A DNA stretch of 64,000 bases. It comes from Sphingobacteriaceae bacterium (GTDB taxonomy: Bacteria > Bacteroidota > Bacteroidia > B-17B0 > Aurantibacillaceae). The stretch is taken from the NCBI GenBank assembly GCA_002319075.1, contig NVQB01000001.1, forward strand, positions 1,426,001 through 1,490,000. Direction: 5' to 3'. The position numbers and the translations under genes are program-made. The notes under the pieces were generated by a model. The model was not told the DNA's origin, did no database searches, and saw only the letters and a program-made list of their open reading frames with translations. Numbering within the stretch: position 1 is the first letter of the stretch; each line of letters opens with the position of its first letter. Shown here piece by piece: positions 1 through 64,000 of this stretch.

Positions 1-995
1 ATATTATATGCAGTAGTACAACTACAAACACTTGAGATTGTATAAGTGCCTGGGCTAACATTGGTGAGACTGCCAAGTGCCGAACAGGTCCCTGTGGAGG
101 GAATATCAACGTTGTAAGCGGTTATAGTCTGAGGATAATACGGCGCAAAACATGAAAATGGTGGTAATGTAATTATGATGCTACCATCACAACCTGGCGA
201 GCAACTTGGACGAACAACAGTGGGAGTAGTTAAACACAGAGCATTTGTTTGACTGCCACTATATTTTCCTGAAGATACAGAGATTGTGCTGTTAAGATCA
301 CTTGAGCTAATAGGTACTTTATTCAGATATGAATTTCCAACCTGCATGTTGGAGTTCTTACTGATGTCTAAAATTTTTGAAATTCTTAATATAGCCCTGT
401 TGAAATTAAGGGCGCTACTATTTTGGATCGAAAGCTTTCCTGCCTGCAAAATAGAATTACGGAATTCTATACCTGCATTATTAATAGTGATTGTGTTTGA
501 CTCCTGTAATTTCAAGTTACCGATCATCCACTGCCCACCCGTAACATTGACATTATTGTTTAACCGAGCAGTACCCAAACTGATAACTCCTATGTTAGAA
601 CTATTTGTTCCTAAACCAGTGAACTCAAAAGTAACTGTTGAATTAAAGTTTTCAAAAAGGTTCACAAAACTTTTGGAAATTACAAGCTTTGCCTGCAAGC
701 CAGTTTTTTTGAATGTAAGCGAATTTTCAGATTCTATAAAAATACTTTGAACAGAAAATGTAGAATTCACGTAAACTTCCGTAATTCCAATTCCAACTGA
801 ATTGTCAAAAACCAAATGACTCGTCGAATCCGGTAGTGTGCTAGAAGATGGCCCCCCCGAAGTTAAGCTCCAATGTGTAGGGTCATTAAAATTACCGCTT
901 CCGCCAACCCAATAAAGAGTCTGTGCTCTTAGTGTGGTAAGAGCAAGGAAACTAAGTAATACTACAATAAAACGTCTGTTTTTTCTCAAGCGCAT
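1..995 (-). CDS. Secreted surface protein, probable T9SS cargo (3' end beyond window)
   Basis: The reading frame runs open from an ATG at 995 to the left edge (331 codons seen), so the C-terminus and any sorting domain are missing. Residues 1-23 form a signal peptide (basic start, hydrophobic core, LRAQ cleavage region). The mature start WVGGSGNFNDPTHWS is a motif that recurs at the N-terminus of large Bacteroidota secreted and gliding-associated proteins. The middle is rich in Asn, Ser and Ile with short strand-like periodicity, and the last visible part has a Cys-containing segment with SPGTYT, as in SprB-type repeats. Secretion by T9SS is inferred from this architecture and from similar genes nearby. 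The ligand or function is not recognised. Confidence 0.75.
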   Translation of the reverse strand, partial: MRLRKNRRFIVVLLSFLALTTLRAQTLYWVGGSGNFNDPTHWSLTSGGPSSSTLPDSTSHLVFDNSVGIGITEVYVNSTFSVQSIFIESENSLTFKKTGLQAKLVISKSFVNLFENFNSTVTFEFTGLGTNSSNIGVISLGTARLNNNVNVTGGQWMIGNLKLQESNTITINNAGIEFRNSILQAGKLSIQNSSALNFNRAILRISKILDISKNSNMQVGNSYLNKVPISSSDLNSTISVSSGKYSGSQTNALCLTTPTVVRPSCSPGCDGSIIITLPPFSCFAPYYPQTITAYNVDIPSTGTCSALGSLTNVSPGTYTISSVCSCTTAYN

Positions 996-1125
996 AAAAA
1001 ATTAACCTCTTTAACGTAAATCAATGTTAAAAAGTTACTAAGATACGACAATTTAATTGGATATTTATAAGCTGTAAGGCTTCAGCCAGAAAATGGAACA
1101 CCTAAATATTTAGATTTTCAAAGTT

Positions 1126-1686
1126 ATGAACAAAAAAGAGTTAAATAGTTGGACTCAACTAAGTCAGGAAAAAAAATACGAAAATCCCTGGATTAGTTTG
1201 ACTGAGCACCAGGTTTTAAATCCTTCCGGCAATCCTGGTATCTACGGGGTTGTGAGCTTCAAAAACCTGGCTATTGGAGTCTTAGCCCTTGACGATCAGC
1301 ATAATACATGGTTAGTGGGACAGTGGCGCTATCCTCTGAAAGCTTATAGCTGGGAAATTCCTGAAGGTGGCGGTCCTCTGGGAATAGACCCTTTGGATTC
1401 TGCAAAACGGGAGTTGAAAGAGGAAACTGGCTTAATTGCGGCAAAATATACGGTTATTGGAAAAATTCACACCAGTAATTCAGTATGCGACGAATCGGGC
1501 ATTCTCTATTTGGCTCAGGACTTAACTTTTTCGGAAGCTGAACCAGAAGAAAGCGAAGATTTACAAGTCAAAAAAATGCCTTTTTCAGAGGCTTATCAAA
1601 TGGTAATGGATGGGAAGATCACAGATTCATTAAGTATGGTGGCTATTTTAAAAGTGAAAGTGTTAATGGATTCGGGTAAACTATGA
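1126..1686 (+). CDS. NUDIX hydrolase, ADP-ribose pyrophosphatase-like
   Basis: 186 residues. The Nudix helix RELKEETGL lies at residues 95-103, with the preceding loop EIPEGGGPLGID at 77-88. The first Glu of the canonical GX5EX7REUXEEXGU box is not at its usual place (Ile-87), but the metal-binding REL-KEE core is intact. The strand GQWRYPLKAYSWEIPEG before the box is typical of the ADP-ribose/nucleoside-diphosphate-sugar pyrophosphatase branch. The likely role is cleaving a nucleotide sugar or oxidised nucleotide in the cytoplasm; the substrate cannot be told from sequence. The ATG start is preceded by TAGATTTT at 1111-1118, which resembles the Bacteroidota -7 box. It stands alone between a divergent surface-protein gene and the isomerase gene. 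Confidence 0.85.
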   Translation: MNKKELNSWTQLSQEKKYENPWISLTEHQVLNPSGNPGIYGVVSFKNLAIGVLALDDQHNTWLVGQWRYPLKAYSWEIPEGGGPLGIDPLDSAKRELKEETGLIAAKYTVIGKIHTSNSVCDESGILYLAQDLTFSEAEPEESEDLQVKKMPFSEAYQMVMDGKITDSLSMVAILKVKVLMDSGKL

Positions 1687-1828
1687 ACGTTGTTTAAAAA
1701 AATGGATTAAGTTTTAAATCACAAAATTCTATCTATGCAAATCCCTTAGATGGTTATTTTCTCAGCACTTCTACATAAATAATTATCTTTACGTTCTTCA
1801 ATTAAAAAAATTTACGCCAAACAGAAAC

Positions 1829-2809
1829 ATGAAAGCACTTGTTCAGAATTTTACAAATCAATTAAAGGAAGCAAAAGCTATTGCAGAGAAGGCCGTTATT
1901 TCGGAAAGTAAGAATATCAAAAACATTGTAATTACAGGTCTTGGCGGTTCAGGAATTGGCGGAACAATTATTTCAGAACTTATCTCTGATTCTTGTACTG
2001 TTCCTGTTACTATTAATAAGGATTATTTTATTCCTGCATTTGTAAATGAGTCTACTTTGCTTATTGTATCAAGTTACTCTGGAAATACAGAAGAAACATT
2101 AAGTGCTTTGGAAATTGCTATTTCTAAAAAAGCGCAGATTGTTTGTGTTACAAGCGGTGGGAAAGTTTTAGAATTAGCAAAACAACACCAGTTTGATTTT
2201 ATTGAAATTCCAGGCGGTATGCCTCCTCGTTCTTGCATAGGATTTGGTTTGGTAGAAATGATTAAAGTGTTGGTGGGTAAAGGTTTTGCAGACAAAAAAT
2301 TATTTGCTGACCTTGATAAATCGATTGAATTATTGGATAAAGAAAACGAAGCGATAAAAGCAGAAGCTCAGAAAATCGCTGGAAGTCTTATAAATAAATT
2401 TCCGATTCTTTATTCTTTGGGAAGCTGCGAAGGAACGGTTGTTAGGTTCAGGCAACAAATAAACGAGAACAGTAAAATGCTTTGCTCGCACAATACTTTT
2501 CCAGAAATGAATCATAATGAGCTTGTTGGCTGGACGACTAAAAACGAAGATCTGGTTGTTATTACTTTTCATACTTCTTTTGATTACGCCCGCACAAAAA
2601 AACGCTACGAGGTTTGCAAGCCCATTTTTGAAAAATACTCCAGCGGTGTTATAGATATAACCGCAAAAGGCAGCAGTAAGCTTGAACAATTTTTTTACCT
2701 GATTAATATTGGCGACTGGATTAGCTGTTATGTTGCAGATCTTCGTGGGATTGATCCAGTGGAGGTGAATGTGATTGATAAGCTGAAAGCAGAACTTTCT
2801 AAGTTTTAA
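1829..2809 (+). CDS. Bifunctional phosphoglucose/phosphomannose isomerase
   Basis: 326 residues, the usual length of the bifunctional PGI/PMI family (about 300-340). An N-terminal SIS sugar-isomerase domain shows the sugar-phosphate loop GLGGSGIGG (residues 37-45) and SYSGNTEET (82-90). The C-terminal half holds PEMNHNELVGW (225-235), carrying the conserved Glu and His region of the PGI/PMI C-terminal domain. The enzyme interconverts glucose-6-phosphate or mannose-6-phosphate with fructose-6-phosphate and so links glycolysis with mannose-containing polysaccharide synthesis. It is monocistronic: about 140 bp follow the NUDIX gene and a 470-bp gene-poor stretch comes after it. Confidence 0.9.
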   Translation: MKALVQNFTNQLKEAKAIAEKAVISESKNIKNIVITGLGGSGIGGTIISELISDSCTVPVTINKDYFIPAFVNESTLLIVSSYSGNTEETLSALEIAISKKAQIVCVTSGGKVLELAKQHQFDFIEIPGGMPPRSCIGFGLVEMIKVLVGKGFADKKLFADLDKSIELLDKENEAIKAEAQKIAGSLINKFPILYSLGSCEGTVVRFRQQINENSKMLCSHNTFPEMNHNELVGWTTKNEDLVVITFHTSFDYARTKKRYEVCKPIFEKYSSGVIDITAKGSSKLEQFFYLINIGDWISCYVADLRGIDPVEVNVIDKLKAELSKF

Positions 2810-2831
2810 GGTAGCGCTTCACTAAAGTGAA

Positions 2832-3205
2832 GTACCGAAAAGTTTGACACCAATTTTACGAATTACACTAAAGGTTAAGAACAAGGATAATGCCTAATCA
2901 AAGGATTAGTGCCTGACTAAATTGAAAAAAGGGGTAAAACCAACTCCACGAATTACTGTATAACGCTGAGTGATTAATATATCTTCCTAGTAATGAATGA
3001 AGGTTTACTATACAAAGAACTATCCTACCAGATCGTAGGAATTTGCATGGAAGTTCATAGTATTTCAGGTAAGGGGCATAGCGAGAACTTTGGTGAAGAT
3101 TCTTTGAAACACAAAAGAATTGTCTTGTGATAAATTATGTCTCGTCACTAACCACTTCATTACAATTAGTGTTATTAGTGAAATTTGTGTCTGTGTACCA
3201 AAAGT
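2832..3205. mobile_element. Decayed inserted element with 26-bp inverted ends around a GxxExxY remnant
   Basis: The gap between the isomerase gene and lipB contains GACACCAATTTTACGAATTA... at 2846-2871 and its imperfect inverted partner at 3166-3191 (about 22 of 26 bases match when one is reverse complemented). Just outside lie the direct repeats GTACCGAAAAGT (2832-2843) and GTACCAAAAGT (3195-3205), which could be a target-site duplication. Between the ends sits a 45-codon reading frame resembling the start of a GxxExxY protein. There is no transposase. I infer a non-autonomous inserted element or a repeat-bounded gene cassette that has decayed. The structure is read directly from the sequence, but mobility is inference. 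Confidence 0.45.
2993..3130 (+). pseudogene. GxxExxY-family protein, N-terminal remnant
   Basis: A 45-codon frame begins MNEGLLYKELSYQIVGIC and continues MEVHSISGKGHSE. This closely follows the N-terminus of GxxExxY proteins (TIGR04256, a small family thought to relate to PD-(D/E)XK nucleases), which typically read LLYK-L-Y-IVG--MEVH---GKG-SE. The similarity stops exactly at the name motif: G-H-S-E is present but the Tyr is lost, and a stop follows 13 codons later. The family is normally about 125 residues, so roughly two thirds is gone. It lies between inverted repeats (see the enclosing element). A functional microprotein is possible but unlikely. Confidence 0.6.
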
Positions 3206-3264
3206 CTTGGATAATTATAACATTTGTATTTATATGGGGAAATCATATACTAAAGTCTTTCTTG

Positions 3265-3272
3265 TAATTTTG
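3265..3272 (+). promoter_or_regulatory. -7 promoter element of lipB
   Basis: TAATTTTG matches the Bacteroidota sigma-ABfrA -7 consensus TAnnTTTG and ends 8 bases before the ATG of lipB at 3281. The leader would be only a few bases long. No clear TTG -33 box lies 17-23 bases upstream. Confidence 0.5.
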
Positions 3273-3280
3273 CATTGATA

Positions 3281-4021
3281 ATGGAGTCGCAATTTCAAAA
3301 TAAAACTATTTTATTTCAAGACCTTGGGGTAATGGACTATAAAGAATGCTGGGATTACCAGGAGTCTTTATTTAATGCTACCATTCAACAAAAAATCGCG
3401 AATCGTGATCTTCCGGAAGAGCAAAAAGTACAGACAAAAAATCATTTGTTATTTGTGGAGCATCCGCATGTTTACACGTTGGGAAAAAGTGGTGATGAAA
3501 AAAATCTTTTACTGAACGAGCAGGAACTCATAGATAAACACGCGAATTACTATAAAATAAATCGTGGTGGCGACATTACTTATCATGGTCCCGGTCAGCT
3601 TGTGGCCTACCCTATTTTGGATCTCGATAATTTTTTTACAGACATCCATAAATACTTACGTTTACTTGAAGAAACGATCATTCTTACTTTAAAAGAGTAT
3701 GGCATTAAAAGTGGCAGAAGTGCAGGAGAAACAGGTGTTTGGCTGGATGCAGATGATAAAAGTAAAGCGCGTAAAATTTGTGCGTTCGGAGTGCGCTGCA
3801 GCCGCTGGGTTACTATGCATGGTTGGGGATTTAATGTAAACTCAGATATGAGTTATTTTAATAACATTATTGCCTGCGGCATTCAGGATAAAGCAGTGAC
3901 TAGTCTAGATAAGGAACTTGGCAGACCAGTGGACATGGAAGAAATTAAAGAAAAATTAAAGCGACACTTCAGTATTCTTTTTGATGCTCAGCTCACAGCA
4001 CCAGCCGGTGCATTGAAATAA
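3281..4021 (+). CDS. lipB: Octanoyltransferase LipB
   Basis: 246 residues from the ATG at 3281; an in-frame TTG six bases earlier would add two residues but lies closer to the -7 box, so I prefer the ATG. LipB moves octanoate from octanoyl-ACP to lipoyl-domain lysines in the cytoplasm, the first step of protein lipoylation. The substrate loop NRGGDITYHGPGQ is at 94-106, the catalytic Lys in RKICAFG at about 165 and the acyl-accepting Cys in IIACG at 199, all intact. Length fits the Bacteroidota family. The stop codon directly abuts the stop of the convergent T9SS gene, with no room for a terminator between them. Confidence 0.95.
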   Translation: MESQFQNKTILFQDLGVMDYKECWDYQESLFNATIQQKIANRDLPEEQKVQTKNHLLFVEHPHVYTLGKSGDEKNLLLNEQELIDKHANYYKINRGGDITYHGPGQLVAYPILDLDNFFTDIHKYLRLLEETIILTLKEYGIKSGRSAGETGVWLDADDKSKARKICAFGVRCSRWVTMHGWGFNVNSDMSYFNNIIACGIQDKAVTSLDKELGRPVDMEEIKEKLKRHFSILFDAQLTAPAGALK

Positions 4022-5314
4022 TTATCTTGAAATCACCAATTTTCTGACTGCTAGTGTGTGATTTGAATTTATACATTTCACAAAATAAATTCCAGCCTCC
4101 ATGCCAGATATATCCAGGCTCGAAGCACCAGAAAGTTCACTTTCAAAAACGAGCTTTCCACCAACATCTAAAATTTGAAGCGAAATTTTCTCATTTAAAG
4201 TTTTATAGTTTACAATTAGTTCGTTAGTAGCTGGATTTGGGTAAATTGACAAAGCTTCATTATTTTTTATTTTTTCTAAGCTCGTCAAAGGCTGTTGTGA
4301 GATAAAAATCTTATTAGCGTTATCCACAAAATAGGAGCTGTAATTGTAAGTGTAAATAGCATTAATTGCCTGGGTTGTATTACTGGTTTCGTTGGTCCAG
4401 CTTGTTCCACCATTTGTTGTTTTTAGAAGTGTGCCATTTTCTCCACCTACAAAACCTGTTAATGCATTTGCAAACTGAATGCATCCGTAAGTTCCTGAGG
4501 GTACTGAAGTGATTGCGTTGAAGCTGGCACCATTGTCCGTACTTTTATAAATCTGCCCGTTTTTTTTGAGTACCAACAAATCGCCTGAGGCTGAGACCTG
4601 GAAATTCACAATAGCATTTACAGAATCTATTAATAAAGGTTGCCAGGTCATTCCGGAGTTCCTGATTTTAATAAACGTTGTTTTTGCGGTGTTTGAAGTA
4701 AATTTTGCAATTGTAAAACCTATGCTGTCATTTATAAAATGAAGCATTCCGTAAGTGGGGAAAAAACCGGATACAAATGAAGTGGTTGAAACTCCACCGA
4801 CTTTATTATACCGGATAACCATAGCAGAAGTGGCCGATGCAACTGCATAAACATACGAAGGAGAAATGGCAGTAGCCATACCCGCAGGTATTACATTTTG
4901 CGCGAAGCCGCTTGTAGTTACAAATGCATCAGGTGAATATTGGAAATAGGTTCCCCCACCATAATACGAAAACCAGGCGTATTCGGTACCTGAAGTGGAA
5001 GTGGACATTGCCAAAGCGGACTCTTCTACCGAAGCCCCTCGTTGCACGGAATTGAGGTCATCAGTAGACATCATAAAATAACCATAGGGACCATTATGCA
5101 CAGATCCGGAAGAGCAAAGCGACGTGTAAATAATTTTTCCATCTGCTAATGGGCGGATGTACCCTGGATTTGTTTGTTGACCTGTACATATAAAATTGCT
5201 CCCCGTGAATGCGCTTATTGGATTTGGAAGGGCCGTCCATTGAGCATTTAGGGGGCGACTTGCTGTGAAAATAACTAAAAGTGCAAGAACTGATTTTCTA
5301 AAATACTGTTTCAT
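4022..5314 (-). CDS. Secreted protein with YCF48/BNR-like repeats and T9SS type A tail
   Basis: 430 residues. A signal peptide ending LNAQ at about residue 25 is followed by a beta-propeller-like region whose repeats read as sequential 'time-series' blades (STDNGASF, TTNGGTSWTNET), as in YCF48/BNR or sortilin-type propellers. The last ~75 residues begin LSIYPNPATNELIVNY and end in a VRKLVISR strand, the signature of the type A T9SS sorting domain, which directs export across the outer membrane and attachment to the surface. It is convergent with lipB and followed upstream by a second propeller protein on the same strand, 93 bp away; the two may be co-expressed. Ligand unknown. Confidence 0.85.
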   Translation of the reverse strand: MKQYFRKSVLALLVIFTASRPLNAQWTALPNPISAFTGSNFICTGQQTNPGYIRPLADGKIIYTSLCSSGSVHNGPYGYFMMSTDDLNSVQRGASVEESALAMSTSTSGTEYAWFSYYGGGTYFQYSPDAFVTTSGFAQNVIPAGMATAISPSYVYAVASATSAMVIRYNKVGGVSTTSFVSGFFPTYGMLHFINDSIGFTIAKFTSNTAKTTFIKIRNSGMTWQPLLIDSVNAIVNFQVSASGDLLVLKKNGQIYKSTDNGASFNAITSVPSGTYGCIQFANALTGFVGGENGTLLKTTNGGTSWTNETSNTTQAINAIYTYNYSSYFVDNANKIFISQQPLTSLEKIKNNEALSIYPNPATNELIVNYKTLNEKISLQILDVGGKLVFESELSGASSLDISGMEAGIYFVKCINSNHTLAVRKLVISR

Positions 5315-5407
5315 TGTGTTAGGTATTAAATGAAAGATTGAAAGATTTTATATTTAGACGGAAAACTATCGCTCGCCGTTGGGTTAAATCAAAATTAAAC
5401 ATTTTTT

Positions 5408-7933
5408 CTACCTGGTAACCAAAAGTTTAAAAGATTGAACATAATCTTGTGAGCTGATAATAATGGTATACAAACCATTTTCCAAAAACGAAATATCTAT
5501 AAGCTCTTCATTAAAGCATTTCACAACCAACTTACCACTGAGATCTCTAAACTCAATTCTGAAATTTTGTCTCGACATATATTTAGTTTCAATATGTATA
5601 AGATTAGTAGCGGGATTAGGATATATACTAACTAATTTTTCCTCTTTCATTTCTTCCTGCAAAAATACGGGAGTTTGAGTTGTTGTATTGAGGCTTGCCA
5701 TCTTCATACCATTTCCAAAACTTGTTACCCAAAGCTCATTAGCGTTATGTGGATTAAAAAATACGCGCTCGGGCTGCTGAAAAGGATAAGATTGCACCTG
5801 GGTAAATACTGGTGTTGTTGCATTAATGTTACTGGACATCCACAAGCCATTTGTTTCTGTAGTCATGTAGATCTGATTGGGATCGGTTGGATGAAAGGTG
5901 CAGGAAGTCACTCTGTCTATTGTTGATGCATTCGTAAGCTTTGTCCATGAAGTTCCACGGTTTGTAGTTTTGTACAGTCCCCCCAACCCATTTGGAGCGC
6001 CGCCCCAGCCGCTAAATACACCAACGTACCAGGTATTTTGATTTGCATCATTCGGATCTACAACAATATCTTTGGTCCAGTATTGCATGCCTGAATGTGA
6101 AACGTCGGCCCAGGTATTTAAAACAGGATCGTAAATAAAAACTCCTGAACTGGCCGTGAAGGCGGTACTTGTTCTTCTGCCAGAATAAGTGCAAACCATT
6201 TTTCCATCATTTAAAACCACTATAGTTGCAGGATGCTTTTCTGTGCGCGGAGGGGCAGGCAAAAGGGTCCAGCTCGACGTGGATAAATTCTGAAGATCGT
6301 TAGTCATGTAAATACCACCTACTCCACTGCCCCCTCCGTAATGAATAACACTGGCATAGGCGCGGTTTGGATTTGAAGGATCAAGGGCAATCCAAAAAAC
6401 CGGATGATTAAACACTTTTAAATTTTGCCAACTTTGCCCGTTGTTTGATGAGTAGATCAGCTTTCCGTTGGCATCGTTCGCGTCCAGAATAATATCCTGC
6501 AAACGTGTACTTTGATACATATCGTGAATATTGGAAGTTGCGGCAAAAAGCGTTCCGTTAGCAGGATGTTGGGCTATGCGGTACATAGAATTGCCAGTAT
6601 GCCCTGTATAGTTAAAAGACCAGGAAGCGCCACTGTTAACACTTCTCAATCCTCTGATATCCGAAAAACAAGCAAACATATCGGTTGCGCTTGTCCAATG
6701 AATTTGCCAGCAGGTTGTATTCTCAAGCCCACAAGTCTGATAAGAATTATTCTGAGGCGTGTTTGCTCCCGCAGGATGTTGATCTGAGGTGTTCACATAA
6801 GCTTGCTGCCATGAGGTGCCACCGCTCGTGCTTTTGTGTACAAATCCAAAATCTCCGAAAATTAATTTCTGTGCATTATTGGGGGCAACGGCTATTGAAA
6901 AAGGACATTCACCATAACCCCAGCCACGATCTCCACCCTGACCACTCCATCCGGTTACAACATTCTGGTTACCGTTAGAATTGAACACATGGATCCAGTT
7001 TGATCCGCCGTCTGTGGTTTTTATAATATCGGGAACCCCATTGGCATTGCTTCCGGCAAGGTACACAGTATCTATACAATTGGCAGCCATGCCAACAAAC
7101 ATTGGAAAATCAGTAGCTGTATTTATAGCAGTGGTTTTTGCGACCCAATTTCCAACACCATAATCCAGTGCATAAATTCCTTTTGCGAAACCATAATAAT
7201 CCGATCCAACTAGTCCTGGATAAATATCATTTGGGAGCCCGGTAATGCAAAAGAACCTGGTGGTTGTTCCCACTTTGGCTCCCGCAAAAGACCAAATCGT
7301 TTCAGAGGAAGGAATACCGGGTGTTGTTGCAGTTGTCCAGTTTGTGCCGCCATTAGACGAAACCAATACACCATCATTTGTTCCGATATAAATATTAAGG
7401 CCATCAAAAAAAACACCGCCAACAGTGTTCCCTGCGGAGGTGGCTGCGGTATGAATACTGGTGAAGGTAGTGCCTCCATTTGAAGAAAAATATATTTCAC
7501 CATAATAAGAAATTATTACCCGTGAAGGATTAGTGTAATCGACATCTATACTGAAAGTTTCTTCAGAATCATCGGGGTTACCCGAAAGTTTTGTCCAGGT
7601 GACGCCATTATCGGTGCTTTTCATGGGAAGAATCATATCCTTAGCGTAACTAATTGTATATAATAAACCCGATGTGGATGTGTAACACACTTTAGAATTA
7701 TGTCCTCCAATGACCTGTTGAAAGTTAACCTGATCATAAGATGTGCCAAAGGTTGTGGTATGAAATAATTCACCCATATCGCAGGCTACGTAATATTCGT
7801 TATGATTTGCGGGATTAATAGAAAGGGCAAAAAGTGCACCACCGCCGCCAATGCCTTTAGAAACAAAATTTGCCGGTTGTGAAAAAAGTGTTTGACTTAG
7901 AAACAGAAGAAAAAAAATACTGCTATTTTTCAT
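5408..7933 (-). CDS. Large secreted sortilin/BNR-type propeller protein with T9SS type A tail
   Basis: 841 residues. The signal peptide ends LFSQ near residue 19. Many Asp-box-like blades are visible (TDNGVTW, SSNGGTNW, TTDGGSNW, TSGGTSW, NNGQSW, TTNRGTSW), which suggests one or two seven-bladed propellers of the VPS10/sialidase/GH74 superfamily. The tail begins LVSIYPNPATNLIHIE and ends KLLVTR, a type A T9SS sorting domain. GH74 xyloglucanases share this fold, but I could not confirm their catalytic aspartates, so I do not assign an enzyme activity. It is transcribed towards the 430-residue propeller gene and is probably surface-exposed. Confidence 0.8.
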   Translation of the reverse strand: MKNSSIFFLLFLSQTLFSQPANFVSKGIGGGGALFALSINPANHNEYYVACDMGELFHTTTFGTSYDQVNFQQVIGGHNSKVCYTSTSGLLYTISYAKDMILPMKSTDNGVTWTKLSGNPDDSEETFSIDVDYTNPSRVIISYYGEIYFSSNGGTTFTSIHTAATSAGNTVGGVFFDGLNIYIGTNDGVLVSSNGGTNWTTATTPGIPSSETIWSFAGAKVGTTTRFFCITGLPNDIYPGLVGSDYYGFAKGIYALDYGVGNWVAKTTAINTATDFPMFVGMAANCIDTVYLAGSNANGVPDIIKTTDGGSNWIHVFNSNGNQNVVTGWSGQGGDRGWGYGECPFSIAVAPNNAQKLIFGDFGFVHKSTSGGTSWQQAYVNTSDQHPAGANTPQNNSYQTCGLENTTCWQIHWTSATDMFACFSDIRGLRSVNSGASWSFNYTGHTGNSMYRIAQHPANGTLFAATSNIHDMYQSTRLQDIILDANDANGKLIYSSNNGQSWQNLKVFNHPVFWIALDPSNPNRAYASVIHYGGGSGVGGIYMTNDLQNLSTSSWTLLPAPPRTEKHPATIVVLNDGKMVCTYSGRRTSTAFTASSGVFIYDPVLNTWADVSHSGMQYWTKDIVVDPNDANQNTWYVGVFSGWGGAPNGLGGLYKTTNRGTSWTKLTNASTIDRVTSCTFHPTDPNQIYMTTETNGLWMSSNINATTPVFTQVQSYPFQQPERVFFNPHNANELWVTSFGNGMKMASLNTTTQTPVFLQEEMKEEKLVSIYPNPATNLIHIETKYMSRQNFRIEFRDLSGKLVVKCFNEELIDISFLENGLYTIIISSQDYVQSFKLLVTR

Positions 7934-8060
7934 GATTCAGATTTTAGTTAAAACTAAAGTAAACTAAAAAATAAACCCTGCAAGCGGGATCTTACACTAT
8001 TTCGCGCCAGGAACCTGAGAATGCAGTATAGCATGTTATAGTGACAGAGGGATATAGATG

Positions 8061-8215
8061 GGTTCGCGCAGAGACGCTATGAACGCAAAGGGTTTAGAAA
8101 TAGAGCGTGGTAGATCTTAATGGTTCGCGCAAAGACGCTAGGAGCGCAAAGGACTTATCAATAGAGCGTAGTAGGGTTTTTAAGGGGTTCGTGCAAAGAC
8201 GCTATGAACGTAAGG
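8061..8215. repeat. Three ~31-bp direct repeats, period 61-64 bp
   Basis: The word GGTTCGCGCAAAGACGCTAT followed by GAACGCAAAGG occurs at 8061-8091, 8122-8152 and 8186-8215 with a few substitutions. The spacers share GAGCGT-GTAG. The array fills the 315-bp gap between the divergently placed propeller gene and the convergent 3' end of the short-chain dehydrogenase. No gene is seen in the gap. Similar 'GCAAAGACGCTAxGAACGCAAAG' words are common dispersed repeats in bacterial intergenic DNA. Their function is unknown. Confidence 0.8.
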
Positions 8216-8248
8216 CTATGTTAAAACAACAGTACTGCAAAATAAAAG

Positions 8249-9049
8249 TTAGTATGGGCTTTGTTTACGAACCAACTTTCCAAATAATTTTGGAAATAAA
8301 CGTTTTATATGCACCATTAGAATTTCCTTACCACCGATATAAATTTCTTCTTTATTAGCTTTAAGTCCGGCGATAATTTGTAGCGCGCACTCTTCAGGAG
8401 ACAAAGCATCTTTGTGACTCGGATCCATTTCACTGTGTTTTTTTCCTGTAGCAGTAACCGCGTTGTGCGAGACATTTGTTTTTATTTTCCCAGGACAAAC
8501 TATCAGAGTTTTGATATTATATTTTTCAGTTTCCAACCTCAGCGAATCAAAAAAACCGTGCAGGGCATGTTTTGCAGCACTGTAAGATGTTCTCAAAAAG
8601 AACCCGAATTTTCCGGCAATGCTACTTATAATAATAAATTGTCCGCTTTTTTGACGCTTCATGTAAGGCAAAACAGCTTTGGCAAGACTTACATAAGAGA
8701 AATAATTTACTTCCATTAACTGGCGATCGATTTCTATGGATGTTTCAATCGCTTCACCACGTTGACTGTAACCTCCGTTATTTACCAGGATATCAATTCT
8801 TCCAAATTTATTCATGATCTGTGCTGCAAGTCCTGTAGCATTTTTGGTATCACTTAAATCAAAAGGTAAAATCATGAGATCAAGCTCGGGCAATTTTGTT
8901 AAGGCGGCAACGCGTTTTAACTCATCTTCGCGTCTCGCAGAAAGAATTAACCTTGCTTCCAATCTCGCAAACTCCAGAGCAAGGGCTTCTCCTATGCCTG
9001 AAGAAGCGCCGGTAATCCAAATGACTTTATCTTTAAAAGGTTTCTCCAT
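8249..9049 (-). CDS. Short-chain dehydrogenase/reductase (SDR), DHRS7-like
   Basis: 266 residues with the classical SDR layout: nucleotide loop TGASSGIG at 13-20, structural NNGG at 90-93 (usually NNAG), catalytic Ser in ISSIAG near 142 and YSAAK with Tyr-156 and Lys-160. Arg residues after the first strand (SARRED) favour NADP(H). The C-terminal region is longer than in minimal SDRs and ends in a basic stretch (VHIKRLFPKLFGKLVRK), as in membrane-associated DHRS7-type members. The substrate is unknown. The gene lies just downstream of two glycosyltransferase genes on the same strand (31-bp gap) and may share their transcript. Confidence 0.88.
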   Translation of the reverse strand: MEKPFKDKVIWITGASSGIGEALALEFARLEARLILSARREDELKRVAALTKLPELDLMILPFDLSDTKNATGLAAQIMNKFGRIDILVNNGGYSQRGEAIETSIEIDRQLMEVNYFSYVSLAKAVLPYMKRQKSGQFIIISSIAGKFGFFLRTSYSAAKHALHGFFDSLRLETEKYNIKTLIVCPGKIKTNVSHNAVTATGKKHSEMDPSHKDALSPEECALQIIAGLKANKEEIYIGGKEILMVHIKRLFPKLFGKLVRKQSPY

Positions 9050-9080
9050 TTTTTTTCGACAACCCTGACAGAGTTATAAT

Positions 9081-10049
9081 TTATTGTTTAACCCCATCAG
9101 GAATTGTAAGCAATTTAATAATTTCTTCGGGTTTAATTTTTGTAATGCAATCGCAGTCTTTTTTTTGCTGGCAATCAGGGCAATTTTCATCGGCCACTAA
9201 AACATTTGCTTTTTTGCCAAGAGGCATCCACCTTCCCGGGTGAATTGGACGTTTAGGCGAAAATAATCCCACGGCATTTTTATTAAGTGCGGCGGCAATG
9301 TGCAATGGTCCGGTACTTGCAGCTACTAGTCCATCTGCTTTATTAATAAAAGCAATAAACTGTTGTAACGCTAATTGACCTGTTATATCTGTTGCCTTAT
9401 GATTTCCTTCTAAAAACTCTTTCATCAGTTCGCCGTCCTGTTTTGTTCCGCTGATAAAAACTTTAAATTTCTCAGGAGGAAGTAACTCAATTAGCTTTTT
9501 AAAATTATCAAGACCCCACTCTTTCGCACTTCCCTTAGATTTAGGATGAAGAATAAGATTAAATTTCGTTTTATCAATCAGAAGATCATATTTTTCTTCC
9601 AGCTTTGGAATCTTTGTAAATCCGTAATACTTCTGCACACCCTCTAATAAAACGTCAGAATTAATATTTAGAAAGCTTAAAAGTTTCAAATTAAGCTGTG
9701 CCTCATGCAGATCGGATTTTCTTCGAGAAAGTTTTACTAATTTATTGCAAGTAAGCCAATGATAAATACGGTTTGTGGTACCCACGCGTAGGGGAATTCT
9801 CGCAGCTTTCGCAAGTTCAGCAATTTTCTTTTTTGGAAAAACATGAAGAAAAATATCCGCTTGATACTTTTGAATAAACTTAATCTGTTCTTTTGGAGCA
9901 AGTTTTTCTATGTCATCATAATTTATAAACCCATCTACAAATTCACTCAACGCAACTATCTCTTTTGTATAAGTTCTGCCTAAAAAAAATACCGTACTTT
10001 GCGGATACTGCGCTTTAATGAGGCCTGCCATAGGCAGCGTCAACACCAC
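9081..10049 (-). CDS. Glycosyltransferase family 9 (ADP-heptose:LPS heptosyltransferase-like)
   Basis: 322 residues from the GTG at 10049. GT9 features include VAASTGPLHIAAAL (donor-binding GxxH-type loop), LGRTYTKEI and a Cys-rich C-terminus (CPDCQQKKDCDC) found in many Bacteroidota members. The enzyme probably adds heptose or another sugar to the lipopolysaccharide core on the cytoplasmic face. The conserved first strand is encoded upstream of this GTG: the same frame reads KIILSRTDSIGDVV (10050-10085) and stays open to a TGA at 10113-10115, but contains no ATG, GTG or TTG. The true start is therefore uncertain (see findings). It follows the GT2 gene with essentially no gap. Confidence 0.85.
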   Translation of the reverse strand: MVLTLPMAGLIKAQYPQSTVFFLGRTYTKEIVALSEFVDGFINYDDIEKLAPKEQIKFIQKYQADIFLHVFPKKKIAELAKAARIPLRVGTTNRIYHWLTCNKLVKLSRRKSDLHEAQLNLKLLSFLNINSDVLLEGVQKYYGFTKIPKLEEKYDLLIDKTKFNLILHPKSKGSAKEWGLDNFKKLIELLPPEKFKVFISGTKQDGELMKEFLEGNHKATDITGQLALQQFIAFINKADGLVAASTGPLHIAAALNKNAVGLFSPKRPIHPGRWMPLGKKANVLVADENCPDCQQKKDCDCITKIKPEEIIKLLTIPDGVKQ

Positions 10050-10089
10050 ATCACCAATACTGTCGGTACGACTCAGGATGATCTTAAAA

Positions 10090-10857
10090 TTATTTTCGAA
10101 GGTTTTGATAAGTCAGTGTTCTGATTTTTTTATATTTTAAATAAGCTGCATAAGCAGAAATTTTCGAGATCTGATACCCTGCTTTTCCATCCAGGAAACC
10201 AAGATGTAGTAAATAATGGTCTACAAATTTTGCAATGGGATTAACAACTAATTTATAAAACGGAGCGCGTTTACCCCTCTCTACATAAGCTTTAGAGGCA
10301 ATAGTCGTAAAGTACTCTACTTGTTTATAATGGTCTTCGGTAGAATAATAACTGTAGTGTAAAATATCTCCTTTTAAATGTCCGGTATTTTTATCCCCGG
10401 CAAATAACTCGTATTTGTCGTGAGGATTAATGCCCGTCCAGTGTCCTTTACGTCTGTCACACAACCTCAGCTTAGAATCCGGATACCATCCGCAGTGTTT
10501 TACCCAATGTCCACAATAATTCGTGAGACGATCAAGGTAATAGCCATCCTTTTCAAAATTCTCTTTTGTCTTTTTTATTGAAGCTTTTAAGGTTTCATCC
10601 AGAGCTTCATCGGCATCTAAAGATAAAATATGCGGGTTGGAAGCGTAAGTGATAGCCCGGTTTTTTTGTTGTATGTGTCCATCAAAAGCATGTTGAAAGA
10701 ACTTTACTCCGTGCTTTTCGCAAATAGCCTGGGTTTTATCCTTACTAAAAGAATCGAGTACAACAATTTCGTCCGCCACTTCTTTTACAGAAAGCAGGCA
10801 GCGTTCGATGTTTTTCTCTTCGTTAAAGGTGATTATAACAACAGATAATTTTATCAC
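10090..10857 (-). CDS. Glycosyltransferase family 2, WaaE/LgtF-like
   Basis: 255 residues from a GTG start. The N-terminal VVIITFNEEKNIERCL and the DAD metal-binding motif at 81-83 (ILSLDADEAL) define an inverting GT-A glycosyltransferase of family 2. The stretch LTNYCGHWVKHCGWYPD followed by KLRLC matches the WaaE/KdtX/LgtF branch, which adds a glucose-type sugar to the inner lipopolysaccharide core. Its C-terminus (KYKKIRTLTYQNLRK) looks complete. It is the first gene of a presumed minus-strand unit with GT9 and SDR genes, divergent from the TMTC-like gene with a 44-bp shared promoter region. Confidence 0.9.
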   Translation of the reverse strand: MIKLSVVIITFNEEKNIERCLLSVKEVADEIVVLDSFSKDKTQAICEKHGVKFFQHAFDGHIQQKNRAITYASNPHILSLDADEALDETLKASIKKTKENFEKDGYYLDRLTNYCGHWVKHCGWYPDSKLRLCDRRKGHWTGINPHDKYELFAGDKNTGHLKGDILHYSYYSTEDHYKQVEYFTTIASKAYVERGKRAPFYKLVVNPIAKFVDHYLLHLGFLDGKAGYQISKISAYAAYLKYKKIRTLTYQNLRK

Positions 10858-10889
10858 GGCGTAAAAGTACCAAATTTTACAGAACTCTT

Positions 10890-10897
10890 TATATTTG
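10890..10897 (+). promoter_or_regulatory. -7 element before the TMTC-like gene
   Basis: TATATTTG is a perfect TAnnTTTG match ending 4 bases before the GTG start at 10902. If used, the mRNA would be leaderless or nearly so. No convincing -33 TTG was found at the right distance. Confidence 0.5.
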
Positions 10898-10901
10898 CAG
10901 A

Positions 10902-12731
10902 GTGCAGGACTATTTAAAGAAACTATTTAAAGAGCATCTTATTTTATCGCTGGCTTTGATTGCCACAGCGGCAATTTATTCTAAGCTCCTGTTTTTTGGC
11001 CATATCAGTTGGGATGATCCTGAAATGGTTTTTAAAAACTCCGAGGTAAAATCATTTGATCTAAAAGGTTTTTTCACAAGTCATTATATTGGAAATTATA
11101 TTCCGGTTACTATGTTAGTGCATGCACTTGGCTGGACATTCTTTGAAGGATCAGGAGGCGGTCATCATTTCCTGAATATTTTGTTTCATCTATTAAATGG
11201 CGTTTTGGTTTACCAGTTAAGCAAACGTCTCTTTCAAAATGAAACCATTTCAAATATAGCGGCGCTGATCTTTTTACTGCATCCCCTGCAGGTAGAATCT
11301 GTTGCCTGGATCAGTGAGCTAAAAAACGTACTCTCGTGTACCTTTTACCTCGCGGGACTTTTAAGCTACCTGAAGTTTACAGAAAGCGAAAATAAAAAGT
11401 ATTATATTTTTTGTTTTTTATTTTTTGTCTTAGGATGTCTGAGCAAATCTTCTGTGGTAGTTTTACCATTAAGTTTAATTTGTTTGGATCTGATTCGGAC
11501 CAAAAGTTTTTCTTTAAAATTTTTAGTCAATAAAATTCCGCTTCTTACTCTTTCGCTTATTTTTGGGATCATTAATATCAAGACACAAACGGCGGATCTA
11601 TTTATCAATCATGCCCACGAATTTCCCTACTACCAGCGCTTTGGATTTGCCGGATTTGCACTCTTAAACTATCTCTTATTCTTTTTAGCTCCGGTAAATT
11701 TAAGTGTTATCTATCCTTACCCGGAAATAAAATCACAGGTTTTTGTTCTTGGATTTACACTACTAGCAGTAATTGCCGGGCTAGTCTTTATGTGGATTAG
11801 AAAAACCAATTATATTTTGACCGGCATTCTTTTATTCATTCTTGTAAATCTTGTACTTGTTCTGCAAATTCTGCCGTTCGGAGAAGTATTAAATGCTGAC
11901 CGGTACATGTACGTTCCAATAATTGGATTTGCATGGCTTTTGGGAATTTTAGTCTCCCGTTTAAAAACGAAATCTTTTGTACTACCAATAGTTTTAATCG
12001 TGCTTTTTTCAGTACTCACATATGCAAGAACGGCCGTTTGGAAAAGTTCGATCGTTTTATTTGAAGACATTTTAAAAAAATACCCGGATCAGTTTATTGC
12101 TCTTAATAGTGCAGGAGTAGAAAGTATGTTTTTGAATGAAGACATAAAAGCGCTGGAGTATTTCAATAAGGCAACAAGTGTTGCTCCCCGTAATTATAAA
12201 GGCTTCTATAACCGTGGCCTGTTGCTTTTGAAGAATAATAAGCCAGAGCAGGCCATCAAAAGTTTTAATCAAACGCTCGATCTATATGAGTATACCAAAG
12301 CATATACCGGCAGAGCTGCGGCCTATTACATGCTTGGAGACATTCCAAAAGCCATGAATGACGCGAATCGCGCTCTCGAAAATGATAAAACGAATGCGAA
12401 GGCCCATTTTATTCTAGCCAATTGTTATAACGATATGAATCGTTTGGATGAAGCTATGCAGGAATACAATAAAGCTATAGCGCTTAATAAGGACGAAGCA
12501 GATTTTTATTTTAAACGGGCTATAACTTTTGGAAAAAAGCAGGATTTCAGTTCGTGTTTGAATGATCTCATAGTTTGTCTTGAATTAAATCCGAATTACT
12601 GGGAAGCCCATTATTGGAAGGGTGTAGCAAAAGTAAATTTGAAACAAAATCCTTGTGAAGATTTTAAAATCGCTGCACAACATAATTTTGAACCGGCTAT
12701 AAACGCATACTCTAAATATTGCCAACACTAG
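10902..12731 (+). CDS. Polytopic membrane protein with C-terminal TPR repeats (TMTC/PMT-like)
   Basis: 609 residues from a GTG start. Residues 1-~390 carry about ten hydrophobic segments, with the acidic pair in ISWDDPEMV (38-39) after the first one and HPLQVESVAWISELKNVLS at about 130-150. Both are hallmarks of the TMTC/protein-O-mannosyltransferase-like (GT-C) family. Residues ~405-600 contain four to five TPR units (for example NYKGFYNRGLLLLKNNKPEQA and AKAHFILANCYNDMNRLDEA). A lipid-linked-sugar transferase acting on exported proteins or glycans is an inference. A nitrilase-family gene starts six bases after its stop. Confidence 0.75.
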   Translation: MQDYLKKLFKEHLILSLALIATAAIYSKLLFFGHISWDDPEMVFKNSEVKSFDLKGFFTSHYIGNYIPVTMLVHALGWTFFEGSGGGHHFLNILFHLLNGVLVYQLSKRLFQNETISNIAALIFLLHPLQVESVAWISELKNVLSCTFYLAGLLSYLKFTESENKKYYIFCFLFFVLGCLSKSSVVVLPLSLICLDLIRTKSFSLKFLVNKIPLLTLSLIFGIINIKTQTADLFINHAHEFPYYQRFGFAGFALLNYLLFFLAPVNLSVIYPYPEIKSQVFVLGFTLLAVIAGLVFMWIRKTNYILTGILLFILVNLVLVLQILPFGEVLNADRYMYVPIIGFAWLLGILVSRLKTKSFVLPIVLIVLFSVLTYARTAVWKSSIVLFEDILKKYPDQFIALNSAGVESMFLNEDIKALEYFNKATSVAPRNYKGFYNRGLLLLKNNKPEQAIKSFNQTLDLYEYTKAYTGRAAAYYMLGDIPKAMNDANRALENDKTNAKAHFILANCYNDMNRLDEAMQEYNKAIALNKDEADFYFKRAITFGKKQDFSSCLNDLIVCLELNPNYWEAHYWKGVAKVNLKQNPCEDFKIAAQHNFEPAINAYSKYCQH

Positions 12732-12737
12732 TTTATT

Positions 12738-13541
12738 ATGAAAGTTACACTTATTCAAACAGAGCTTACCTGGGAAAATCGCGAAAAAAATCTTGAGCAT
12801 TTTGACGCGTTACTTTCATCCATTACTGAAAAAACCGATTTAATTGTTTTGCCTGAAATGTTTACCACTGGGTTTTCAATGCAGCCGCAGAAAGTTGCGG
12901 AAGCCTCGGATAGTGTAACTCTAGAATGGTTAAAGAAAAAGGCAAAAGCAACAAAGGCTGTAATTATTGGAAGCGTTGCTGTGCAAGAAAACGGAAATTA
13001 TTACAACCGGCTGTTTTGGGTAGAACCTTCGGGAGAGGTAAAAACTTACGACAAACGTCATCTATTTCGCATGGCGAAAGAAGATGAACATTACACAGCA
13101 GGCAACAAAAAAATTACGGGCACATTTGAAGATTGGAAAATCCGTCCGCTTATATGTTACGACCTTCGTTTTCCGGTGTGGAGCAGAAACAGGTTTACAG
13201 TTGATAATAAGCAGGTAACAGGGGGCAGTTGGGACTATGATGTTTTAATTTACGTAGCAAATTGGCCAGAGGTTCGTAATCATCCCTGGAAACAACTCTT
13301 AATTGCCCGCGCTATAGAAAACCAGTGTTATGTTATTGGTGTAAATCGTATTGGAAAAGATGGTAACGATTTTTCACATTCTGGTGATAGCGTTGTTATT
13401 AATCCCCGCGGAGAAATTATCAGTAAAACAAAAGCGCATACAGAGAGCGTAGAAACCATTGAGCTGGATAAAAACTACCTGGAAGATTTTAGAAAAATTT
13501 TTCCTGTAGGATTAGACGCTGATGAGTTTGATCTAAATTAG
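12738..13541 (+). CDS. Carbon-nitrogen hydrolase, omega-amidase (YafV/NIT2)-like
   Basis: 267 residues. The nitrilase-superfamily triad is visible: Glu-40 (LPEMFTTGF), Lys-106 (YDKRHLFR) and Cys-140 (LICYDLRFP). The sequence around Lys and Cys and the total length are those of omega-amidases, which hydrolyse 2-oxoglutaramate or 2-oxosuccinamate formed by transamination and act in metabolite repair. The substrate is inferred by family only. It begins six bases after the TMTC-like gene, so the two are probably co-transcribed without an obvious functional link. A small palindrome GATCTAA-A-TTAGATC overlaps its stop codon. Confidence 0.88.
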   Translation: MKVTLIQTELTWENREKNLEHFDALLSSITEKTDLIVLPEMFTTGFSMQPQKVAEASDSVTLEWLKKKAKATKAVIIGSVAVQENGNYYNRLFWVEPSGEVKTYDKRHLFRMAKEDEHYTAGNKKITGTFEDWKIRPLICYDLRFPVWSRNRFTVDNKQVTGGSWDYDVLIYVANWPEVRNHPWKQLLIARAIENQCYVIGVNRIGKDGNDFSHSGDSVVINPRGEIISKTKAHTESVETIELDKNYLEDFRKIFPVGLDADEFDLN

Positions 13542-13719
13542 ATCCATACTTTTAACATTTTTATTTCCGACGCCAAATTCACTTTTTAATGGGTGAAACC
13601 GGGCTTCTATTGAGTAAACGGATTCATTCTCCGAACTTTGCCAATTAAATTATAATTTTTGATCTAAATCAGAAAATCCTCCCAACCCTTTTTCAAATCT
13701 CCTTGTATTTGTCATATGT

Positions 13720-13754
13720 AAAGGAGTAAGCCGAAAATCCTAAAAGAGTACGCA
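13720..13754 (+). promoter_or_regulatory. Conserved leader element, copy 1
   Basis: The segment AAAGGAG-TAAGCC-GAAAATCCT followed by AAAAGAGTACGCA lies 20 bases upstream of the ATG at 13774. It recurs in near-identical form at 20740-20775 upstream of the paralogous gene, with only one-base gaps. The words AGGA and TCCT can pair. It matches no RNA element that I recognise. Confidence 0.5.
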
Positions 13755-13773
13755 ACAAATTAAACATTTACCC

Positions 13774-15594
13774 ATGAAAAAATTTACTCAAAAACTATTT
13801 GCTACGTGTTTACTTCTGACTGCACTATTATCCGGTTTAAATACAAAAGCCCAAACGCCAAACATTCATGTAACTTTTCCCTATTGCTCTAACGGCTTAG
13901 GAATTACTGCATGGATTACCCCGGGAATGCCTGGCGCCACGAGTTATTCCTGGAACGTTATTGGAGTAACTTCTTCAACACAAACAACCGCTATGTGTCT
14001 GCCAACGCAAACTACTCTGTCTTCTGATAACGATAGTATCTTTTTAGACTTTCCTTGCCCGGGTATGGGCACTTTCACTATAGTTTGCGAAGGATACAAT
14101 TCAAGTAATACCTTACTAGGTACGATAACCCAAACATTTGTTCCCACAACCCCTCCCGGCATAGGTATTAGCTCAAGTCCGAGTTATACGGCCGGCGTTT
14201 GTATGGGAGCTCCTGTAACAGTTACGGCATGGGGAGCTGTAAGTTACACATGGAGCAACGGATCTAATAATATTTCAACAACATATAATCCTTATCCTTC
14301 GGTAAGTTCCATTACAGTTGTTGGAACAACAAGTGCGGGATGCACCGCCCAAGCTGTGTATATGCAACCTACTTTTATATATCCTAATATTAATATATCT
14401 GGGCCCTCTAACGGAAATGTCTGCCAGGGATCAAGCACCACATTAACTGCGTCTGGTTTAAGTTCTTACAGCTGGACAGGTACTGGAGTAACGACCCCAA
14501 CACTTAGCATTAATGTGACTGGTCTTTGTCAACAATACACCGTTACGGGAAATGATGTAAATGGTTGTGCAGGAACAATGACTGCACATATTTGCGTGGA
14601 CACTACCTGCGCTTACGTTTGGCCTGGCGATGCAAACAGTGACGGCTTAGTAGACAATACCGATGCACTTGAAATTGGATTAGCTTATTTAGAAACAGGT
14701 CCTTCGAGAAGTCCGGGTGGAAATCTTTTTTCAAGTCAGTTTGCCACAGCATCGGGTTGGACGGGATTTGGAAGCACAGGTAAGCGTAAAGTACACGTGG
14801 ATTGTAATGGTGATGGAACAATTGACATGGGGGATACAGTGGCTATATACAATAACTACTCTTTAACACATAGCTTTAAACCATCAGAATCATCTAATAC
14901 ACCCGACATATCTCTTCTTGTAAGCAGTGTACAGCAAGGAGGCTGGAACAAAGCAGACATTATACTTGGAAGCTCCAGTACTCCTATTAGTCAGCTTTAC
15001 GGTTTAGCTTTCGACATTAATTTCGACAATACTTTAATTGAAACTAACTCAGCATACATCACTTATTCGTCCTCCTTTTTAAATGCCTCAACCACAAATG
15101 TGCAGTTCCGAAAAACAAATTTCACTAACGGTAAAGTATATGGCGCAAGTGTACGTACCAATGGAACGGAAGTAAATGGAAATGGTAAAATTGGAGAATT
15201 TTGGTTTAAGGTGAAAGACAATGTAGCGGGAACAGCTATCCATTTATCGACTTCTAATTCTCAAAAGATTGGAAAAAGCGGCGTTAAACTGCCCCTGGCC
15301 GGAGGATCAATTTCTCCAGTGATTGAAGCTAAAACAGTTGGATTAAATGAAATTAATTTATACAGTTCAGTTTCTTATTTCCCAAATCCTGCTTCTACTG
15401 AAGTAACATTAACAAGCGGAACTACTGTTGAAATAAGCTATGGAATCGTTGATATTCTTGGCAGAGAAGTTAAAAACGGAACTTTTAGTAACACTACAAA
15501 ACTAGATGTTTCAACACTTCAAAACGGATCTTATCTTATTCGTCTTTCGGCCGGATCAGAAGTAACTTATAAAAAACTAGTAATAGACAAATAA
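13774..15594 (+). CDS. Secreted Ig-like / dockerin-like / cohesin-like protein with T9SS type A tail
   Basis: 606 residues. The signal peptide ends NTKAQ near 27. Ig/PKD-like segments with paired Cys fill ~30-275. At ~283-365 two EF-hand loops (DANSDGLVDNTD and DCNGDGTIDMGD) with an intervening helix region form a dockerin-like pair. At ~375-515 a beta-rich module (SQLYGLAFDINFDNTLIE, VYGASVRTN, GKIGEFWFKVKD) resembles a cohesin fold. The tail from ~535 (SYFPNPASTEVTL to YKKLVID) is a type A T9SS sorting domain. It is the first member of a tandem cluster; the protein encoded at 20796-22583 has the same order of modules. Surface assembly through calcium-dependent self-association is inference. 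Confidence 0.8.
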   Translation: MKKFTQKLFATCLLLTALLSGLNTKAQTPNIHVTFPYCSNGLGITAWITPGMPGATSYSWNVIGVTSSTQTTAMCLPTQTTLSSDNDSIFLDFPCPGMGTFTIVCEGYNSSNTLLGTITQTFVPTTPPGIGISSSPSYTAGVCMGAPVTVTAWGAVSYTWSNGSNNISTTYNPYPSVSSITVVGTTSAGCTAQAVYMQPTFIYPNINISGPSNGNVCQGSSTTLTASGLSSYSWTGTGVTTPTLSINVTGLCQQYTVTGNDVNGCAGTMTAHICVDTTCAYVWPGDANSDGLVDNTDALEIGLAYLETGPSRSPGGNLFSSQFATASGWTGFGSTGKRKVHVDCNGDGTIDMGDTVAIYNNYSLTHSFKPSESSNTPDISLLVSSVQQGGWNKADIILGSSSTPISQLYGLAFDINFDNTLIETNSAYITYSSSFLNASTTNVQFRKTNFTNGKVYGASVRTNGTEVNGNGKIGEFWFKVKDNVAGTAIHLSTSNSQKIGKSGVKLPLAGGSISPVIEAKTVGLNEINLYSSVSYFPNPASTEVTLTSGTTVEISYGIVDILGREVKNGTFSNTTKLDVSTLQNGSYLIRLSAGSEVTYKKLVIDK

Positions 15595-15600
15595 TTACTA

Positions 15601-15642
15601 AAGTATCCTCTTTATAAAAAAAGAAAGAGGATACTTTATTTT
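15601..15642 (+). terminator. Rho-independent terminator
   Basis: A perfect 13-bp stem (AAGTATCCTCTTT paired with AAAGAGGATACTT, loop of ten bases) is followed by TATTTT. It starts seven bases after the stop at 15594. Confidence 0.85.
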
Positions 15643-15734
15643 AAGGAAAACGTTCTTTTCTTATTTATAAATAATCTCATCTATAATTTTTTTACACTAT
15701 ATAATCAACTAAACACCCACCAAAAGTCCCAACC

Positions 15735-18700
15735 ATGAAAAAAACAATCCTCCTATTCAGTTTACTGTGTTGCCTCTTAGGATTCAGCACTATGAACGCT
15801 CAGGCGCCTTCCATGGTGCTTTCACCGCAAAACCAATGCTTTAGTGCATCCGGTACAACCGCAACTGCTTATGTAGCTTCTGGCTTCCCCGGGGCAACAT
15901 CCTTCAGCTGGGCAGCAATTTCTGATAGTTGTGTTGCAAGCATAACAAGCTATTCGAATGGAGGATTTGTAACTATTAATTATCCGTGTTGCGGCAATTA
16001 TACAGTTCTTTGCGCTGGATTTAACGGTTCAGTAGGTATTGGCGTTATCACACAGACAGCATCCATTTCATGCAGTTCCGGTTCTTCCGTTTCGATAAGC
16101 GGGGCCAATTCAACATGTAATGGAACATCTGTTATATTAACAGGATCGGGTTCATCTAGTTATACCTGGATGCCGGGAGTTTCACACAGTACTTCCATAG
16201 CCGTCACTCCAACAGCTTCAAGCTGCTATACCCTTTACGGAACCACCTGCAGCGGAATTAGCTCCGCCGTAAAATGCGTCTCTGTGAACTTTTCGCCGAT
16301 CTTTATATCTGGAAATCAAAGTATATGTGCAGGATATGGCGCGACTTTAAGTGCATTGGGAGCATCCAGTTATACCTGGTACACAAGCCAGGGAACATAT
16401 ACCGGAAGTACAATTGTTTTAACACCGTCAGTAACAAGTTGCTATAGCGTAATCGCGACTACCAGCGCGGGATGTACAGGCTATTCCGGAGGATGCATCA
16501 CAGTTTCGTCAGGAAGTGCCAGTCCTTTAATAAGTGGTAATATGAATTTATGCCAGGGATCATCCACAGCGTTATATGCTTCGGGAGCAAGCAGCTACAC
16601 ATGGTTACCGGGAGGATCTAACTCTACTACACTTTCCGTTATATCTCCAAGCACAACAACTTGCTATACGCTCATCGGTGCAGGCTGCTCAGGGACTTCG
16701 TCAGCCGTAAGATGCGTAACGGTTAACCCAATTCCTGTTTTATCTGTATCTGGTAACACCTCTATTTGCGCAGGCAACGGCTCTACTTTAACGGCAGGTG
16801 GAGCCTCTACTTACACATGGTATACCTCACAAGGTACCTTTACAGGAAGTACTATTGTGTTAACTCCAACAGCAACAGCCTGCTATACCTTGGCAGGAAG
16901 ATCATTGTCAGGATGTACAGGTTACTTAGCTGGCTGTATTAGCGTTTTTGCTCCAAATCCAATTACAATTAGTGGCACATCCGTTATTTGTCCGGGTGCT
17001 ACGGCCTATCTTTACGCCTCCGGTTCAAGCAACTATACCTGGACACCAGGTGGAATCTCAGGAGACAGCATAGCAGTTACACCATCTGTTTCAACCTGCT
17101 ATTATGCATTTGGCACCTCTACAACGGGCTGCGTAAGTTACGGGTACAAATGTGTAACCGTGCAAGCAGATTCCATTTCTATTTATGGATCGAGTGGCAT
17201 TTGTTCGGGAAATAATTTAATATTGTATGCATCCGGTGGATCTAACTATACCTGGACTCCGGGAGGTTCCAATTCTTCATCTATTGTTGTAAGTCCTACC
17301 ACCAGCGCTTGCTATACATTAACAGGATTAAGCTGCTCCGGACTTTCTTCAGCCGTAAAATGTGTTTCAGTTTCACCAGCACCCGTTATTTCGGTGAGTG
17401 GCGCTACAAGTATTTGTTCAGGATATGGGACTACCTTAACTGCAAGCGGCGCATCGTATTATACGTGGTACACTTCGCAAGGAACATACACTGGTTCAAC
17501 CATTGTGTTAACCCCAACCGCAACTGCATGCTACAGTCTCGTAGGTTACAGTAGTTCATCATGTCCTGGTTACGCCGCAGGTTGTATCACTGTACAAAAT
17601 TCAATAAATCTAACAGTTAGCGGTGACACTGCTTTGTGTAAGGGTATGACTACAACTTTAACGGCTGCAGGAGCAAACACTTACACCTGGTTCCCTTCAG
17701 GATATGTTGGAAGTAGTATTGTGGTTACACCTACAGCAACCACCTGCTTCACGCTTGTTGGATACAGCCCAAATTCCTGCGGATCAGTTATTTCAAAAGT
17801 TGTTTGTGTTACTGTTTCAGGCTCACCTGTGATTACTACCAGCAGTCCGGTTTTCTGCGCAGGACAATCAAACACCTTACATGCTTTTGGAGCAACGTCT
17901 TACACCTGGTACCCTTACAATGTAACAGGAGCAAATATAGTGATTACACCTAGCGTTGGAAGTTGTTATACGGTTGTTGGAACTAATTCCACCGGCTGCA
18001 ACGGGTATGCTACAGGGTGCTATTCAGTGCTTCCTGCACCAACTGTGAGCGTGATCGGAAGTAATCTTATTTGTGCTGGCGCTCCTACAACGCTCACCGC
18101 TGTTGGCGCGCAAACTTATACCTGGTATCCTTCGAATACAAGCGGAGCCAGTATTGCTGTTAATCCTCTTACGCCGACTTGCTACACTGTTGTAGGCACA
18201 AACTATGGTTGTACAGGTTACGCTGTAAAGTGTTTATCAGTGCAAACAGGTCCAACATTAACAGTAATCGGAAACAATCAAATTTGCGCAGGCTCCACAA
18301 CAACTTTGTCAGCAAGTGGGGCTTCCAGTTACACCTGGTTGCCAGGTAATTTAACCGGAGCTTCTATTGCAGTTTCTCCAAGTGTGAGCACATGCTACAC
18401 GGTTGTGGGTACACACTCTGCCGGCTGTGTTGGACTGGGATATCACTGCGTAAGTTTAGCGCCGAATCCGAATATTGCTGTTTATTCAAGCAGTGTAGTT
18501 TGCGCCGGAAGTCAGTTACTACTGCATGCTTTTGGTGCTGCGACTTACACGTGGTTACCTTATAACATTTCTGACACTTCCATAGTAATTAGTCCAAGTG
18601 TAAGTAATTGTTATACAGTGTTAGGAACAAGTGCTGCGGGATGTACAGGCTCTGCAATAGGTTGTTTTTCTGTTATCCCCTCTTCTACACTCTTTGTTAC

Positions 18701-19817
18701 AGGCCCTTCTTCCATCTGTGCAGGAGCTTCTCCTGTTTTAGCTTCAGGAGGAGCGGGCTCTTACACCTGGATGCCAGGTAACCTTACCGGATCTGCGGTT
18801 GTTGTGAGTCCTTCGGTTACTACCTGTTACACCGTAATTGGTTCTAACGCAAACGGCTGTAATGCTTCTGCCGTAAAATGTATCGCCGTGCAATCCGGAG
18901 CGCAACTCAATATCAGTGGAGCCAATTTAGTATGTAGCGGAACAAGTGCCAATCTACTTGCGTCGGGCGCCATCACTTACACATGGAGCAACGGTTCAAA
19001 CTCTCCATTTATAACTGTTACACCAACAGCACCGGTGTGCTATACAGTAAGTGGTACAACATCAGGTGGATGTACTGGAACTGCCGTAAAATGCATCAGC
19101 GTACAGGCAACGCCATTTATCGCTATTAACGGGCCATCGCAGGTATGTTCTGGCACAAGTGCCATATTAACTGCATCGGGTGCCACCTCTTATGTATGGA
19201 GTAATGGAACAAACACCTATTCTACACTTATACTCCCTTATGTAACAACAGTTTATTCTGTGACAGGTAGCAATGGCGTGTGCTCTTCAACAAAAGCTTT
19301 CACGGTTGTGGCCAATCCAAGACCATCCATTAGCATCTTCAGAACCGATTCAGTGTTAACTAATGATTCTATTGTTTGCGCTGGAGATGCGGTTAATCTT
19401 TATGCAACTGGCGCAATAACTTACACATGGAGCACAGGAAATACACTTCCATACATCACTGTATATCCTACAGGTATTACTAACTACACTGTGAGCGGAA
19501 CAAACACATACGGTTGCAGCAATAGTAACTTTATAACAGTGTATGCTATGGCCTGCACCGGACTCTCCAAAAATTCATCAAATCTTGAAATCGGAATGTA
19601 TCCTAATCCTAGTTCAGGAAAACTTATCCTGCAAGGAAATGGCGTTAACACTGTAAACTACAAAGTAGTTGACATGCTTGGCAGGGAACTTTTAACTGGA
19701 GAATTTGTAGATACAAAAGATTTGAATTTGTCTGGTTTTGCAAATGGCACTTACGTAATTCGTTTTGAATCGGGCGCTGCAACTACTTATAAAAAATTAG
19801 TATTAGAAAATAAGTAG
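15735..19817 (+). CDS. Giant secreted protein with 16 Cys-paired Ig-like repeats and T9SS type A tail
   Basis: 1360 residues. The signal peptide ends NAQA near 24. After a ~90-residue N-terminal domain, 16 tandem modules of ~70-75 residues run from ~118 to ~1265. Each has the pattern I-G-x-x-x-I-C-x-G, then A-SG-A-S-S-Y-T-W, then P-x-x-x-x-C-Y-T-x-x-G, with a further Cys pair at the module end, suggesting SprB-type Ig folds held by disulphides. Modules 1-2, 3-4 and 6-7 form a recurring two-module unit sharing YTSQGTYTGSTIVLTP. The last ~80 residues (IGMYPNPSSGKLILQ to YKKLVLENK) are a type A T9SS sorting domain. It is probably a surface adhesin or stalk; the partner is unknown. It lies within the dockerin/cohesin-like cluster. 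Confidence 0.85.
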   Translation: MKKTILLFSLLCCLLGFSTMNAQAPSMVLSPQNQCFSASGTTATAYVASGFPGATSFSWAAISDSCVASITSYSNGGFVTINYPCCGNYTVLCAGFNGSVGIGVITQTASISCSSGSSVSISGANSTCNGTSVILTGSGSSSYTWMPGVSHSTSIAVTPTASSCYTLYGTTCSGISSAVKCVSVNFSPIFISGNQSICAGYGATLSALGASSYTWYTSQGTYTGSTIVLTPSVTSCYSVIATTSAGCTGYSGGCITVSSGSASPLISGNMNLCQGSSTALYASGASSYTWLPGGSNSTTLSVISPSTTTCYTLIGAGCSGTSSAVRCVTVNPIPVLSVSGNTSICAGNGSTLTAGGASTYTWYTSQGTFTGSTIVLTPTATACYTLAGRSLSGCTGYLAGCISVFAPNPITISGTSVICPGATAYLYASGSSNYTWTPGGISGDSIAVTPSVSTCYYAFGTSTTGCVSYGYKCVTVQADSISIYGSSGICSGNNLILYASGGSNYTWTPGGSNSSSIVVSPTTSACYTLTGLSCSGLSSAVKCVSVSPAPVISVSGATSICSGYGTTLTASGASYYTWYTSQGTYTGSTIVLTPTATACYSLVGYSSSSCPGYAAGCITVQNSINLTVSGDTALCKGMTTTLTAAGANTYTWFPSGYVGSSIVVTPTATTCFTLVGYSPNSCGSVISKVVCVTVSGSPVITTSSPVFCAGQSNTLHAFGATSYTWYPYNVTGANIVITPSVGSCYTVVGTNSTGCNGYATGCYSVLPAPTVSVIGSNLICAGAPTTLTAVGAQTYTWYPSNTSGASIAVNPLTPTCYTVVGTNYGCTGYAVKCLSVQTGPTLTVIGNNQICAGSTTTLSASGASSYTWLPGNLTGASIAVSPSVSTCYTVVGTHSAGCVGLGYHCVSLAPNPNIAVYSSSVVCAGSQLLLHAFGAATYTWLPYNISDTSIVISPSVSNCYTVLGTSAAGCTGSAIGCFSVIPSSTLFVTGPSSICAGASPVLASGGAGSYTWMPGNLTGSAVVVSPSVTTCYTVIGSNANGCNASAVKCIAVQSGAQLNISGANLVCSGTSANLLASGAITYTWSNGSNSPFITVTPTAPVCYTVSGTTSGGCTGTAVKCISVQATPFIAINGPSQVCSGTSAILTASGATSYVWSNGTNTYSTLILPYVTTVYSVTGSNGVCSSTKAFTVVANPRPSISIFRTDSVLTNDSIVCAGDAVNLYATGAITYTWSTGNTLPYITVYPTGITNYTVSGTNTYGCSNSNFITVYAMACTGLSKNSSNLEIGMYPNPSSGKLILQGNGVNTVNYKVVDMLGRELLTGEFVDTKDLNLSGFANGTYVIRFESGAATTYKKLVLENK

Positions 19818-19854
19818 AGCCCGGCTCGCTTTCATCTCTATGATGAAAGATCTT

Positions 19855-19907
19855 AATCCCTTTCTCTCCCGGAACGTGTTTTCCGGGTAAAAGAGAAGGG
19901 GATTTTT
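19855..19907 (+). terminator. Rho-independent terminator
   Basis: An outer stem (ATCCC-TTCTCT with AGAGAAGGGGAT) encloses an inner perfect stem (CCCGGAA with TTCCGGG), followed by TTTTT. The arrangement and sequence match the terminator at 20644-20691. An extra 8-bp hairpin (CTTTCATC with GATGAAAG) precedes it. Confidence 0.85.
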
Positions 19908-19957
19908 GTTGGAAATAATCTCCTATTTTTGAGGCCCTATCCCAAACTTCAACCTTT

Positions 19958-20605
19958 ATGAAAAAAAACCTACCTCTTCTTTTTTTGCATTTATTATTAG
20001 TCTGACTGGCAAGGCTCAGTGTCCAACGGTTAGCTGTCCTACAACGGCTACGATATCCTGTAACAGCCCTACGCTTGTTACTGCGATATCTAACTATTCG
20101 ACAAATATTACTTCGCGATGGATTGGTCCTGCGGGAATACCAATAGCAAGTGCGGGAACTGCAACTTCTATTACAGATTTAAATCATCCCGGAACTTATA
20201 CGATTGAGTTTAAGGACAATGTTAGCAATTGTATCACATCAGAAACTTTAAATGTTGTTATAACTTCTAGCCGTTAAAATTGATAAGGCTGGCGCAGGTA
20301 CACCGCTGGCGGGTGGAAGCTCTGTTATTACGATATATACAACCGGGCTAGCGAATTATAACGCTTTTTCAAAAACAATTCATTTAAGTCCGAATCCTGC
20401 AACTAAAGAAGTAGATCTAAAAAGTTCAACATCTGGTCTTGTTAAATACAGGGTTCTCGATTTGTTGGGAAAAGAAATAATGAGTGGAGAATTTTATAGT
20501 TCAATTACTCTGAATACTTCTTCATTAAGCGCAGGCAGTTATATCGTTAGTCTTGAGGTGGGTGCTCAGTTCACCTACAAAAAATTAGTTTTAGAAAATA
20601 AATAA
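19958..20605 (+). pseudogene. Collapsed paralogue of the dockerin/cohesin-like T9SS proteins
   Basis: Three reading-frame pieces reconstruct one protein. ATG at 19958 is followed by eight A; a ninth A would open MKKKPTSSFFAFIISLTGKAQ, a signal peptide. This leads to an Ig-like stretch (AQCPTVSCPTTATIS to NHPGTYTIEFKDN) that stops at 20275-20277. Removing one T there continues as TSSRKIDKAG, matching SNSRKISKDG of the protein at 20796-22583, then PLAGG as in the protein at 13774-15594, and a type A T9SS tail (HLSPNPATKEVDL to YKKLVLENK) ending at 20605. The dockerin-like pair and most of the cohesin-like domain are missing. A deletion plus two one-base shifts marks it as a pseudogene, unless the shifts are assembly errors. 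Confidence 0.75.
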
Positions 20606-20643
20606 TTCGTTCTTCTCTATCATCATTAAGAGGATAGAGCATT

Positions 20644-20691
20644 ATCCCTTTCTCTCCAGGAACATGTTTTCGCGAGAGAAAGGGATTTTTC
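20644..20691 (+). terminator. Rho-independent terminator
   Basis: A perfect 13-bp stem (ATCCCTTTCTCTC with GAGAGAAAGGGAT) is followed by TTTTT. It is a homologue of the terminator at 19855-19907, which suggests that gene and terminator were duplicated together. Confidence 0.85.
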
Positions 20692-20739
20692 ATTTGACTA
20701 TTGAACCCAACCTTTTTGTTGTGACTTCCGTTACATATA

Positions 20740-20775
20740 AAAGGAGGATGCAGAAAATCCTGTAAAGAGTATGCA
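20740..20775 (+). promoter_or_regulatory. Conserved leader element, copy 2
   Basis: AAAGGAG-GATGCA-GAAAATCCT followed by GTAAAGAGTATGCA lies 21 bases before the ATG at 20796. It aligns with 13720-13754 upstream of the paralogue with about 30 matching positions and one one-base gap, although flanking non-coding DNA is largely diverged. Its function is unknown. Confidence 0.5.
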
Positions 20776-20795
20776 CTTTTCAAAACCCAAAACCC

Positions 20796-22583
20796 ATGAA
20801 ACAAAACTACAAGGTTTTTGCCTGCGCATTGTCGCTATTATTAAGCTTTACGCTTTCTACAAAACTAAAATCACAATCCATTATTTACAGCGCTTCTCCA
20901 TCTGCGTGCTTTAATGGTTCAAATCAATTAACGGCCACATGCACCGCCACGGCACTCGGTGCAGTCACGTATTCCTGGACTTATCTTATTCATGCCTGCG
21001 GATCTACTCCAAGCTTCACAACAAGCACTCCAAATGTAACTTTCAACGCGCCATGCGCTGGTACGTATTCCATGGAATGCACTTTGCTCAGCAGTTCAAA
21101 TTCACCTTTAGCATTTGGCATGGGTATGACGCAGATTTATGGTATTCCTACCATCAGTGCGAGTGCCAGTCCTACTATCGGATGCGCGGGAGATTTTTTT
21201 ACGCTTACTGCTACAAGTAATTCTATAGGCACATACGTATGGTCAAATGTTTCAACAGGTCCGGTCATCACGATGTCGACAAGTTCAAGTGTATGTTATT
21301 CGGTTGAAGTTAGCGCCGGAGCAAACTGTACAGCTTCTACAGCCGTTTGTGTAAGTATTTCACCTTCTCCAACAGTTACTATCAGCGGCCCCGACACTGT
21401 TTGCAAAGGTTCAAGCGCGACTTTAGTAGCACATGGAGCGGACACATATACGTGGAATACCAATTCAAACGCAGACTCTTTAATGATACTACCGTTATCA
21501 ACGAATGCTTATTATTATATTTCTGCAACCGATGCGCTGACTGGTTGCCAGGGTGGAAATGGCCATTTTATTACAGTAGATACAACCTGCGCTATTGTAT
21601 GGCCAGGCGATGCTAACCGCGACGGTGTTGTAAATACTTCTGATGTTTTAGAATTGGGGCTTGCAGCAAGCAGCACAGGGGCGGCGAGATCTGTTCCTGG
21701 TAATGCATGGAGTGCTTCCTATGCCGACGCCTGGTTGGGCAACGGTAGTACAGGCTGGAACAAAGCACATGCAGATTGCAATGGTGACGGCACAGTTAAT
21801 GCATCCGATACAGTTGCTATTGCCACTAATTTTTTCCTTACACACGCCTTTAAACCTTCCGCTGAAACTGGTTCTCCTAATTCCGACATTACACTTGTAT
21901 CTTCTAACAATGTAGCTTATAGAAATGCGTGGAATAAAGTAGATGTTATCCTGGGATCAAGTAGTTCTCAACTGGCGCAACTTTATGGTCTTTCTTTTGA
22001 TGTAAATCTGGATGTCTCTTTATTGGAATCCAACTCTTATTATATTGTTTATACAAGCTCTATGTTAAATCTTAACAATCAAAATATAGAGTTCAGAAAA
22101 TACGACTACCCTGTTGGAAACATCGCTGCGGCAAGTGTAAGAACAGATCATCTCAATGTAAGTGGCTACGGAAAAATTGCCGAAATATGGTTTAAAGTAA
22201 AATCAACCGCCACTGAAAATGATGCTCTCGCAATACAAATTTCCAATAGCAGAAAAATAAGTAAAGACGGTGTAAATACAATTCTTAGCTCGACTGGAAC
22301 TTCACTGCAGGTTGACATAACTACCGGAATAAAAAACAATCAAATCTCCGGCCTTTCTTTTGGTGTATTTCCGAATCCGGCAAAAAATATAGTTAATGTT
22401 AACAGCGATATTTCAGAGCCTGTTGCGTACACTATCTCTGATTTATCAGGCAGAAAGATTGTATCAGGATCTTTTACAAAAACTACACAATTAAATATTT
22501 CAACTGTAGAAAGTGGTGCTTACCTTATTCGTTTTGATAACGGCACGGCATCCTGCTTCAAAAAATTGGTGATCGAAAAATAA
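20796..22583 (+). CDS. Secreted Ig-like / dockerin-like / cohesin-like protein with T9SS type A tail (paralogue)
   Basis: 595 residues, same architecture as the 606-residue protein at 13774: signal peptide ending KLKSQ near 27; Ig-like segments to ~260; paired EF-hand loops DANRDGVVNTSD and DCNGDGTVNASD with conserved WPGDAN and THAFKPS between ~268 and 352; a cohesin-like module (AQLYGLSFDVNLDVSLLE, AAASVRTDHLN, GKIAEIWFKVK) at ~365-510; and a type A T9SS tail (FGVFPNPAKNIVNV to FKKLVIEK). It is an intact duplicate that keeps both calcium-binding loops. It is followed by a strong terminator and then by the unrelated dinB gene. Confidence 0.8.
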   Translation: MKQNYKVFACALSLLLSFTLSTKLKSQSIIYSASPSACFNGSNQLTATCTATALGAVTYSWTYLIHACGSTPSFTTSTPNVTFNAPCAGTYSMECTLLSSSNSPLAFGMGMTQIYGIPTISASASPTIGCAGDFFTLTATSNSIGTYVWSNVSTGPVITMSTSSSVCYSVEVSAGANCTASTAVCVSISPSPTVTISGPDTVCKGSSATLVAHGADTYTWNTNSNADSLMILPLSTNAYYYISATDALTGCQGGNGHFITVDTTCAIVWPGDANRDGVVNTSDVLELGLAASSTGAARSVPGNAWSASYADAWLGNGSTGWNKAHADCNGDGTVNASDTVAIATNFFLTHAFKPSAETGSPNSDITLVSSNNVAYRNAWNKVDVILGSSSSQLAQLYGLSFDVNLDVSLLESNSYYIVYTSSMLNLNNQNIEFRKYDYPVGNIAAASVRTDHLNVSGYGKIAEIWFKVKSTATENDALAIQISNSRKISKDGVNTILSSTGTSLQVDITTGIKNNQISGLSFGVFPNPAKNIVNVNSDISEPVAYTISDLSGRKIVSGSFTKTTQLNISTVESGAYLIRFDNGTASCFKKLVIEK

Positions 22584-22611
22584 TTAACCTTACCTAAGAA
22601 AACCGATGATG

Positions 22612-22646
22612 CTCCCGGAAAAATTTTCCGGGAGTTTTTCTTTTTT
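22612..22646 (+). terminator. Rho-independent terminator
   Basis: CTCCCGGAAAA and TTTTCCGGGAG form a GC-rich perfect inverted repeat followed by TTTTTCTTTTTT. It separates the surface-protein cluster from dinB. Confidence 0.85.
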
Positions 22647-22753
22647 GCTCTTCTAATTTGCGGAAACACTACTTATCATTCCTACATTTAACATTCCCCA
22701 TTTAGCTACAATCTATAGCAATAACAACCAGTGATTACCGCTATCTTAGAGCT

Positions 22754-23944
22754 ATGGAAAGGCATGTTATGCATATGGACCTGGACAGCTTTTTTGTCTC
22801 GGTAGAAAGAAAATTAAATCCTTCGTTAGTAGGAAAACCCGTATTGGTGGGCGGAAGCAGTGATCGAGGTGTTGTTGCGTCTTGTAGTTACGAAGCGCGG
22901 AGTTTTGGCGTTCACTCGGCTATGCCAATGCGTATGGCGCGTCAGTTATGTCCCGAAGCAATCATCGTGAAAGGTGACCACGATAAATACAGCGAGCTTT
23001 CTGACCAGGTAACAGAAATTATCAGTGAGAAAGTTCCCGTTTATGAAAAAGCTTCGATCGATGAATTTTACGTCGATATGACCGGCATGGATAAATTTTT
23101 CGGTTGTTATAAACTTGCTACAGAAATTCGTCAAACGATTATGAAGGAGACGGATCTGCCAATATCCTTTGCGCTTTCTTCAAATAAAACAGTTGCCAAG
23201 ATCGGCACGGGACAAGTGAAACCAAACGGTCAGCACGAAATTCCATACGGAACTGAAAAAGAATATTTATCTCCTTTGTCAATTAAAAAAATACCCGGTG
23301 TAGGTGAAAAAACTTACCAGTTGCTGCGTGGCATGGGTGTAGAAAAAGTAAAAACCGTACAGGAAATGCCTGTACATGTTTTACAACAAGTTCTCGGTGA
23401 AGGAGGAACAACGCTTTGGAGAAAAGCGAATGGCATCGATAATTCCCCCGTTGAACAGTATAATGAACGCAAATCCATTTCAACAGAATGTACGTTTGAA
23501 AAAGACACAGTTGACGTAGATCATTTAAAACGCGTGTTGTTAAGCATGACGGAGAAATTATGTTATCAATTAAGAAGCGAAGAGAAACTGACAGGCTGTG
23601 TAACAGTGAAAATAAGGTATTCAGACTTCAATACTTATACGATGCAAATGCGCGTTCCTTACACAACCATGGACAATACGCTGATTCAAAAAGTAAAAGA
23701 GTTGTTTGATAAATTATTTCAAAAAAGAATGTTGATCCGTTTGATAGGAATTAAGTTCAGCCATTTGATACAGGGAACCTACCAGATAAATATGTTTGAT
23801 GATACAGCGGAACATATTCAGCTATACGCAGCCATGGATAAGCTACGCAAGCGTTTCGGGGAAGACGCAGTGATGAGGGCGGCAGGCCTTGATCTGAATA
23901 AAAGAGAAACGAGTTTGTTTAATGGAATTAAAAAGCTGTCGTAA
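22754..23944 (+). CDS. dinB: DNA polymerase IV (Y-family)
   Basis: 396 residues. Catalytic carboxylates are in place: Asp-9 in HMDLDSFF and Asp-103/Glu-104 in SIDEFYVD. The little-finger region is present, and YQINMF near residue 338 resembles the QxxLF sliding-clamp motif. A helix-hairpin-helix (IPGVGEKTYQLLRGMGV) lies in the thumb. The enzyme performs error-prone translesion synthesis. It is followed 79 bp later on the same strand by a dnaE-type replicative polymerase gene, a pairing recalling the ImuB/DnaE2 mutagenesis cassette, though no imuA or lexA-like gene is adjacent. No SOS box could be identified. Confidence 0.93.
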   Translation: MERHVMHMDLDSFFVSVERKLNPSLVGKPVLVGGSSDRGVVASCSYEARSFGVHSAMPMRMARQLCPEAIIVKGDHDKYSELSDQVTEIISEKVPVYEKASIDEFYVDMTGMDKFFGCYKLATEIRQTIMKETDLPISFALSSNKTVAKIGTGQVKPNGQHEIPYGTEKEYLSPLSIKKIPGVGEKTYQLLRGMGVEKVKTVQEMPVHVLQQVLGEGGTTLWRKANGIDNSPVEQYNERKSISTECTFEKDTVDVDHLKRVLLSMTEKLCYQLRSEEKLTGCVTVKIRYSDFNTYTMQMRVPYTTMDNTLIQKVKELFDKLFQKRMLIRLIGIKFSHLIQGTYQINMFDDTAEHIQLYAAMDKLRKRFGEDAVMRAAGLDLNKRETSLFNGIKKLS

Positions 23945-23950
23945 TACTTC

Positions 23951-24005
23951 CACTACGCTCAGTGAAGCATCGGGTTCAACCAGGCTCAGCGTTACTAAGA
24001 CTGGG
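23951..24005. repeat. Single degenerate copy of the ACTACGCTC palindromic repeat
   Basis: CTTCCACTACGCTCAGTGAAG forms a small stem-loop between dinB and the dnaE-type gene, followed by a second GC-rich word containing GGCTCAGCG. It belongs to the CTACGCTC repeat family found again around and inside leuS. Confidence 0.5.
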
Positions 24006-24023
24006 TAATAAACTGATCAGGCT

Positions 24024-27000
24024 ATGCTCCTCAACTCCCACACATATTACAGCTTCGGATACGGAACTCTTTCCATTAAAACGCTTCTAAGAGAAACCTG
24101 GAATAAGGGCTACAGTTCCTTTGTGTTGTCGGATATTAATAATACTTCGGCTATTCTTGAAACGCTTCGTCTTTGCGACGGCAAGCAGATGAAACCCATT
24201 CCCGGCATAGATTTCAGGAATGGTATAAAACCCTGTTATATCGGGATCTCAAAAAACAATGCAGGCTTCAGAGAACTCAATGAACACCTGAGTTATCATC
24301 TTCACAACAAAATAGAATTTAAAATTCGACCACAAAATAAAGAAGAATTAAAAAATACTTTTCTTGTTTATCCTTTATCTGCTTTTGACGGAAACGAATT
24401 AGAAGAAAACGAATTTATTGGAGTAACTCCCAAACAGCTCAGACTGCTTCCACTTTCAAAACACAAACATCTTACTTCTAAAATGGTGGTATTGCAGTCT
24501 TTTTCTTTTTTGGATGAAAATTATTTCGAAGCGCATCAGGTGTTACGGGCTATTGATCTCAATACATTATTCAGCAAGCTGCGTTCTGAAGATCAAGGTT
24601 CGCTAGAGGAAATTGCTCCCACGAAAGACGAACTCTATGAAAAATATGCTGACTATCCTGAAATAATAAAGAACACTGAATTTATTTTGGACTCCTGTTC
24701 CGTGAAATTTGAATTTGGAAAACTGACAAATAAAAATCCCAAATTTTATAAAGGCAGTCTGGAGGAAGATGTAAAATTACTTCGCGAAGAAGCCACAAAA
24801 GGGCTTGCTTATCGCTATAGCGAAGTGACACAGGAAGTCAAGGACCGTCTTGAAAAAGAACTTTCGATAATTACCTCAAAAGAATTTACTTCTTATTTTT
24901 TAATCAATTGGGATATTACGAGTTACGCCCGCTCCAGAGGCTTCTTTTATGTAGGACGTGGAAGCGGAGCAAACAGCATGGTTGCTTACCTTTTGCGCAT
25001 CACAGACGTGGATCCAATCGATCTGGACTTATATTTTGAACGGTTCATAAATGAGAACAGAAGTAACGCTCCCGATTTTGATATTGATTTTTCGTGGACC
25101 GACCGCGAAGAAATGACCGATTATATTTTTAAACGTTTTGGTGAAAATAACAGAGTAGCGTTATTAGGCACCTACTCCACTTATCAGCACGATGCGGTAA
25201 TTCGAGAGTTAGGAAAAGTTTATGGTTTGCCCCCCACTGAGATTGATCGCGTACAAAAAATTACGCAGCCTAAAGAAAGTGATGATTCGGTGACCAAACA
25301 AATTCTAAAACATGCTTCTTTTATTGCGGGATTTCCGAGTCACCTGAGCATTCATGCCAGTGGCATTATTATTTCTGAAGAACCAGTCACAACTTACACC
25401 GCCACAAACCTGCCTCCAAAAGGTTATCCAACCACGCAATTCAGCATGCTGGAAGCAGAAGATATCGGCTTGTTCAAATTTGATATCTTAAGCCAGCGCG
25501 GACTCGGAAAAATAAAAGATGCCGTTGAATTAATCAAACAAAATAAAAATATAGAAATTGATATTCACGACATTGTAAAATTTAAACACGATGAAGAAAT
25601 AAAAAAACTGATGAGTATCGGCGCCTGCATTGGTTGCTTCTATGTAGAATCTCCTGCCATGCGTATGCTCCTCGCGAAATTACAGGCGGATGATTATTTA
25701 AGGTTGGTGGCGGCAAGTTCTATCATTCGTCCGGGTGTTTCTAAAAGCGGGATGATGAACGAATACATCGTTCGTTATAGGAAACAGGAAGTACGTGATA
25801 AAGCAAGAGCAGAACTTCCAGAACTTTACGACTTGCTGAAAGAAACATACGGCGTTATGGTTTACCAGGAAGACGTGATAAAGATCGCGCATATTTTTGC
25901 AGGTCTGTCTCTGGCGGATGCTGACTACTTGCGTCGCGGAATGAGCTGGAAATTCAAACAACGGAATGAATTTCACATGGTGAAGGAAAAGTTTTTTACT
26001 AACTGTATTGCAAAAGGTCATCCTCTAACTACTATAACAAACATTTGGAACCAAATTGAAAGTTTCGCGAATTTCGCTTTTTCAAAAGGCCATTCTGCAA
26101 GCTACGCCGTTGAAAGTTACCAGGCGCTTTTTTTAAAAGCATATCATCCTTTAGAATATATGGTTGCCACTTTAAACAATGGTGGCGGCTTCTACAGAAC
26201 AGATCTTTATATTCACGAAGCGCGCATGCACGGCGCAGAGATTCTTCCGCCTTGCATTAACAAGAGCGATGTGAACTGTAATATCAATGGAAAAACTATT
26301 TTTCTCGGATTAGGAATGATCGCTTCCCTGGAAAAAGAAGTGATTCAGAATTTATTAAATGAACGTTTTGAAAATGGTCCTTACACCGATCTTTACAATT
26401 TCGTAAAACGTACCCAAATATCTATAGAACAATTGCGCATCTTGATTCGTGCCGGAGCTTTTAAATTTCTTCCAAAAAATAAAAAGGAATTGTTGTGGGA
26501 AGCGCACATGTTAATCAGTCCTATAAAACAAAAGCCTCAAGGCAAAGAGTTGTTTCACATCGAACCACAAAAATATGTTCTTCCCGCTCTTGAAAATACC
26601 TGGCAGGACGACGCTTATGATGAAATAGAACTATTTGGATTTTCATTGTGCTCACCATTTAAATTATTAAAAGAACCTGTCACAAACACTCTTGTGAGTA
26701 AGGATCTGAAATCCCGTCGCGGAGAAACGGTTGAAATCGTTGGTTATTTAGTGAATGTAAAAACTACCTGGACCCACACAAAAGAAAAAATGAATTTTGG
26801 AACTTTTCTCGATCTGGATGGACATTGGATCGACACGGTACACTTTCCTCCTTCCGCAAGGGCCTTCCCGTTTAGCGGTCCAGGCTGTTACAAACTCACA
26901 GGTAAAGTAGTGGAAGAATTTGATTTTATATACATTGATATTTCACATCAGCAACGTCTTGCTGTTAGTAATAGGGACGATGATTCGGGATTGCGCATTC

Positions 27001-27047
27001 TTCCGCCACGAGGCGAGCGTACGAGAGAATATCATCAAAGAAAATAG
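24024..27047 (+). CDS. DNA polymerase III alpha subunit, second-copy/error-prone type
   Basis: 1007 residues, shorter than replicative DnaE (~1150-1450) and close to DnaE2/ImuC. The N-terminal PHP domain begins LLNSHTYYSFGYG, where the first of the two metal-binding His (HxH in most DnaE) reads N-S-H. The polymerase aspartates are in PDFDIDFSW near residue 349. FYVGRGSGANS, HASGIIIS and FAFSKGHSASYA are typical C-family motifs, and the C-terminal OB-fold region (ETVEIVGYLVNVKTTWT) is retained. Its place directly after dinB suggests a role in lesion bypass rather than bulk replication, which is inference. I give no symbol because dnaE and dnaE2 cannot be separated here. Confidence 0.85.
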   Translation: MLLNSHTYYSFGYGTLSIKTLLRETWNKGYSSFVLSDINNTSAILETLRLCDGKQMKPIPGIDFRNGIKPCYIGISKNNAGFRELNEHLSYHLHNKIEFKIRPQNKEELKNTFLVYPLSAFDGNELEENEFIGVTPKQLRLLPLSKHKHLTSKMVVLQSFSFLDENYFEAHQVLRAIDLNTLFSKLRSEDQGSLEEIAPTKDELYEKYADYPEIIKNTEFILDSCSVKFEFGKLTNKNPKFYKGSLEEDVKLLREEATKGLAYRYSEVTQEVKDRLEKELSIITSKEFTSYFLINWDITSYARSRGFFYVGRGSGANSMVAYLLRITDVDPIDLDLYFERFINENRSNAPDFDIDFSWTDREEMTDYIFKRFGENNRVALLGTYSTYQHDAVIRELGKVYGLPPTEIDRVQKITQPKESDDSVTKQILKHASFIAGFPSHLSIHASGIIISEEPVTTYTATNLPPKGYPTTQFSMLEAEDIGLFKFDILSQRGLGKIKDAVELIKQNKNIEIDIHDIVKFKHDEEIKKLMSIGACIGCFYVESPAMRMLLAKLQADDYLRLVAASSIIRPGVSKSGMMNEYIVRYRKQEVRDKARAELPELYDLLKETYGVMVYQEDVIKIAHIFAGLSLADADYLRRGMSWKFKQRNEFHMVKEKFFTNCIAKGHPLTTITNIWNQIESFANFAFSKGHSASYAVESYQALFLKAYHPLEYMVATLNNGGGFYRTDLYIHEARMHGAEILPPCINKSDVNCNINGKTIFLGLGMIASLEKEVIQNLLNERFENGPYTDLYNFVKRTQISIEQLRILIRAGAFKFLPKNKKELLWEAHMLISPIKQKPQGKELFHIEPQKYVLPALENTWQDDAYDEIELFGFSLCSPFKLLKEPVTNTLVSKDLKSRRGETVEIVGYLVNVKTTWTHTKEKMNFGTFLDLDGHWIDTVHFPPSARAFPFSGPGCYKLTGKVVEEFDFIYIDISHQQRLAVSNRDDDSGLRILPPRGERTREYHQRK

Positions 27048-27049
27048 GG

Positions 27050-27365
27050 TCTCGACTACGCTCGACCTGACATCAGACTACGCTCGACCTGACATCCGAC
27101 TACGCTTGACCTGACATTGCTAACACACAAGCCGGCTCAAAAGAGTCTTAACTCTTTTGCCCTGCTCGACCTGACATTGCTAACACACAAGCCGGCTCAA
27201 AAGAGTCTTAACTCTTTTGCCCTGCTCGACCTGACATTGCTAACACACAAGCCGGCTCGACCTGACATTTCTGGCGCGATCGCTGGCCTTAACATCCGCT
27301 GGATGTTAATCCTGCTCGACCTGGCATCGCTTGCACGATTGCTTTGCGGAGTCGAGAAGGTTCAC
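27050..27365. repeat. Tandem and palindromic repeat cluster upstream of leuS
   Basis: This 425-bp gap holds no gene. It begins with CTCGACTACG words (27051-27110) in ~22-bp steps, then a 60-bp unit repeated exactly at 27121-27180 and 27181-27240, with a degenerate start before and a truncated copy after. Each unit carries a 9-bp hairpin (CAAAAGAGT-CTTA-ACTCTTTTG). A second hairpin, TTAACATCC-GCT-GGATGTTAA, lies at 27289-27309. The last ~60 bp before leuS are ordinary AT-rich sequence. A 97-codon open frame through the repeats is an artefact of the tandem unit. Confidence 0.85.
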
Positions 27366-27472
27366 AAAGCCCAGGCAGAAAGCCGTCAGGAAATTTTTCA
27401 CGGAATTTGATTAGAACCCTTTTAACCCTTATCTTTATTGGCTTCTTATCATTATAGCAGTTTACAATTCCT

Positions 27473-30292
27473 ATGGATTACAATTTTACAGAGATCGAAA
27501 AAAAATGGCAGAAATTCTGGGCCGATAACAAAACTTTTAAAGCAGAAGACACTTCGTCAAAACCAAAATATTATGTCCTGGATATGTTTCCTTATCCTTC
27601 CGGTGCAGGTCTGCATGTAGGACATCCACTAGGCTACATTGCTTCTGATATCATGGCACGTTACAAACGTCATAAACAATTCAATGTTTTGCACCCTATG
27701 GGTTACGATTCTTTTGGATTGCCCGCAGAGCAATACGCCATTCAAACAGGACAACATCCTAAAATTACGACTGAACAAAACATTGCCCGTTATCGCGAAC
27801 AAATGGATAAGATCGGTTTCAGCTTCGATTGGGAACGCGAAGTAAGAACCTCTGATCCTGAATATTACAAATGGACACAATGGATCTTCATCCAGATTTT
27901 TAATAGCTGGTACAATAAAACTTCTGACAAAGCAGAAAACATTGAAACATTAATTTCCGAATTTGAAAAAAACGGAAATGCAAATATAAATGCGGCTTGC
28001 GATGAAGACACAAAGTCTTTCACTGCTGCAGAGTGGAAAGCATTTTCTGAAAAAGAAAAATCAGATGCCATAATGCACTACCGTCTTGCCTATCTTGGCG
28101 AGGCTTATGTGAACTGGTGTCCGGCCTTAGGAACCGTTTTAGCGAACGACGAAGTAAAAGATGGTGTGAGTGAACGTGGCGGACATCCTGTAGAAAGAAA
28201 ATTAATGAAACAATGGAGCATGCGCATCACCGCCTATGCGCAGCGTTTGTTAGATGGTTTGGATGGCATCGATTGGCCGGAAAGTTTAAAAGAATCGCAA
28301 CGGTATTGGCTGGGTCGTTCGGAAGGCACTTCTTTAAAATTTAAAATTCATAAATCTCCAAGCCATCCTGAAACTGGTTTGGGAGACATAGAAGTATTTA
28401 CAACGCGTCCCGACACCATCTTCGGCGTGTCTTTTGTGACGCTTGCTCCTGAGCATGACTTAGTAAATAAACTGACCACTGCCGAACAACAAGCATTAGT
28501 GGAAGACTACGTTTATAAATCTAAAAACAGGAGTGAGCGTGAAAGACAAGCCGATGTTACAAAAGTAAGCGGGGTATTTACCGGCGCTTATGTGGAACAT
28601 CCTTTCACCGGGAAATTAATTCCAATCTGGATCGGCGATTACGTTTTAGCAGGTTACGGAACCGGTGCTGTGATGGCTGTTCCAGGGCATGACTCGCGTG
28701 ACTATGCTTTTGCAAAACATTTTGATTTGCCAATTCTGGAAGTTGTTGCAGGCGGCGATCTTTCGAAAGAATCTTACGATGCTAAAGAAGGAAAATTAAT
28801 GAACTCTGATTTCTTAAATGGATTGGAAGTAAAAGAAGCTTTGAAAAAAGCGATCTCTGAAATTGAAAAGAAAAATTTAGGAAAAGGAAAAACGAATTTC
28901 CGTCTGCGTGACGCTGTATTTGGCCGTCAGCGCTATTGGGGCGAACCCATTCCTATTTATTACGTAAACGATATTCCGCATGCTCTTGATGAAAAAGAAC
29001 TTCCTTTAATCTTACCTGAAGTAGACAAGTATTTACCTACCGAAGACGGTGAACCGCCATTGGCCCGCGCAGCTTCTTCGTGGAAAAAAGACGGAAAATA
29101 CAATTACGAGGCTTCAACTATGCCAGGTTGGGCAGGAAGCTCGTGGTACTTTTTACGTTACATGGATCCTAAAAACAAAACGGGTTTTGCCGATAAAAAA
29201 TTAATGGACTACTGGCAAAATGTAGATCTCTATATTGGAGGAAGCGAACACGCTACAGGCCATTTATTGTATGTACGTTTCTGGACTAAGTTCTTAAATG
29301 ACATGGGACTGATCGGTGTGGATGAACCCGCTAAGAAGTTGATTAATCAAGGGATGATACAGGGTCGGAGTAATTTTGTTTATCGTATTAAAGGAGAAAA
29401 CAAATATGTTTCCTATGGTTTAAAAAAAGAATATGAAACGACTCAGCTTCACGTTGACGTAAATATTGTTGTTAACGACGAGCTTAATATAGACGCGTTT
29501 AAGAATTTAAAAAATAATGCTTTTGACAATTCAGACAAAGCAGAGTTCATTCTAGAAAATGGAAAATATATCTGTGGAGTTGAAGTAGAAAAAATGTCTA
29601 AATCTAAATTCAATGTTGTTTCTCCAGATGATATTTGTCAAAATTTCGGTGCCGACACGCTCCGCCTCTACGAAATGTTCCTTGGTCCTTTAGAACAAAG
29701 TAAACCCTGGAATACTAATGGAATTACTGGTGTTGCGGGATTTTTGAAAAAGCTTTGGAGATTGTTTTACACCTCGACTACGCTCGGTGTGACAAACGAT
29801 TCTATTAATATTTCGGATGCAGAGCCAACAAAAGCAGAATTAAAAACACTTCATAAAACCATTAAAAAAATTACGGAGGACATAGAACGTTTTTCTTTTA
29901 ATACCTCAGTGAGTAATTTTATGATTTGCGTGAATGAGCTAGGCGAACAAAAATGCAATAAGCGGGCTATTTTAGAACCTTTATTGATTTGTTTATCTCC
30001 TTACGCTCCGCATATCACAGAAGAATTATGGGAACAATTAGGTCACAAAGAGAGTATTGCTTTTGCCCCATTTCCAGCATTTGATGAAGCCAATTTAGTA
30101 GAAGATAGTTTCACCTATCCGATTTCCTTTAATGGGAAAATGCGTTTCAATATCGAATTACCTGCAACACTTACCGTTCCTGAGATAGAGAAAGAAGTGA
30201 TGAGTCACGAAGACGTTCAAAAATATTTAGAAGGCAAAACGCCTAAGAAGGTGATTATCGTTCCGAAGAAGATTGTGAACTTTGTGGTTTAA
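27473..30292 (+). CDS. leuS: Leucyl-tRNA synthetase
   Basis: 939 residues, class I synthetase. The HIGH-type motif is [10 protein letters not shown] near 50 and the KMSKS motif is exact at 707-711. The CP1 editing domain is recognisable ([21 protein letters not shown], with the AVPGHDSRD loop). [12 protein letters not shown] and [12 protein letters not shown] are typical bacterial LeuRS. The insertion before KMSKS ([13 protein letters not shown] onward) is the usual Bacteroidota form. An oddity is that residues ~767-774 (STTLGVT), in the variable linker after [11 protein letters not shown], are encoded by a copy of the CTCGACTACGCTCGGTGTGA repeat seen in the flanking gaps, so the repeat has become coding sequence. 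It acts alone in the cytoplasm charging tRNA-Leu. Confidence 0.97.
29772..29794 (+). repeat. CTACGCTC-family repeat inside leuS
   Basis: CCTCGACTACGCTCGGTGTG plus ACA lies in frame at about codon 767 of leuS. The core CTCGACTACGCTCG is the same word as in the arrays at 27050-27110 and, inverted, at 30440-30656. Confidence 0.8.
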
Positions 30293-30299
30293 TTCTCGA

Positions 30300-30658
30300 C
30301 TATGCACGAATTGATAGTCGACTGCACTCGAAAAGAATTGATAGTCGACAAAGTTCGTATTGACAATAGACAAAGCTCCGCCTGAATTTCCGCTTTGTCA
30401 TTCTGAGCAGGACTAACATCCGGTGGATGTTAGGGCCAGAAAGTGCGTAGTCGAGATTTGTCATTTCGAGCGTAGTCGAGAATTGTCATTTCGAGCAGGA
30501 CTAACATCCGGTGGATGTTAGGGCCAGAAAGTGCGTAGTCGAGATTTGTCATTTCGAGCGTAGTCGAGAATTGTCATTTCGAGCAGGACTAACATCCGGT
30601 GGATGTTGGGGCCAGAAAGTGCGTAGTCGAGATTTGTCATTTCGAGCGTAGTCGAGAA
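30300..30658. repeat. Repeat cluster downstream of leuS: three 88-bp units with hairpins
   Basis: The leuS-tetR gap holds no gene. GAATTGATAGTCGAC occurs at 30308-30322 and 30335-30349. From 30405 an 88-bp unit is repeated at 30405, 30493 and 30581 (the last one truncated) with almost no differences. Each has a 9-bp perfect hairpin CTAACATCC-GGT-GGATGTTAG and two copies of the word GTCATTTCGAGCGTAGTCGAG or close variants. The hairpin is nearly the same as that at 27289-27309 on the other side of leuS, with only its outermost base pair changed. Confidence 0.85.
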
Positions 30659-30709
30659 GTGACGTAGAACCCCTTTCTTAATCTGGGTAGTCTCAAATTA
30701 ACGCAAGAC

Positions 30710-30740
30710 TTGCAAAATAAGACCGAACAGTCTATATTTG
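30710..30740 (+). promoter_or_regulatory. tetR promoter with operator in the spacer
   Basis: TTG (30710-30712) and TATATTTG (30733-30740) form a Bacteroidota promoter with a 20-bp spacer. AGACCG-AA-CAGTCT (30720-30733), an inverted repeat with one mismatch, fills the spacer and touches the -7 box. The ATG at 30745 lies four bases after the -7 box, so the transcript would be nearly leaderless. A repressor bound here would block RNA polymerase. Confidence 0.75.
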
Positions 30741-30744
30741 CCCT

Positions 30745-31341
30745 ATGTTATCCAAAGCCGATAAAACCAAACTTTTTATTATTGAAAAGTCCGCACCCAT
30801 CTTTAACACAAAAGGATATGCGGCAACTTCTATGTCCGATATCTTAGAAGTTACCGGTTTGGCAAAGGGCGGAATTTATGGCAATTTTAAAAACAAAGAT
30901 GAAATTGCACTTGAAGCCTTTGATTATTCTTTTAATAAACTCAGAGAAGCGTTGCGTTTTAAAATCAAACAAGAAGAAACTTCCGCAGGCAAGCTTTATG
31001 CGATTCTTGATTTTTATCATAATTATTCCATTGACCCGCTCGTAGAAGGCGGATGTGTGTTAATGAATACGGCCATTGACAGCCATAATTCTATTCCCTT
31101 TTTAAAAGAAAGAGCAAAACAGGGGTTGAAGGAAATGCTTGCTTCCTTAAAACACATCATCGAAAAAGGCATAGAATACAAAGAATTCTCAAAAAAACTA
31201 AATCCCCAAAACGAAGCTGAATTGATCTTCGCTACCATAGAAGGTGGAATCATGATGAGTCAATTGAGTGACAATCACACGATTCTTAATAAACTTCTTG
31301 ATAATTTAAAAGAACAGATAAAACACCGTTATTTAAAATAA
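30745..31341 (+). CDS. TetR/AcrR-family transcriptional regulator
   Basis: 198 residues. The N-terminal helix-turn-helix (FNTKGYAATSMSDILEVTGL, then AKGGIYGNFKNKDEIA) is a clear TetR DNA-binding domain at ~15-60. The C-terminal ligand domain, with HNYSIDPLVEGGCVLMNTAID, resembles the TetR_C group that includes NemR-like sensors of electrophiles, but the ligand is unknown. Matching palindromes AGACCG-NN-CGGTCT lie in its own promoter and 20 bp upstream of the next gene, so I infer autorepression and control of the thioesterase gene, which begins 51 bp after its stop. Confidence 0.9.
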   Translation: MLSKADKTKLFIIEKSAPIFNTKGYAATSMSDILEVTGLAKGGIYGNFKNKDEIALEAFDYSFNKLREALRFKIKQEETSAGKLYAILDFYHNYSIDPLVEGGCVLMNTAIDSHNSIPFLKERAKQGLKEMLASLKHIIEKGIEYKEFSKKLNPQNEAELIFATIEGGIMMSQLSDNHTILNKLLDNLKEQIKHRYLK

Positions 31342-31359
31342 TTTTTTTTATCTGAAATA

Positions 31360-31373
31360 AGACCGAACGGTCT
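31360..31373 (+). promoter_or_regulatory. Second TetR operator, upstream of the thioesterase gene
   Basis: AGACCG-AA-CGGTCT is a perfect inverted repeat with 6-bp arms, 13 of 14 bases identical to the operator in the tetR promoter. It lies between the tetR stop (31341) and the ATG at 31393. Confidence 0.75.
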
Positions 31374-31392
31374 AATAATTAAAAACCATAAA

Positions 31393-31884
31393 ATGAAAAC
31401 TTTAGAAAAACATCCCGAAAGCGAAGCCAGGATAAGATTTCCCGACTGCGATCCTTTTAATCACCTCAATAATTCAAAATACATTGACTACATCATAAAT
31501 GCACGTGAAGACCATTTATTGAATTATTACGATTTTGATCTTCATAAAATTGCCAGGGAAAGTGGTATCAGCTGGGTGGTAGCGCAAAACCAGATTGCTT
31601 ATCTTTCTCCCGCTGTGCTCATGGAAACAGTAATTATTCAAACCCGACTCATCCATTTTGACGACAAATCTTTGCTCATGGAAGCCATTATGTGGGATAA
31701 ATCAAAAACAAGGTTAAAGGCGGTTTTGTGGTCTAAATTCGCGCATTTTAATTTGAGAACTATGAGAAGTGAAATTCACTCTCCTGAGTTTACTGCTTTA
31801 TTCGAAAGCCTTGTAAATCCGCTAAGTGAGAGTGTTTCGTTTGAGGAAAGAACCAGGATATTGCGCCAGGCCAGACATGCCTAG
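31393..31884 (+). CDS. Acyl-CoA thioesterase, hotdog fold (4HBT family)
   Basis: 163 residues. The N-terminal motif RFPDCDPFNHLNNSKYID fits the 4HBT active-site segment (D-x-x-x-H-x-N-N-x-Y) of hotdog thioesterases, which hydrolyse acyl-CoA or acyl-ACP in the cytoplasm. The following GISWVVAQNQIAYLSPA strand is typical. The acyl chain preference is not evident. It is probably derepressed together with the TetR regulator, since it carries the same operator. A link to detoxification of acyl or electrophilic compounds is inference from that pairing. Confidence 0.8.
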   Translation: MKTLEKHPESEARIRFPDCDPFNHLNNSKYIDYIINAREDHLLNYYDFDLHKIARESGISWVVAQNQIAYLSPAVLMETVIIQTRLIHFDDKSLLMEAIMWDKSKTRLKAVLWSKFAHFNLRTMRSEIHSPEFTALFESLVNPLSESVSFEERTRILRQARHA

Positions 31885-31919
31885 ATATTTATTATCTTTA
31901 GCTTTTACAAAATAATTGT

Positions 31920-32564
31920 GTGAATAAGAAGAAATTTAAATTAAGCGCAAAGGTTAACATACCTTGTCACATTGAAATCAAGAATCCTGAAACAGAAACT
32001 CATGGCCTGCTTAGGCTAAGTAATGGTGACTTTTGCGATTTTCTTAATCTGACATTTACTGGTAATGGAACAGATAGAACTGAGAAAATTGAAGCCAAAA
32101 CATTTCTTCAGATGGATTTGAAGCACCAAACTGGTATAAGTGTGAATGCGGAGTTTTTAGATGAGGCCGGTTTTGTAGAGGGCGAATTTTATACTGGCAG
32201 CTGGGAAGAAATTGTTCTAAGAGAAATAGAACTTTCTTTAACTGACGAACCCTTTTTCTACAGTTGTGACTCCGAAAGTTTAAAATTCAGCATTGGCGCC
32301 GCTGGCGAATCTCACTTACAAGTTGAAGCCCATGAAGATGATAAACTTTCCATTGTTTTCTCTGTTAAAAATTCAACTGATAAGATTCAAACAGTAACTC
32401 AAAGCTTTAGCAAATCTTCTGATGGTGGAGAGATGATAAAACGTCTGTACGGGAGATTGAGAAATTTAGCCAGGGATACTGATTTTATTGAACGGCAGAC
32501 AAGAGATAAAAAACAACTCATTGAGCAATTTAATAAGACCATGTCTGAGAGCTTTCGCTTTTAG
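31920..32564 (+). CDS. Hypothetical protein
   Basis: 214 residues from a GTG start. I do not recognise the family. No signal peptide or membrane segment is visible, so it is probably cytoplasmic. The composition is balanced and acidic (many Glu and Asp), with strand-like alternation in the middle (VEAHEDDKLSIVFSVKN) and a charged, probably helical C-terminus (RLRNLARDTDFIERQTRDKK). It lies 35 bp after the thioesterase gene on the same strand and could be co-transcribed. It is convergent with the giant type B T9SS gene. Confidence 0.6.
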   Translation: MNKKKFKLSAKVNIPCHIEIKNPETETHGLLRLSNGDFCDFLNLTFTGNGTDRTEKIEAKTFLQMDLKHQTGISVNAEFLDEAGFVEGEFYTGSWEEIVLREIELSLTDEPFFYSCDSESLKFSIGAAGESHLQVEAHEDDKLSIVFSVKNSTDKIQTVTQSFSKSSDGGEMIKRLYGRLRNLARDTDFIERQTRDKKQLIEQFNKTMSESFRF

Positions 32565-32652
32565 AAATGTTCCATCTATGCTTCTGTTATCGCAGAACCC
32601 AGGCAGTTTAATCCTGAGTTAGCATTTAAAGAGTAAATGGTTTCGCGTAAAA

Positions 32653-34560
32653 TTATTCTTCTTCCTTCAGTGCGCCCCGAACAATCGCAACCTGTCCTGT
32701 ATACTTTTTATTTTCCTTTTGATCGGTAGTAACAGTGATGCGCCAAACATAGGTTTCAGTTTTACAAGGCTTGCCCTGAAACGTACCATCCCAGCCCCGC
32801 TGAAAATCATTTGTTTCAAACACCACCTGACCCCAGCGGTTGTAAATTTCAAGTGTATACTTATAAACTCCCTGACCTTTCGGCATGAATACATCGTTAA
32901 GTCCATCGCCATTGGGCGTAAATGCATTCGGTACGTACATCTGAAACTCATCGTCCACCACTAAAACCTTAATCGCAGTATCAATACATCCCCATTTATT
33001 TGTAACAACTAAAACAATCGGGAACTGCCCCGCTGATTTGTATAAATAGCTTGCATTTCTTTCCCTCGTTATTGAAGTGTCGTTTTTTACCAAATACCAT
33101 TCCCATGTTCCCAGTCCTTCTCCATAGGTAGTGTTATAAAATTGTACTTCTTCAAGTCCTGCAACCGGATTCTGAGGTTTAAAATCGAAGTTGGCCTCCG
33201 GTTTAGGATTGGCGGTAACCACAAGCGTTGTAGTATTTGCACAATTATTAGTATCACTATAATGTACGCTGGCTATATAAGATCCTGCTATGTCAAAACA
33301 ATAATTGCGAGTTGTATCTCTCGAATTAATGGCGTCAACTCCAAATGTAACATTGGTATACTGATCTGTATTGTTTACTTTCTGCAAACTAAATTTCGTA
33401 CAGAAAGGGGTGCATAAATTATTTCTACTACTTATTAAATTGCCTTGAGGCAGTGGATAAACCCGAACAAAAACAGTTGTAGTAGCAACACAATTGCTTT
33501 CACTTTTAACTGTAAGGGAATAAGTGCCCGTCATAAGAAAATTAGTGAGTGCAAGGCCTGTGTCTTTTGCGGAGGCTCGAAATTTCTCGGGACCTTCCCA
33601 CAAATAACTTACACCACCAGACCCCTTCAATTGCAGCACAGAATTAAAGCAACCCTTTGGAATATTAGCTATAACCGGTACGGGCAGAGGATATGCAAAG
33701 CCTGAAAGGTTCATCAAGGCTGAACTTGAACAGGAATTTGTTCCGGTAGCTGTTACCGTATAAGTACCTGCGTTTAGAGAACTTACCTGCGGAAGGTAAA
33801 CTGTTTGAAGGGTAGAAGAAAAATTTTGTGGTCCGCTCCAGTTATAATTGGAAGCTCCTGATGCAGAAAAAGTAACCGAAGAACCAATGCAGGTGGTAAC
33901 ATCACTAACACTTAAGATCGGCACTGCAAGCGTTGCAACAGATACATAGGCCGTAGCACTGCAGAAATTACCATCTGTGCCTGTCACCGTGTAATTACCG
34001 GCTGAACCAGGGACCGCCGGGTTAATCACGGGATTTTGGAAGTTACTGGAAAAGCTTGAAGGACCCGTCCAGCTGTAAGTTAAAGCAGATGCTGATATAG
34101 CAGAAAAATTAACTGGCGTATTTACGCAAACCGGGCCATTGCTACTTGCCGTTAAGGTGGGAAGTGCATAGGCACTTATTGATTTGTAAGTTTTTGCATA
34201 ACACGAGCCTGAGTGTACCACAAGGGTATAGCTACCTCCTGCGGAAAATCCAGCGTTTACAAGAATCGGATTTTGTGCCGTGCTGTTGAAGCCATTTGGT
34301 CCAAACCAGCTATAGCTTGTCCCGCCACTTCCATTTAAAACAAGTGAAGACCCAACGCAAAATCCGGCAACAGATTGAATGACCGGAACAGGCGACGGAA
34401 TTACTGAAGCACTAACGGTAGCCATATTGGTGCAACCGTGAACGCTGGTTAAAATCACACTGTAACTTCCTGTCATTGCCGGATTGGATGAAGGACGCGA
34501 TGGACTTTGTAAAGTTGATGAAAACGCCGGTCCCGACCATAAATAAGATGCTCCTATCAC
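32653..34560 (-). CDS. 3' part of a giant Ig-repeat protein with T9SS type B tail (split by frameshift)
   Basis: 635 codons from a GTG at 34560, but probably not an independent gene. The N-terminus (IGASYLWSGPAFSS) is the middle of an Ig/PKD-like repeat whose beginning is in the other frame upstream. About six more Cys-paired repeats follow, then YVPNAFTPNGDGLNDVFMPK and YTLEIYNRWGQVVFET, then a GWDG loop. This is the gliding-motility-associated C-terminal (CHU_C, type B T9SS) sorting domain. The upstream ORF overlaps it by four bases (GTGA), but reading on from codons before that overlap restores NLQLSSNFVIGASYLW. Full-length protein would be about 1660 residues. Confidence 0.8.
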   Translation of the reverse strand: MIGASYLWSGPAFSSTLQSPSRPSSNPAMTGSYSVILTSVHGCTNMATVSASVIPSPVPVIQSVAGFCVGSSLVLNGSGGTSYSWFGPNGFNSTAQNPILVNAGFSAGGSYTLVVHSGSCYAKTYKSISAYALPTLTASSNGPVCVNTPVNFSAISASALTYSWTGPSSFSSNFQNPVINPAVPGSAGNYTVTGTDGNFCSATAYVSVATLAVPILSVSDVTTCIGSSVTFSASGASNYNWSGPQNFSSTLQTVYLPQVSSLNAGTYTVTATGTNSCSSSALMNLSGFAYPLPVPVIANIPKGCFNSVLQLKGSGGVSYLWEGPEKFRASAKDTGLALTNFLMTGTYSLTVKSESNCVATTTVFVRVYPLPQGNLISSRNNLCTPFCTKFSLQKVNNTDQYTNVTFGVDAINSRDTTRNYCFDIAGSYIASVHYSDTNNCANTTTLVVTANPKPEANFDFKPQNPVAGLEEVQFYNTTYGEGLGTWEWYLVKNDTSITRERNASYLYKSAGQFPIVLVVTNKWGCIDTAIKVLVVDDEFQMYVPNAFTPNGDGLNDVFMPKGQGVYKYTLEIYNRWGQVVFETNDFQRGWDGTFQGKPCKTETYVWRITVTTDQKENKKYTGQVAIVRGALKEEE

Positions 34561-37500
34561 AAAATTAGATGATAATTGCAGGTTAGCCCTTCACAAACAG
34601 TACTAGCCGATGCTGACAGTGATGGGGTTGGATTAATCGTGAGTAATTTATTTACCGAAGCTGTACAACTGTTTGCAGCAGTAACTTTTAAAATATAATT
34701 ACCACTCTGCGATGGAAGAACATGGTAGAGAGAAACAGAACTTAGTGTAGAGGTAAATCCTGAAGGTCCGGTCCAGTTATAAAGAGAGTGTGTGTTGACT
34801 GGAGAAAATACCAGCGAATCATCCTGGCACACCGGCGAATTACTTGTAAAGCTAACCGTTGGAACAGGTTTTACAGTAACATCCCCAACCGCACTGGAGG
34901 TGCAACCTGCAGTGGCGCCAACAACAGTATACTGTGTAGTAGAAGGTGGACTTATCACTAATGGATTAGCCTGAGAACCAGTATTCCACGAATAAGTTGT
35001 AGCACCAGAAGCTAATAAAGTTCCATTAGCCAATGGACATATTTGTACACTCGTGACGTTGATAATTGGGTTAACAACAAACTTTCCACTGACAGTTTTG
35101 GTAGATATACAATTGTTTGCATCTGTACTTGTAACGGTATAAACGTAAATAGAGGGAGAACTTTCGGTAACTGTCTGTGTGGATGATGAAGAGCCACTGG
35201 TCCAGGTGTAAGTATAACCAGGCGTACCTCCACTATTTAAAGCAGTAAAGGTAATGCTTCCGCCTATACATACCGAAGAAGAACTCGCGGCAATATTTAA
35301 AGTAAAAGCGGCAGGTTGCGTGACAAGAAAAGTATTCGTCACACTGCAGTACGTAAGATTGTCAATCACATAGATAGTATTAACTCCTGCAGCAAGTGAA
35401 GTAGGGCCAGGTACCGTCACTGTGCCATTGGCATCCGTCCAAAAATAACTCTGACTGCCCGAGCCTCCTGAAAGAGCTATAGAAGCGGTACCTGTAGTTG
35501 CTCCATGACACAGCAGACTATTTGTTGCAGAAACCGTACCTGTTAATGGGATTAAAGGATTAAAGGTAGTAGTGGGAGCGAAAGTACAATTTGTGCCCGC
35601 ATCAAAAACACTTACCGTATAAACACCCGGATAAAGATTTGAAGCCACCGATGCAATCTGTGATGTTGGGGTCCACGAAAAAGAAAAAGGTCCTGGTGTG
35701 CCGGAAGCAGTTACCGTGGCAGATCCAAGACTTCCACATGTAATGGTGGATGTATTAAATGATAATGTCGGAACAGGTTTAATGGTCACCGTTTGTGAAG
35801 CAGAGGCTGTGCAGCCAAGTACTGAAGTTCCAATTACGGTATACTCTGTAATTGTTGTTGGAGAGACTGTATAAGTGCTTCCGGTAAGAGCCCCCGGATA
35901 CCATGTGTACGTATTTGCTCCAGTAACGCTAAGTGTTTCAGTAGCTCCAAAACAAATGGCTGTGCTGAGTGAACTAAGTGTAAAAGTGGAAATAAAATCA
36001 ACGGATAGTGTAGTTGTGGCTGAGCAATTATTTGCATCGGTAACCGTAACTGTATAAATATATGTGCCACTCGAATTTTCATGTACAACGTTGGTAGCAG
36101 TGGCCGGGCCTCCTGTCCAGTTAAAAGTAAAAGTACCGGTACCACCCGTTGCACCCGCTATTAATGTAACACTTTGGCCCGGACAGGAAGTAGGAGAACC
36201 CGCACTAACGGTTACCACAATAACAGAAGGCACAGTAACTTGAGCGACTGCGTTAGCCGTACAAGAATTTAAGGAAGTTCCTACCACCGTATAATTTGTT
36301 GTTGTCGTTGGCGAGGCCGCTACGAGGGAGCCTGTTAAATTCCCGGGCTGCCAGGTGTATGTATCGGCTCCGTTGGCAGTGAATGACAAAGATGCTCCGT
36401 TACATAACGCGGGTGGCTTTAGCACAGAGATAGTTGGAGTGCTCGATACAAAGGCGGTGTAAATCGCCAGTTCTACACAACTATTTGTATTTTTTCCAGC
36501 CAATGTAAAAGTTGTAACTCCTATAGACGAAACCAACATCGTTGAAGTGGTAGATCCACCCGGCAACCATGTATAATTTGTAGCCCCAGTAGCCGTAAGT
36601 GTAGCAGAACCACCACTGCAAAGTACAGGCGGAGAAGAAGATATACTCACAGTCGGCTGAACCAGGGTGCTTACAGCGAGTGTGGAAGTATTCAAAGCTC
36701 CACAGGTACTTGAAGCCGCAACACTAATTGTACCTGCACTTCCGCCTGCATATACACTGATAGTATTTGTACTTGAGGTTCCGAACCACCCTCCAGGTAA
36801 ACTCCAGGTATAACTGGCATTGGAAACAGGTGACACACTGTAAATATTAGTTGTGTAGGGACAGACCAAGGTGCTTCCCGCAACAGGCATCTGACAGGGA
36901 GTGATAGTATATAATTGCAAAACTTCCGCCTGAGATATAGCGCGATCGTACAGGTAAAAATCATCCAGTACTCCATTAAAATATCTCACTGCTGAAGTCG
37001 CGCCACGTCCTATAGTAATCGGATAAGTTGTACCAGTATTGATACTTGCATTAACACCCCCGACACTGCAGGAAATACCTGTTTGTAGCACCCCATCAAT
37101 GTAAAAAGCAACATTGCTATAAGATGTACTTGCTGTGGCATTCATTACTGCGACTATATGATGCCAGGCACCGTTTTCAAGACAAACATTTCCGCGAATC
37201 AGAGCCTGATTGGACACATCAAGTCCAACCCCAGGTCCGCAATAATTCCAGACAATCTGATATGTATCTCCGGCACCCGTTGCAGTGCCGTAATCAAAAG
37301 CCACTACTGCATTGGTTGAACTGCCGGATATGGTGTTTGATGTTTTTGCCCAAAACGATAGCGACCTCGATAATGTACCGGTAGGCCCGGTGCTTAGCAT
37401 CTGTATATAATCGGATGACCCATTAAAGTTATATGCCGCATTGGGAACTCCACATCTGTCGGGAACCAAAGAAGCGCCTGTAACGGTTCCATGATTCGCG

Positions 37501-37622
37501 CTGCCAGAAATATCGTTGGCGCTTCCGGAAAATGGCCATGCTCCAATAAGTCCATTGGTTGGAATTTGTGTGTAACCAAAGAAAGGGAGAAGAATGAGGG
37601 CAAGAAAAAGTAAACGGCTCAT
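34557..37622 (-). CDS. 5' part of a giant secreted LamG/Ig-repeat protein (ends at frameshift)
   Basis: 1021 residues from the ATG at 37622; a TTG at 37643 would add a hydrophilic extension before the signal peptide, so the ATG is preferred. The signal peptide (MSRLLFLALILLPFFGYTQ) is followed by a LamG/concanavalin-like lectin domain (~20-240; GLIGAWPFSGSANDISG, GAWHHIVAVMN, FNGVLDDFYLYDRAIS) and ~10 Ig/PKD-like repeats with C-x-G and YTW motifs. It ends abruptly in CEGLTCNYHLIL. One extra G in the run read from 34589-34587 would give CEGANLQLSSN and continue into the next ORF and its type B sorting domain. It probably forms a surface adhesin if expressed full length. Confidence 0.8.
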   Translation of the reverse strand: MSRLLFLALILLPFFGYTQIPTNGLIGAWPFSGSANDISGSANHGTVTGASLVPDRCGVPNAAYNFNGSSDYIQMLSTGPTGTLSRSLSFWAKTSNTISGSSTNAVVAFDYGTATGAGDTYQIVWNYCGPGVGLDVSNQALIRGNVCLENGAWHHIVAVMNATASTSYSNVAFYIDGVLQTGISCSVGGVNASINTGTTYPITIGRGATSAVRYFNGVLDDFYLYDRAISQAEVLQLYTITPCQMPVAGSTLVCPYTTNIYSVSPVSNASYTWSLPGGWFGTSSTNTISVYAGGSAGTISVAASSTCGALNTSTLAVSTLVQPTVSISSSPPVLCSGGSATLTATGATNYTWLPGGSTTSTMLVSSIGVTTFTLAGKNTNSCVELAIYTAFVSSTPTISVLKPPALCNGASLSFTANGADTYTWQPGNLTGSLVAASPTTTTNYTVVGTSLNSCTANAVAQVTVPSVIVVTVSAGSPTSCPGQSVTLIAGATGGTGTFTFNWTGGPATATNVVHENSSGTYIYTVTVTDANNCSATTTLSVDFISTFTLSSLSTAICFGATETLSVTGANTYTWYPGALTGSTYTVSPTTITEYTVIGTSVLGCTASASQTVTIKPVPTLSFNTSTITCGSLGSATVTASGTPGPFSFSWTPTSQIASVASNLYPGVYTVSVFDAGTNCTFAPTTTFNPLIPLTGTVSATNSLLCHGATTGTASIALSGGSGSQSYFWTDANGTVTVPGPTSLAAGVNTIYVIDNLTYCSVTNTFLVTQPAAFTLNIAASSSSVCIGGSITFTALNSGGTPGYTYTWTSGSSSSTQTVTESSPSIYVYTVTSTDANNCISTKTVSGKFVVNPIINVTSVQICPLANGTLLASGATTYSWNTGSQANPLVISPPSTTQYTVVGATAGCTSSAVGDVTVKPVPTVSFTSNSPVCQDDSLVFSPVNTHSLYNWTGPSGFTSTLSSVSLYHVLPSQSGNYILKVTAANSCTASVNKLLTINPTPSLSASASTVCEGLTCNYHLIL

Positions 37623-37753
37623 CTGGGTTTGTGTGTCAAGCAAAAATACAAAAAAAGACTGATTTTATCCTAATGAACATGCGCTGGAAAATATGTCGGG
37701 TGGAAATAAACGTTATAAATTTCTAATGAGCCTAAAGAAGTCTTGAAGCATCC

Positions 37754-38905
37754 CTAATCGTTCATATTTTCTCTGAAAAACTTATTCTTCAACCAAAGTT
37801 TTTCATCTATACTGATATAAAATCCATAAGAATATTCCAACTGATAATCGCGGAAATCATAATAAGGTTCAACACGTAAAGTCACATTAACTCCTCTGGC
37901 TAACGATACTTTTTTTGTGAAGCGTGCGATTAATAGTTCTCGTATCCTTTCTTTATAATACCAACTGTAAGCTACGGCTCTTGATTTGCTTGAATACAAA
38001 TCGCCACCTAATTCATTTTCGTAAGCTTCACCATACCAATAAGAAAACTGTACATCTGTTTGATATGCCCCTTTAAATCCAATGTTTCCAAAGAAGCCGT
38101 CGCCCCAAGTATGCCTGCTAATTGATCCTGAATAATAATTATTTGACCGCAACACATAGCGTGCATCCACATAGAAATTCTTTATCCATTTGCTCTGTGT
38201 TCTTCTATTTAAAACAATTCCTGCCGCGTAATTAAAGTCTGTATGCGACCCTGATGCAATAGTATCGATCTGCCCCCCTTTATGAATAATAACAGCCTGG
38301 AAGGGAAGTCGAAAATCCCAGTTGCCTCGTGTAATCTTTACAATATTTGCATTCAGGCCAGACATGATTTTCTCCTGAGTTCCACTTCCCTTATAGGTCA
38401 TGTTGAGCCAGTCAATCCACACATCAAAGTCAAAATGTTTTTTATTTAATGTAAACTGCGCTCCATTTTCAAGACGATTACTGAACACTCTTTCAAAATT
38501 ATAAAGCGGCTCAATAAGTTGATGATTCAAACTTCCATCCAAATTACCGAAAACCATTTTAAAATCATTCTTATAATACCGCAGAGAAAATGTTGGAAGA
38601 ACCTGGGTAAATTTATTATTTCCGAAATCCTTATTTAAAAAAACCCCGCCTTCAATACTTAAATTTTTTGTAATCTGGTAGCCGAGTTGTGGGTTGAATT
38701 GATACCCAAAAAGAGTAAAGCCATCAAACATCACGTTGGTGTATTCATTATTCTTTAAGAAACAAAGATTTTGAATCTTTACATAAAGTTGATTTTCATG
38801 ACTGGTATCAATCTTTGAATTAAAAAACAAAGAAGAATTATCCAGCTGCGAGTACGCCGGAAATAAAAACAGAGCCAGGAAAAAACTAAGAACTAAACGT
38901 TTCAC
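37754..38905 (-). CDS. Outer-membrane beta-barrel-like protein, function unknown
   Basis: 383 residues from a GTG start. A signal peptide (RLVLSFFLALFLFPAYSQ) is followed by regularly alternating aromatic/polar strands (YTNVMFDGFTLFGYQF, FDFDVWIDWLNMTY, KNFYVDARYVLR, VTLRVEPYYDFRDY), as expected of a transmembrane beta barrel. There is no T9SS tail and no TonB box. The family is not recognised. It lies downstream of ftsZ, which has its own terminator at 38979-39005, so it is probably transcribed separately. Confidence 0.6.
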   Translation of the reverse strand: MKRLVLSFFLALFLFPAYSQLDNSSLFFNSKIDTSHENQLYVKIQNLCFLKNNEYTNVMFDGFTLFGYQFNPQLGYQITKNLSIEGGVFLNKDFGNNKFTQVLPTFSLRYYKNDFKMVFGNLDGSLNHQLIEPLYNFERVFSNRLENGAQFTLNKKHFDFDVWIDWLNMTYKGSGTQEKIMSGLNANIVKITRGNWDFRLPFQAVIIHKGGQIDTIASGSHTDFNYAAGIVLNRRTQSKWIKNFYVDARYVLRSNNYYSGSISRHTWGDGFFGNIGFKGAYQTDVQFSYWYGEAYENELGGDLYSSKSRAVAYSWYYKERIRELLIARFTKKVSLARGVNVTLRVEPYYDFRDYQLEYSYGFYISIDEKLWLKNKFFRENMND

Positions 38906-38978
38906 AATTAAATTATAATCTTATAAACTTAAGGATATTTCTTTGAATACGCTTAGTGGCAGCGATTTTTATAAATAA

Positions 38979-39005
38979 AAAAGGAAACCGTTTTGGTTTC
39001 CTTTT
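38979..39005 (-). terminator. Terminator of the dcw cluster, after ftsZ
   Basis: AAAAGGAAACC and GGTTTCCTTTT form a perfect 11-bp stem with a 5-base loop. Read on the minus strand it is followed by TTTATTTAT, four bases beyond the ftsZ stop at 39010. Confidence 0.85.
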
Positions 39006-39009
39006 AATA

Positions 39010-40590
39010 TTAATCTACATTATCATGTAGAAAAGAATTGTTTGGTCGGATCTCAATTTTTTTATCGTCCCCTTCACTTAAAGTGTAGCGTGAAACGCTT
39101 GACTCAGTACTCGGCGTTTTATTTTCGAGAACAATATTTTTACGTTCGAAAGCTGTTTGTTTTTCCAAAGCAGCAAGTCCCTCCGGACTTTTCATTTTCA
39201 AAGTAATGTCCTTCAGCTTACGAATACGTTCCTGCGCTAATTTTATTTGTTCCTCCCTGTTAGTACCTTCCAGATTTGCAGGTGAAATATCATGTTTTAC
39301 TTCATTAAACGTAGGTTTAACCTCTTCGTCTTTGATGGTGTTAAAAGTAAATTCAACTATCGGAAGAGTCGTTTCGTTAGATTCAGTCACATTTGTTTCC
39401 TGCGAAGGAGTAGTAGTAGTGGCTGGCTTTATAGTGGCTGGTTGGTCTACCTGGTGCATCGGAGAAATAACAGCTTCCGGCTCCTTTTCTATTTTAGTAA
39501 AAACAAAAGGCTCGCTTTTTTGAATCTCATCAATGATGTTGGTTTGTTTAGGTTCCTGAACAGGAACTTCTTTCTCATCCAATTTCACAATTTTACGTTC
39601 TTTAAACGTAGGAGCTTCAAAGCCGCTGTTTTTTGATTTGAATCCAGTTGCGATGATAGTAACACTTACATTATCTCCTAAAGACGCATCGGTTCCGTAA
39701 CCTGTAATTAACTCTGCAGTTCCGCCGGCCGCTTCCTGGATAAAATCGGTAATGTCACCAAATTCATCCATATCAATATCATCACTTCCGCTCATGATAT
39801 TTAACAATACGTGACGGGCGCCGCTGATATCGTTATCATTTAATAAAGGAGAATTTAAAGCTTGCTCAACAGCTTTGATAGCGCGCTTTTCACCGCTTGC
39901 AACAGCAGAACCCATTATTGCAACTCCACTGTCCTTCATAACAGTTTTCACGTCATTAAAGTCAACGTTGATATGCATGTGAAGACTGATGATCTCTGCA
40001 ATACTTTTTGCTGCGCCTGTCAATACATCATCTGCGTGCTCAAATGCTTCGCTCATTTTAAGGTTACCATAGATCTCGCGTAATTTATCGTTTCCGATAA
40101 CCAATAAAGTATCTACGTACTTCTTCATTTCTTCCAGACCTGCTTCAGCCTGTGCGCGGCGTTTTTTACCTTCAAAGGTAAATGGAATCGTAATAATACC
40201 AACCGTTAGTATGCCCATTTCACGAGCTATACTGGCAATCACCGGCGCAGCGCCAGTTCCGGTACCACCACCCAAACCGGCAGTAATAAATACCATCTGC
40301 GTGTCGTCGTCGAGAAAACTTTTGATTTCGTCGATTGACTCTAAAGCCGCATCGCGACCTACATCTGGTATTGAACCTGCACCCAAACCTTTGGTAGATT
40401 TGATGCCTAATTGAATTTTATTTTTTACCGGACTTTTTTCCAAAGCCTGTTTATCCGTATTACAGATGATGAAATCCACACCTTTAATTCCTAAGCGAAA
40501 CATGTGGTTAACGGCATTGCTCCCGCCGCCGCCTACACCAATCACCTTAATGATTGATTTTTCTTCCTGTGGTAATTCAAATTGCATCAT
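39010..40590 (-). CDS. ftsZ: Cell division protein FtsZ
   Basis: 526 residues. The tubulin-like GTPase domain (1-~320) has the signature GGGTGTG at 107-113 and the T7 catalytic loop NVDFNDVKTVM. A long ~190-residue acidic, Thr/Pro-rich linker follows, as is usual in Bacteroidota, ending in the conserved tail RPNNSFLHDNVD that should bind FtsA and other partners. FtsZ polymerises at midcell to set the division plane. It is the last gene of the dcw cluster, 110 bp after ftsA; the gap contains a hairpin (40660-40705) that could modulate its expression. Start ATG-ATG at 40590. Confidence 0.97.
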   Translation of the reverse strand: MMQFELPQEEKSIIKVIGVGGGGSNAVNHMFRLGIKGVDFIICNTDKQALEKSPVKNKIQLGIKSTKGLGAGSIPDVGRDAALESIDEIKSFLDDDTQMVFITAGLGGGTGTGAAPVIASIAREMGILTVGIITIPFTFEGKKRRAQAEAGLEEMKKYVDTLLVIGNDKLREIYGNLKMSEAFEHADDVLTGAAKSIAEIISLHMHINVDFNDVKTVMKDSGVAIMGSAVASGEKRAIKAVEQALNSPLLNDNDISGARHVLLNIMSGSDDIDMDEFGDITDFIQEAAGGTAELITGYGTDASLGDNVSVTIIATGFKSKNSGFEAPTFKERKIVKLDEKEVPVQEPKQTNIIDEIQKSEPFVFTKIEKEPEAVISPMHQVDQPATIKPATTTTPSQETNVTESNETTLPIVEFTFNTIKDEEVKPTFNEVKHDISPANLEGTNREEQIKLAQERIRKLKDITLKMKSPEGLAALEKQTAFERKNIVLENKTPSTESSVSRYTLSEGDDKKIEIRPNNSFLHDNVD

Positions 40591-40659
40591 GATCTTCGTA
40601 TTAATTATTATTACTTATTTCGTGTTATTTATTTCGAGTTCTATATTCTTTATTCGGTT

Positions 40660-40705
40660 AATAGTGGAGTGTCCCGCTAGCTAACGGAAGCTCTGACTCA
40701 CTATT
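40660..40705 (-). other. Hairpin between ftsA and ftsZ
   Basis: AATAGTG-G-AGT and ACT-CACTATT can pair as a ~10-bp stem with one bulge, overlapping the ftsA stop codon (40701-40703), and a CCG/CGG pair lies inside. No T-run follows, so it may be a processing or attenuation structure rather than a terminator. Confidence 0.4.
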
Positions 40706-42059
40706 CAATATCGTCGCTCATCCAGTCTTTTGTACGCTCTATCAGACTTGTAAAAAAGCTTCCAACTTTTTTTTGTGAATGGCCAACAACTTTTTTACTT
40801 TCCTTTTTCTTTTCCGTGGCATTTTCAACTTCCACTTCTACCTCCAGTTTCATAAGATTTACACCGCGTTTTGAATCGCGTTCGTATTTCTCAATTCCTT
40901 TCATCACCAAACCAACGCCTGTTGCATACAAAGGGTTTTTCATTTCGTCATCGTTGCCGGCAAGATGTTCATTCGGTGTTCCAATGCGGCAATCCATCCC
41001 TGTGGTTAACATCACCAGTTGGGGTAAATGTTTTAACATAGCGCCCCCACCTGTAACAACAATGCCTGCGGCAAGTTTACGCTCATATCCACTGCTTTTA
41101 ATTTCAAACAAAACAAACTCCAGAATTTCTTCCATACGTGCCTGGATGATCTGCGCTAAAAATTTTACAGAAATTTCTTTATGCGGACGCCCACGTAAAC
41201 CCGGAATAGAAATAATTTCATTTTCCTGGTTTTCCTGAGATAATGCTGATCCGAATTTTATTTTTAATTGTTCAGCTTGTGTTCTAATAATTCCACAACC
41301 TTCTTTAATATCATCCGTAATAATATTTCCACCAAAAGGAATTACTGCAGTATGACGAATAATGCCGTCGTAAAAAATAGCCACGTCTGTTGTTCCTCCA
41401 CCTATATCCACCAAAACAACACCTGCCTCTTTTTCTTCATCGCTCAATACCGCATCTGCACTGGCCAATGGCTCAAGGTGCAAATCAACAGTTTGTAATC
41501 CTGCACGATCTACACATTTAAAAATATTTTTTACTGCGCTAACTTGTCCGGTGATAATGTGAAAATTACCTTCCAAACGTATGCCAGCATGACCGATGGG
41601 ATTTTTAATTCCTGATTCACTGTCGATAATATACTCTTGTGGAATTACGTGAATAATTTCCTCACCCGGACTCATTACCAGGCGATGCATGTTATCAATA
41701 AGGTTATCAATATCTCTCTGATTAACCTCATCATCTAAACTCTGACGCGTGATCATACCACGGTGCTGCATACTTTTAATATGCTGACCTGCGATTCCCA
41801 CAATCACTTCCCCAATATCTACGTTCGCTTTATCAGCAGCAATGGCTACTGCAGTTTTAATAGATGCTACCGTTTGTTCAATATTTACAACCACACCACG
41901 GTTAACCCCAAGGGATTCAGCTTTGCCAATACCAAGTATCTCCACCTTTCCAAACTCATTTCTGCGACCAACAATTGCAGCGATTTTTGTGGTTCCAAGA
42001 TCTAGTCCAACAACCAGCTCAGAGGCGAGGTTCGGGTTTGGGGTCGTTTTCTTTTCCAT
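40701..42059 (-). CDS. ftsA: Cell division protein FtsA
   Basis: 452 residues. Actin-like ATPase that tethers FtsZ to the membrane. Phosphate loops VVGLDLGTTKIAAIVG (near 16) and VVLVDIGGGTTDVAIF (near 210) and the adenosine motif GIVVTGGGAMLKHL (near 335) are present, with the SHS2/1C insert between. The C-terminus (VGSFFTSLIERTKDWMSDDIE) is an amphipathic helix suited to membrane binding. It is four bases downstream of ftsQ in the dcw cluster. Confidence 0.95.
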   Translation of the reverse strand: MEKKTTPNPNLASELVVGLDLGTTKIAAIVGRRNEFGKVEILGIGKAESLGVNRGVVVNIEQTVASIKTAVAIAADKANVDIGEVIVGIAGQHIKSMQHRGMITRQSLDDEVNQRDIDNLIDNMHRLVMSPGEEIIHVIPQEYIIDSESGIKNPIGHAGIRLEGNFHIITGQVSAVKNIFKCVDRAGLQTVDLHLEPLASADAVLSDEEKEAGVVLVDIGGGTTDVAIFYDGIIRHTAVIPFGGNIITDDIKEGCGIIRTQAEQLKIKFGSALSQENQENEIISIPGLRGRPHKEISVKFLAQIIQARMEEILEFVLFEIKSSGYERKLAAGIVVTGGGAMLKHLPQLVMLTTGMDCRIGTPNEHLAGNDDEMKNPLYATGVGLVMKGIEKYERDSKRGVNLMKLEVEVEVENATEKKKESKKVVGHSQKKVGSFFTSLIERTKDWMSDDIE

Positions 42060-42063
42060 ATTA

Positions 42064-42876
42064 TTATTTTTTGGTGCATACCACCAGGTTTTTATATTTT
42101 AAATTGATAGTAGAATATTTTGTCCAGCTATCTGATTTACTTAATCCTTCTGTATAAAACAGTTTCAGTTTATTAAATTTTTCAGCAATGTTGTTTGCAT
42201 CGCCAAAAATAATTTTATGATTACCAATTGCAGGAAACAATTCCAATTCCTTTTCCCCATTCACGTATATCTGGTGAATGAGTTGAGTAAGAACAGAATC
42301 GGCGGTTATATAATTTGAAACGTCCAAAATATCGTCGAGCAAACTTACTTCCTTAAACAGTTTATTTTTTTTTATCTGATCCACCGAAAACTCGTAACGT
42401 CTTGCATAAGGCTCAATAATCTCGCCACTGGCAACAATTACACGGGCTGAATAATTCTGGTTTAATGGCATGAGCTTATTTTGCGAGTCGATATAATAAC
42501 TTTCTCCGGTTTTATTTATAATGCGCAATACTGGAGTTCGTTGCAAAATTTCTACTTTTATTTCTCCATTCATATCGGCAGAAACTTCCGCATTTTCAAT
42601 CGCCGGATGGGAATTCAAAGCTTTTTCCAAAGCAGGAATGTCGATATCCTCATACCTGCTGGAAAGCAAAGAATCATTTCGCTCTTTAAAAAAAGTCTTA
42701 ACATCGTCTTCACTCAGAAAAAGATTTTCATCATTGTTTTGAATGTTGATGTTCAGGCTGCTTGCAATAATATTTCTCTCACTTTTAGAAATAAAGGCAA
42801 GAGAGCTTGTCAGACCTGCAATAGCAGTAATCCAAAGAACGGCAACAAAAACTTTTCTATAATTTATTTTTTTCAA
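42064..42876 (-). CDS. ftsQ: Cell division protein FtsQ
   Basis: 270 residues from a TTG start (no ATG nearby). A short basic cytoplasmic N-terminus (KKINYRK) is followed by one membrane segment (VFVAVLWITAIAGLTSSLAFI) and a periplasmic domain with a POTRA-like beginning (LNINIQNNDENLFLSEDDV) and a C-terminal beta region. The sequence is weakly conserved, as is normal for FtsQ; the assignment relies on topology and on its place between murC (one-base gap) and ftsA. FtsQ bridges early and late divisome proteins. Confidence 0.85.
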   Translation of the reverse strand: MKKINYRKVFVAVLWITAIAGLTSSLAFISKSERNIIASSLNINIQNNDENLFLSEDDVKTFFKERNDSLLSSRYEDIDIPALEKALNSHPAIENAEVSADMNGEIKVEILQRTPVLRIINKTGESYYIDSQNKLMPLNQNYSARVIVASGEIIEPYARRYEFSVDQIKKNKLFKEVSLLDDILDVSNYITADSVLTQLIHQIYVNGEKELELFPAIGNHKIIFGDANNIAEKFNKLKLFYTEGLSKSDSWTKYSTINLKYKNLVVCTKK

Positions 42877-42877
42877 T

Positions 42878-44260
42878 TTACTTTTTCAATACTTCTTCAA
42901 TCGGACCAATCAAGGAATCAATATCTCCCGCCCCCATCGTTACAATCACTTCCTTTTGATTTTTCGTTATCTCTTCCAGCACACCTGCTTTTGATAAGAG
43001 CTTTTTATTTTTTAGCTTCATCTTATCCAATAACCACTGTGAAGTAATTCCTTCAATGGGTTTTTCGCGGGCAGGATAAATCTCCAGTAAAATACACTCA
43101 TCCAGCATGTCCAGACTCTCAGCAAAACCGTCTGCAAAATCCCTCGTCCGGCTAAACAAGTGTGGCTGAAAAATACCGGTCACTTTTTTCTCAGGATATA
43201 GTTTTTTTACCGATCCTATTGTAGCCTTTAATTCTTCAGGATGATGCGCATAATCGTCAATGTAAACTACATTTTCACTACGCACCCTATAATCGAAACG
43301 GCGTTTCACTCCACTAAAAGAACGTAGCCCCTCTTTTATAACATCGCCTTTTATTCCTAATTGCTGTGCAATGGCAACAGCAGCTATAGAATTCTCAACA
43401 TTGTGCAAGCCCGGTAGCCCAAGCGTAACGTTGCTTATAGACTCTACCGGACTTTTTATGTCATAAAAAAACTGTGCATTCTCAATTCTTATTGATTGTG
43501 CACAATATTCGGTATCTAAATTTAGCGAGTAGATTATCCTTTTATCAGTGAGGGTCAAATCGTTATCAACATTTTTCTTAACAATTAAGATCCCATCCTT
43601 TTTCACTTGTTTTGAAAATAAAGTATAGCCTTCTCTTACATGATTTGCATCTCCGTAAATATCCAGGTGATCTGCATCTGCACTTGTAATTACAGCAATC
43701 TGGGGATGCAGGGTTAAAAATGAACGGTCGTACTCGTCTGCTTCTACAACGACATAAGCATTTTCATCATTTACATCACCAAGCAGCAAATTTGTATTAT
43801 AGTTTTTTGAGATACCTCCCATAAAAGAAAAACAATTAATACCTGCTGTTTTTAAGAGATGCGTTACTAAAGTGGTGGTAGTTGTCTTTCCATGCGTTCC
43901 GGCAATAGCGATAGTTTTAAATTGTTTTGTAATCTCTCCAAGTACCTGTGATCTTTTTAAAATAGTAAAATTATTTTCTGAAAGATAGCGATATTCGGCA
44001 TGCTCTTTTGGAACGGCCGGTGTGTAAACGATAAGAACATCGTCTTTCTTATACTTTGCGAGAAGTTCTTTTAGAGCGTCTACATTTTCGTTATAATGGC
44101 AAACTATCCCCTCCTCTTCTAAAAGTTTACAAAGCTCTGAAGCTGTTTTATCATATCCTGCGACGGCTTTTTTGTAATGATTAAAAAAACGCGCTAAGGC
44201 GCTCATACCAATGCCGCCGACCCCAAGAAAATAATAAAGTTTATAGTTCAGTATGTTCAT
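42878..44260 (-). CDS. murC: UDP-N-acetylmuramate-L-alanine ligase
   Basis: 460 residues. The N-terminal Rossmann loop [11 protein letters not shown] (13-23) is the MurC fingerprint; the ATP loop [12 protein letters not shown] is at 120-131, and the Mur ligase central and C-terminal domains follow ([25 protein letters not shown]). It adds L-alanine to UDP-MurNAc in the cytoplasm, the first step in building the peptidoglycan stem peptide. Its ATG overlaps the murG stop by four bases, so they are translationally coupled. Confidence 0.97.
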
Positions 44261-45369
44261 GTTAATCTGTAGTCCGCTAATTTTAAAACCTCGTTTGCTA
44301 TAACATTTGCCGAATCGTGGTAGGCCATTTTACTAATGTTGTTAGTTAAAGTCACTTGTTTTGTTTCATCGCCAATAAGGTTGATGGCAGCAGTTATCAA
44401 CGTCTGGCGCGCTTCAGAATCTTTCACTAACACAGCCGCGTCTTTATTAACTAAAGCCATTGCATTCTTTGTTTGATGGTCTTCCGCCACATTTGGTGAT
44501 GGCACCAAGATGCAGGGCATTCCAATGTTACAAAGTTCAGAAACAGAACTTGCTCCAGCCCTCGAAATAACTATATCCGCAGCAGCATAGGCAAGATCCA
44601 TACGCGAAATAAAATCGAGCGCATATATGTGTTTATGATTAAATTTTTCTGTCTGAGTTTTTGCCGTCTCGTAATATCCTTTCCCGGTTTGCCAGATTAA
44701 CTGGATAGTTTTCTCAGCAAGTCTTTCAAGGCCAGCACCCATAGATTCATTAATGGTTTTCGCTCCGAGACTTCCACCAATAACCAAAATTGTTTTTTTA
44801 GAAGGATCCAGTTTAAAGAATGAGATTGCCTCTTCTTTCTTTGTACGAACTTCTTTCAAATCCTGGCGAACGGGATTTCCCGTAAGAATAATTTTTTCTT
44901 TGGGAAAGAACTTTTCCATGCCTTCATAAGCCACACAAATCTTACTCGCTTTTTTTGAAAGTAATTTGTTGGTTATTCCCGCATAAGAATTTTGTTCTTG
45001 TAACAAAGCAGGAATTCCTTTGGAGGTTGCTGCTCTAAGGAGTGGACCACTGGCGTAACCACCCGTGCCTATTACAACATCCGGTTGAAAATCTTTAATA
45101 ATCTTCCTGGTCTTGATTAAACTTTGAATAACTAAAAAGGGAAGTTTTAAATTAGATAAAGTTAGCTTACGTTGAAGCCCTGCAATCTTAACTCCAATTA
45201 TAGTGTAGCCAGCATTCGGAACTTTTTCCATTTCCATTTTACCCAGGGCTCCCACAAATAAAATTTCTATATCAGGAACAAGTCGTTTCAACTCGTTCGC
45301 AATTGCCACTGCCGGAAAGATATGTCCACCTGTTCCACCGCCGCTTAATATAACTTTTAGTTTTTTCAA
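44257..45369 (-). CDS. murG: UDP-GlcNAc:undecaprenyl-pyrophosphoryl-MurNAc-pentapeptide transferase
   Basis: 370 residues from a TTG start. [15 protein letters not shown] at 10-24 is the N-terminal G loop, GSLGAKTIN near 199 the second, and [10 protein letters not shown] with [15 protein letters not shown] marks the UDP-GlcNAc site of this GT28 enzyme. It converts lipid I to lipid II on the cytoplasmic face of the membrane. It is flanked by ftsW (47-bp gap) and murC (4-bp overlap). Confidence 0.97.
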
Positions 45370-45416
45370 AATTTAAATAATGAACTCTTCAGTTTTGCAA
45401 GAGTGGTTAAAGACTA

Positions 45417-46571
45417 TTATGCGGCTTCCAATTTTTCTTCACCTTTATCTTCGGATCCTCTGCTAACGCTAAGAATTATGCCCAGAGCGATCATGGTAAA
45501 CCAGATAGACGTTCCACCCATACTTATTAAAGGCAAGGGTTGACCTGTAACCGGGAATAAATTTACTGCCACAGCCATATTTACTAAGGCTTGAAAAACA
45601 AGGCTAAAAGATAATCCTATAGCAACTAATCCTGCGAAGGGCTTATCATTGTCCCGCATAATCTTTATACCTCTATATAAGAGTATCATGTATAAAAACA
45701 ATAAACCAAAACCAATAAATAAACCGTATTCTTCAATAATTATAGCATAAATAAAATCGGAAGATGCTTGTGGCAAAAATGCTCGTTGAGTGCTGTTTCC
45801 CGGCCCCTTACCAATAATGCCACCAGTTGCGATAGCAATTTTTGCTTGTTCACTTTGGTAGTTACTTTCTGTATCCCCCTTTGAGAAATTTTCTATCCGG
45901 GCTTTCCATGTCGTGGCACGTTTACTCGGAAATGTTTCTGGCGCAAACCAAATCCAAGCAAAAAATAAGCCTCCGGCTACAACACAAATCCCTATAATTT
46001 TTAGAATGATTCGAATATTTATTCCCCCAACAAACATCAACACCAGACAATTAGAAAACAATATTGCCGCTGTGGAAAAGTTTGCCGGCAAGATCAATAC
46101 ACACACAATTCCAATTGGCAAAAGCAAATGCCTTGCAACGGACTTGAAATCAACTAGTTCTTTTGCTTTTACAGTGAGAATTCTCGCTACATAAATCAAC
46201 AGCATTAATTTAGCAACATCTGAAGATTGAAAAGTTAACCCAATACCCGGGATTGGAATCCATCTGGATGCCTCGCCCTCACTTACACCTCTCAATAAAG
46301 TATAGATTAATAGTGGAATAGAAAAAATAAAACCGATTTGCGCCACCTTGCTGAATACCGTATATTTTATTTTATGAAACACATAAGCAATACCAAACCC
46401 TAATGCAATTATGACAAAATGCTTCACCAAATAATATTCGGAATTCCCTTGTTTAAATTTATGGGCAAGGGTTACAACGGCGCTGTAAACTACCAAAATA
46501 GAAAGCAACGACAATATGAACATGATAGCCCATATGACCTTGTCTCCCTTTAAGTAGTTAAATAGCTTCAT
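45417..46571 (-). CDS. ftsW: Lipid II polymerase FtsW (SEDS family)
   Basis: 384 residues with about ten transmembrane segments. SEDS hallmarks include the ESNYQSEQAKIAIATGG loop with GKGPGNSTQR, the SDFIYAIIIEEYGLFIG helix containing the conserved acidic residue region, and QALVNMAVAVNLFPVTGQPLPLIS near the C-terminus. FtsW polymerises septal peptidoglycan with its partner class B PBP (ftsI in this cluster). Its position between murD and murG supports FtsW rather than RodA. Confidence 0.95.
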   Translation of the reverse strand: MKLFNYLKGDKVIWAIMFILSLLSILVVYSAVVTLAHKFKQGNSEYYLVKHFVIIALGFGIAYVFHKIKYTVFSKVAQIGFIFSIPLLIYTLLRGVSEGEASRWIPIPGIGLTFQSSDVAKLMLLIYVARILTVKAKELVDFKSVARHLLLPIGIVCVLILPANFSTAAILFSNCLVLMFVGGINIRIILKIIGICVVAGGLFFAWIWFAPETFPSKRATTWKARIENFSKGDTESNYQSEQAKIAIATGGIIGKGPGNSTQRAFLPQASSDFIYAIIIEEYGLFIGFGLLFLYMILLYRGIKIMRDNDKPFAGLVAIGLSFSLVFQALVNMAVAVNLFPVTGQPLPLISMGGTSIWFTMIALGIILSVSRGSEDKGEEKLEAA

Positions 46572-46594
46572 CGTTTTCAGTTTCGTTAATAAAA

Positions 46595-47941
46595 TTAAAG
46601 CGCTCTTACTGCTCCTTTAAATTGCATACCTCTATCTTCGTAATTTTGAAACAAATCAAAACTAGCGCAGGCCGGAGATAATAAAACGACATCCCCTTTT
46701 TTACCAATTTTGTAGGAAGCCGCTACTGCATCAGCTGCATTATCAGTCTCTACAATAGTTTCGATAACTCCTTTAAAAGCATTAATAATTTTGCTATTGT
46801 CTTTTCCAAGACAAATAATTGCTTTTACACGAGCCTTTACAAGGTCCATCAATTCGTTGTAGTCATTGCCTTTATCCTGGCCACCGCAGATCCATACCAC
46901 CGGCTTCTCCATACTTTCGAGAGCGTACCAGGTAGAGTTAACGTTAGTCGCTTTCGAATCATTAATAAATTCGATACCGTTTATAGAGGCAACAAATTCC
47001 AAACGGTGTTCGATATTTTGAAAATCCTGTAAACTTTCGCGGATAATTTCCTTGCGGACATCCACGATTCTGGCAGTCATTCCTGCTGCCATGCTGTTGT
47101 AAACGTTGTGTTTACCTTGCAATGCTAATTCTTCAATTGTCATAATTAAGGGGTTTTGGTTTGGTTTATAATTAAGGGTTATTTGGTTTGTGGTTAAAAA
47201 AGCGCCGTCACCATCAATTGGTTCTTTGATGCTGAAAGGCACTAGAGTTGCGTTTATCTTGTGTTCAGTGATGTAGTTGGTTATGACCGCATCATCGTGG
47301 TTATACACAAAATAATTTTGTTTGCTTTGGTTTTGTGTTATTCTGAATTTGGAGGCAACGTAATTTTCAAATTTGTATTCGTAACGGTCTAAATGATCTG
47401 GGGTAATATTTAAAAGAACAGCTATGTCTGCAGTAAAATCATACATGCCATCTAGCTGAAAGCTGCTTAATTCCAAAACATAGTAATCGAAATTTTCGCG
47501 TGCTACCTGCATGGCAAAACTCTTTCCCACATTGCCTCCCAGGCCAACATTGTATCCCGCTTTTTTTAATATGTGATAAGTCAACAGTGTTGTAGTTGTC
47601 TTGCCATTTGAACCCGTGATACAAATTTTTGTAGCATTGGTGTAGCGTCCCGCAAATTCGATTTCAGAAATTACCGGTATCGATTTTGCCTTCAGTTTTT
47701 GTACTATATCTACTTTGTCTGGAATACCCGGACTCTTAACCACCTCATGAGCGTTTAAGATCATTGCTTCGGTATGTATTCCTTCTTCAAACAAAATATT
47801 TTCTTCTACTAATTGTTTTTTATATTTCTCTTTTATCAATGATTTGTCACTCACAAAAACATCAAATCCTTTTTGTTTGGCCAGTATGGCTGTACCCACA
47901 CCACTTTCGCCGCTACCCAGTATCACTAATCGCTTACTCAC
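46595..47941 (-). CDS. murD: UDP-N-acetylmuramoylalanine-D-glutamate ligase
   Basis: 448 residues from a GTG start. N-terminal Rossmann segment ILGSGESGVGTAILA (7-21), ATP loop ITGSNGKTTTTLL at 108-120, then LELSSFQLDG and NDSKATNVNST, typical of MurD. It adds D-glutamate to UDP-MurNAc-L-Ala. The GTG start shares its first base with the mraY stop codon (TAGTG), so coupling is likely. It is followed by ftsW after 23 bp. Confidence 0.96.
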   Translation of the reverse strand: MSKRLVILGSGESGVGTAILAKQKGFDVFVSDKSLIKEKYKKQLVEENILFEEGIHTEAMILNAHEVVKSPGIPDKVDIVQKLKAKSIPVISEIEFAGRYTNATKICITGSNGKTTTTLLTYHILKKAGYNVGLGGNVGKSFAMQVARENFDYYVLELSSFQLDGMYDFTADIAVLLNITPDHLDRYEYKFENYVASKFRITQNQSKQNYFVYNHDDAVITNYITEHKINATLVPFSIKEPIDGDGAFLTTNQITLNYKPNQNPLIMTIEELALQGKHNVYNSMAAGMTARIVDVRKEIIRESLQDFQNIEHRLEFVASINGIEFINDSKATNVNSTWYALESMEKPVVWICGGQDKGNDYNELMDLVKARVKAIICLGKDNSKIINAFKGVIETIVETDNAADAVAASYKIGKKGDVVLLSPACASFDLFQNYEDRGMQFKGAVRAL

Positions 47942-49203
47942 TATCTTAATTTCAGCGTAACGAAGGTTAATACAGCTAATGCAATTCCAACAATAAAAAA
48001 CCGCATAACAATTTTTGACTCATGGAAACCAACCTTTTGATAGTGGTGATGAAGTGGAGCCATTTTAAATAACCTGTTGGCTTGTGCAAATTCTAAACCG
48101 CGTCTCTTTTTTTGATATTTAAAATAATAAACTTGTAAAATCACTGAAATGTTTTCAACCAGAAACACCCCACATAAAATCGGAATCAACAATTCTTTAC
48201 GAATAGCGATGGCATAAACAGCTATAATTCCGCCAATGGCAAGACTTCCGGTATCTCCCATAAAAACCTGGGCTGGAAAAGAATTATACCAAAGAAAGCC
48301 AATGCACCCGCCAACAAAGGCCGCTATAAAAACCACCAACTCACCAGAGTTAGGGATATACATAATGTTTAAATAATCGGCGAAAACCGTATTACCTGAA
48401 ACATATGCTAAAATTCCAAGAACAGTGCCAATGATAGCGCTTGTTCCCGCGGCGAGCCCGTCAATACCATCCGTAATATTCGCACCATTTGAAACTGCCG
48501 TCACAATAAGGATTACCATGGGGATAAAAATCAACCAGCCGTATTTTAAACAATCATCGCAGGCCCACGAAATAAACTTTCCATAATCCAGTTCATTGTT
48601 TTTTGAAAAAGGAATTGTTGTCTTAAGCGTTTTAATGGGAGCATCGGCGTATTTAGGTGTTCTAACACTTTTGTTAGGATCTGTGGAAATATTAAAAACA
48701 TCTTTTGAAGTAGAAACAACTCTTTCTTTAACCACTACATCCGGATGAAAATAGAGCACGCAGCCAACAATCAAACCAATGCCAATCTGGCCAATAATTT
48801 TAAATTTTCCTTTTAATCCTTCTTTGTCTTTTTTAAATACTTTGATATAATCATCCAGAAAACCTATAGCTCCAAGCCAAACAGTTGTAATCAACATTAA
48901 AACAATGTACACGTTATGAATTTTCGCAAACAACAAGGTGGGAATGATAATCGCTGCAATAATTATTAAACCTCCCATTGTAGGGGTACCTTTTTTTTGT
49001 GTCTGACCTTCTAATCCCAATTCACGGATAGTTTCGCCGATTTGTTTACGGCGTATAAATTCTATAATGCGTTTACCAAACAACAAAGAAATTACCAGCG
49101 AAGTAATCAATGCCATGGCCGCACGAAACGAGATGTAATTAAACACACCGGCACCGGGAAAGTCTATGGTTCTGTCGAGGTAATTAAACAAATAATACAA
49201 CAT
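47941..49203 (-). CDS. mraY: Phospho-N-acetylmuramoyl-pentapeptide transferase
   Basis: 420 residues, ten membrane segments. The catalytic Asp pair is in [13 protein letters not shown], the Mg/uridine loop in [15 protein letters not shown], and the MAPLHHHYQ motif near the C-terminus is exact. A ~60-residue hydrophilic insert ([20 protein letters not shown] onward) makes it longer than the E. coli enzyme and is usual in Bacteroidota. MraY makes lipid I from UDP-MurNAc-pentapeptide and undecaprenyl phosphate. It starts within the murE stop (TAATG) with no murF in between. Confidence 0.97.
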
Positions 49204-50666
49204 TATATGCCGAGGTTTTTAATGGTTTCTTTTAATATTTCTAAATCGTCAAAATCATATTTCACACCTTTGATCTCCTGGTACTTCTCGTGGCCTTTTC
49301 CAGCAATCAAAATGATATCTCCCTTTTTGCTAAACTGACAAGCTGTTCTAATTGCTTCCTTTCTATCTGTAATACGTAATGTTTTTTTTACGTCAACGGG
49401 ATTGATCCCTTTTTGCATCTGATCTAGAATTTTTTCAGGATCTTCACTGCGCGGATTATCAGAGGTTAACACAACTTTATCACTGTACTCACATGCTATT
49501 GCAGCCATCACGGGACGCTTGGCGGAGTCTCTGTCGCCACCGCAACCCACCAGTGTTATAACGCTTTCATTTCCCGTACGAATATCTTTTATGGTTTCTA
49601 ACACATTTTTTAAAGCATCCGGTGTATGAGCGTAATCTACAATCCCTATAATGCCGTTGGGAGATTTCACGTATTGAAAACGTCCTTCTACAGAATTCAG
49701 ATTACTTAATGCGGTAAGAATATTGGTTTTGTCTTGTTTTAAAAGAATCGCTGTAGCATACACTGCCAGAACATTGTAAGCGTTAAATGTTCCGATCAGT
49801 TTTACCCAGATTTCCTGATTATCAATATTCAGGAACAAACCCGCAAGATGATTTTCAATAATTCTACATTTAAAATCGGCAACAGTTCTTAAAGCATAAG
49901 TATTTTTATTTGCTCTCGTATTCTGAAGCATGATCAGGCCATTTTTATCATCCCGATTTACAAGCGCGAAAGCCGAAGCAGGCAACATATCGAAAAATCC
50001 TTTTTTTGCCTTGATGTATTCGTCAAATGTTTTGTGATAATCTAAATGGTCATGTGTAATATTTGTAAATACTCCACCCGCAAAAACCAGTCCAGCAATA
50101 CGATTCTGCACTACAGCATGAGAACTTACTTCGATAAACACAAACTCACAGCTCTGCTCTACCATGTTGCTTAAAAGTTCGTTCAGACTTAGTGCATCAG
50201 GTGTTGTATGCGTTGATGGAATTACTGTACTATTTATTTTATTTTGAACGGTAGAGAGTAATCCAACAGAATATCCTAAAGATCTGAATAAATTAAAAAG
50301 AAGTGTAGCGGTTGTTGTCTTACCGTTTGTACCCGTTACACCAACCAATTTTAATTTCTCTGATGGGTTATCATAATAATTACAGGCTATTATACCTAAA
50401 GAGTAAGTGGAGTCTGTAACTTTAATATAAGTAACACCGTCATTTTTTTCTTTAGGCATCACCTCACAAACAATACCAATGGCACCCGCTTCAATTGCTT
50501 TTTGTATAAACTGGTGGCCGTCCACAGCTGCTCCTCTCGAAGCTACGAAAAGACAACCCTTCTTTACTTTGCGGGAATCAGATACAACCGACGAAATAGC
50601 CATGTGCGTGGAGCCCAGGACTTCTTCAAGCCTGACTTTGTATAATATTTCGCTGAGTAATTTCAT
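49203..50666 (-). CDS. murE: UDP-MurNAc-L-Ala-D-Glu:meso-diaminopimelate ligase
   Basis: 487 residues. The ATP loop [13 protein letters not shown] is at 110-122, and the central motifs [13 protein letters not shown] and [10 protein letters not shown] are present. The DNPR motif ([11 protein letters not shown], near 402) identifies a ligase specific for meso-diaminopimelate rather than lysine, so the peptidoglycan is of the DAP type. It is followed by mraY with a one-base overlap; in most Proteobacteria murF would lie between them. Confidence 0.97.
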
Positions 50667-50698
50667 TCTTTTTGTTTTATCCTGATTATTCTCTTCTG

Positions 50699-52819
50699 TT
50701 AACCGAGTGTCAGTATTATCTTATTTCCCCTGCTAAATCTTTGTCCAGCTTCTACACTTTGTTTTTTAACGCTGCCAAAGCCCTGCAGACGCACATAAAA
50801 GCCATTGTTTTCTAAAAGAAATAAAGCGTCTTTCGCAGATAATCCAGAAAGGTTAGGCATAATTCCTTTTTTTAATTGTGACTCCAGGTTTATTTCTCCC
50901 AGAGCCAAGTGCGTTGAATCTGCTTTATTACGACGCACATATTTTTCAGAATCAGAATTTTTAATCGGAACATGCAGCGCTTGTGCCAGCTGCGTTAATT
51001 CATTCGACTTTGCTGTGATCGCATCTGGAGCTTTAGTAAGCAAAGTGTTATGATTATTTACCGGCTCAATACAATTTAAACTACTGGAATAAACTTTTTC
51101 AGCTATCTCTTTAAATACCGGACCAGCAACAGCAGCACCGTAGTAAACACCATTGCTTGGAGAATTAATAACAACGATACAAGTGTATAGTGGATTTTCC
51201 GCTGGAAAGTACCCTACGAACGAAGCCTGGTAGCTGCGCTCCCCCACTCTGCCATATGTTCCATTTATAGCAATTTGTGCCGTTCCGGTTTTACCACCAA
51301 CTTTAAAAGCAGTAATATTTAAAGCTTTGCCTGAACCATTCGCTACTACACCTTCCAATAGTTTTTTAGCCTTGCGAATCGTTTCTTTTTTTACAAACTG
51401 TTCAATTAAGACTTCGGTCTCAAATTTTTTCACCACAATTCCATTGCGTCTGACTTCCTTTACAAAACGAGGCTTAACCATACGACCATCGTTTGCAACA
51501 GCGTTGTATAGCGTTAGAGTTTGCAAAGGGGTAATTAAACTCTCGTAACCATAACTTAGTTGCGGCAGTGTAACACCCGACCAATATTTTGTTTTGGTCT
51601 GCGGAATTCGCGGCACCCCTTCACCAGGAATGGACAATCCTAATTGCTTATTCAGGTGAAAAGAATTTAGTTTATCCGCAAACTTCTGTGGATTTTTTGA
51701 ATAGTATTTAGTGATCAATTTAGAAACGCCAACGTTAGACGAAGTTTCAAAAACACGCTGCACAGTGAGGATGGGCGATTCCGGAGCATGTGAATCGCGA
51801 ATTGTTTTATCATAAAAAGTGCATTCCCCGTTCCCAACATTTACAAGCTCATCTAAACTCACGCCATATTCATCAATAACTGCTAACAGCGAAGCAAGTT
51901 TAAATGTTGATCCCGGTTCTGTTGGATAACCGATCGCGTAATTAAAGCTTTCGTTATAATTCACAGAATCACCTTTACTCTTGGTAAGATTTGCGATAGC
52001 CTTGATCTCACCTGTCTTTACTTCCATCAAAATAGCGCAGCCGTGAGAGGCCTCATTCTTTTGAAGTGTTTTTAAAAGTGCATGCGTTGCAACGTCCTGT
52101 AGATTTATATCAATCGTTGTATAAAGATCGCTTCCGTCTTTTGGCTCTACCTCATTTTCATCGTTAATCGGTCTCCAAACATCACCGGCAATTTTCTGCA
52201 TCAAACGTTTTCCACTAACGCCCATTAATACCGTATCAAAAGCACCTTCGAGTCCAACCGGTTTAACACCCGGACGCGACATACCAATAGTCCTTCCCGC
52301 CAACATTTGAAAGGGACGTTCTCTGCGGTTTGTCTGCAGTGTTACCAGCCCACCACGTTTTCCTTTTCTGAAAATCGGAAATTTCTTAAGGGTCTGCAGA
52401 TCTTTATAAGAAACATTGCGTTTTAAAAGAACATAACGGGCTTTATCTCTGCGGGCTTTATTTAATATTTTTTTATACTCATTAGGACCCTTGTCATGAA
52501 ACAAGCTGCTTAATAAAAAAGTGAGAGAGTCACGGTTATCCTTATAAAATTTCTCGGTAATAGACGGAGCGTTTATATCTACTGCAACTTCATAATATGG
52601 AAGAGATGTAGCCAGTAAAGCTCCATTGGCATCAAAAATATTTCCCCGCACAGCTTCCATATCCTCCACTTTTGTAGTGAAGGCTTCTGCTTTCGCACGC
52701 CACTCATCGCCCTCCATAAATTGTATCACGCAAATGCGATACAAAATACCAAGAGCAAATACACACATAAAAATATATGTGAGATAGGTGCGGGTTAAAA
52801 TATCCTTTTTATTTTCCAA
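50699..52819 (-). CDS. ftsI: Septal penicillin-binding protein (class B, FtsI/SpoVD-like) with PASTA domain
   Basis: 706 residues from a TTG start. One N-terminal membrane segment (TYLTYIFMCVFALGILY), a dimerisation domain, then the transpeptidase domain with all three penicillin-binding motifs: STFK at 304-307, SSN at 360-362 and KTG at 510-512. The C-terminal ~65 residues (IMPNLSGLSAKDALFLL to IILTLG) form a single PASTA domain, as in SpoVD and many Bacteroidota FtsI. It crosslinks septal peptidoglycan in the periplasm together with FtsW, and follows ftsL by nine bases. Confidence 0.95.
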   Translation of the reverse strand: MENKKDILTRTYLTYIFMCVFALGILYRICVIQFMEGDEWRAKAEAFTTKVEDMEAVRGNIFDANGALLATSLPYYEVAVDINAPSITEKFYKDNRDSLTFLLSSLFHDKGPNEYKKILNKARRDKARYVLLKRNVSYKDLQTLKKFPIFRKGKRGGLVTLQTNRRERPFQMLAGRTIGMSRPGVKPVGLEGAFDTVLMGVSGKRLMQKIAGDVWRPINDENEVEPKDGSDLYTTIDINLQDVATHALLKTLQKNEASHGCAILMEVKTGEIKAIANLTKSKGDSVNYNESFNYAIGYPTEPGSTFKLASLLAVIDEYGVSLDELVNVGNGECTFYDKTIRDSHAPESPILTVQRVFETSSNVGVSKLITKYYSKNPQKFADKLNSFHLNKQLGLSIPGEGVPRIPQTKTKYWSGVTLPQLSYGYESLITPLQTLTLYNAVANDGRMVKPRFVKEVRRNGIVVKKFETEVLIEQFVKKETIRKAKKLLEGVVANGSGKALNITAFKVGGKTGTAQIAINGTYGRVGERSYQASFVGYFPAENPLYTCIVVINSPSNGVYYGAAVAGPVFKEIAEKVYSSSLNCIEPVNNHNTLLTKAPDAITAKSNELTQLAQALHVPIKNSDSEKYVRRNKADSTHLALGEINLESQLKKGIMPNLSGLSAKDALFLLENNGFYVRLQGFGSVKKQSVEAGQRFSRGNKIILTLG

Positions 52820-52828
52820 AATTTACTT

Positions 52829-53320
52829 TTACTGATGAAGGGAACTAAGTTCTGCTTCATTACCTTTATATAATTCAATGCTATCCACTTCTATTTTCAC
52901 CGGTGGTACAACTGGCTCTTTTAATCCTAATGCTTCAGCCGATTTAGCTACCTCACTTTGTTTACTCGCAAACATGAGTTCACTTTTTGTAGAGATATAT
53001 TCTGAGCGGTACTCTTTGATCTCTTTCGTTAATTTATTCTCAAGACGAATATTATCATCAGCGTAATAATTGTAACCGATGTAAATCAAGGCAACAAAAC
53101 TTAGAAACAATATAAACGGGAGGTGTTTTAAACTAGACTCATTTGTAAGAAAAGATCCGCTGAATACAGAAGACAGACCTTTCGCCAGTACTCCTTTTTT
53201 TCTTGGTTTTTGAGGTTTCTGAGGCTTTACAACTTTCGACTCAATCTCTTCAGCCGTCAGTCTATCCTCTTCCTGTTCTGAAGCTTTAACTTTTGGTGTA
53301 TCTCTGAATTTATTTGCCAA
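52829..53320 (-). CDS. ftsL: FtsL-like cell division protein
   Basis: 163 residues from a TTG start. A ~65-residue charged cytoplasmic region (EEDRLTAEEIESKVV, KPQKPRKKG) precedes one membrane segment (LPFILFLSFVALIYIGYNYY) and a short periplasmic coiled coil (RLENKLTKEIKEYRSEYIS). Sequence identity to FtsL is low in all phyla; the call rests on topology and on position between rsmH and ftsI, where ftsL always lies. The partners would be FtsI/FtsW and a DivIC-type protein. Confidence 0.75.
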   Translation of the reverse strand: MANKFRDTPKVKASEQEEDRLTAEEIESKVVKPQKPQKPRKKGVLAKGLSSVFSGSFLTNESSLKHLPFILFLSFVALIYIGYNYYADDNIRLENKLTKEIKEYRSEYISTKSELMFASKQSEVAKSAEALGLKEPVVPPVKIEVDSIELYKGNEAELSSLHQ

Positions 53321-53392
53321 CTTTTATTTCCGGTTACTTGTTTTTAGTTTCTTGTTGTTTAACCAGGTACAAGAAACCTGGAACTTTTAATT

Positions 53393-54307
53393 TTAAATTT
53401 TCTCCGCCACTCTCAACTTTGCACTTCTTGCTCTTGTATTAATTTTAATTTCTTCTTCACTCGGCAGAATAGGTTTTGAAGTGAGATTTTTAAATATTTT
53501 TTTACCAGTTCCGTAAATAATATCTTTCACTTCTACTCCTTCTACATTTCCTGCCTTTATAATATTTTTCACCATGCGATCTTCCAAACTATGGTAGGAC
53601 AGCATTACCAGTCTTCCGCCACTCTCCAACAATTCAACACATTGTGTCAGACACTCTTTTAATGCCTCCATTTCCTGGTTCACTTCTATTCTTAAAGCCT
53701 GGAATACTTTTGCTAAATATTTATGTTCTTCGAACTTTGGTGTGCAGGATTTAATAACTTCTTTTAAATCGTTCGTCGTAGAAATTTCTTTTTCACTTCT
53801 CGCTGCCATTATTTCGCCAACCAATTTCGCTGCATTGTGAATTTCCGCGTACTCTTTGAACATTTTTATCAGTTCTTTGGAGCCATACTCATTGACAATT
53901 TTTTTTGCCGTCAAGTCATTCTGCTGATTCATCCGCATGTCCAATTCTGCATCGAAACGAATTGAGAAACCACGGGAAGCCTCATCAAACTGGTGAGATG
54001 AAACACCGAAATCACCTAAAATGCCATCCACTCTGGTAATTCCATTTAAACGCAAATAACTTTTAAGGTATCTGAAGTTTTGGGGGATCAATGTAAAGCG
54101 CGGATCTTTCAACGCATTTTTCTGCGCATCAGCATCCTGATCAAAAGAAAATAATTTCCCTTGCTCACCAAGATGTTTTAAGATGAGCGCTGAATGGCCG
54201 CCACCACCAAAAGTCAAATCCACATACACACCATTCGGTTGAATGTTAAGATTATCAATACAAGCTTGTAAAAGAACGGAAGTGTGATACGCAGGATTAT
54301 TCATCAT
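53393..54307 (-). CDS. rsmH: 16S rRNA (cytosine1402-N4)-methyltransferase
   Basis: 304 residues. Starts ATG-ATG within the 3' end of mraZ (about 11-bp overlap). AdoMet-binding VDLTFGGGGHSALIL (28-42), GILGDFGVSSHQFDEASRGFS and the C-terminal SYHSLEDRMVKNII are diagnostic for RsmH (MraW). It methylates N4 of C1402 in the ribosomal decoding centre. It is the conserved second gene of dcw clusters. Confidence 0.97.
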   Translation of the reverse strand: MMNNPAYHTSVLLQACIDNLNIQPNGVYVDLTFGGGGHSALILKHLGEQGKLFSFDQDADAQKNALKDPRFTLIPQNFRYLKSYLRLNGITRVDGILGDFGVSSHQFDEASRGFSIRFDAELDMRMNQQNDLTAKKIVNEYGSKELIKMFKEYAEIHNAAKLVGEIMAARSEKEISTTNDLKEVIKSCTPKFEEHKYLAKVFQALRIEVNQEMEALKECLTQCVELLESGGRLVMLSYHSLEDRMVKNIIKAGNVEGVEVKDIIYGTGKKIFKNLTSKPILPSEEEIKINTRARSAKLRVAEKI

Positions 54308-54767
54308 CCATATCGCTAAAGTTTACATTCCCTAAAACATCCTCTGCTAATTTTTCAATGTTGATATCCTGGTTAAGGAAATCTTCATATAATTTTTTAT
54401 CCCAGATCTCAATCACATTGTTACTTCCTAAAACTTTGAGATCGGATTTTATATCGGCGTAATCGGTTAAAGATTTCGGCACTAACAAACGCCCCGAATT
54501 ATCTGCTTCCACATTGGTTGCCCCACCCGTAAATTTTCTAACGAACACATCGTTCGCTTTTATCAAGCGGTTAAGCTTACTCAACTTTTTATTCAGTTTT
54601 TCCCATTCACTTAATGGGTATAAAACCAGGCACTTTTGATGAAGATTTCTGTTAATAACAAAGCCTTTTTCAAAGATCTCCTCCAGTTGTTTCCGTAGGT
54701 CTACAGGGAACATGAAGCGACCTTTTGCGTCGACTTTACAATCATATTCTCCAATTAAACCTGTCAT
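54297..54767 (-). CDS. mraZ: Transcriptional regulator MraZ
   Basis: 156 residues. The two AbrB-like DxxGR DNA-contact motifs are visible: VDAKGRFMFP (~13-22) and ADNSGRLLVP (~88-97). MraZ forms a ring of eight to twelve subunits that binds short direct repeats upstream of its own gene and represses the dcw operon. A matching repeat array with 10-bp period lies 37-76 bp upstream of the start (54804-54843). It is the first gene of the 13-gene dcw cluster. Confidence 0.95.
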   Translation of the reverse strand: MTGLIGEYDCKVDAKGRFMFPVDLRKQLEEIFEKGFVINRNLHQKCLVLYPLSEWEKLNKKLSKLNRLIKANDVFVRKFTGGATNVEADNSGRLLVPKSLTDYADIKSDLKVLGSNNVIEIWDKKLYEDFLNQDINIEKLAEDVLGNVNFSDMDDE

Positions 54768-54789
54768 GTATTGATTTATAAGCTTTTAG

Positions 54790-54797
54790 CAAAAATA
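54790..54797 (-). promoter_or_regulatory. -7 element of the mraZ (dcw) promoter
   Basis: On the minus strand this reads TATTTTTG, a perfect TAnnTTTG, giving a leader of about 15-20 bases before the mraZ ATG. The -33 region falls within the adjacent MraZ-box repeats. Confidence 0.6.
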
Positions 54798-54803
54798 AAC
54801 ATA

Positions 54804-54843
54804 TTTTTACCACTTTTTACCACTTTAAGCCATTTTTTACCAC
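54804..54843 (-). promoter_or_regulatory. MraZ box: four 10-bp direct repeats
   Basis: On the minus strand GTGGTAAAAA occurs at 54843-54834, 54823-54814 and 54813-54804, with a degenerate unit (ATGGCTTAAA) at 54833-54824: four units in exact 10-bp register. Read as AAAGTGG-N3 this is the form described for MraZ boxes in Mollicutes; in E. coli the box is TGGGN-N5 repeats, also with 10-bp period. It overlaps the -33 region of the mraZ promoter, so MraZ autorepression of the whole cluster is likely. Confidence 0.75.
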
Positions 54844-55174
54844 TATGTTGAAAAAACCGGCCAAATGAACAATGTTCATAAAGTAGGGCACTTATGAAAA
54901 ACCAATAAACAGGGCATGACAAAATGCCCGCCTGGATTGAGCGGAGACCGTTTTAACAGTACCGGGAAAATGGTTAAAATCGAAGTTTTGGGCTGACGTT
55001 ATTAACAGCTGAATGAACAATTAAGAAAATTCCGGATAATTTGATGGATTTGTTAAAATAAGATCAATTCTGAGCTCATTTAGAGATAATAATGGCAAAA
55101 ATGACCTCGTGAAGTGAAGGATAACTCTTTGAAAGTTTTTGCACAGAGGAGGCATTTAAAAAAATGCCTGAAGA
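54844..55174. other. Gene-free stretch upstream of mraZ with one palindrome
   Basis: This ~330-bp stretch separates the hypothetical gene from the mraZ control region. ATGAACA-A-TGTTCAT (54865-54879) is a perfect palindrome with 7-bp arms, possibly a regulator site. Nothing else was recognised, and the rest has no convincing reading frame. Confidence 0.5.
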
Positions 55175-55504
55175 TCAGATAAATTCTTCTTTCTTAAAAT
55201 AATCGATAATAGAATCGATGATCAATTTATTTTGCTGCTTTGCGTCCAGAAAAGGAAGGTTCTCTTTTAACTTCCAGTGCGGCCAACCGTCACCGTCATT
55301 TCCTTCAAATTCATAGAATCCATAAGGCTCCAGAAGCGTGCAGATAGCAACGTGCATGATTTCCAGCTTCTGATCTTTTTTATATTTTTGAAAGGGCTTA
55401 CCGAGTTCCTGTAATCCTATTAAAAATAATATAGAATCGTAATCGACTTCACTATCGAAGCGCTCTTTTAATTTTTTTTGTAGTATCTCCCAGTCACTTG
55501 CCAT
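55175..55504 (-). CDS. Hypothetical protein, small and acidic
   Basis: 109 residues from the ATG at 55504 (MASDWEILQKKLKERF). A GTG at 55546 would give 123 residues, but those extra codons are mostly dispersed-repeat sequence (see 55522-55550), so I prefer the ATG. No signal peptide or membrane segment is visible. A hydrophobic core (YDSILFLIGLQELG) and the aromatic-rich EPYGFYEFEGNDGDGWPHW are the most distinctive parts. The family is not recognised. It lies downstream of engB on the same strand, separated by the inverted repeat. Confidence 0.65.
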   Translation of the reverse strand: MASDWEILQKKLKERFDSEVDYDSILFLIGLQELGKPFQKYKKDQKLEIMHVAICTLLEPYGFYEFEGNDGDGWPHWKLKENLPFLDAKQQNKLIIDSIIDYFKKEEFI

Positions 55505-55521
55505 TTTCAATTCGTCTATTT

Positions 55522-55633
55522 CTGCCACAGATAACGCTGATTCCACAGATATTTACTTAAAATCATTTATTAATTTGTCCTTATTCTACTTTAGCCCAAT
55601 ACAAATCTGCGCAATCCGCGTCATCTGTGGCTA
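55522..55633. repeat. Inverted pair of ~29-bp dispersed repeats between engB and the hypothetical gene
   Basis: The reverse complement of 55522-55550 (ATCTGTGGAATCAGCGTTAT then CTGTGGCAG) aligns with 55605-55633 (ATCTGCGCAATCCGCGTCAT then CTGTGGCTA) with about 22 of 29 bases equal. The arms are 54 bp apart and can form a long hairpin. The right arm overlaps the engB stop codon and the left arm covers the GTG start alternative of the downstream gene. Confidence 0.7.
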
Positions 55634-56275
55634 CTCTTCTTCTTCATCCGCTAAATCCTTCTTGGTTTCACGTGGCGGCCTGTTCTCATTAATTTGAAAA
55701 TCTATAAATTCAAGAATATCTTCTTTACCTGATTTTTTCTCTGCAGAGCTAATAAAAGTATTGGGCATTTCTTCCCACTCTTTTAAAAGTTCTGTTTCAA
55801 TGTTCTTTATATTTTTTGCTAATTCTGCTTTTGAATTTTTATCTGCTTTTGTATAGATAATCGAAAAAGGAATTTCCGTTTCGCCACACCAGGTCATAAA
55901 TTCAAAATCAATTTTTTGTAAAGGCAAACGACTATCGATCAATACAAAAAGGCAAACCAGGGTCTCACGTTTTTTACAATAATCGTAAATGATAGTTTCA
56001 AACTTCGAACGGTTGTCCTTACTTGTTTTTGCAAAACCATATCCCGGTAAATCCACAAGATACCACGAATCATTAATGGTAAAGTGATTGATGAGCTGTG
56101 TTTTTCCGGGAGTTGCTGAAACCTTTGCTAATTGTTTATTGTTGCACAACATGTTAATCAGTGAAGACTTTCCAACGTTACTTCTTCCAATAAACGCGTA
56201 TTCCTGCAGCGTAGGCTTCGGACATCCGAAAATACTTGAGGCACTTTGTTTGAATACTGCTTTCTTAATTTCCAT
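55631..56275 (-). CDS. engB: Ribosome biogenesis GTPase EngB (YsxC/YihA)
   Basis: 214 residues. G1 loop GRSNVGKSS at 30-38, G3 DLPGYG at 75-80 and G4 TKAD at 142-145 are exact. The C-terminus is extended by ~15 acidic residues (TKKDLADEEEE). EngB assists late assembly of the 50S subunit. Its ATG lies within the end of the upstream acyltransferase gene (11-bp overlap), so the two are probably co-transcribed. Confidence 0.96.
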   Translation of the reverse strand: MEIKKAVFKQSASSIFGCPKPTLQEYAFIGRSNVGKSSLINMLCNNKQLAKVSATPGKTQLINHFTINDSWYLVDLPGYGFAKTSKDNRSKFETIIYDYCKKRETLVCLFVLIDSRLPLQKIDFEFMTWCGETEIPFSIIYTKADKNSKAELAKNIKNIETELLKEWEEMPNTFISSAEKKSGKEDILEFIDFQINENRPPRETKKDLADEEEE

Positions 56276-57218
56276 TTAAACTTCTTAATCCTTTTTCAAG
56301 GAGGTATGAATTAAAATGTCTCTCTTTTTTACTATCGTACACATCTCTGATAGTCACTAATATCCCAGTTTCTTCCACTCCCCCAAACGTTGGATTGATA
56401 GCCGTTCCGAAGCTCTTCATAGTGGGGCTCAAATTCATGTAAGCATTTACTAAAGGCGGAATATTTTCACCGAGCTCATGCACATGTTTGTGAAGAATCG
56501 CATGTCCCTCTTTGTAGGGCTGTCCTTTCAGTAGCTCTACAAAAGCATCGGTATTTGTTTTCTTTTCAATAGAATGTATGGGCCAAACCAATCTGTCTTT
56601 ATCCGGAAAATAATGCTGCATAAATGCAAGAATATAATCGCGGGCAGTAACATTAAAATCGGTGTACATGGTTACTTTACCATAAAAATGTTTTTGCGAA
56701 GGATTGTCTATAACCAAAGCTCCAAGCCCGTCCCAGAGATTATCTAAACTAAACAAACCTTTACGCCTGTTTTCACCAGGTTGATAAAGCGGTTGAATAA
56801 ATGATCTTCCTAACTCAATGGTTTCATTCAGGTACTCTTTATAAAATTTCTCACTGAACTCAAAAAGTTCTGTCGTAGCGAGATTTACTTTGCCATTTAC
56901 AAACTCCGCATCTTTACATAAAATAAATCTGTAGGCACCAACAAGTTCTTTGTCCTCAGGATTCCAAACAAGCAATTGCTGATAAGGATGAGAACTTGTA
57001 TCGAACTCATCAATATCAATTTCTTTGCCGGTTCCTCCACCCGCGTGACGAAATGTTACTTCACGTAACCTTCCAATCTCCCGCATAACATTCGGCGCAT
57101 TGTGCTGAGTGATAATATAAATTTCGTTGTTTCCATTATTGGCCTTTCGAACGTAACGCTCCCTGGTTAGTTCGTCTAACAAGGCTTCCTTGCTTACTGG
57201 GTCAATGATCTTTTGCAT
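56265..57218 (-). CDS. GNAT-family N-acyltransferase, OlsB/GlsB-like
   Basis: 317 residues. The N-terminal half has an acyltransferase-type GNAT core (EIGRLREVTFRHAGGGTGKE, LLVWNPEDKELVGAYRF, ETIELGRSFIQPLYQ) seen in OlsB, which N-acylates ornithine, and in GlsB of Bacteroides, which N-acylates glycine to make membrane lipids. The C-terminal ~120 residues (FVELLKGQPYKEGHA, PPLVNAYMNLSPTMKSFGTA) are usual for the longer Bacteroidota members. No PlsC-like second acyltransferase (OlsA/GlsA) is adjacent, so the lipid product is uncertain. Probably peripheral to the inner membrane. Confidence 0.75.
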   Translation of the reverse strand: MQKIIDPVSKEALLDELTRERYVRKANNGNNEIYIITQHNAPNVMREIGRLREVTFRHAGGGTGKEIDIDEFDTSSHPYQQLLVWNPEDKELVGAYRFILCKDAEFVNGKVNLATTELFEFSEKFYKEYLNETIELGRSFIQPLYQPGENRRKGLFSLDNLWDGLGALVIDNPSQKHFYGKVTMYTDFNVTARDYILAFMQHYFPDKDRLVWPIHSIEKKTNTDAFVELLKGQPYKEGHAILHKHVHELGENIPPLVNAYMNLSPTMKSFGTAINPTFGGVEETGILVTIRDVYDSKKERHFNSYLLEKGLRSLNGN

Positions 57219-57391
57219 AACTTACTTTGTAAATATACAGAAAGTGTTTCTAAACCGCAATGAGAAAGAATGCTATTTTAGTGCCTGAATAGTTTCATAA
57301 CTCATTAATTTCCCAGCATCTGTAATGTATACAGATATTTATAGTAAACATGCTAGCGATAAATTTATATCTTTAAACTTGTTAATTATAG

Positions 57392-57985
57392 ATGACTTTC
57401 AGAGTTTCACTTAAAATAATTTTATCGTTTTTTTTCCTTTCCGGAACTAAGCCCTTTTATGCGCAGCAGCCTTACAAGTTCACTTTAACCACGAATAAAG
57501 AATTTTGTTTAAAAGGAAGTGCGGCGCTGGAAATTTCGGGTACAAACCCTGTTGATACAATCACCATAAAGTGGAGCGATGGCAGCAGAAACGTAAATCA
57601 AATTTATGAACTTGCCGGCGGAGACTATTCTGTATTTGTAAGGATAAAACATCACGATTCGCTAACGGTTATAAAAGATACTACTTTCTTTTTTTCTATC
57701 GATAAAGAAGTGTGTGCCGTTTCTATAGATAAATATTTTTCTCCCAACGATGATAACTACCATGATCTTATGGGAGTTTATAACGCGCAATACCACCCCA
57801 ATTTTGAGTTGACTATTTTCAATAAATGGGGGCAACAAGTGCATACTCAAAAGAACAGTTATATACCCTGGGATGGAAAATGGAATGGCATTGCGCTTCC
57901 CGACGGAACGTATTTTTATGTTTTCTTTTATGATAGCTCCGACAAAACCAAATTAGTCAAAGGCGACGTCACCATCCTGCGTTAA
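57392..57985 (+). CDS. Short secreted protein with T9SS type B (CHU_C) tail
   Basis: 197 residues. The signal peptide ends FYAQ near 26. A single Ig/PKD-like segment (LTTNKEFCLKGSAALEISG, WSDGSRNVNQIYEL) is followed from ~115 by KYFSPNDDNYHDLMGVY, FELTIFNKWGQQVHT, WDGKWNG and a final DVTILR strand, the gliding-motility-associated type B sorting domain. It is unusually small for this class, little more than one domain and an export tail, and may be a surface-anchored accessory protein. Divergent from the acyltransferase gene. Confidence 0.85.
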   Translation: MTFRVSLKIILSFFFLSGTKPFYAQQPYKFTLTTNKEFCLKGSAALEISGTNPVDTITIKWSDGSRNVNQIYELAGGDYSVFVRIKHHDSLTVIKDTTFFFSIDKEVCAVSIDKYFSPNDDNYHDLMGVYNAQYHPNFELTIFNKWGQQVHTQKNSYIPWDGKWNGIALPDGTYFYVFFYDSSDKTKLVKGDVTILR

Positions 57986-58231
57986 AAAAAGTTTCAGGTC
58001 AACTTTAATAAGAGTTTTTATTTTTAATCACGCTTAATAGTATTTAAGTGTAGAATGCCAACGCGTTTGAAAACCACTAACCTTCTACTTTGCGACCGTT
58101 TGAAAATAAAATGCTACCACATTTCAGTGCGTTGTTTCAAAATGCATTGCTTATAAATAATTTTACATCAGAAACAAATTAAACACATTGGATGAATAAA
58201 CATTGACTTAACCTTTTAAACCCCATAAACC

Positions 58232-59050
58232 ATGAGTCACATGATCACCAATGAGCAAAAATTAAACGATATAATTTTTGCAGACCGTAACAAAGCATAT
58301 GGAGCCTATGTTTTGCGCTCCGAGTACGGTTACACAGTTTTTAAATCGCTTTCCATGATGCTGATTGGCGTTGGCACCATCGCATCGGTAGCACTTTACA
58401 TGAATCAAAAAAATCAACCCGAAGAAAATCTCGCTGGTCAAGTGTTTATTCCCGATTCAGTTTACGTTGTTCGTTTTACACAGGAAGAAAAGAAAATAGA
58501 AGAACAACGTGCCGAGAAATCAAAAGAGAAACCGGCAACAACTGAAAAAGCCGAAGAATCGAAAACGGAAAGAGCTGTTATTGTAGACTCAACACTTATA
58601 ACTGTGCCAACAAGTACAAACACTTCAGCAACACTTGTAGCTTCCGTAACACTTGCTGGATCAGGAACAAGCTCAACAATAAGTACTGGAAGTATTGGCG
58701 GCGGGTTAGTGGGAAAGCCGGATACAGCTGTTGCACAGCCTTATACTGTGGACAGTGCACCTGAATTCGAAGGCGGATACTCGGCCTTAACACGCTTCGT
58801 TGCAAGAAACTTAAAATATCCTGAGCCCGCTTACGAATTGGGTGAAGAAGGAATTGTTTACGTAAAATTTGTAGTTGACGAGCGAGGAAAAGTAGGGCGA
58901 TTAAGTTTACTAAACACCGCAGGTTACGGTATGGACGAGGAAGCTTTGAGAGTAATCGCTTTAATTCCAAATTTTAAATCACCTGCAAAAGTAAAAGGAG
59001 TTGCAGTAAAATCTTACTATCAGCTTCCAATAAGGTTTCGTTTCAAATAA
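58232..59050 (+). CDS. TonB-family energy transducer
   Basis: 272 residues. The cytoplasmic start contains NKAYGAYVLRSEYG, a signature of Bacteroidota TonB homologues, then one membrane segment (~35-56), a Glu/Lys-rich periplasmic linker (EKSKEKPATTEKAEES) and a Ser/Thr stretch. The C-terminal TonB domain (~170-272) has YPEPAYELGEEGIVYVKFVV and NFKSPAKVKGVAVKSYYQLP. It passes proton-motive energy from ExbBD to outer-membrane receptors; exbBD are not in this window. It is followed by a strong terminator. Confidence 0.9.
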   Translation: MSHMITNEQKLNDIIFADRNKAYGAYVLRSEYGYTVFKSLSMMLIGVGTIASVALYMNQKNQPEENLAGQVFIPDSVYVVRFTQEEKKIEEQRAEKSKEKPATTEKAEESKTERAVIVDSTLITVPTSTNTSATLVASVTLAGSGTSSTISTGSIGGGLVGKPDTAVAQPYTVDSAPEFEGGYSALTRFVARNLKYPEPAYELGEEGIVYVKFVVDERGKVGRLSLLNTAGYGMDEEALRVIALIPNFKSPAKVKGVAVKSYYQLPIRFRFK

Positions 59051-59077
59051 TAAAAATAACACCCAAACACAACATAA

Positions 59078-59117
59078 AAACGGCTATGAAGCAAATTCTT
59101 CATAGCCGTTTCCTTTT
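59078..59117 (+). terminator. Rho-independent terminator after tonB
   Basis: A perfect 14-bp stem (AAACGGCTATGAAG with CTTCATAGCCGTTT, loop CAAATT) is followed by CCTTTT. Confidence 0.85.
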
Positions 59118-59179
59118 ACCAATAAAATTAAACATCTAAATACCAAACGATTAGCTAAAATTTTATACCCAACAGTCTA

Positions 59180-59205
59180 ATACATAACATTCTTATGTAT
59201 CTTTG
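59180..59205 (+). promoter_or_regulatory. padR promoter with palindromic operator
   Basis: ATACATAA-CATTC-TTATGTAT (59180-59200) is a perfect inverted repeat with 8-bp arms. Its right arm overlaps TATCTTTG (59198-59205), a perfect TAnnTTTG -7 box, 24 bases before the padR ATG. The ACAT/ATGT words are those usual in PadR-family sites, so autorepression is likely. Confidence 0.7.
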
Positions 59206-59228
59206 TCTTAGGTAACACTTATATAATC

Positions 59229-59564
59229 ATGATCTATTCTTCCGAATTAATAAAAGGCACACTTAAAACAATCGTTTTAAAATTGCTTGCCGACAATAAA
59301 AAAATGTACGGCTATGAAATTACTCAAAGGGTAAAAGATCTGACCTTTGAAAAAATACAGATTACTGAAGGTGCTTTGTATCCAACACTCCACGCATTAG
59401 AGGCGGATGGACTTGTATCAACAGAATTGGAATACATCGGTAAACGCGTTCGTAAATATTACAGTTTGAGTGCTTCAGGAAAAACAAAAACTAAAGAAAA
59501 AGTCAGCGAGCTTGAAGACTTTATGAATACCATGAAATTTCTGCTGGATATAAAAACAGTATAA
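59229..59564 (+). CDS. PadR-family transcriptional regulator
   Basis: 111 residues, the short (s1) PadR type. The winged helix is complete: KGTLKTIVLKLLADNKKMYG, YEITQRVKDLT, ITEGALYPTLHALEADGLV and a wing VRKYYSLSASGKTK, then a C-terminal dimerisation helix. Such proteins often control a neighbouring membrane protein. Its TAA is immediately followed by the ATG of the next gene, so the two are translated as a coupled pair. A palindromic operator overlaps its promoter. Confidence 0.92.
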   Translation: MIYSSELIKGTLKTIVLKLLADNKKMYGYEITQRVKDLTFEKIQITEGALYPTLHALEADGLVSTELEYIGKRVRKYYSLSASGKTKTKEKVSELEDFMNTMKFLLDIKTV

Positions 59565-60737
59565 ATGTTCCAGCTTACTGAAAAACATATTGACCATATT
59601 CTTAACGACATAAGTGCACGTGGCGTTGAGATGGAGAGCCTGCAGCAAAACCTGGTCGATCACGTATGTTGTATCATCGAGCAAAACCTCGAAGAAAACG
59701 GAGACTTCGAGAGCTTCTATCAAAAAACCATCAAAACATTTTATAAAGATGCTCTGTGGGAAATTGAAGAAGAAACTATCTCCTTATTAATCTTTAAAAA
59801 TTATTACACTATGAAAAAAATAATGATTTGGAGCGGAGCTTTATCTGTTCTTACACTTGCAGTCGGAATCATCTTTAAATACATGTATTGGCCGGGAGCT
59901 ACAATCTTAATTTGCTCAGGCATATTTTTAGGCAGCCTTCTGTTTCTTCCTCTACTGTTCACTTTAAAAGCAAAAGAAAAACAAAAAACCAAAGACAAGT
60001 TAATTATAGCCATCGGTGCACTGGGCATTATTCTTGTAAGCTTGTCCTTTTTATCTAAAGTCATGCATTGGCCGCATTCGATCGACATGATGTATCTTTC
60101 GGCAACTCTTATGTTACTCCTTTTTTTACCGCTCTATTTCTTTTCTGGTATAAGAAACCCTGAAACAAAACTAAACACCGTCACTACATCTTTTCTGGTA
60201 ATTCTGGTTTACGGTATATTATTTATGATGGTAAGAACTCCCTACTCAGCAGTACATACCGACATGGTTGCGCACCAAGAACTCGGAATATGGCAAGAAA
60301 TCATGCTTAATGAAATTCGTTTATCTGCTCAAAACAAAGATTCAATTACTCCAACTATAAAGGACCTTCATAAACGAATCGATAAAATCTGCGTTGAAAG
60401 TATGACCTATGTCTTTTGGCGGGAACCCGAAATCGATACCACAGCTAAAACACATGACAGAGAATTTGACAATTCTAAGCGACTGAGTACTGATCCTTTT
60501 GTATGGGATGATGCCATACAAACAAAGCTGGACTCCCTCGGTAATCTTGTTAAAAATTATAATCTGGAATTAGCGAAAATTGGTAGTCCTAAACTCAGTC
60601 GGATCAGAGTAACTGCTACGCTTCTTGATAAGACAATGCGGTCTAGCATAATTACGAAAGCTAATGTAAATGCTCAGTTACTTCAAATACGAATGTTTCT
60701 TCTGCAAAACACCCGAACCCTAATCGCTATGAAATAA
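59565..60737 (+). CDS. Membrane protein paired with PadR (HAAS-like N-terminus)
   Basis: 390 residues. The N-terminal ~75 residues (LTEKHIDHILNDISARGVEM, LVDHVCCIIEQNLEENGDF) form a soluble helical domain resembling the HAAS domain found next to PadR regulators in many bacteria. Six to seven membrane segments follow, including two similar blocks FKYMYWPGATILICSG and SKVMHWPHSIDMMYLS; the WPGA/HWP motif also occurs in GldL and related Bacteroidota membrane proteins. A ~170-residue soluble, helical C-terminal part (KDLHKRIDKICVES onward) has no recognised match. A role as sensor or effector under PadR control is inference. Confidence 0.6.
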   Translation: MFQLTEKHIDHILNDISARGVEMESLQQNLVDHVCCIIEQNLEENGDFESFYQKTIKTFYKDALWEIEEETISLLIFKNYYTMKKIMIWSGALSVLTLAVGIIFKYMYWPGATILICSGIFLGSLLFLPLLFTLKAKEKQKTKDKLIIAIGALGIILVSLSFLSKVMHWPHSIDMMYLSATLMLLLFLPLYFFSGIRNPETKLNTVTTSFLVILVYGILFMMVRTPYSAVHTDMVAHQELGIWQEIMLNEIRLSAQNKDSITPTIKDLHKRIDKICVESMTYVFWREPEIDTTAKTHDREFDNSKRLSTDPFVWDDAIQTKLDSLGNLVKNYNLELAKIGSPKLSRIRVTATLLDKTMRSSIITKANVNAQLLQIRMFLLQNTRTLIAMK

Positions 60738-60739
60738 AA

Positions 60740-60775
60740 AAATGCCGGGCGTTTTCCTCGTCCGGCATTTTTAAA
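60740..60775 (+). terminator. Rho-independent terminator after the PadR operon
   Basis: AAATGCCGG and CCGGCATTT form a 9-bp stem with a 13-base loop, followed by TT and then A-rich sequence. It may serve both strands, as the YqeY-like gene ends nearby on the other strand. Confidence 0.75.
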
Positions 60776-60789
60776 AAGCATTAGATAGT

Positions 60790-61230
60790 TTATCCCAATA
60801 GTTCTTTCACAAGAGCTGAAACAATTTTGTTGTCAGCTTTTCCCGCAAAAGCTTTTGAGGCAGCTCCCATCACTTTTCCCATATCACCAGGTCCAGAAGC
60901 GCCTACAGAAGCAATTAATTTTACAAGCTCAGCTTTGATTTCAGCTTCTTCCATTTGTTTGGGTAAGTATTCTTCCATCACACGCGCCTGGAACATTTCC
61001 TCTTCTTCCAGATCAGGACGATTTTGAGTTTTATAAATATCTGCAGATTCTTTACGTTTTTTTACTTCTTTTTGAATTGCTTTAGTCGCTGACTCTTCCG
61101 TTAAACCTTCCGGAGAAGTTTTTAATAAAAGAACAACCGACTTAATGCCGCGTAAACTTTCAAGACGTTTTGAATCTTTTGCCAGCATAGCTGTTTTAAT
61201 CTCTGCGTTTACTTTTTCTTCTATATTCAT
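60790..61230 (-). CDS. GatB/YqeY domain-containing protein
   Basis: 146 residues: KVNAEIKTAMLAKDSKRLES at the start, an all-helical body with KRKESADIYKTQNRPDLEEEE and YLPKQMEEAEIKAELVKLI, and GDMGKVMGAASKAFAGKADN at the end, which together define the YqeY family. It resembles the tail domain of GatB, the tRNA amidotransferase subunit, but its own function is unproven. A TATTTTTG -7 box on the minus strand (61267-61260) lies 29 bases before the ATG. Confidence 0.9.
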   Translation of the reverse strand: MNIEEKVNAEIKTAMLAKDSKRLESLRGIKSVVLLLKTSPEGLTEESATKAIQKEVKKRKESADIYKTQNRPDLEEEEMFQARVMEEYLPKQMEEAEIKAELVKLIASVGASGPGDMGKVMGAASKAFAGKADNKIVSALVKELLG

Positions 61231-61268
61231 TTTGTTTGATTTTTAATGTATTGATTCTACAAAAATAA

Positions 61269-61296
61269 AAAAGCCACCCGTATTTGAGTGGCTTTT
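61269..61296 (-). terminator. Terminator of the 344-residue T9SS gene
   Basis: AAAAGCCAC and GTGGCTTTT form a perfect 9-bp stem; on the minus strand it is followed by TTTATTTTTG. The last bases double as the -7 box of the YqeY-like gene. Confidence 0.75.
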
Positions 61297-61315
61297 AAAC
61301 AAATAATTTTTAGTG

Positions 61316-62350
61316 TTATTGGCTCACTGTAATTTTACCAGATTTAAGCGTTTTTCCCTCTTTGCTGCTGATACTGTATAAATACAAACCTTTGTTGAAA
61401 GAAGAAACATCCACTTTAGATTTTCCTTCATTTAAATTTTGTTTTTCTACCAGTTTACCGGTGATATCAAATACTGAAACAGTATTGGCATCAGGGTGAT
61501 TTGTAGCAAAATTTACGAAAGTATTAGAAGGATTAGGAAAAGCGGAGAATTGAATGTTTACCCCTGTATTCTCATCCAACCCAACAGTTGTTGTACCTGT
61601 AGGAGGTGCCGTAAGATTTTTATTGCGTGCTACAACAGTTTGAGTAGTGGTATTACCAAGAACAGTTGCTGTAGCAGTCATAATTGTAAAAACCGGGGCT
61701 TTAACTCCAGCAGCAAACCACTCGTAGTTACGCTGGAAAACGGTTGCAGGAGCAAATTGCGTGGTGATATTTAAGGTTTGATTAGTTACTACACGAACAA
61801 CATCTGTGTAAGTAATACCACCCGGTAAACTAATTGTACCAGATGCATCCACCATTGCTGAACTTGATCCTGCAAATGTTCCCGTTGTTGGAAATGGACT
61901 TGTAATAGATATCGAGCCTCCTGTAACAGATGTAGTTGTTGTATTAAGACTCATTGGATAAGAAGCGTAAATTGCCGGCGCCGTGTAGTTGATAGATCCT
62001 GCAATCGTTCCAACTGAGATATTTCCACCATAATACCCTAGAGAACTTGTAGCAGAAGCCAGGTATGATAAATCGTTTGCCGCAGAGGCCAGGTTAATAT
62101 TTGCTTGTGGATAATTTGCATTAGAAGTGGTAGCAGCAGTGTAACTTCTTACAAGATTGCTGAAAGTTGTAATAGTTGCATAGTTCCAGCTCACATCGGC
62201 TCCTGAAGCTCCCGATGTTGTTGCTATTGAATCACAACGGTACATTTGATATGTTTCGCCATTAGCAGGCGCATGATTTGCCTGTGTAAGCTGTGCGTTC
62301 ACAGCAACTACAGCGAAAAAAGAAAGAATAGTAAAGTAAATTTTTTTCAT
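61316..62350 (-). CDS. Secreted protein with T9SS type A tail
   Basis: 344 residues from the ATG at 62350 (MKKIYFTILSFFAVVAVNAQ, a clear signal peptide). An in-frame start 51 bases upstream would put a hydrophobic extension before it and lies above the promoter, so it is rejected. The middle is rich in Thr, Ser and Ala with strand patterns, no Ig-type Cys pairs and no recognised domain. The tail (FSAFPNPSNTFVNFAT, FNKGLYLYSISSKEGKTL, ending KITVSQ) is a type A sorting domain. Transcription from TTG-N19-TATTTTTG just upstream; own terminator at 61269-61296. Function unknown. Confidence 0.85.
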   Translation of the reverse strand: MKKIYFTILSFFAVVAVNAQLTQANHAPANGETYQMYRCDSIATTSGASGADVSWNYATITTFSNLVRSYTAATTSNANYPQANINLASAANDLSYLASATSSLGYYGGNISVGTIAGSINYTAPAIYASYPMSLNTTTTSVTGGSISITSPFPTTGTFAGSSSAMVDASGTISLPGGITYTDVVRVVTNQTLNITTQFAPATVFQRNYEWFAAGVKAPVFTIMTATATVLGNTTTQTVVARNKNLTAPPTGTTTVGLDENTGVNIQFSAFPNPSNTFVNFATNHPDANTVSVFDITGKLVEKQNLNEGKSKVDVSSFNKGLYLYSISSKEGKTLKSGKITVSQ

Positions 62351-62371
62351 AGAAAAGTTATTAGGTTTATT

Positions 62372-62401
62372 CAAAAATATGAAAAAAACAGGCAACCCCA
62401 A
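62372..62401 (-). promoter_or_regulatory. Promoter of the 344-residue T9SS gene
   Basis: On the minus strand, TTG (62401-62399), 19 bases, then TATTTTTG (62379-62372) match the Bacteroidota promoter consensus and give a leader of about 17-20 bases before the ATG at 62350. Confidence 0.65.
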
Positions 62402-62433
62402 CAGCCACTCGTCGAAAAGCGGCAGTAAATAGA

Positions 62434-63651
62434 TTATTTTAACAAAAGCGAACTGTCTCCATAACTCAAAAACCGGAAATTATGTTCTAATGCATAGTCG
62501 TAAACACGGCGCCAATCATCACCAACGATTGCACCAATAAGCAGTAGAAGCGTGCTTTGCGGCTGATGAAAATTTGTTATAATCCCTTTTATGATTTTTA
62601 GTTCGTATGGAGCTGCGATCAATATTTGCGTGTGACAAACGAGTTGCGTCAACTTATGCTTGTCCATCCACAAAAGCAGGGCTTCAAGACTCTCGCTAAC
62701 ACTTACCATTTGATCTTCGAGATCATAAACTTCCCACTGAGTAATTTCCAACTCGTGTAAACTTATATTTTTATTATGGAAAGCTTTTAAACCCATCCAA
62801 TAAAGACTTTCGAGCGTTCTCGACGAAGTTGTACCTACAGCTATAATTTTTTTTTCGGGGCTGCTTTTTAATAATACCTCAATTGCGTCTCTCGATACAT
62901 CTATCCATTCTGCATGCATATCATGCCCCTGCATGCTTGCCGATTTTACAGGCTTAAAAGTGCCTGCTCCTACATGTAGCGTAACGGATAAAGTTGGAAT
63001 CGATTTTTCTTCCAGTGTCTGAAGTACTTCTGTTGTAAAGTGCAGTCCTGCGGTCGGCGCTGCTACCGAACCTTCCGTTTTAGCGTAAACAGTCTGGTAC
63101 CGCTCCTGGTCGCTTACGGTGCTTTCTCTTTTTAAATAAGGAGGAATTGGCGTCTGTCCAAATAACTCAAGCACTTCTGAAAATTGAAGGTCCGATGGTT
63201 CCCACGAAAACTCTATGAGTACATTCAAGTCCTTACGCTCAATGAGATCGGCTTTTAGCGTAATAGCGTTTTTATGAAGAAACAAGCTTTCCTCTTTCCA
63301 TTTTTTCAGATTTCCTACGAGACAATTCCATCTTATGGATTTTTGCGCAGACATGGCTACCGTTAGCTCTAATTCCTGATTATGAGGTTCAAGACAAAAT
63401 ATCTCTATGCCTTGTCCTTTTAAATTGACGAACTCAAGGCGGGCATTAATGACTTTGGTGGTATTAAAAACAAGAAGAGAGTTTTCAGGTAAAAACGAAC
63501 CGATATTTTTGAAAACAGCTTCTTCAATTTTTTTATCCTTATAAACCAAGAGCTTTGATTCATCCCTCTTTTCAAGGGGATAGGCTGCTATTTTCTCTAC
63601 AGGTAAATTGTAAGTGAAATCCTGAATGGAAATATCTTTAGGATGCGGCAC
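62434..63651 (-). CDS. queA: S-adenosylmethionine:tRNA ribosyltransferase-isomerase
   Basis: 405 residues, longer than E. coli QueA (~356), as is common for this Bacteroidota form. It starts DISIQDFTYNLPVEKIAAYP with KRDESKLLVY; VAAPTAGLHFTTEVLQTLEE, LHVGAGTFKPV and VGTTSSRTLESL are diagnostic. QueA transfers the ribosyl part of AdoMet to preQ1 in the tRNA anticodon during queuosine synthesis. The usual second half of the family has GDDWRRVYDYALEHNFRFLSYGD, present here. It follows kdsB by five bases on the same strand and is likely co-transcribed with it. Confidence 0.93.
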   Translation of the reverse strand: MPHPKDISIQDFTYNLPVEKIAAYPLEKRDESKLLVYKDKKIEEAVFKNIGSFLPENSLLVFNTTKVINARLEFVNLKGQGIEIFCLEPHNQELELTVAMSAQKSIRWNCLVGNLKKWKEESLFLHKNAITLKADLIERKDLNVLIEFSWEPSDLQFSEVLELFGQTPIPPYLKRESTVSDQERYQTVYAKTEGSVAAPTAGLHFTTEVLQTLEEKSIPTLSVTLHVGAGTFKPVKSASMQGHDMHAEWIDVSRDAIEVLLKSSPEKKIIAVGTTSSRTLESLYWMGLKAFHNKNISLHELEITQWEVYDLEDQMVSVSESLEALLLWMDKHKLTQLVCHTQILIAAPYELKIIKGIITNFHQPQSTLLLLIGAIVGDDWRRVYDYALEHNFRFLSYGDSSLLLK

Positions 63652-63656
63652 GAAAC

Positions 63657-64000
63657 TTATGCTATGTTCATTAATCTGAGAACCTTTTCAATATCTTCAG
63701 GAGTATCTACGCAATGACTGTCAAAAGCTGTCTCCGCACAGGTAATTTTATAACCATGTTCGAGCCACCTCAGCTGCTCCAGAGATTCTGCAATTTCCAG
63801 TGAAGATGGTTTTAAATTGGTTATTTTTTGAAGGATATCAACGCGGTAAGCATACATCCCAACGTGACGGTAATAGTCAAAATGCTTATGCCATTCTTTT
63901 TCGTCTTTATTTTTTATAGCCGGAATAACGTTCCTGCTAAAATAGAGTGCTTCTTTGTTTGTATTCAGAACAATCTTTACTTCTCCTTTGTCAAAAAGCA
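63657..64000 (-). CDS. kdsB: 3-deoxy-manno-octulosonate cytidylyltransferase, C-terminal part (5' end beyond window)
   Basis: The frame is open to the right edge (114 codons visible). It reads GEVKIVLNTNKEALYFSRN, HKHFDYYRHVGMYAYRVDIL, SLEIAESLEQLRWLEHGYKI and VDTPEDIEKVLRLM, the C-terminal half of KdsB. The enzyme activates Kdo as CMP-Kdo for the inner core of lipopolysaccharide, in agreement with the LPS glycosyltransferases near 9-11 kb. The N-terminal nucleotide-binding part lies outside the window. Confidence 0.93.
   Translation of the reverse strand, partial: LFDKGEVKIVLNTNKEALYFSRNVIPAIKNKDEKEWHKHFDYYRHVGMYAYRVDILQKITNLKPSSLEIAESLEQLRWLEHGYKITCAETAFDSHCVDTPEDIEKVLRLMNIA

Follow-up and report, generated by a model that had tools for sequence, protein, structure and literature searches.

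On balance, we favour the reading that a short stretch between two genes of a Sphingobacteriaceae bacterium is a decayed copy of a small element, the nuclease of which binds arrays of its own short word, cuts DNA there, and so aids the copying or movement of the element; this is a joint reading of the results given below. The copy lies in the window (the whole stretch of 64,000 nucleotides that was analysed), and its features are collected in Table 1. The full element would be about 0.5 kb long and consist of one GxxExxY nuclease gene between two mirror-image word arrays. The nuclease, perhaps as an oligomer, would bind arrays of its own word class and cut DNA at them, upon which the element and its gene-less derivatives would be copied or moved, and it would serve these elements as a transposase serves MITEs or RAYT serves REPs. 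We infer both the mobility of the element and the binding of the word by the nuclease.

Table 1. Features of the window copy, of its flanking genes, and of a second element in the window
Feature	Position	Strand	Remark
Left neighbour gene, pmi	1829..2809	+	presumably phosphoglucose/phosphomannose-isomerase-like; conserved flank of site
Left GTACC(G)AAAAGT direct-repeat copy	2832..2843	+	weak evidence only
Left inverted arm	2846..2871	+	degenerate CACNAAT-class words; 22/26 to right arm
Partial inner copy of left arm	2928..2956	+	72% direct repeat of 2838-2866
Remnant GxxExxY (PDDEXK_3) ORF	2993..3130	+	45 aa; alignment to L316
Right inverted arm	3166..3191	-	minus-strand words CACAAAT, CACTAAT, CACTAAT; pitch 9 bp
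Right GTACC(G)AAAAGT direct-repeat copy	3195..3205	+	weak evidence only
Right neighbour gene, LipB-like	3281..4021	+	presumably lipoyl transferase LipB-like; conserved flank of site
Second, gene-less mini-element	55524..55631	.	inverted CRCNGAT-word arms, 44 nt apart

The window copy and its site in related genomes

The two arms of the window copy, for which the initial annotation had given a match at about 22 of 26 positions, were found to have exactly that identity when the left arm was compared with the reverse complement of the right one. No second occurrence of the left 26-mer with up to 3 mismatches was found in the 64-kb window (0 of 100 shuffles). The sequence inside had been described as the first third of a GxxExxY protein, and a GxxExxY-like ORF is indeed present, but it retains the C-terminal 14 residues as well, directly after the N-terminal 31. 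In an alignment to the 125-aa intact relative L316, the ORF corresponds to residues 1-31 and 112-125, with the middle 80 residues missing and the frame maintained; the catalytic D and ExK of GxxExxY are within the deleted part. The ORF gave no match to the PF13366 and TIGR04256 profiles and was placed by this alignment. L316 (the same place as L080) comes from another species of the genus (G011), where it occupies the corresponding gap between these neighbour genes, surrounded by words of the same class as the left arm (CACNAAT). Because the ORF keeps both termini of L316 without the middle, the window copy is more than a truncated gene, namely an internal-deletion derivative of a GxxExxY element. 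The deletion removed the catalytic core and would have brought the full element closer to a mini-copy.

The nested layout had been interpreted as that of an inserted element, and comparison with the empty site in relatives agrees with this: of 30 loci, with that of the window counted among them, 12 had a pmi-lipB gap that was almost absent, and an intact GxxExxY element was present in one (L080, of the CACNAAT class). Elsewhere the gap contained a decayed gene of that class (L087), inverted arms of this class with no gene between them (L090), one arm alone (L079 and L099), arrays of other classes (CACAAAG in L078 and CACATAG in L093), or other sequence; the gaps were read by eye, and words were counted in 26 of the 30 loci. 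A second site (L186-L215), between two genes that we take to encode Fe-S proteins, is an insertion hotspot. The gap there was 9-69 bp in 11 of 30 loci, whereas 6 of 30 had a GxxExxY element with CACTAAG arrays, 5 of 30 had a four-helix-bundle (PF05635) ORF framed by inverted GGCAGT arrays (by eye), and the remainder had other genes or remnants. The four-helix-bundle ORF of L197 was judged by eye, and the other five such ORFs coincide with PF05635 matches. At both sites presence and absence were compared between species, with one genome per species in the collections, and at both the elements sit behind the upstream stop codon. By eye, a RelE/ParE-like toxin-antitoxin pair (L202 and L210) and a HAD-like gene (L192, L204 and L208) were also seen at the second site.

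The GTACC(G)AAAAGT direct repeat that flanks the window copy, proposed as a possible target duplication, does exist, but at a chance level of about 1 in 100 (an equal match occurred in 1.1% of swapped flanks and in 0.7% of random window pairs), and no excess of such repeats was found at 68 other loci. In those 68 loci the flank-to-flank direct match had a median of 10, equal to that of swapped flanks. The only excess was a short one, confined to one or two offsets (4-mers at offset 1, 9 versus 3.2 in shuffles with a maximum of 7), with nothing longer, and a palindromic TTAA would fit the excess at offset 1. On these results, we rejected a target-site duplication as something general to the elements.

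Mirrored word arrays and the proteins encoded between them

The proposal that GxxExxY genes are bounded by inverted repeats was upheld, and it applies more widely than had been suggested. Another four PF13366 matches are present in the window genome, of which one contains an internal stop, and each was seen by eye to lie between inverted repeats of its own word. For 74 loci of the window genome and of related genomes, the best inverted flank match had a mean score of 46, compared to 26 in flanks swapped between loci; only 26 of the 74 were above the 99% level of the swapped flanks, a control that is raised by words shared between loci. For loci from named genomes and one viral contig, the control consisted of 528 placements at other positions of these contigs, and it was found that 61 of the 75 usable loci were above the 95% control level and 51 of 75 were above the 99% level (6 of 81 loci were left out because their flanks were too short). 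The named-genome set is the best 80 of 586 confirmed candidates and leans to relatives of the 10 query proteins. According to their titles, the records belong to the Bacteroidota, Ignavibacteria, Chlorobi, Planctomycetes, Verrucomicrobia, Acidobacteria, and Chloroflexi, and further to the Alpha-, Beta-, and Gammaproteobacteria, a cyanobacterium, the Nitrospinota, and others, with clear arms not in every group. The viral locus was the only one recovered when viral contigs were scanned once, the query being an alignment of 10 proteins.

At least two CRC[AGT]RAG words on each side, with the correct polarity on both, were present at 75 of 145 GxxExxY loci from many phyla, compared to 0 of 990 control placements. 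When words were searched for with no motif set beforehand, mirrored words were found in 80 of 145 loci versus 1 of 106 controls, and words of direct (wrong) polarity in 24 of 145; 10 of 155 loci were omitted from these counts for contig edges or an ORF of less than 100 aa. Clear arms were not detected by these criteria in 14 of 75 loci (inverted match) to 70 of 145 loci (CRC[AGT]RAG words). As for the case against a connection, a ubiquitous repeat with no tie to GxxExxY, the word was found to be a common intergenic repeat but one that is tied to GxxExxY genes, and AATTAGTG/ACACTAA, which the initial annotation had named as the repeat, is one among several clade-specific words. Arrays are frequent (8 in 464 kb of genome), so that an ordinary intergenic repeat might be thought to lie beside GxxExxY genes by chance; this is refuted by both locus counts and by the agreement of spacing between the two arms, and we regard its probability as negligible.

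In each arm a 7-bp word is repeated in 2-4 copies, with a pitch of about 8-13 bp and, as a rule, a gap of 1-6 nt between copies, and the arrays of the two ends mirror each other in orientation. The word is mostly CRCNRAK, the commonest form being CRC-N-R-A-G, and in other clades it ends in GAT, AAT, or TAG. Among 25 loci with an equal word number of three or more per arm, the spacer lengths were equal in both arms in 22 (e.g., 1-2-3, 3-4-3, and 2-5-3), compared to a shuffle mean of 3.8 and a maximum of 10 in 2000 shuffles; only 29 of 83 RAG-class loci have at least three words in both arms. In a wider set, the spacing was equal in 37 of 42 loci. The letters of the spacers agreed between arms at only 59 of 131 positions (45%), and the arm mismatches had no G:U polarity, with G:U-pairing versus mirror-image counts of 18 versus 19 in words and 13 versus 18 in spacers; the search pattern itself contained the fixed letters of the word. 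To judge from this pattern, the arms look like a row of protein-binding sites with a set geometry, and not like a stem kept for RNA pairing.

It was found that GxxExxY proteins are encoded in at least 49 of the 60 genomes searched near the window genome, and two copies of one clade, identical at 99 of 135 positions, are present at two sites in G001. Among 44 aligned proteins, the G, E, and Y of the name motif and residues E27, D67, and E77-x-K79 were invariant, and Q91 and Y95 were conserved in at least 90%. Such a residue pattern is typical of a RecB/Cas4-type PD-(D/E)XK nuclease. The D...ExK residues of that superfamily are thus D67, E77, and K79 in all 44 proteins, and are missing from the window remnant. 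All five of the intact proteins tried were above the curated cut-off for both TIGR04256 and PF13366. An AF2 model had a pLDDT of 96, and its best six chains in Foldseek were those of SSO0001 (which we take to be a Cas4), lambda exonuclease, and LHK-Exo, with a probability of 0.92-0.99 and E values of 0.007-0.02, none reaching 0.001, a resemblance that is modest but consistent. Weak matches to Cas4 were obtained by HMM and by sequence, and among solved structures no relative close by sequence was found. On grounds of residues and fold, GxxExxY is predicted to be a minimal PD-(D/E)XK nuclease of the RecB/Cas4/lambda-exonuclease type. One paper describes a pipeline that missed a cas4 gene and gave a GxxExxY domain instead (PMC8934634), and no description of the role of GxxExxY proteins was found in the literature searched.

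The class of the word follows the clade of the nuclease. On a protein tree, the word classes GAG, AAG, GAT, and TAG required 16 changes, compared to a shuffled mean of 42.9, and none of 200 shuffles was as low; this association holds among the 102 labelled of 151 proteins (49 have no word class), and the shuffle tests are generous here, the rows being related to each other. Three rows with an internal stop (L126, L147, and L169) were kept in the tree with X. A CACGAAG clade unites Planctomycetes and a Methylococcales record, and a CACAGAG clade contains Alpha- and Betaproteobacteria, three of its members having the spacing 1-1. The genes of the window genome have the different words CACTAAG, CACAGAG, CACATAG, and CGCAGAT, and the window remnant has a fifth, CACNAAT; because several words occur in this single genome, the effect is not one of host composition alone. 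The motif G[KR]G[FL].E.VYKDAL is common to all seven CACNAAT-class genes found in the genus, and the YKDAL part, otherwise seen in CACNAAT genes, is also present in one GAT-word gene (L333).

Inverted arrays are not confined to nuclease genes. Proteins of the PF05635 family (23S rRNA intervening-sequence protein, 23S-IVP) were found in 52 of 60 genomes, and the inverted flanks of PF05635 loci were above the 95% control level in 21 of 28 and above the 99% level in 14 of 28, with 2 of 30 loci at contig edges left out. Because these are genes for four-helix-bundle proteins that are not nucleases, a nuclease is not needed for the layout, and we read the GxxExxY and PF05635 loci as a single design to which two small proteins, unrelated to each other, belong. 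The PF05635 genes of L216-L245 were seen to lie between inverted arrays of many short words that are unlike the GxxExxY words, for example TTAGGTG, GGTTTCA, and GGCAAAT.

An element acting at the level of RNA, like the 23S intervening sequences (IVS), would have arms that pair in the transcript and are cut by RNase III, with the nuclease as a passenger. As described in PMC4990558, the Coxiella 23S IVS has terminal inverted repeats that form a 28-bp stem with the S23p ORF inside and tandem heptamers, GACAGAT, before this ORF. Together with the arrays around PF05635 ORFs and the good RNA fold of the gene-less window mini-element (z of -6.4), this gives such an element some appeal. However, the spacer letters match poorly although the spacer lengths agree, the mismatches are without G:U polarity, the word follows the protein clade, and two other stretches were not unusually stable (z of -1.45 for L034:1250-1345 and 0.36 for window positions 2840-2960, the latter not spanning both arms). 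We therefore consider an RNA-level element unlikely, and an RNA stem as the selected feature is unsupported by the spacer and mismatch counts. In Rfam searches of 18 loci, only two SAM riboswitches reached the gathering score, with no listed match on the arms and no rRNA match listed.

Gene-less copies

In a 464-kb sample of the genome, made up of the 64-kb window and a further 20 stretches of 20 kb each, 8 arrays of at least three words were found, compared to none in shuffles. One is the right arm of the window element; five of the other seven have a close inverted partner, and two are solitary. The partnered arrays have local inverted scores of 30-40, compared to 14-21 elsewhere, and as two of them are each other's partners, they make up four mini-elements. 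No GxxExxY gene was seen between the arms of these four, ORFs being listed for the window one only. The window mini-element has its arrays at 55526-55550 and 55605-55629. No longer inverted repeat was found when the window was scanned for arms up to 700 nt apart, and the mini-element lies between a gene that we take to encode an EngB/YihA-like GTPase (55631-56275) and a small ORF (55175-55546) that overlaps its left arm. Two other kinds of repeat were noticed in the window: a tandem repeat at 8060-8210, with a period of about 61 and degenerate CGCAAAG/ACGCTA words, is possibly a decayed array of the same kind, and arrays of another repeat (TGTCATTTCGAGCGTAGTCGAGAA and GCTCGACCTGACATTGC) occur at 27054-27269 and 30395-30658 with inverted copies nearby.

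A fixed word pattern had matches in 26 of the 37 genomes of the genus, with 24 in the window genome, 65 in G003, and 63 in G028; these matches may overlap, and their number is not equal to the number of arrays. The reversed pattern had at most one match per strand in any genome of the genus. All 63 matches in G028 belong to the CRCDRAG type, most of them being CGCAAAG, and the single PF13366 match listed there (L033) lies between CGCAAAG arrays and has an internal TAG inside the name motif. Arrays of a class were more numerous where a gene of the same class was found, both for CRCNGAT (p of 0.002) and for CACNAAT (p of 0.0006, or 0.0014 without G000, which was counted by hand as a CACNAAT-gene genome on the basis of the window remnant), these values being uncorrected for relatedness. 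The underlying gene list contains at least 84 loci in 30 genomes, with nine listed places left out and 30 of the 84 having no class. Matches of the CACNAAT class were also present where no gene of that class was found (12 in G035, 8 each in G001 and G026, and 7 in G019), as were 22 of the CRCNGAT class in G022, a genome with 9 PF13366 matches of which only 4 were read. Conversely, 0 CACNAAT matches were present in G011 although it has a gene of that class.

The number of pattern matches correlates with the number of GxxExxY genes (0.64), with the number of Y1 transposases (rho of 0.57), and with genome size (0.57). A Y1/IS200 or RAYT-type transposase might accordingly move the palindromic elements in trans, with the nuclease gene as cargo, and a flanked gene together with palindromic intergenic repeats does resemble REP/RAYT. 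Nevertheless, the window genome, which is 99.98% complete, has its 24 pattern matches and no Y1_Tnp match, so that a Y1 enzyme is not needed there despite the correlation, and the word follows the nuclease clade; we think movement by such an enzyme very unlikely.

The genome G008 contains 16 gene-less copies of 79-177 bp with the ends GCCAC...GTGGC and one gene copy with the same ends, in 17 places that were read and that cover 19 of its 21 CACNAAT matches. The mean pairwise identity of these copies was 94% in the first 27 nt inside the ends, compared to 29% outside; some pairs share flanks (maximum 78%), and the right-anchored profile is slightly blurred because the right end of L339 was set at 140 instead of 79 bp. 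The left flanks are rich in T and the right ones in A. There seems to be a preference for insertion into T-run/A-run surroundings and, for the two sites that were compared between species, directly after the upstream stop codon. By eye, many of these mini-elements (L336-L352) lie between two small hairpins with T-runs inward, as between convergent terminators, and the right arm of L338 and of L352 is interrupted by another small palindrome (CCCGATAGCTATCGGG-like).

The positions behind stop codons, the hairpins and T-runs around many G008 copies, and the lack of a general target-site duplication are what would be expected if the arrays were fixed regulatory or terminator-like sites bound by the nuclease, the gene being domesticated or used in defence and nothing moving now. 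Against this stand the occurrence of the same site in empty, filled, and reduced form in sister species, the 16 similar, dispersed, and sharp-ended copies in G008, and the spread of single-word clades over phyla, and we judge fixed sites to be a rather unlikely explanation.

Relation to known elements and significance

REP/RAYT systems (REPtrons) consist of dispersed intergenic palindromes and a small gene that has inverted copies of such a palindrome on its two sides. The GxxExxY loci likewise have a gene flanked by inverted copies of a dispersed palindrome, but the enzyme is predicted to be a PD-(D/E)XK nuclease (PF13366), whereas that of REP/RAYT is a Y1 HUH transposase, for which the window genome has no match; furthermore, each GxxExxY end is an array of 2-4 short words, the spacing of which matches between the two ends, and the word classes span phyla. 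As in MITEs and their parent transposons, the ends are inverted, gene-less copies share them with a gene copy, and the window copy is an internal-deletion derivative, but the gene is not of a known transposase type and there is no consistent target-site duplication. The predicted fold and the active-site motifs are those of Cas4, RecB, and lambda exonuclease, the difference being a stand-alone domain of about 125 aa, with no solved relative close by sequence, that is encoded between arrays.

The 23S IVS with S23p/IVP genes in Coxiella and Leptospira have in common with the GxxExxY elements a small ORF between terminal inverted repeats, and the Coxiella IVS has its tandem heptamers (PMC4990558). 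They differ in that the GxxExxY elements lie between protein-coding genes at the two sites studied and not in 23S rRNA, encode another protein family, and have arms without a sign of selection for RNA pairing. In their working the GxxExxY elements are therefore closest to REP/RAYT and MITEs and in their layout closest to the 23S IVS, and because they have no Y1 enzyme and are not in 23S rRNA, they can be filed under neither REP/RAYT nor 23S IVS. No description of arrays around GxxExxY genes was found in the literature searched, most subscription papers being outside its scope, and the word strings did not occur in it.

As a wider and more tentative proposal, which we do not press as far as the reading of the window copy, the GxxExxY elements might be a new, phylum-spanning class of minimal mobile elements. 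A 125-aa RecB/Cas4-like nuclease would be the sole mobility protein, the word and its spacing would be the address, word classes and nuclease clades would co-evolve, and swarms of gene-less copies would be driven by the nuclease; the 23S-type four-helix-bundle genes would then be a second, unrelated protein that has adopted the same ends.

The cognate word arrays provide a concrete, testable substrate for GxxExxY proteins, and they would account for many of the palindromic repeats that lie between genes in several phyla. The 23S IVS are called selfish in PMC4990558, where their mobility is discussed as a hypothesis, and a common design with these selfish 23S rRNA intervening sequences is suggested. 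The pairs of nuclease and word are a natural series for reading a recognition code.
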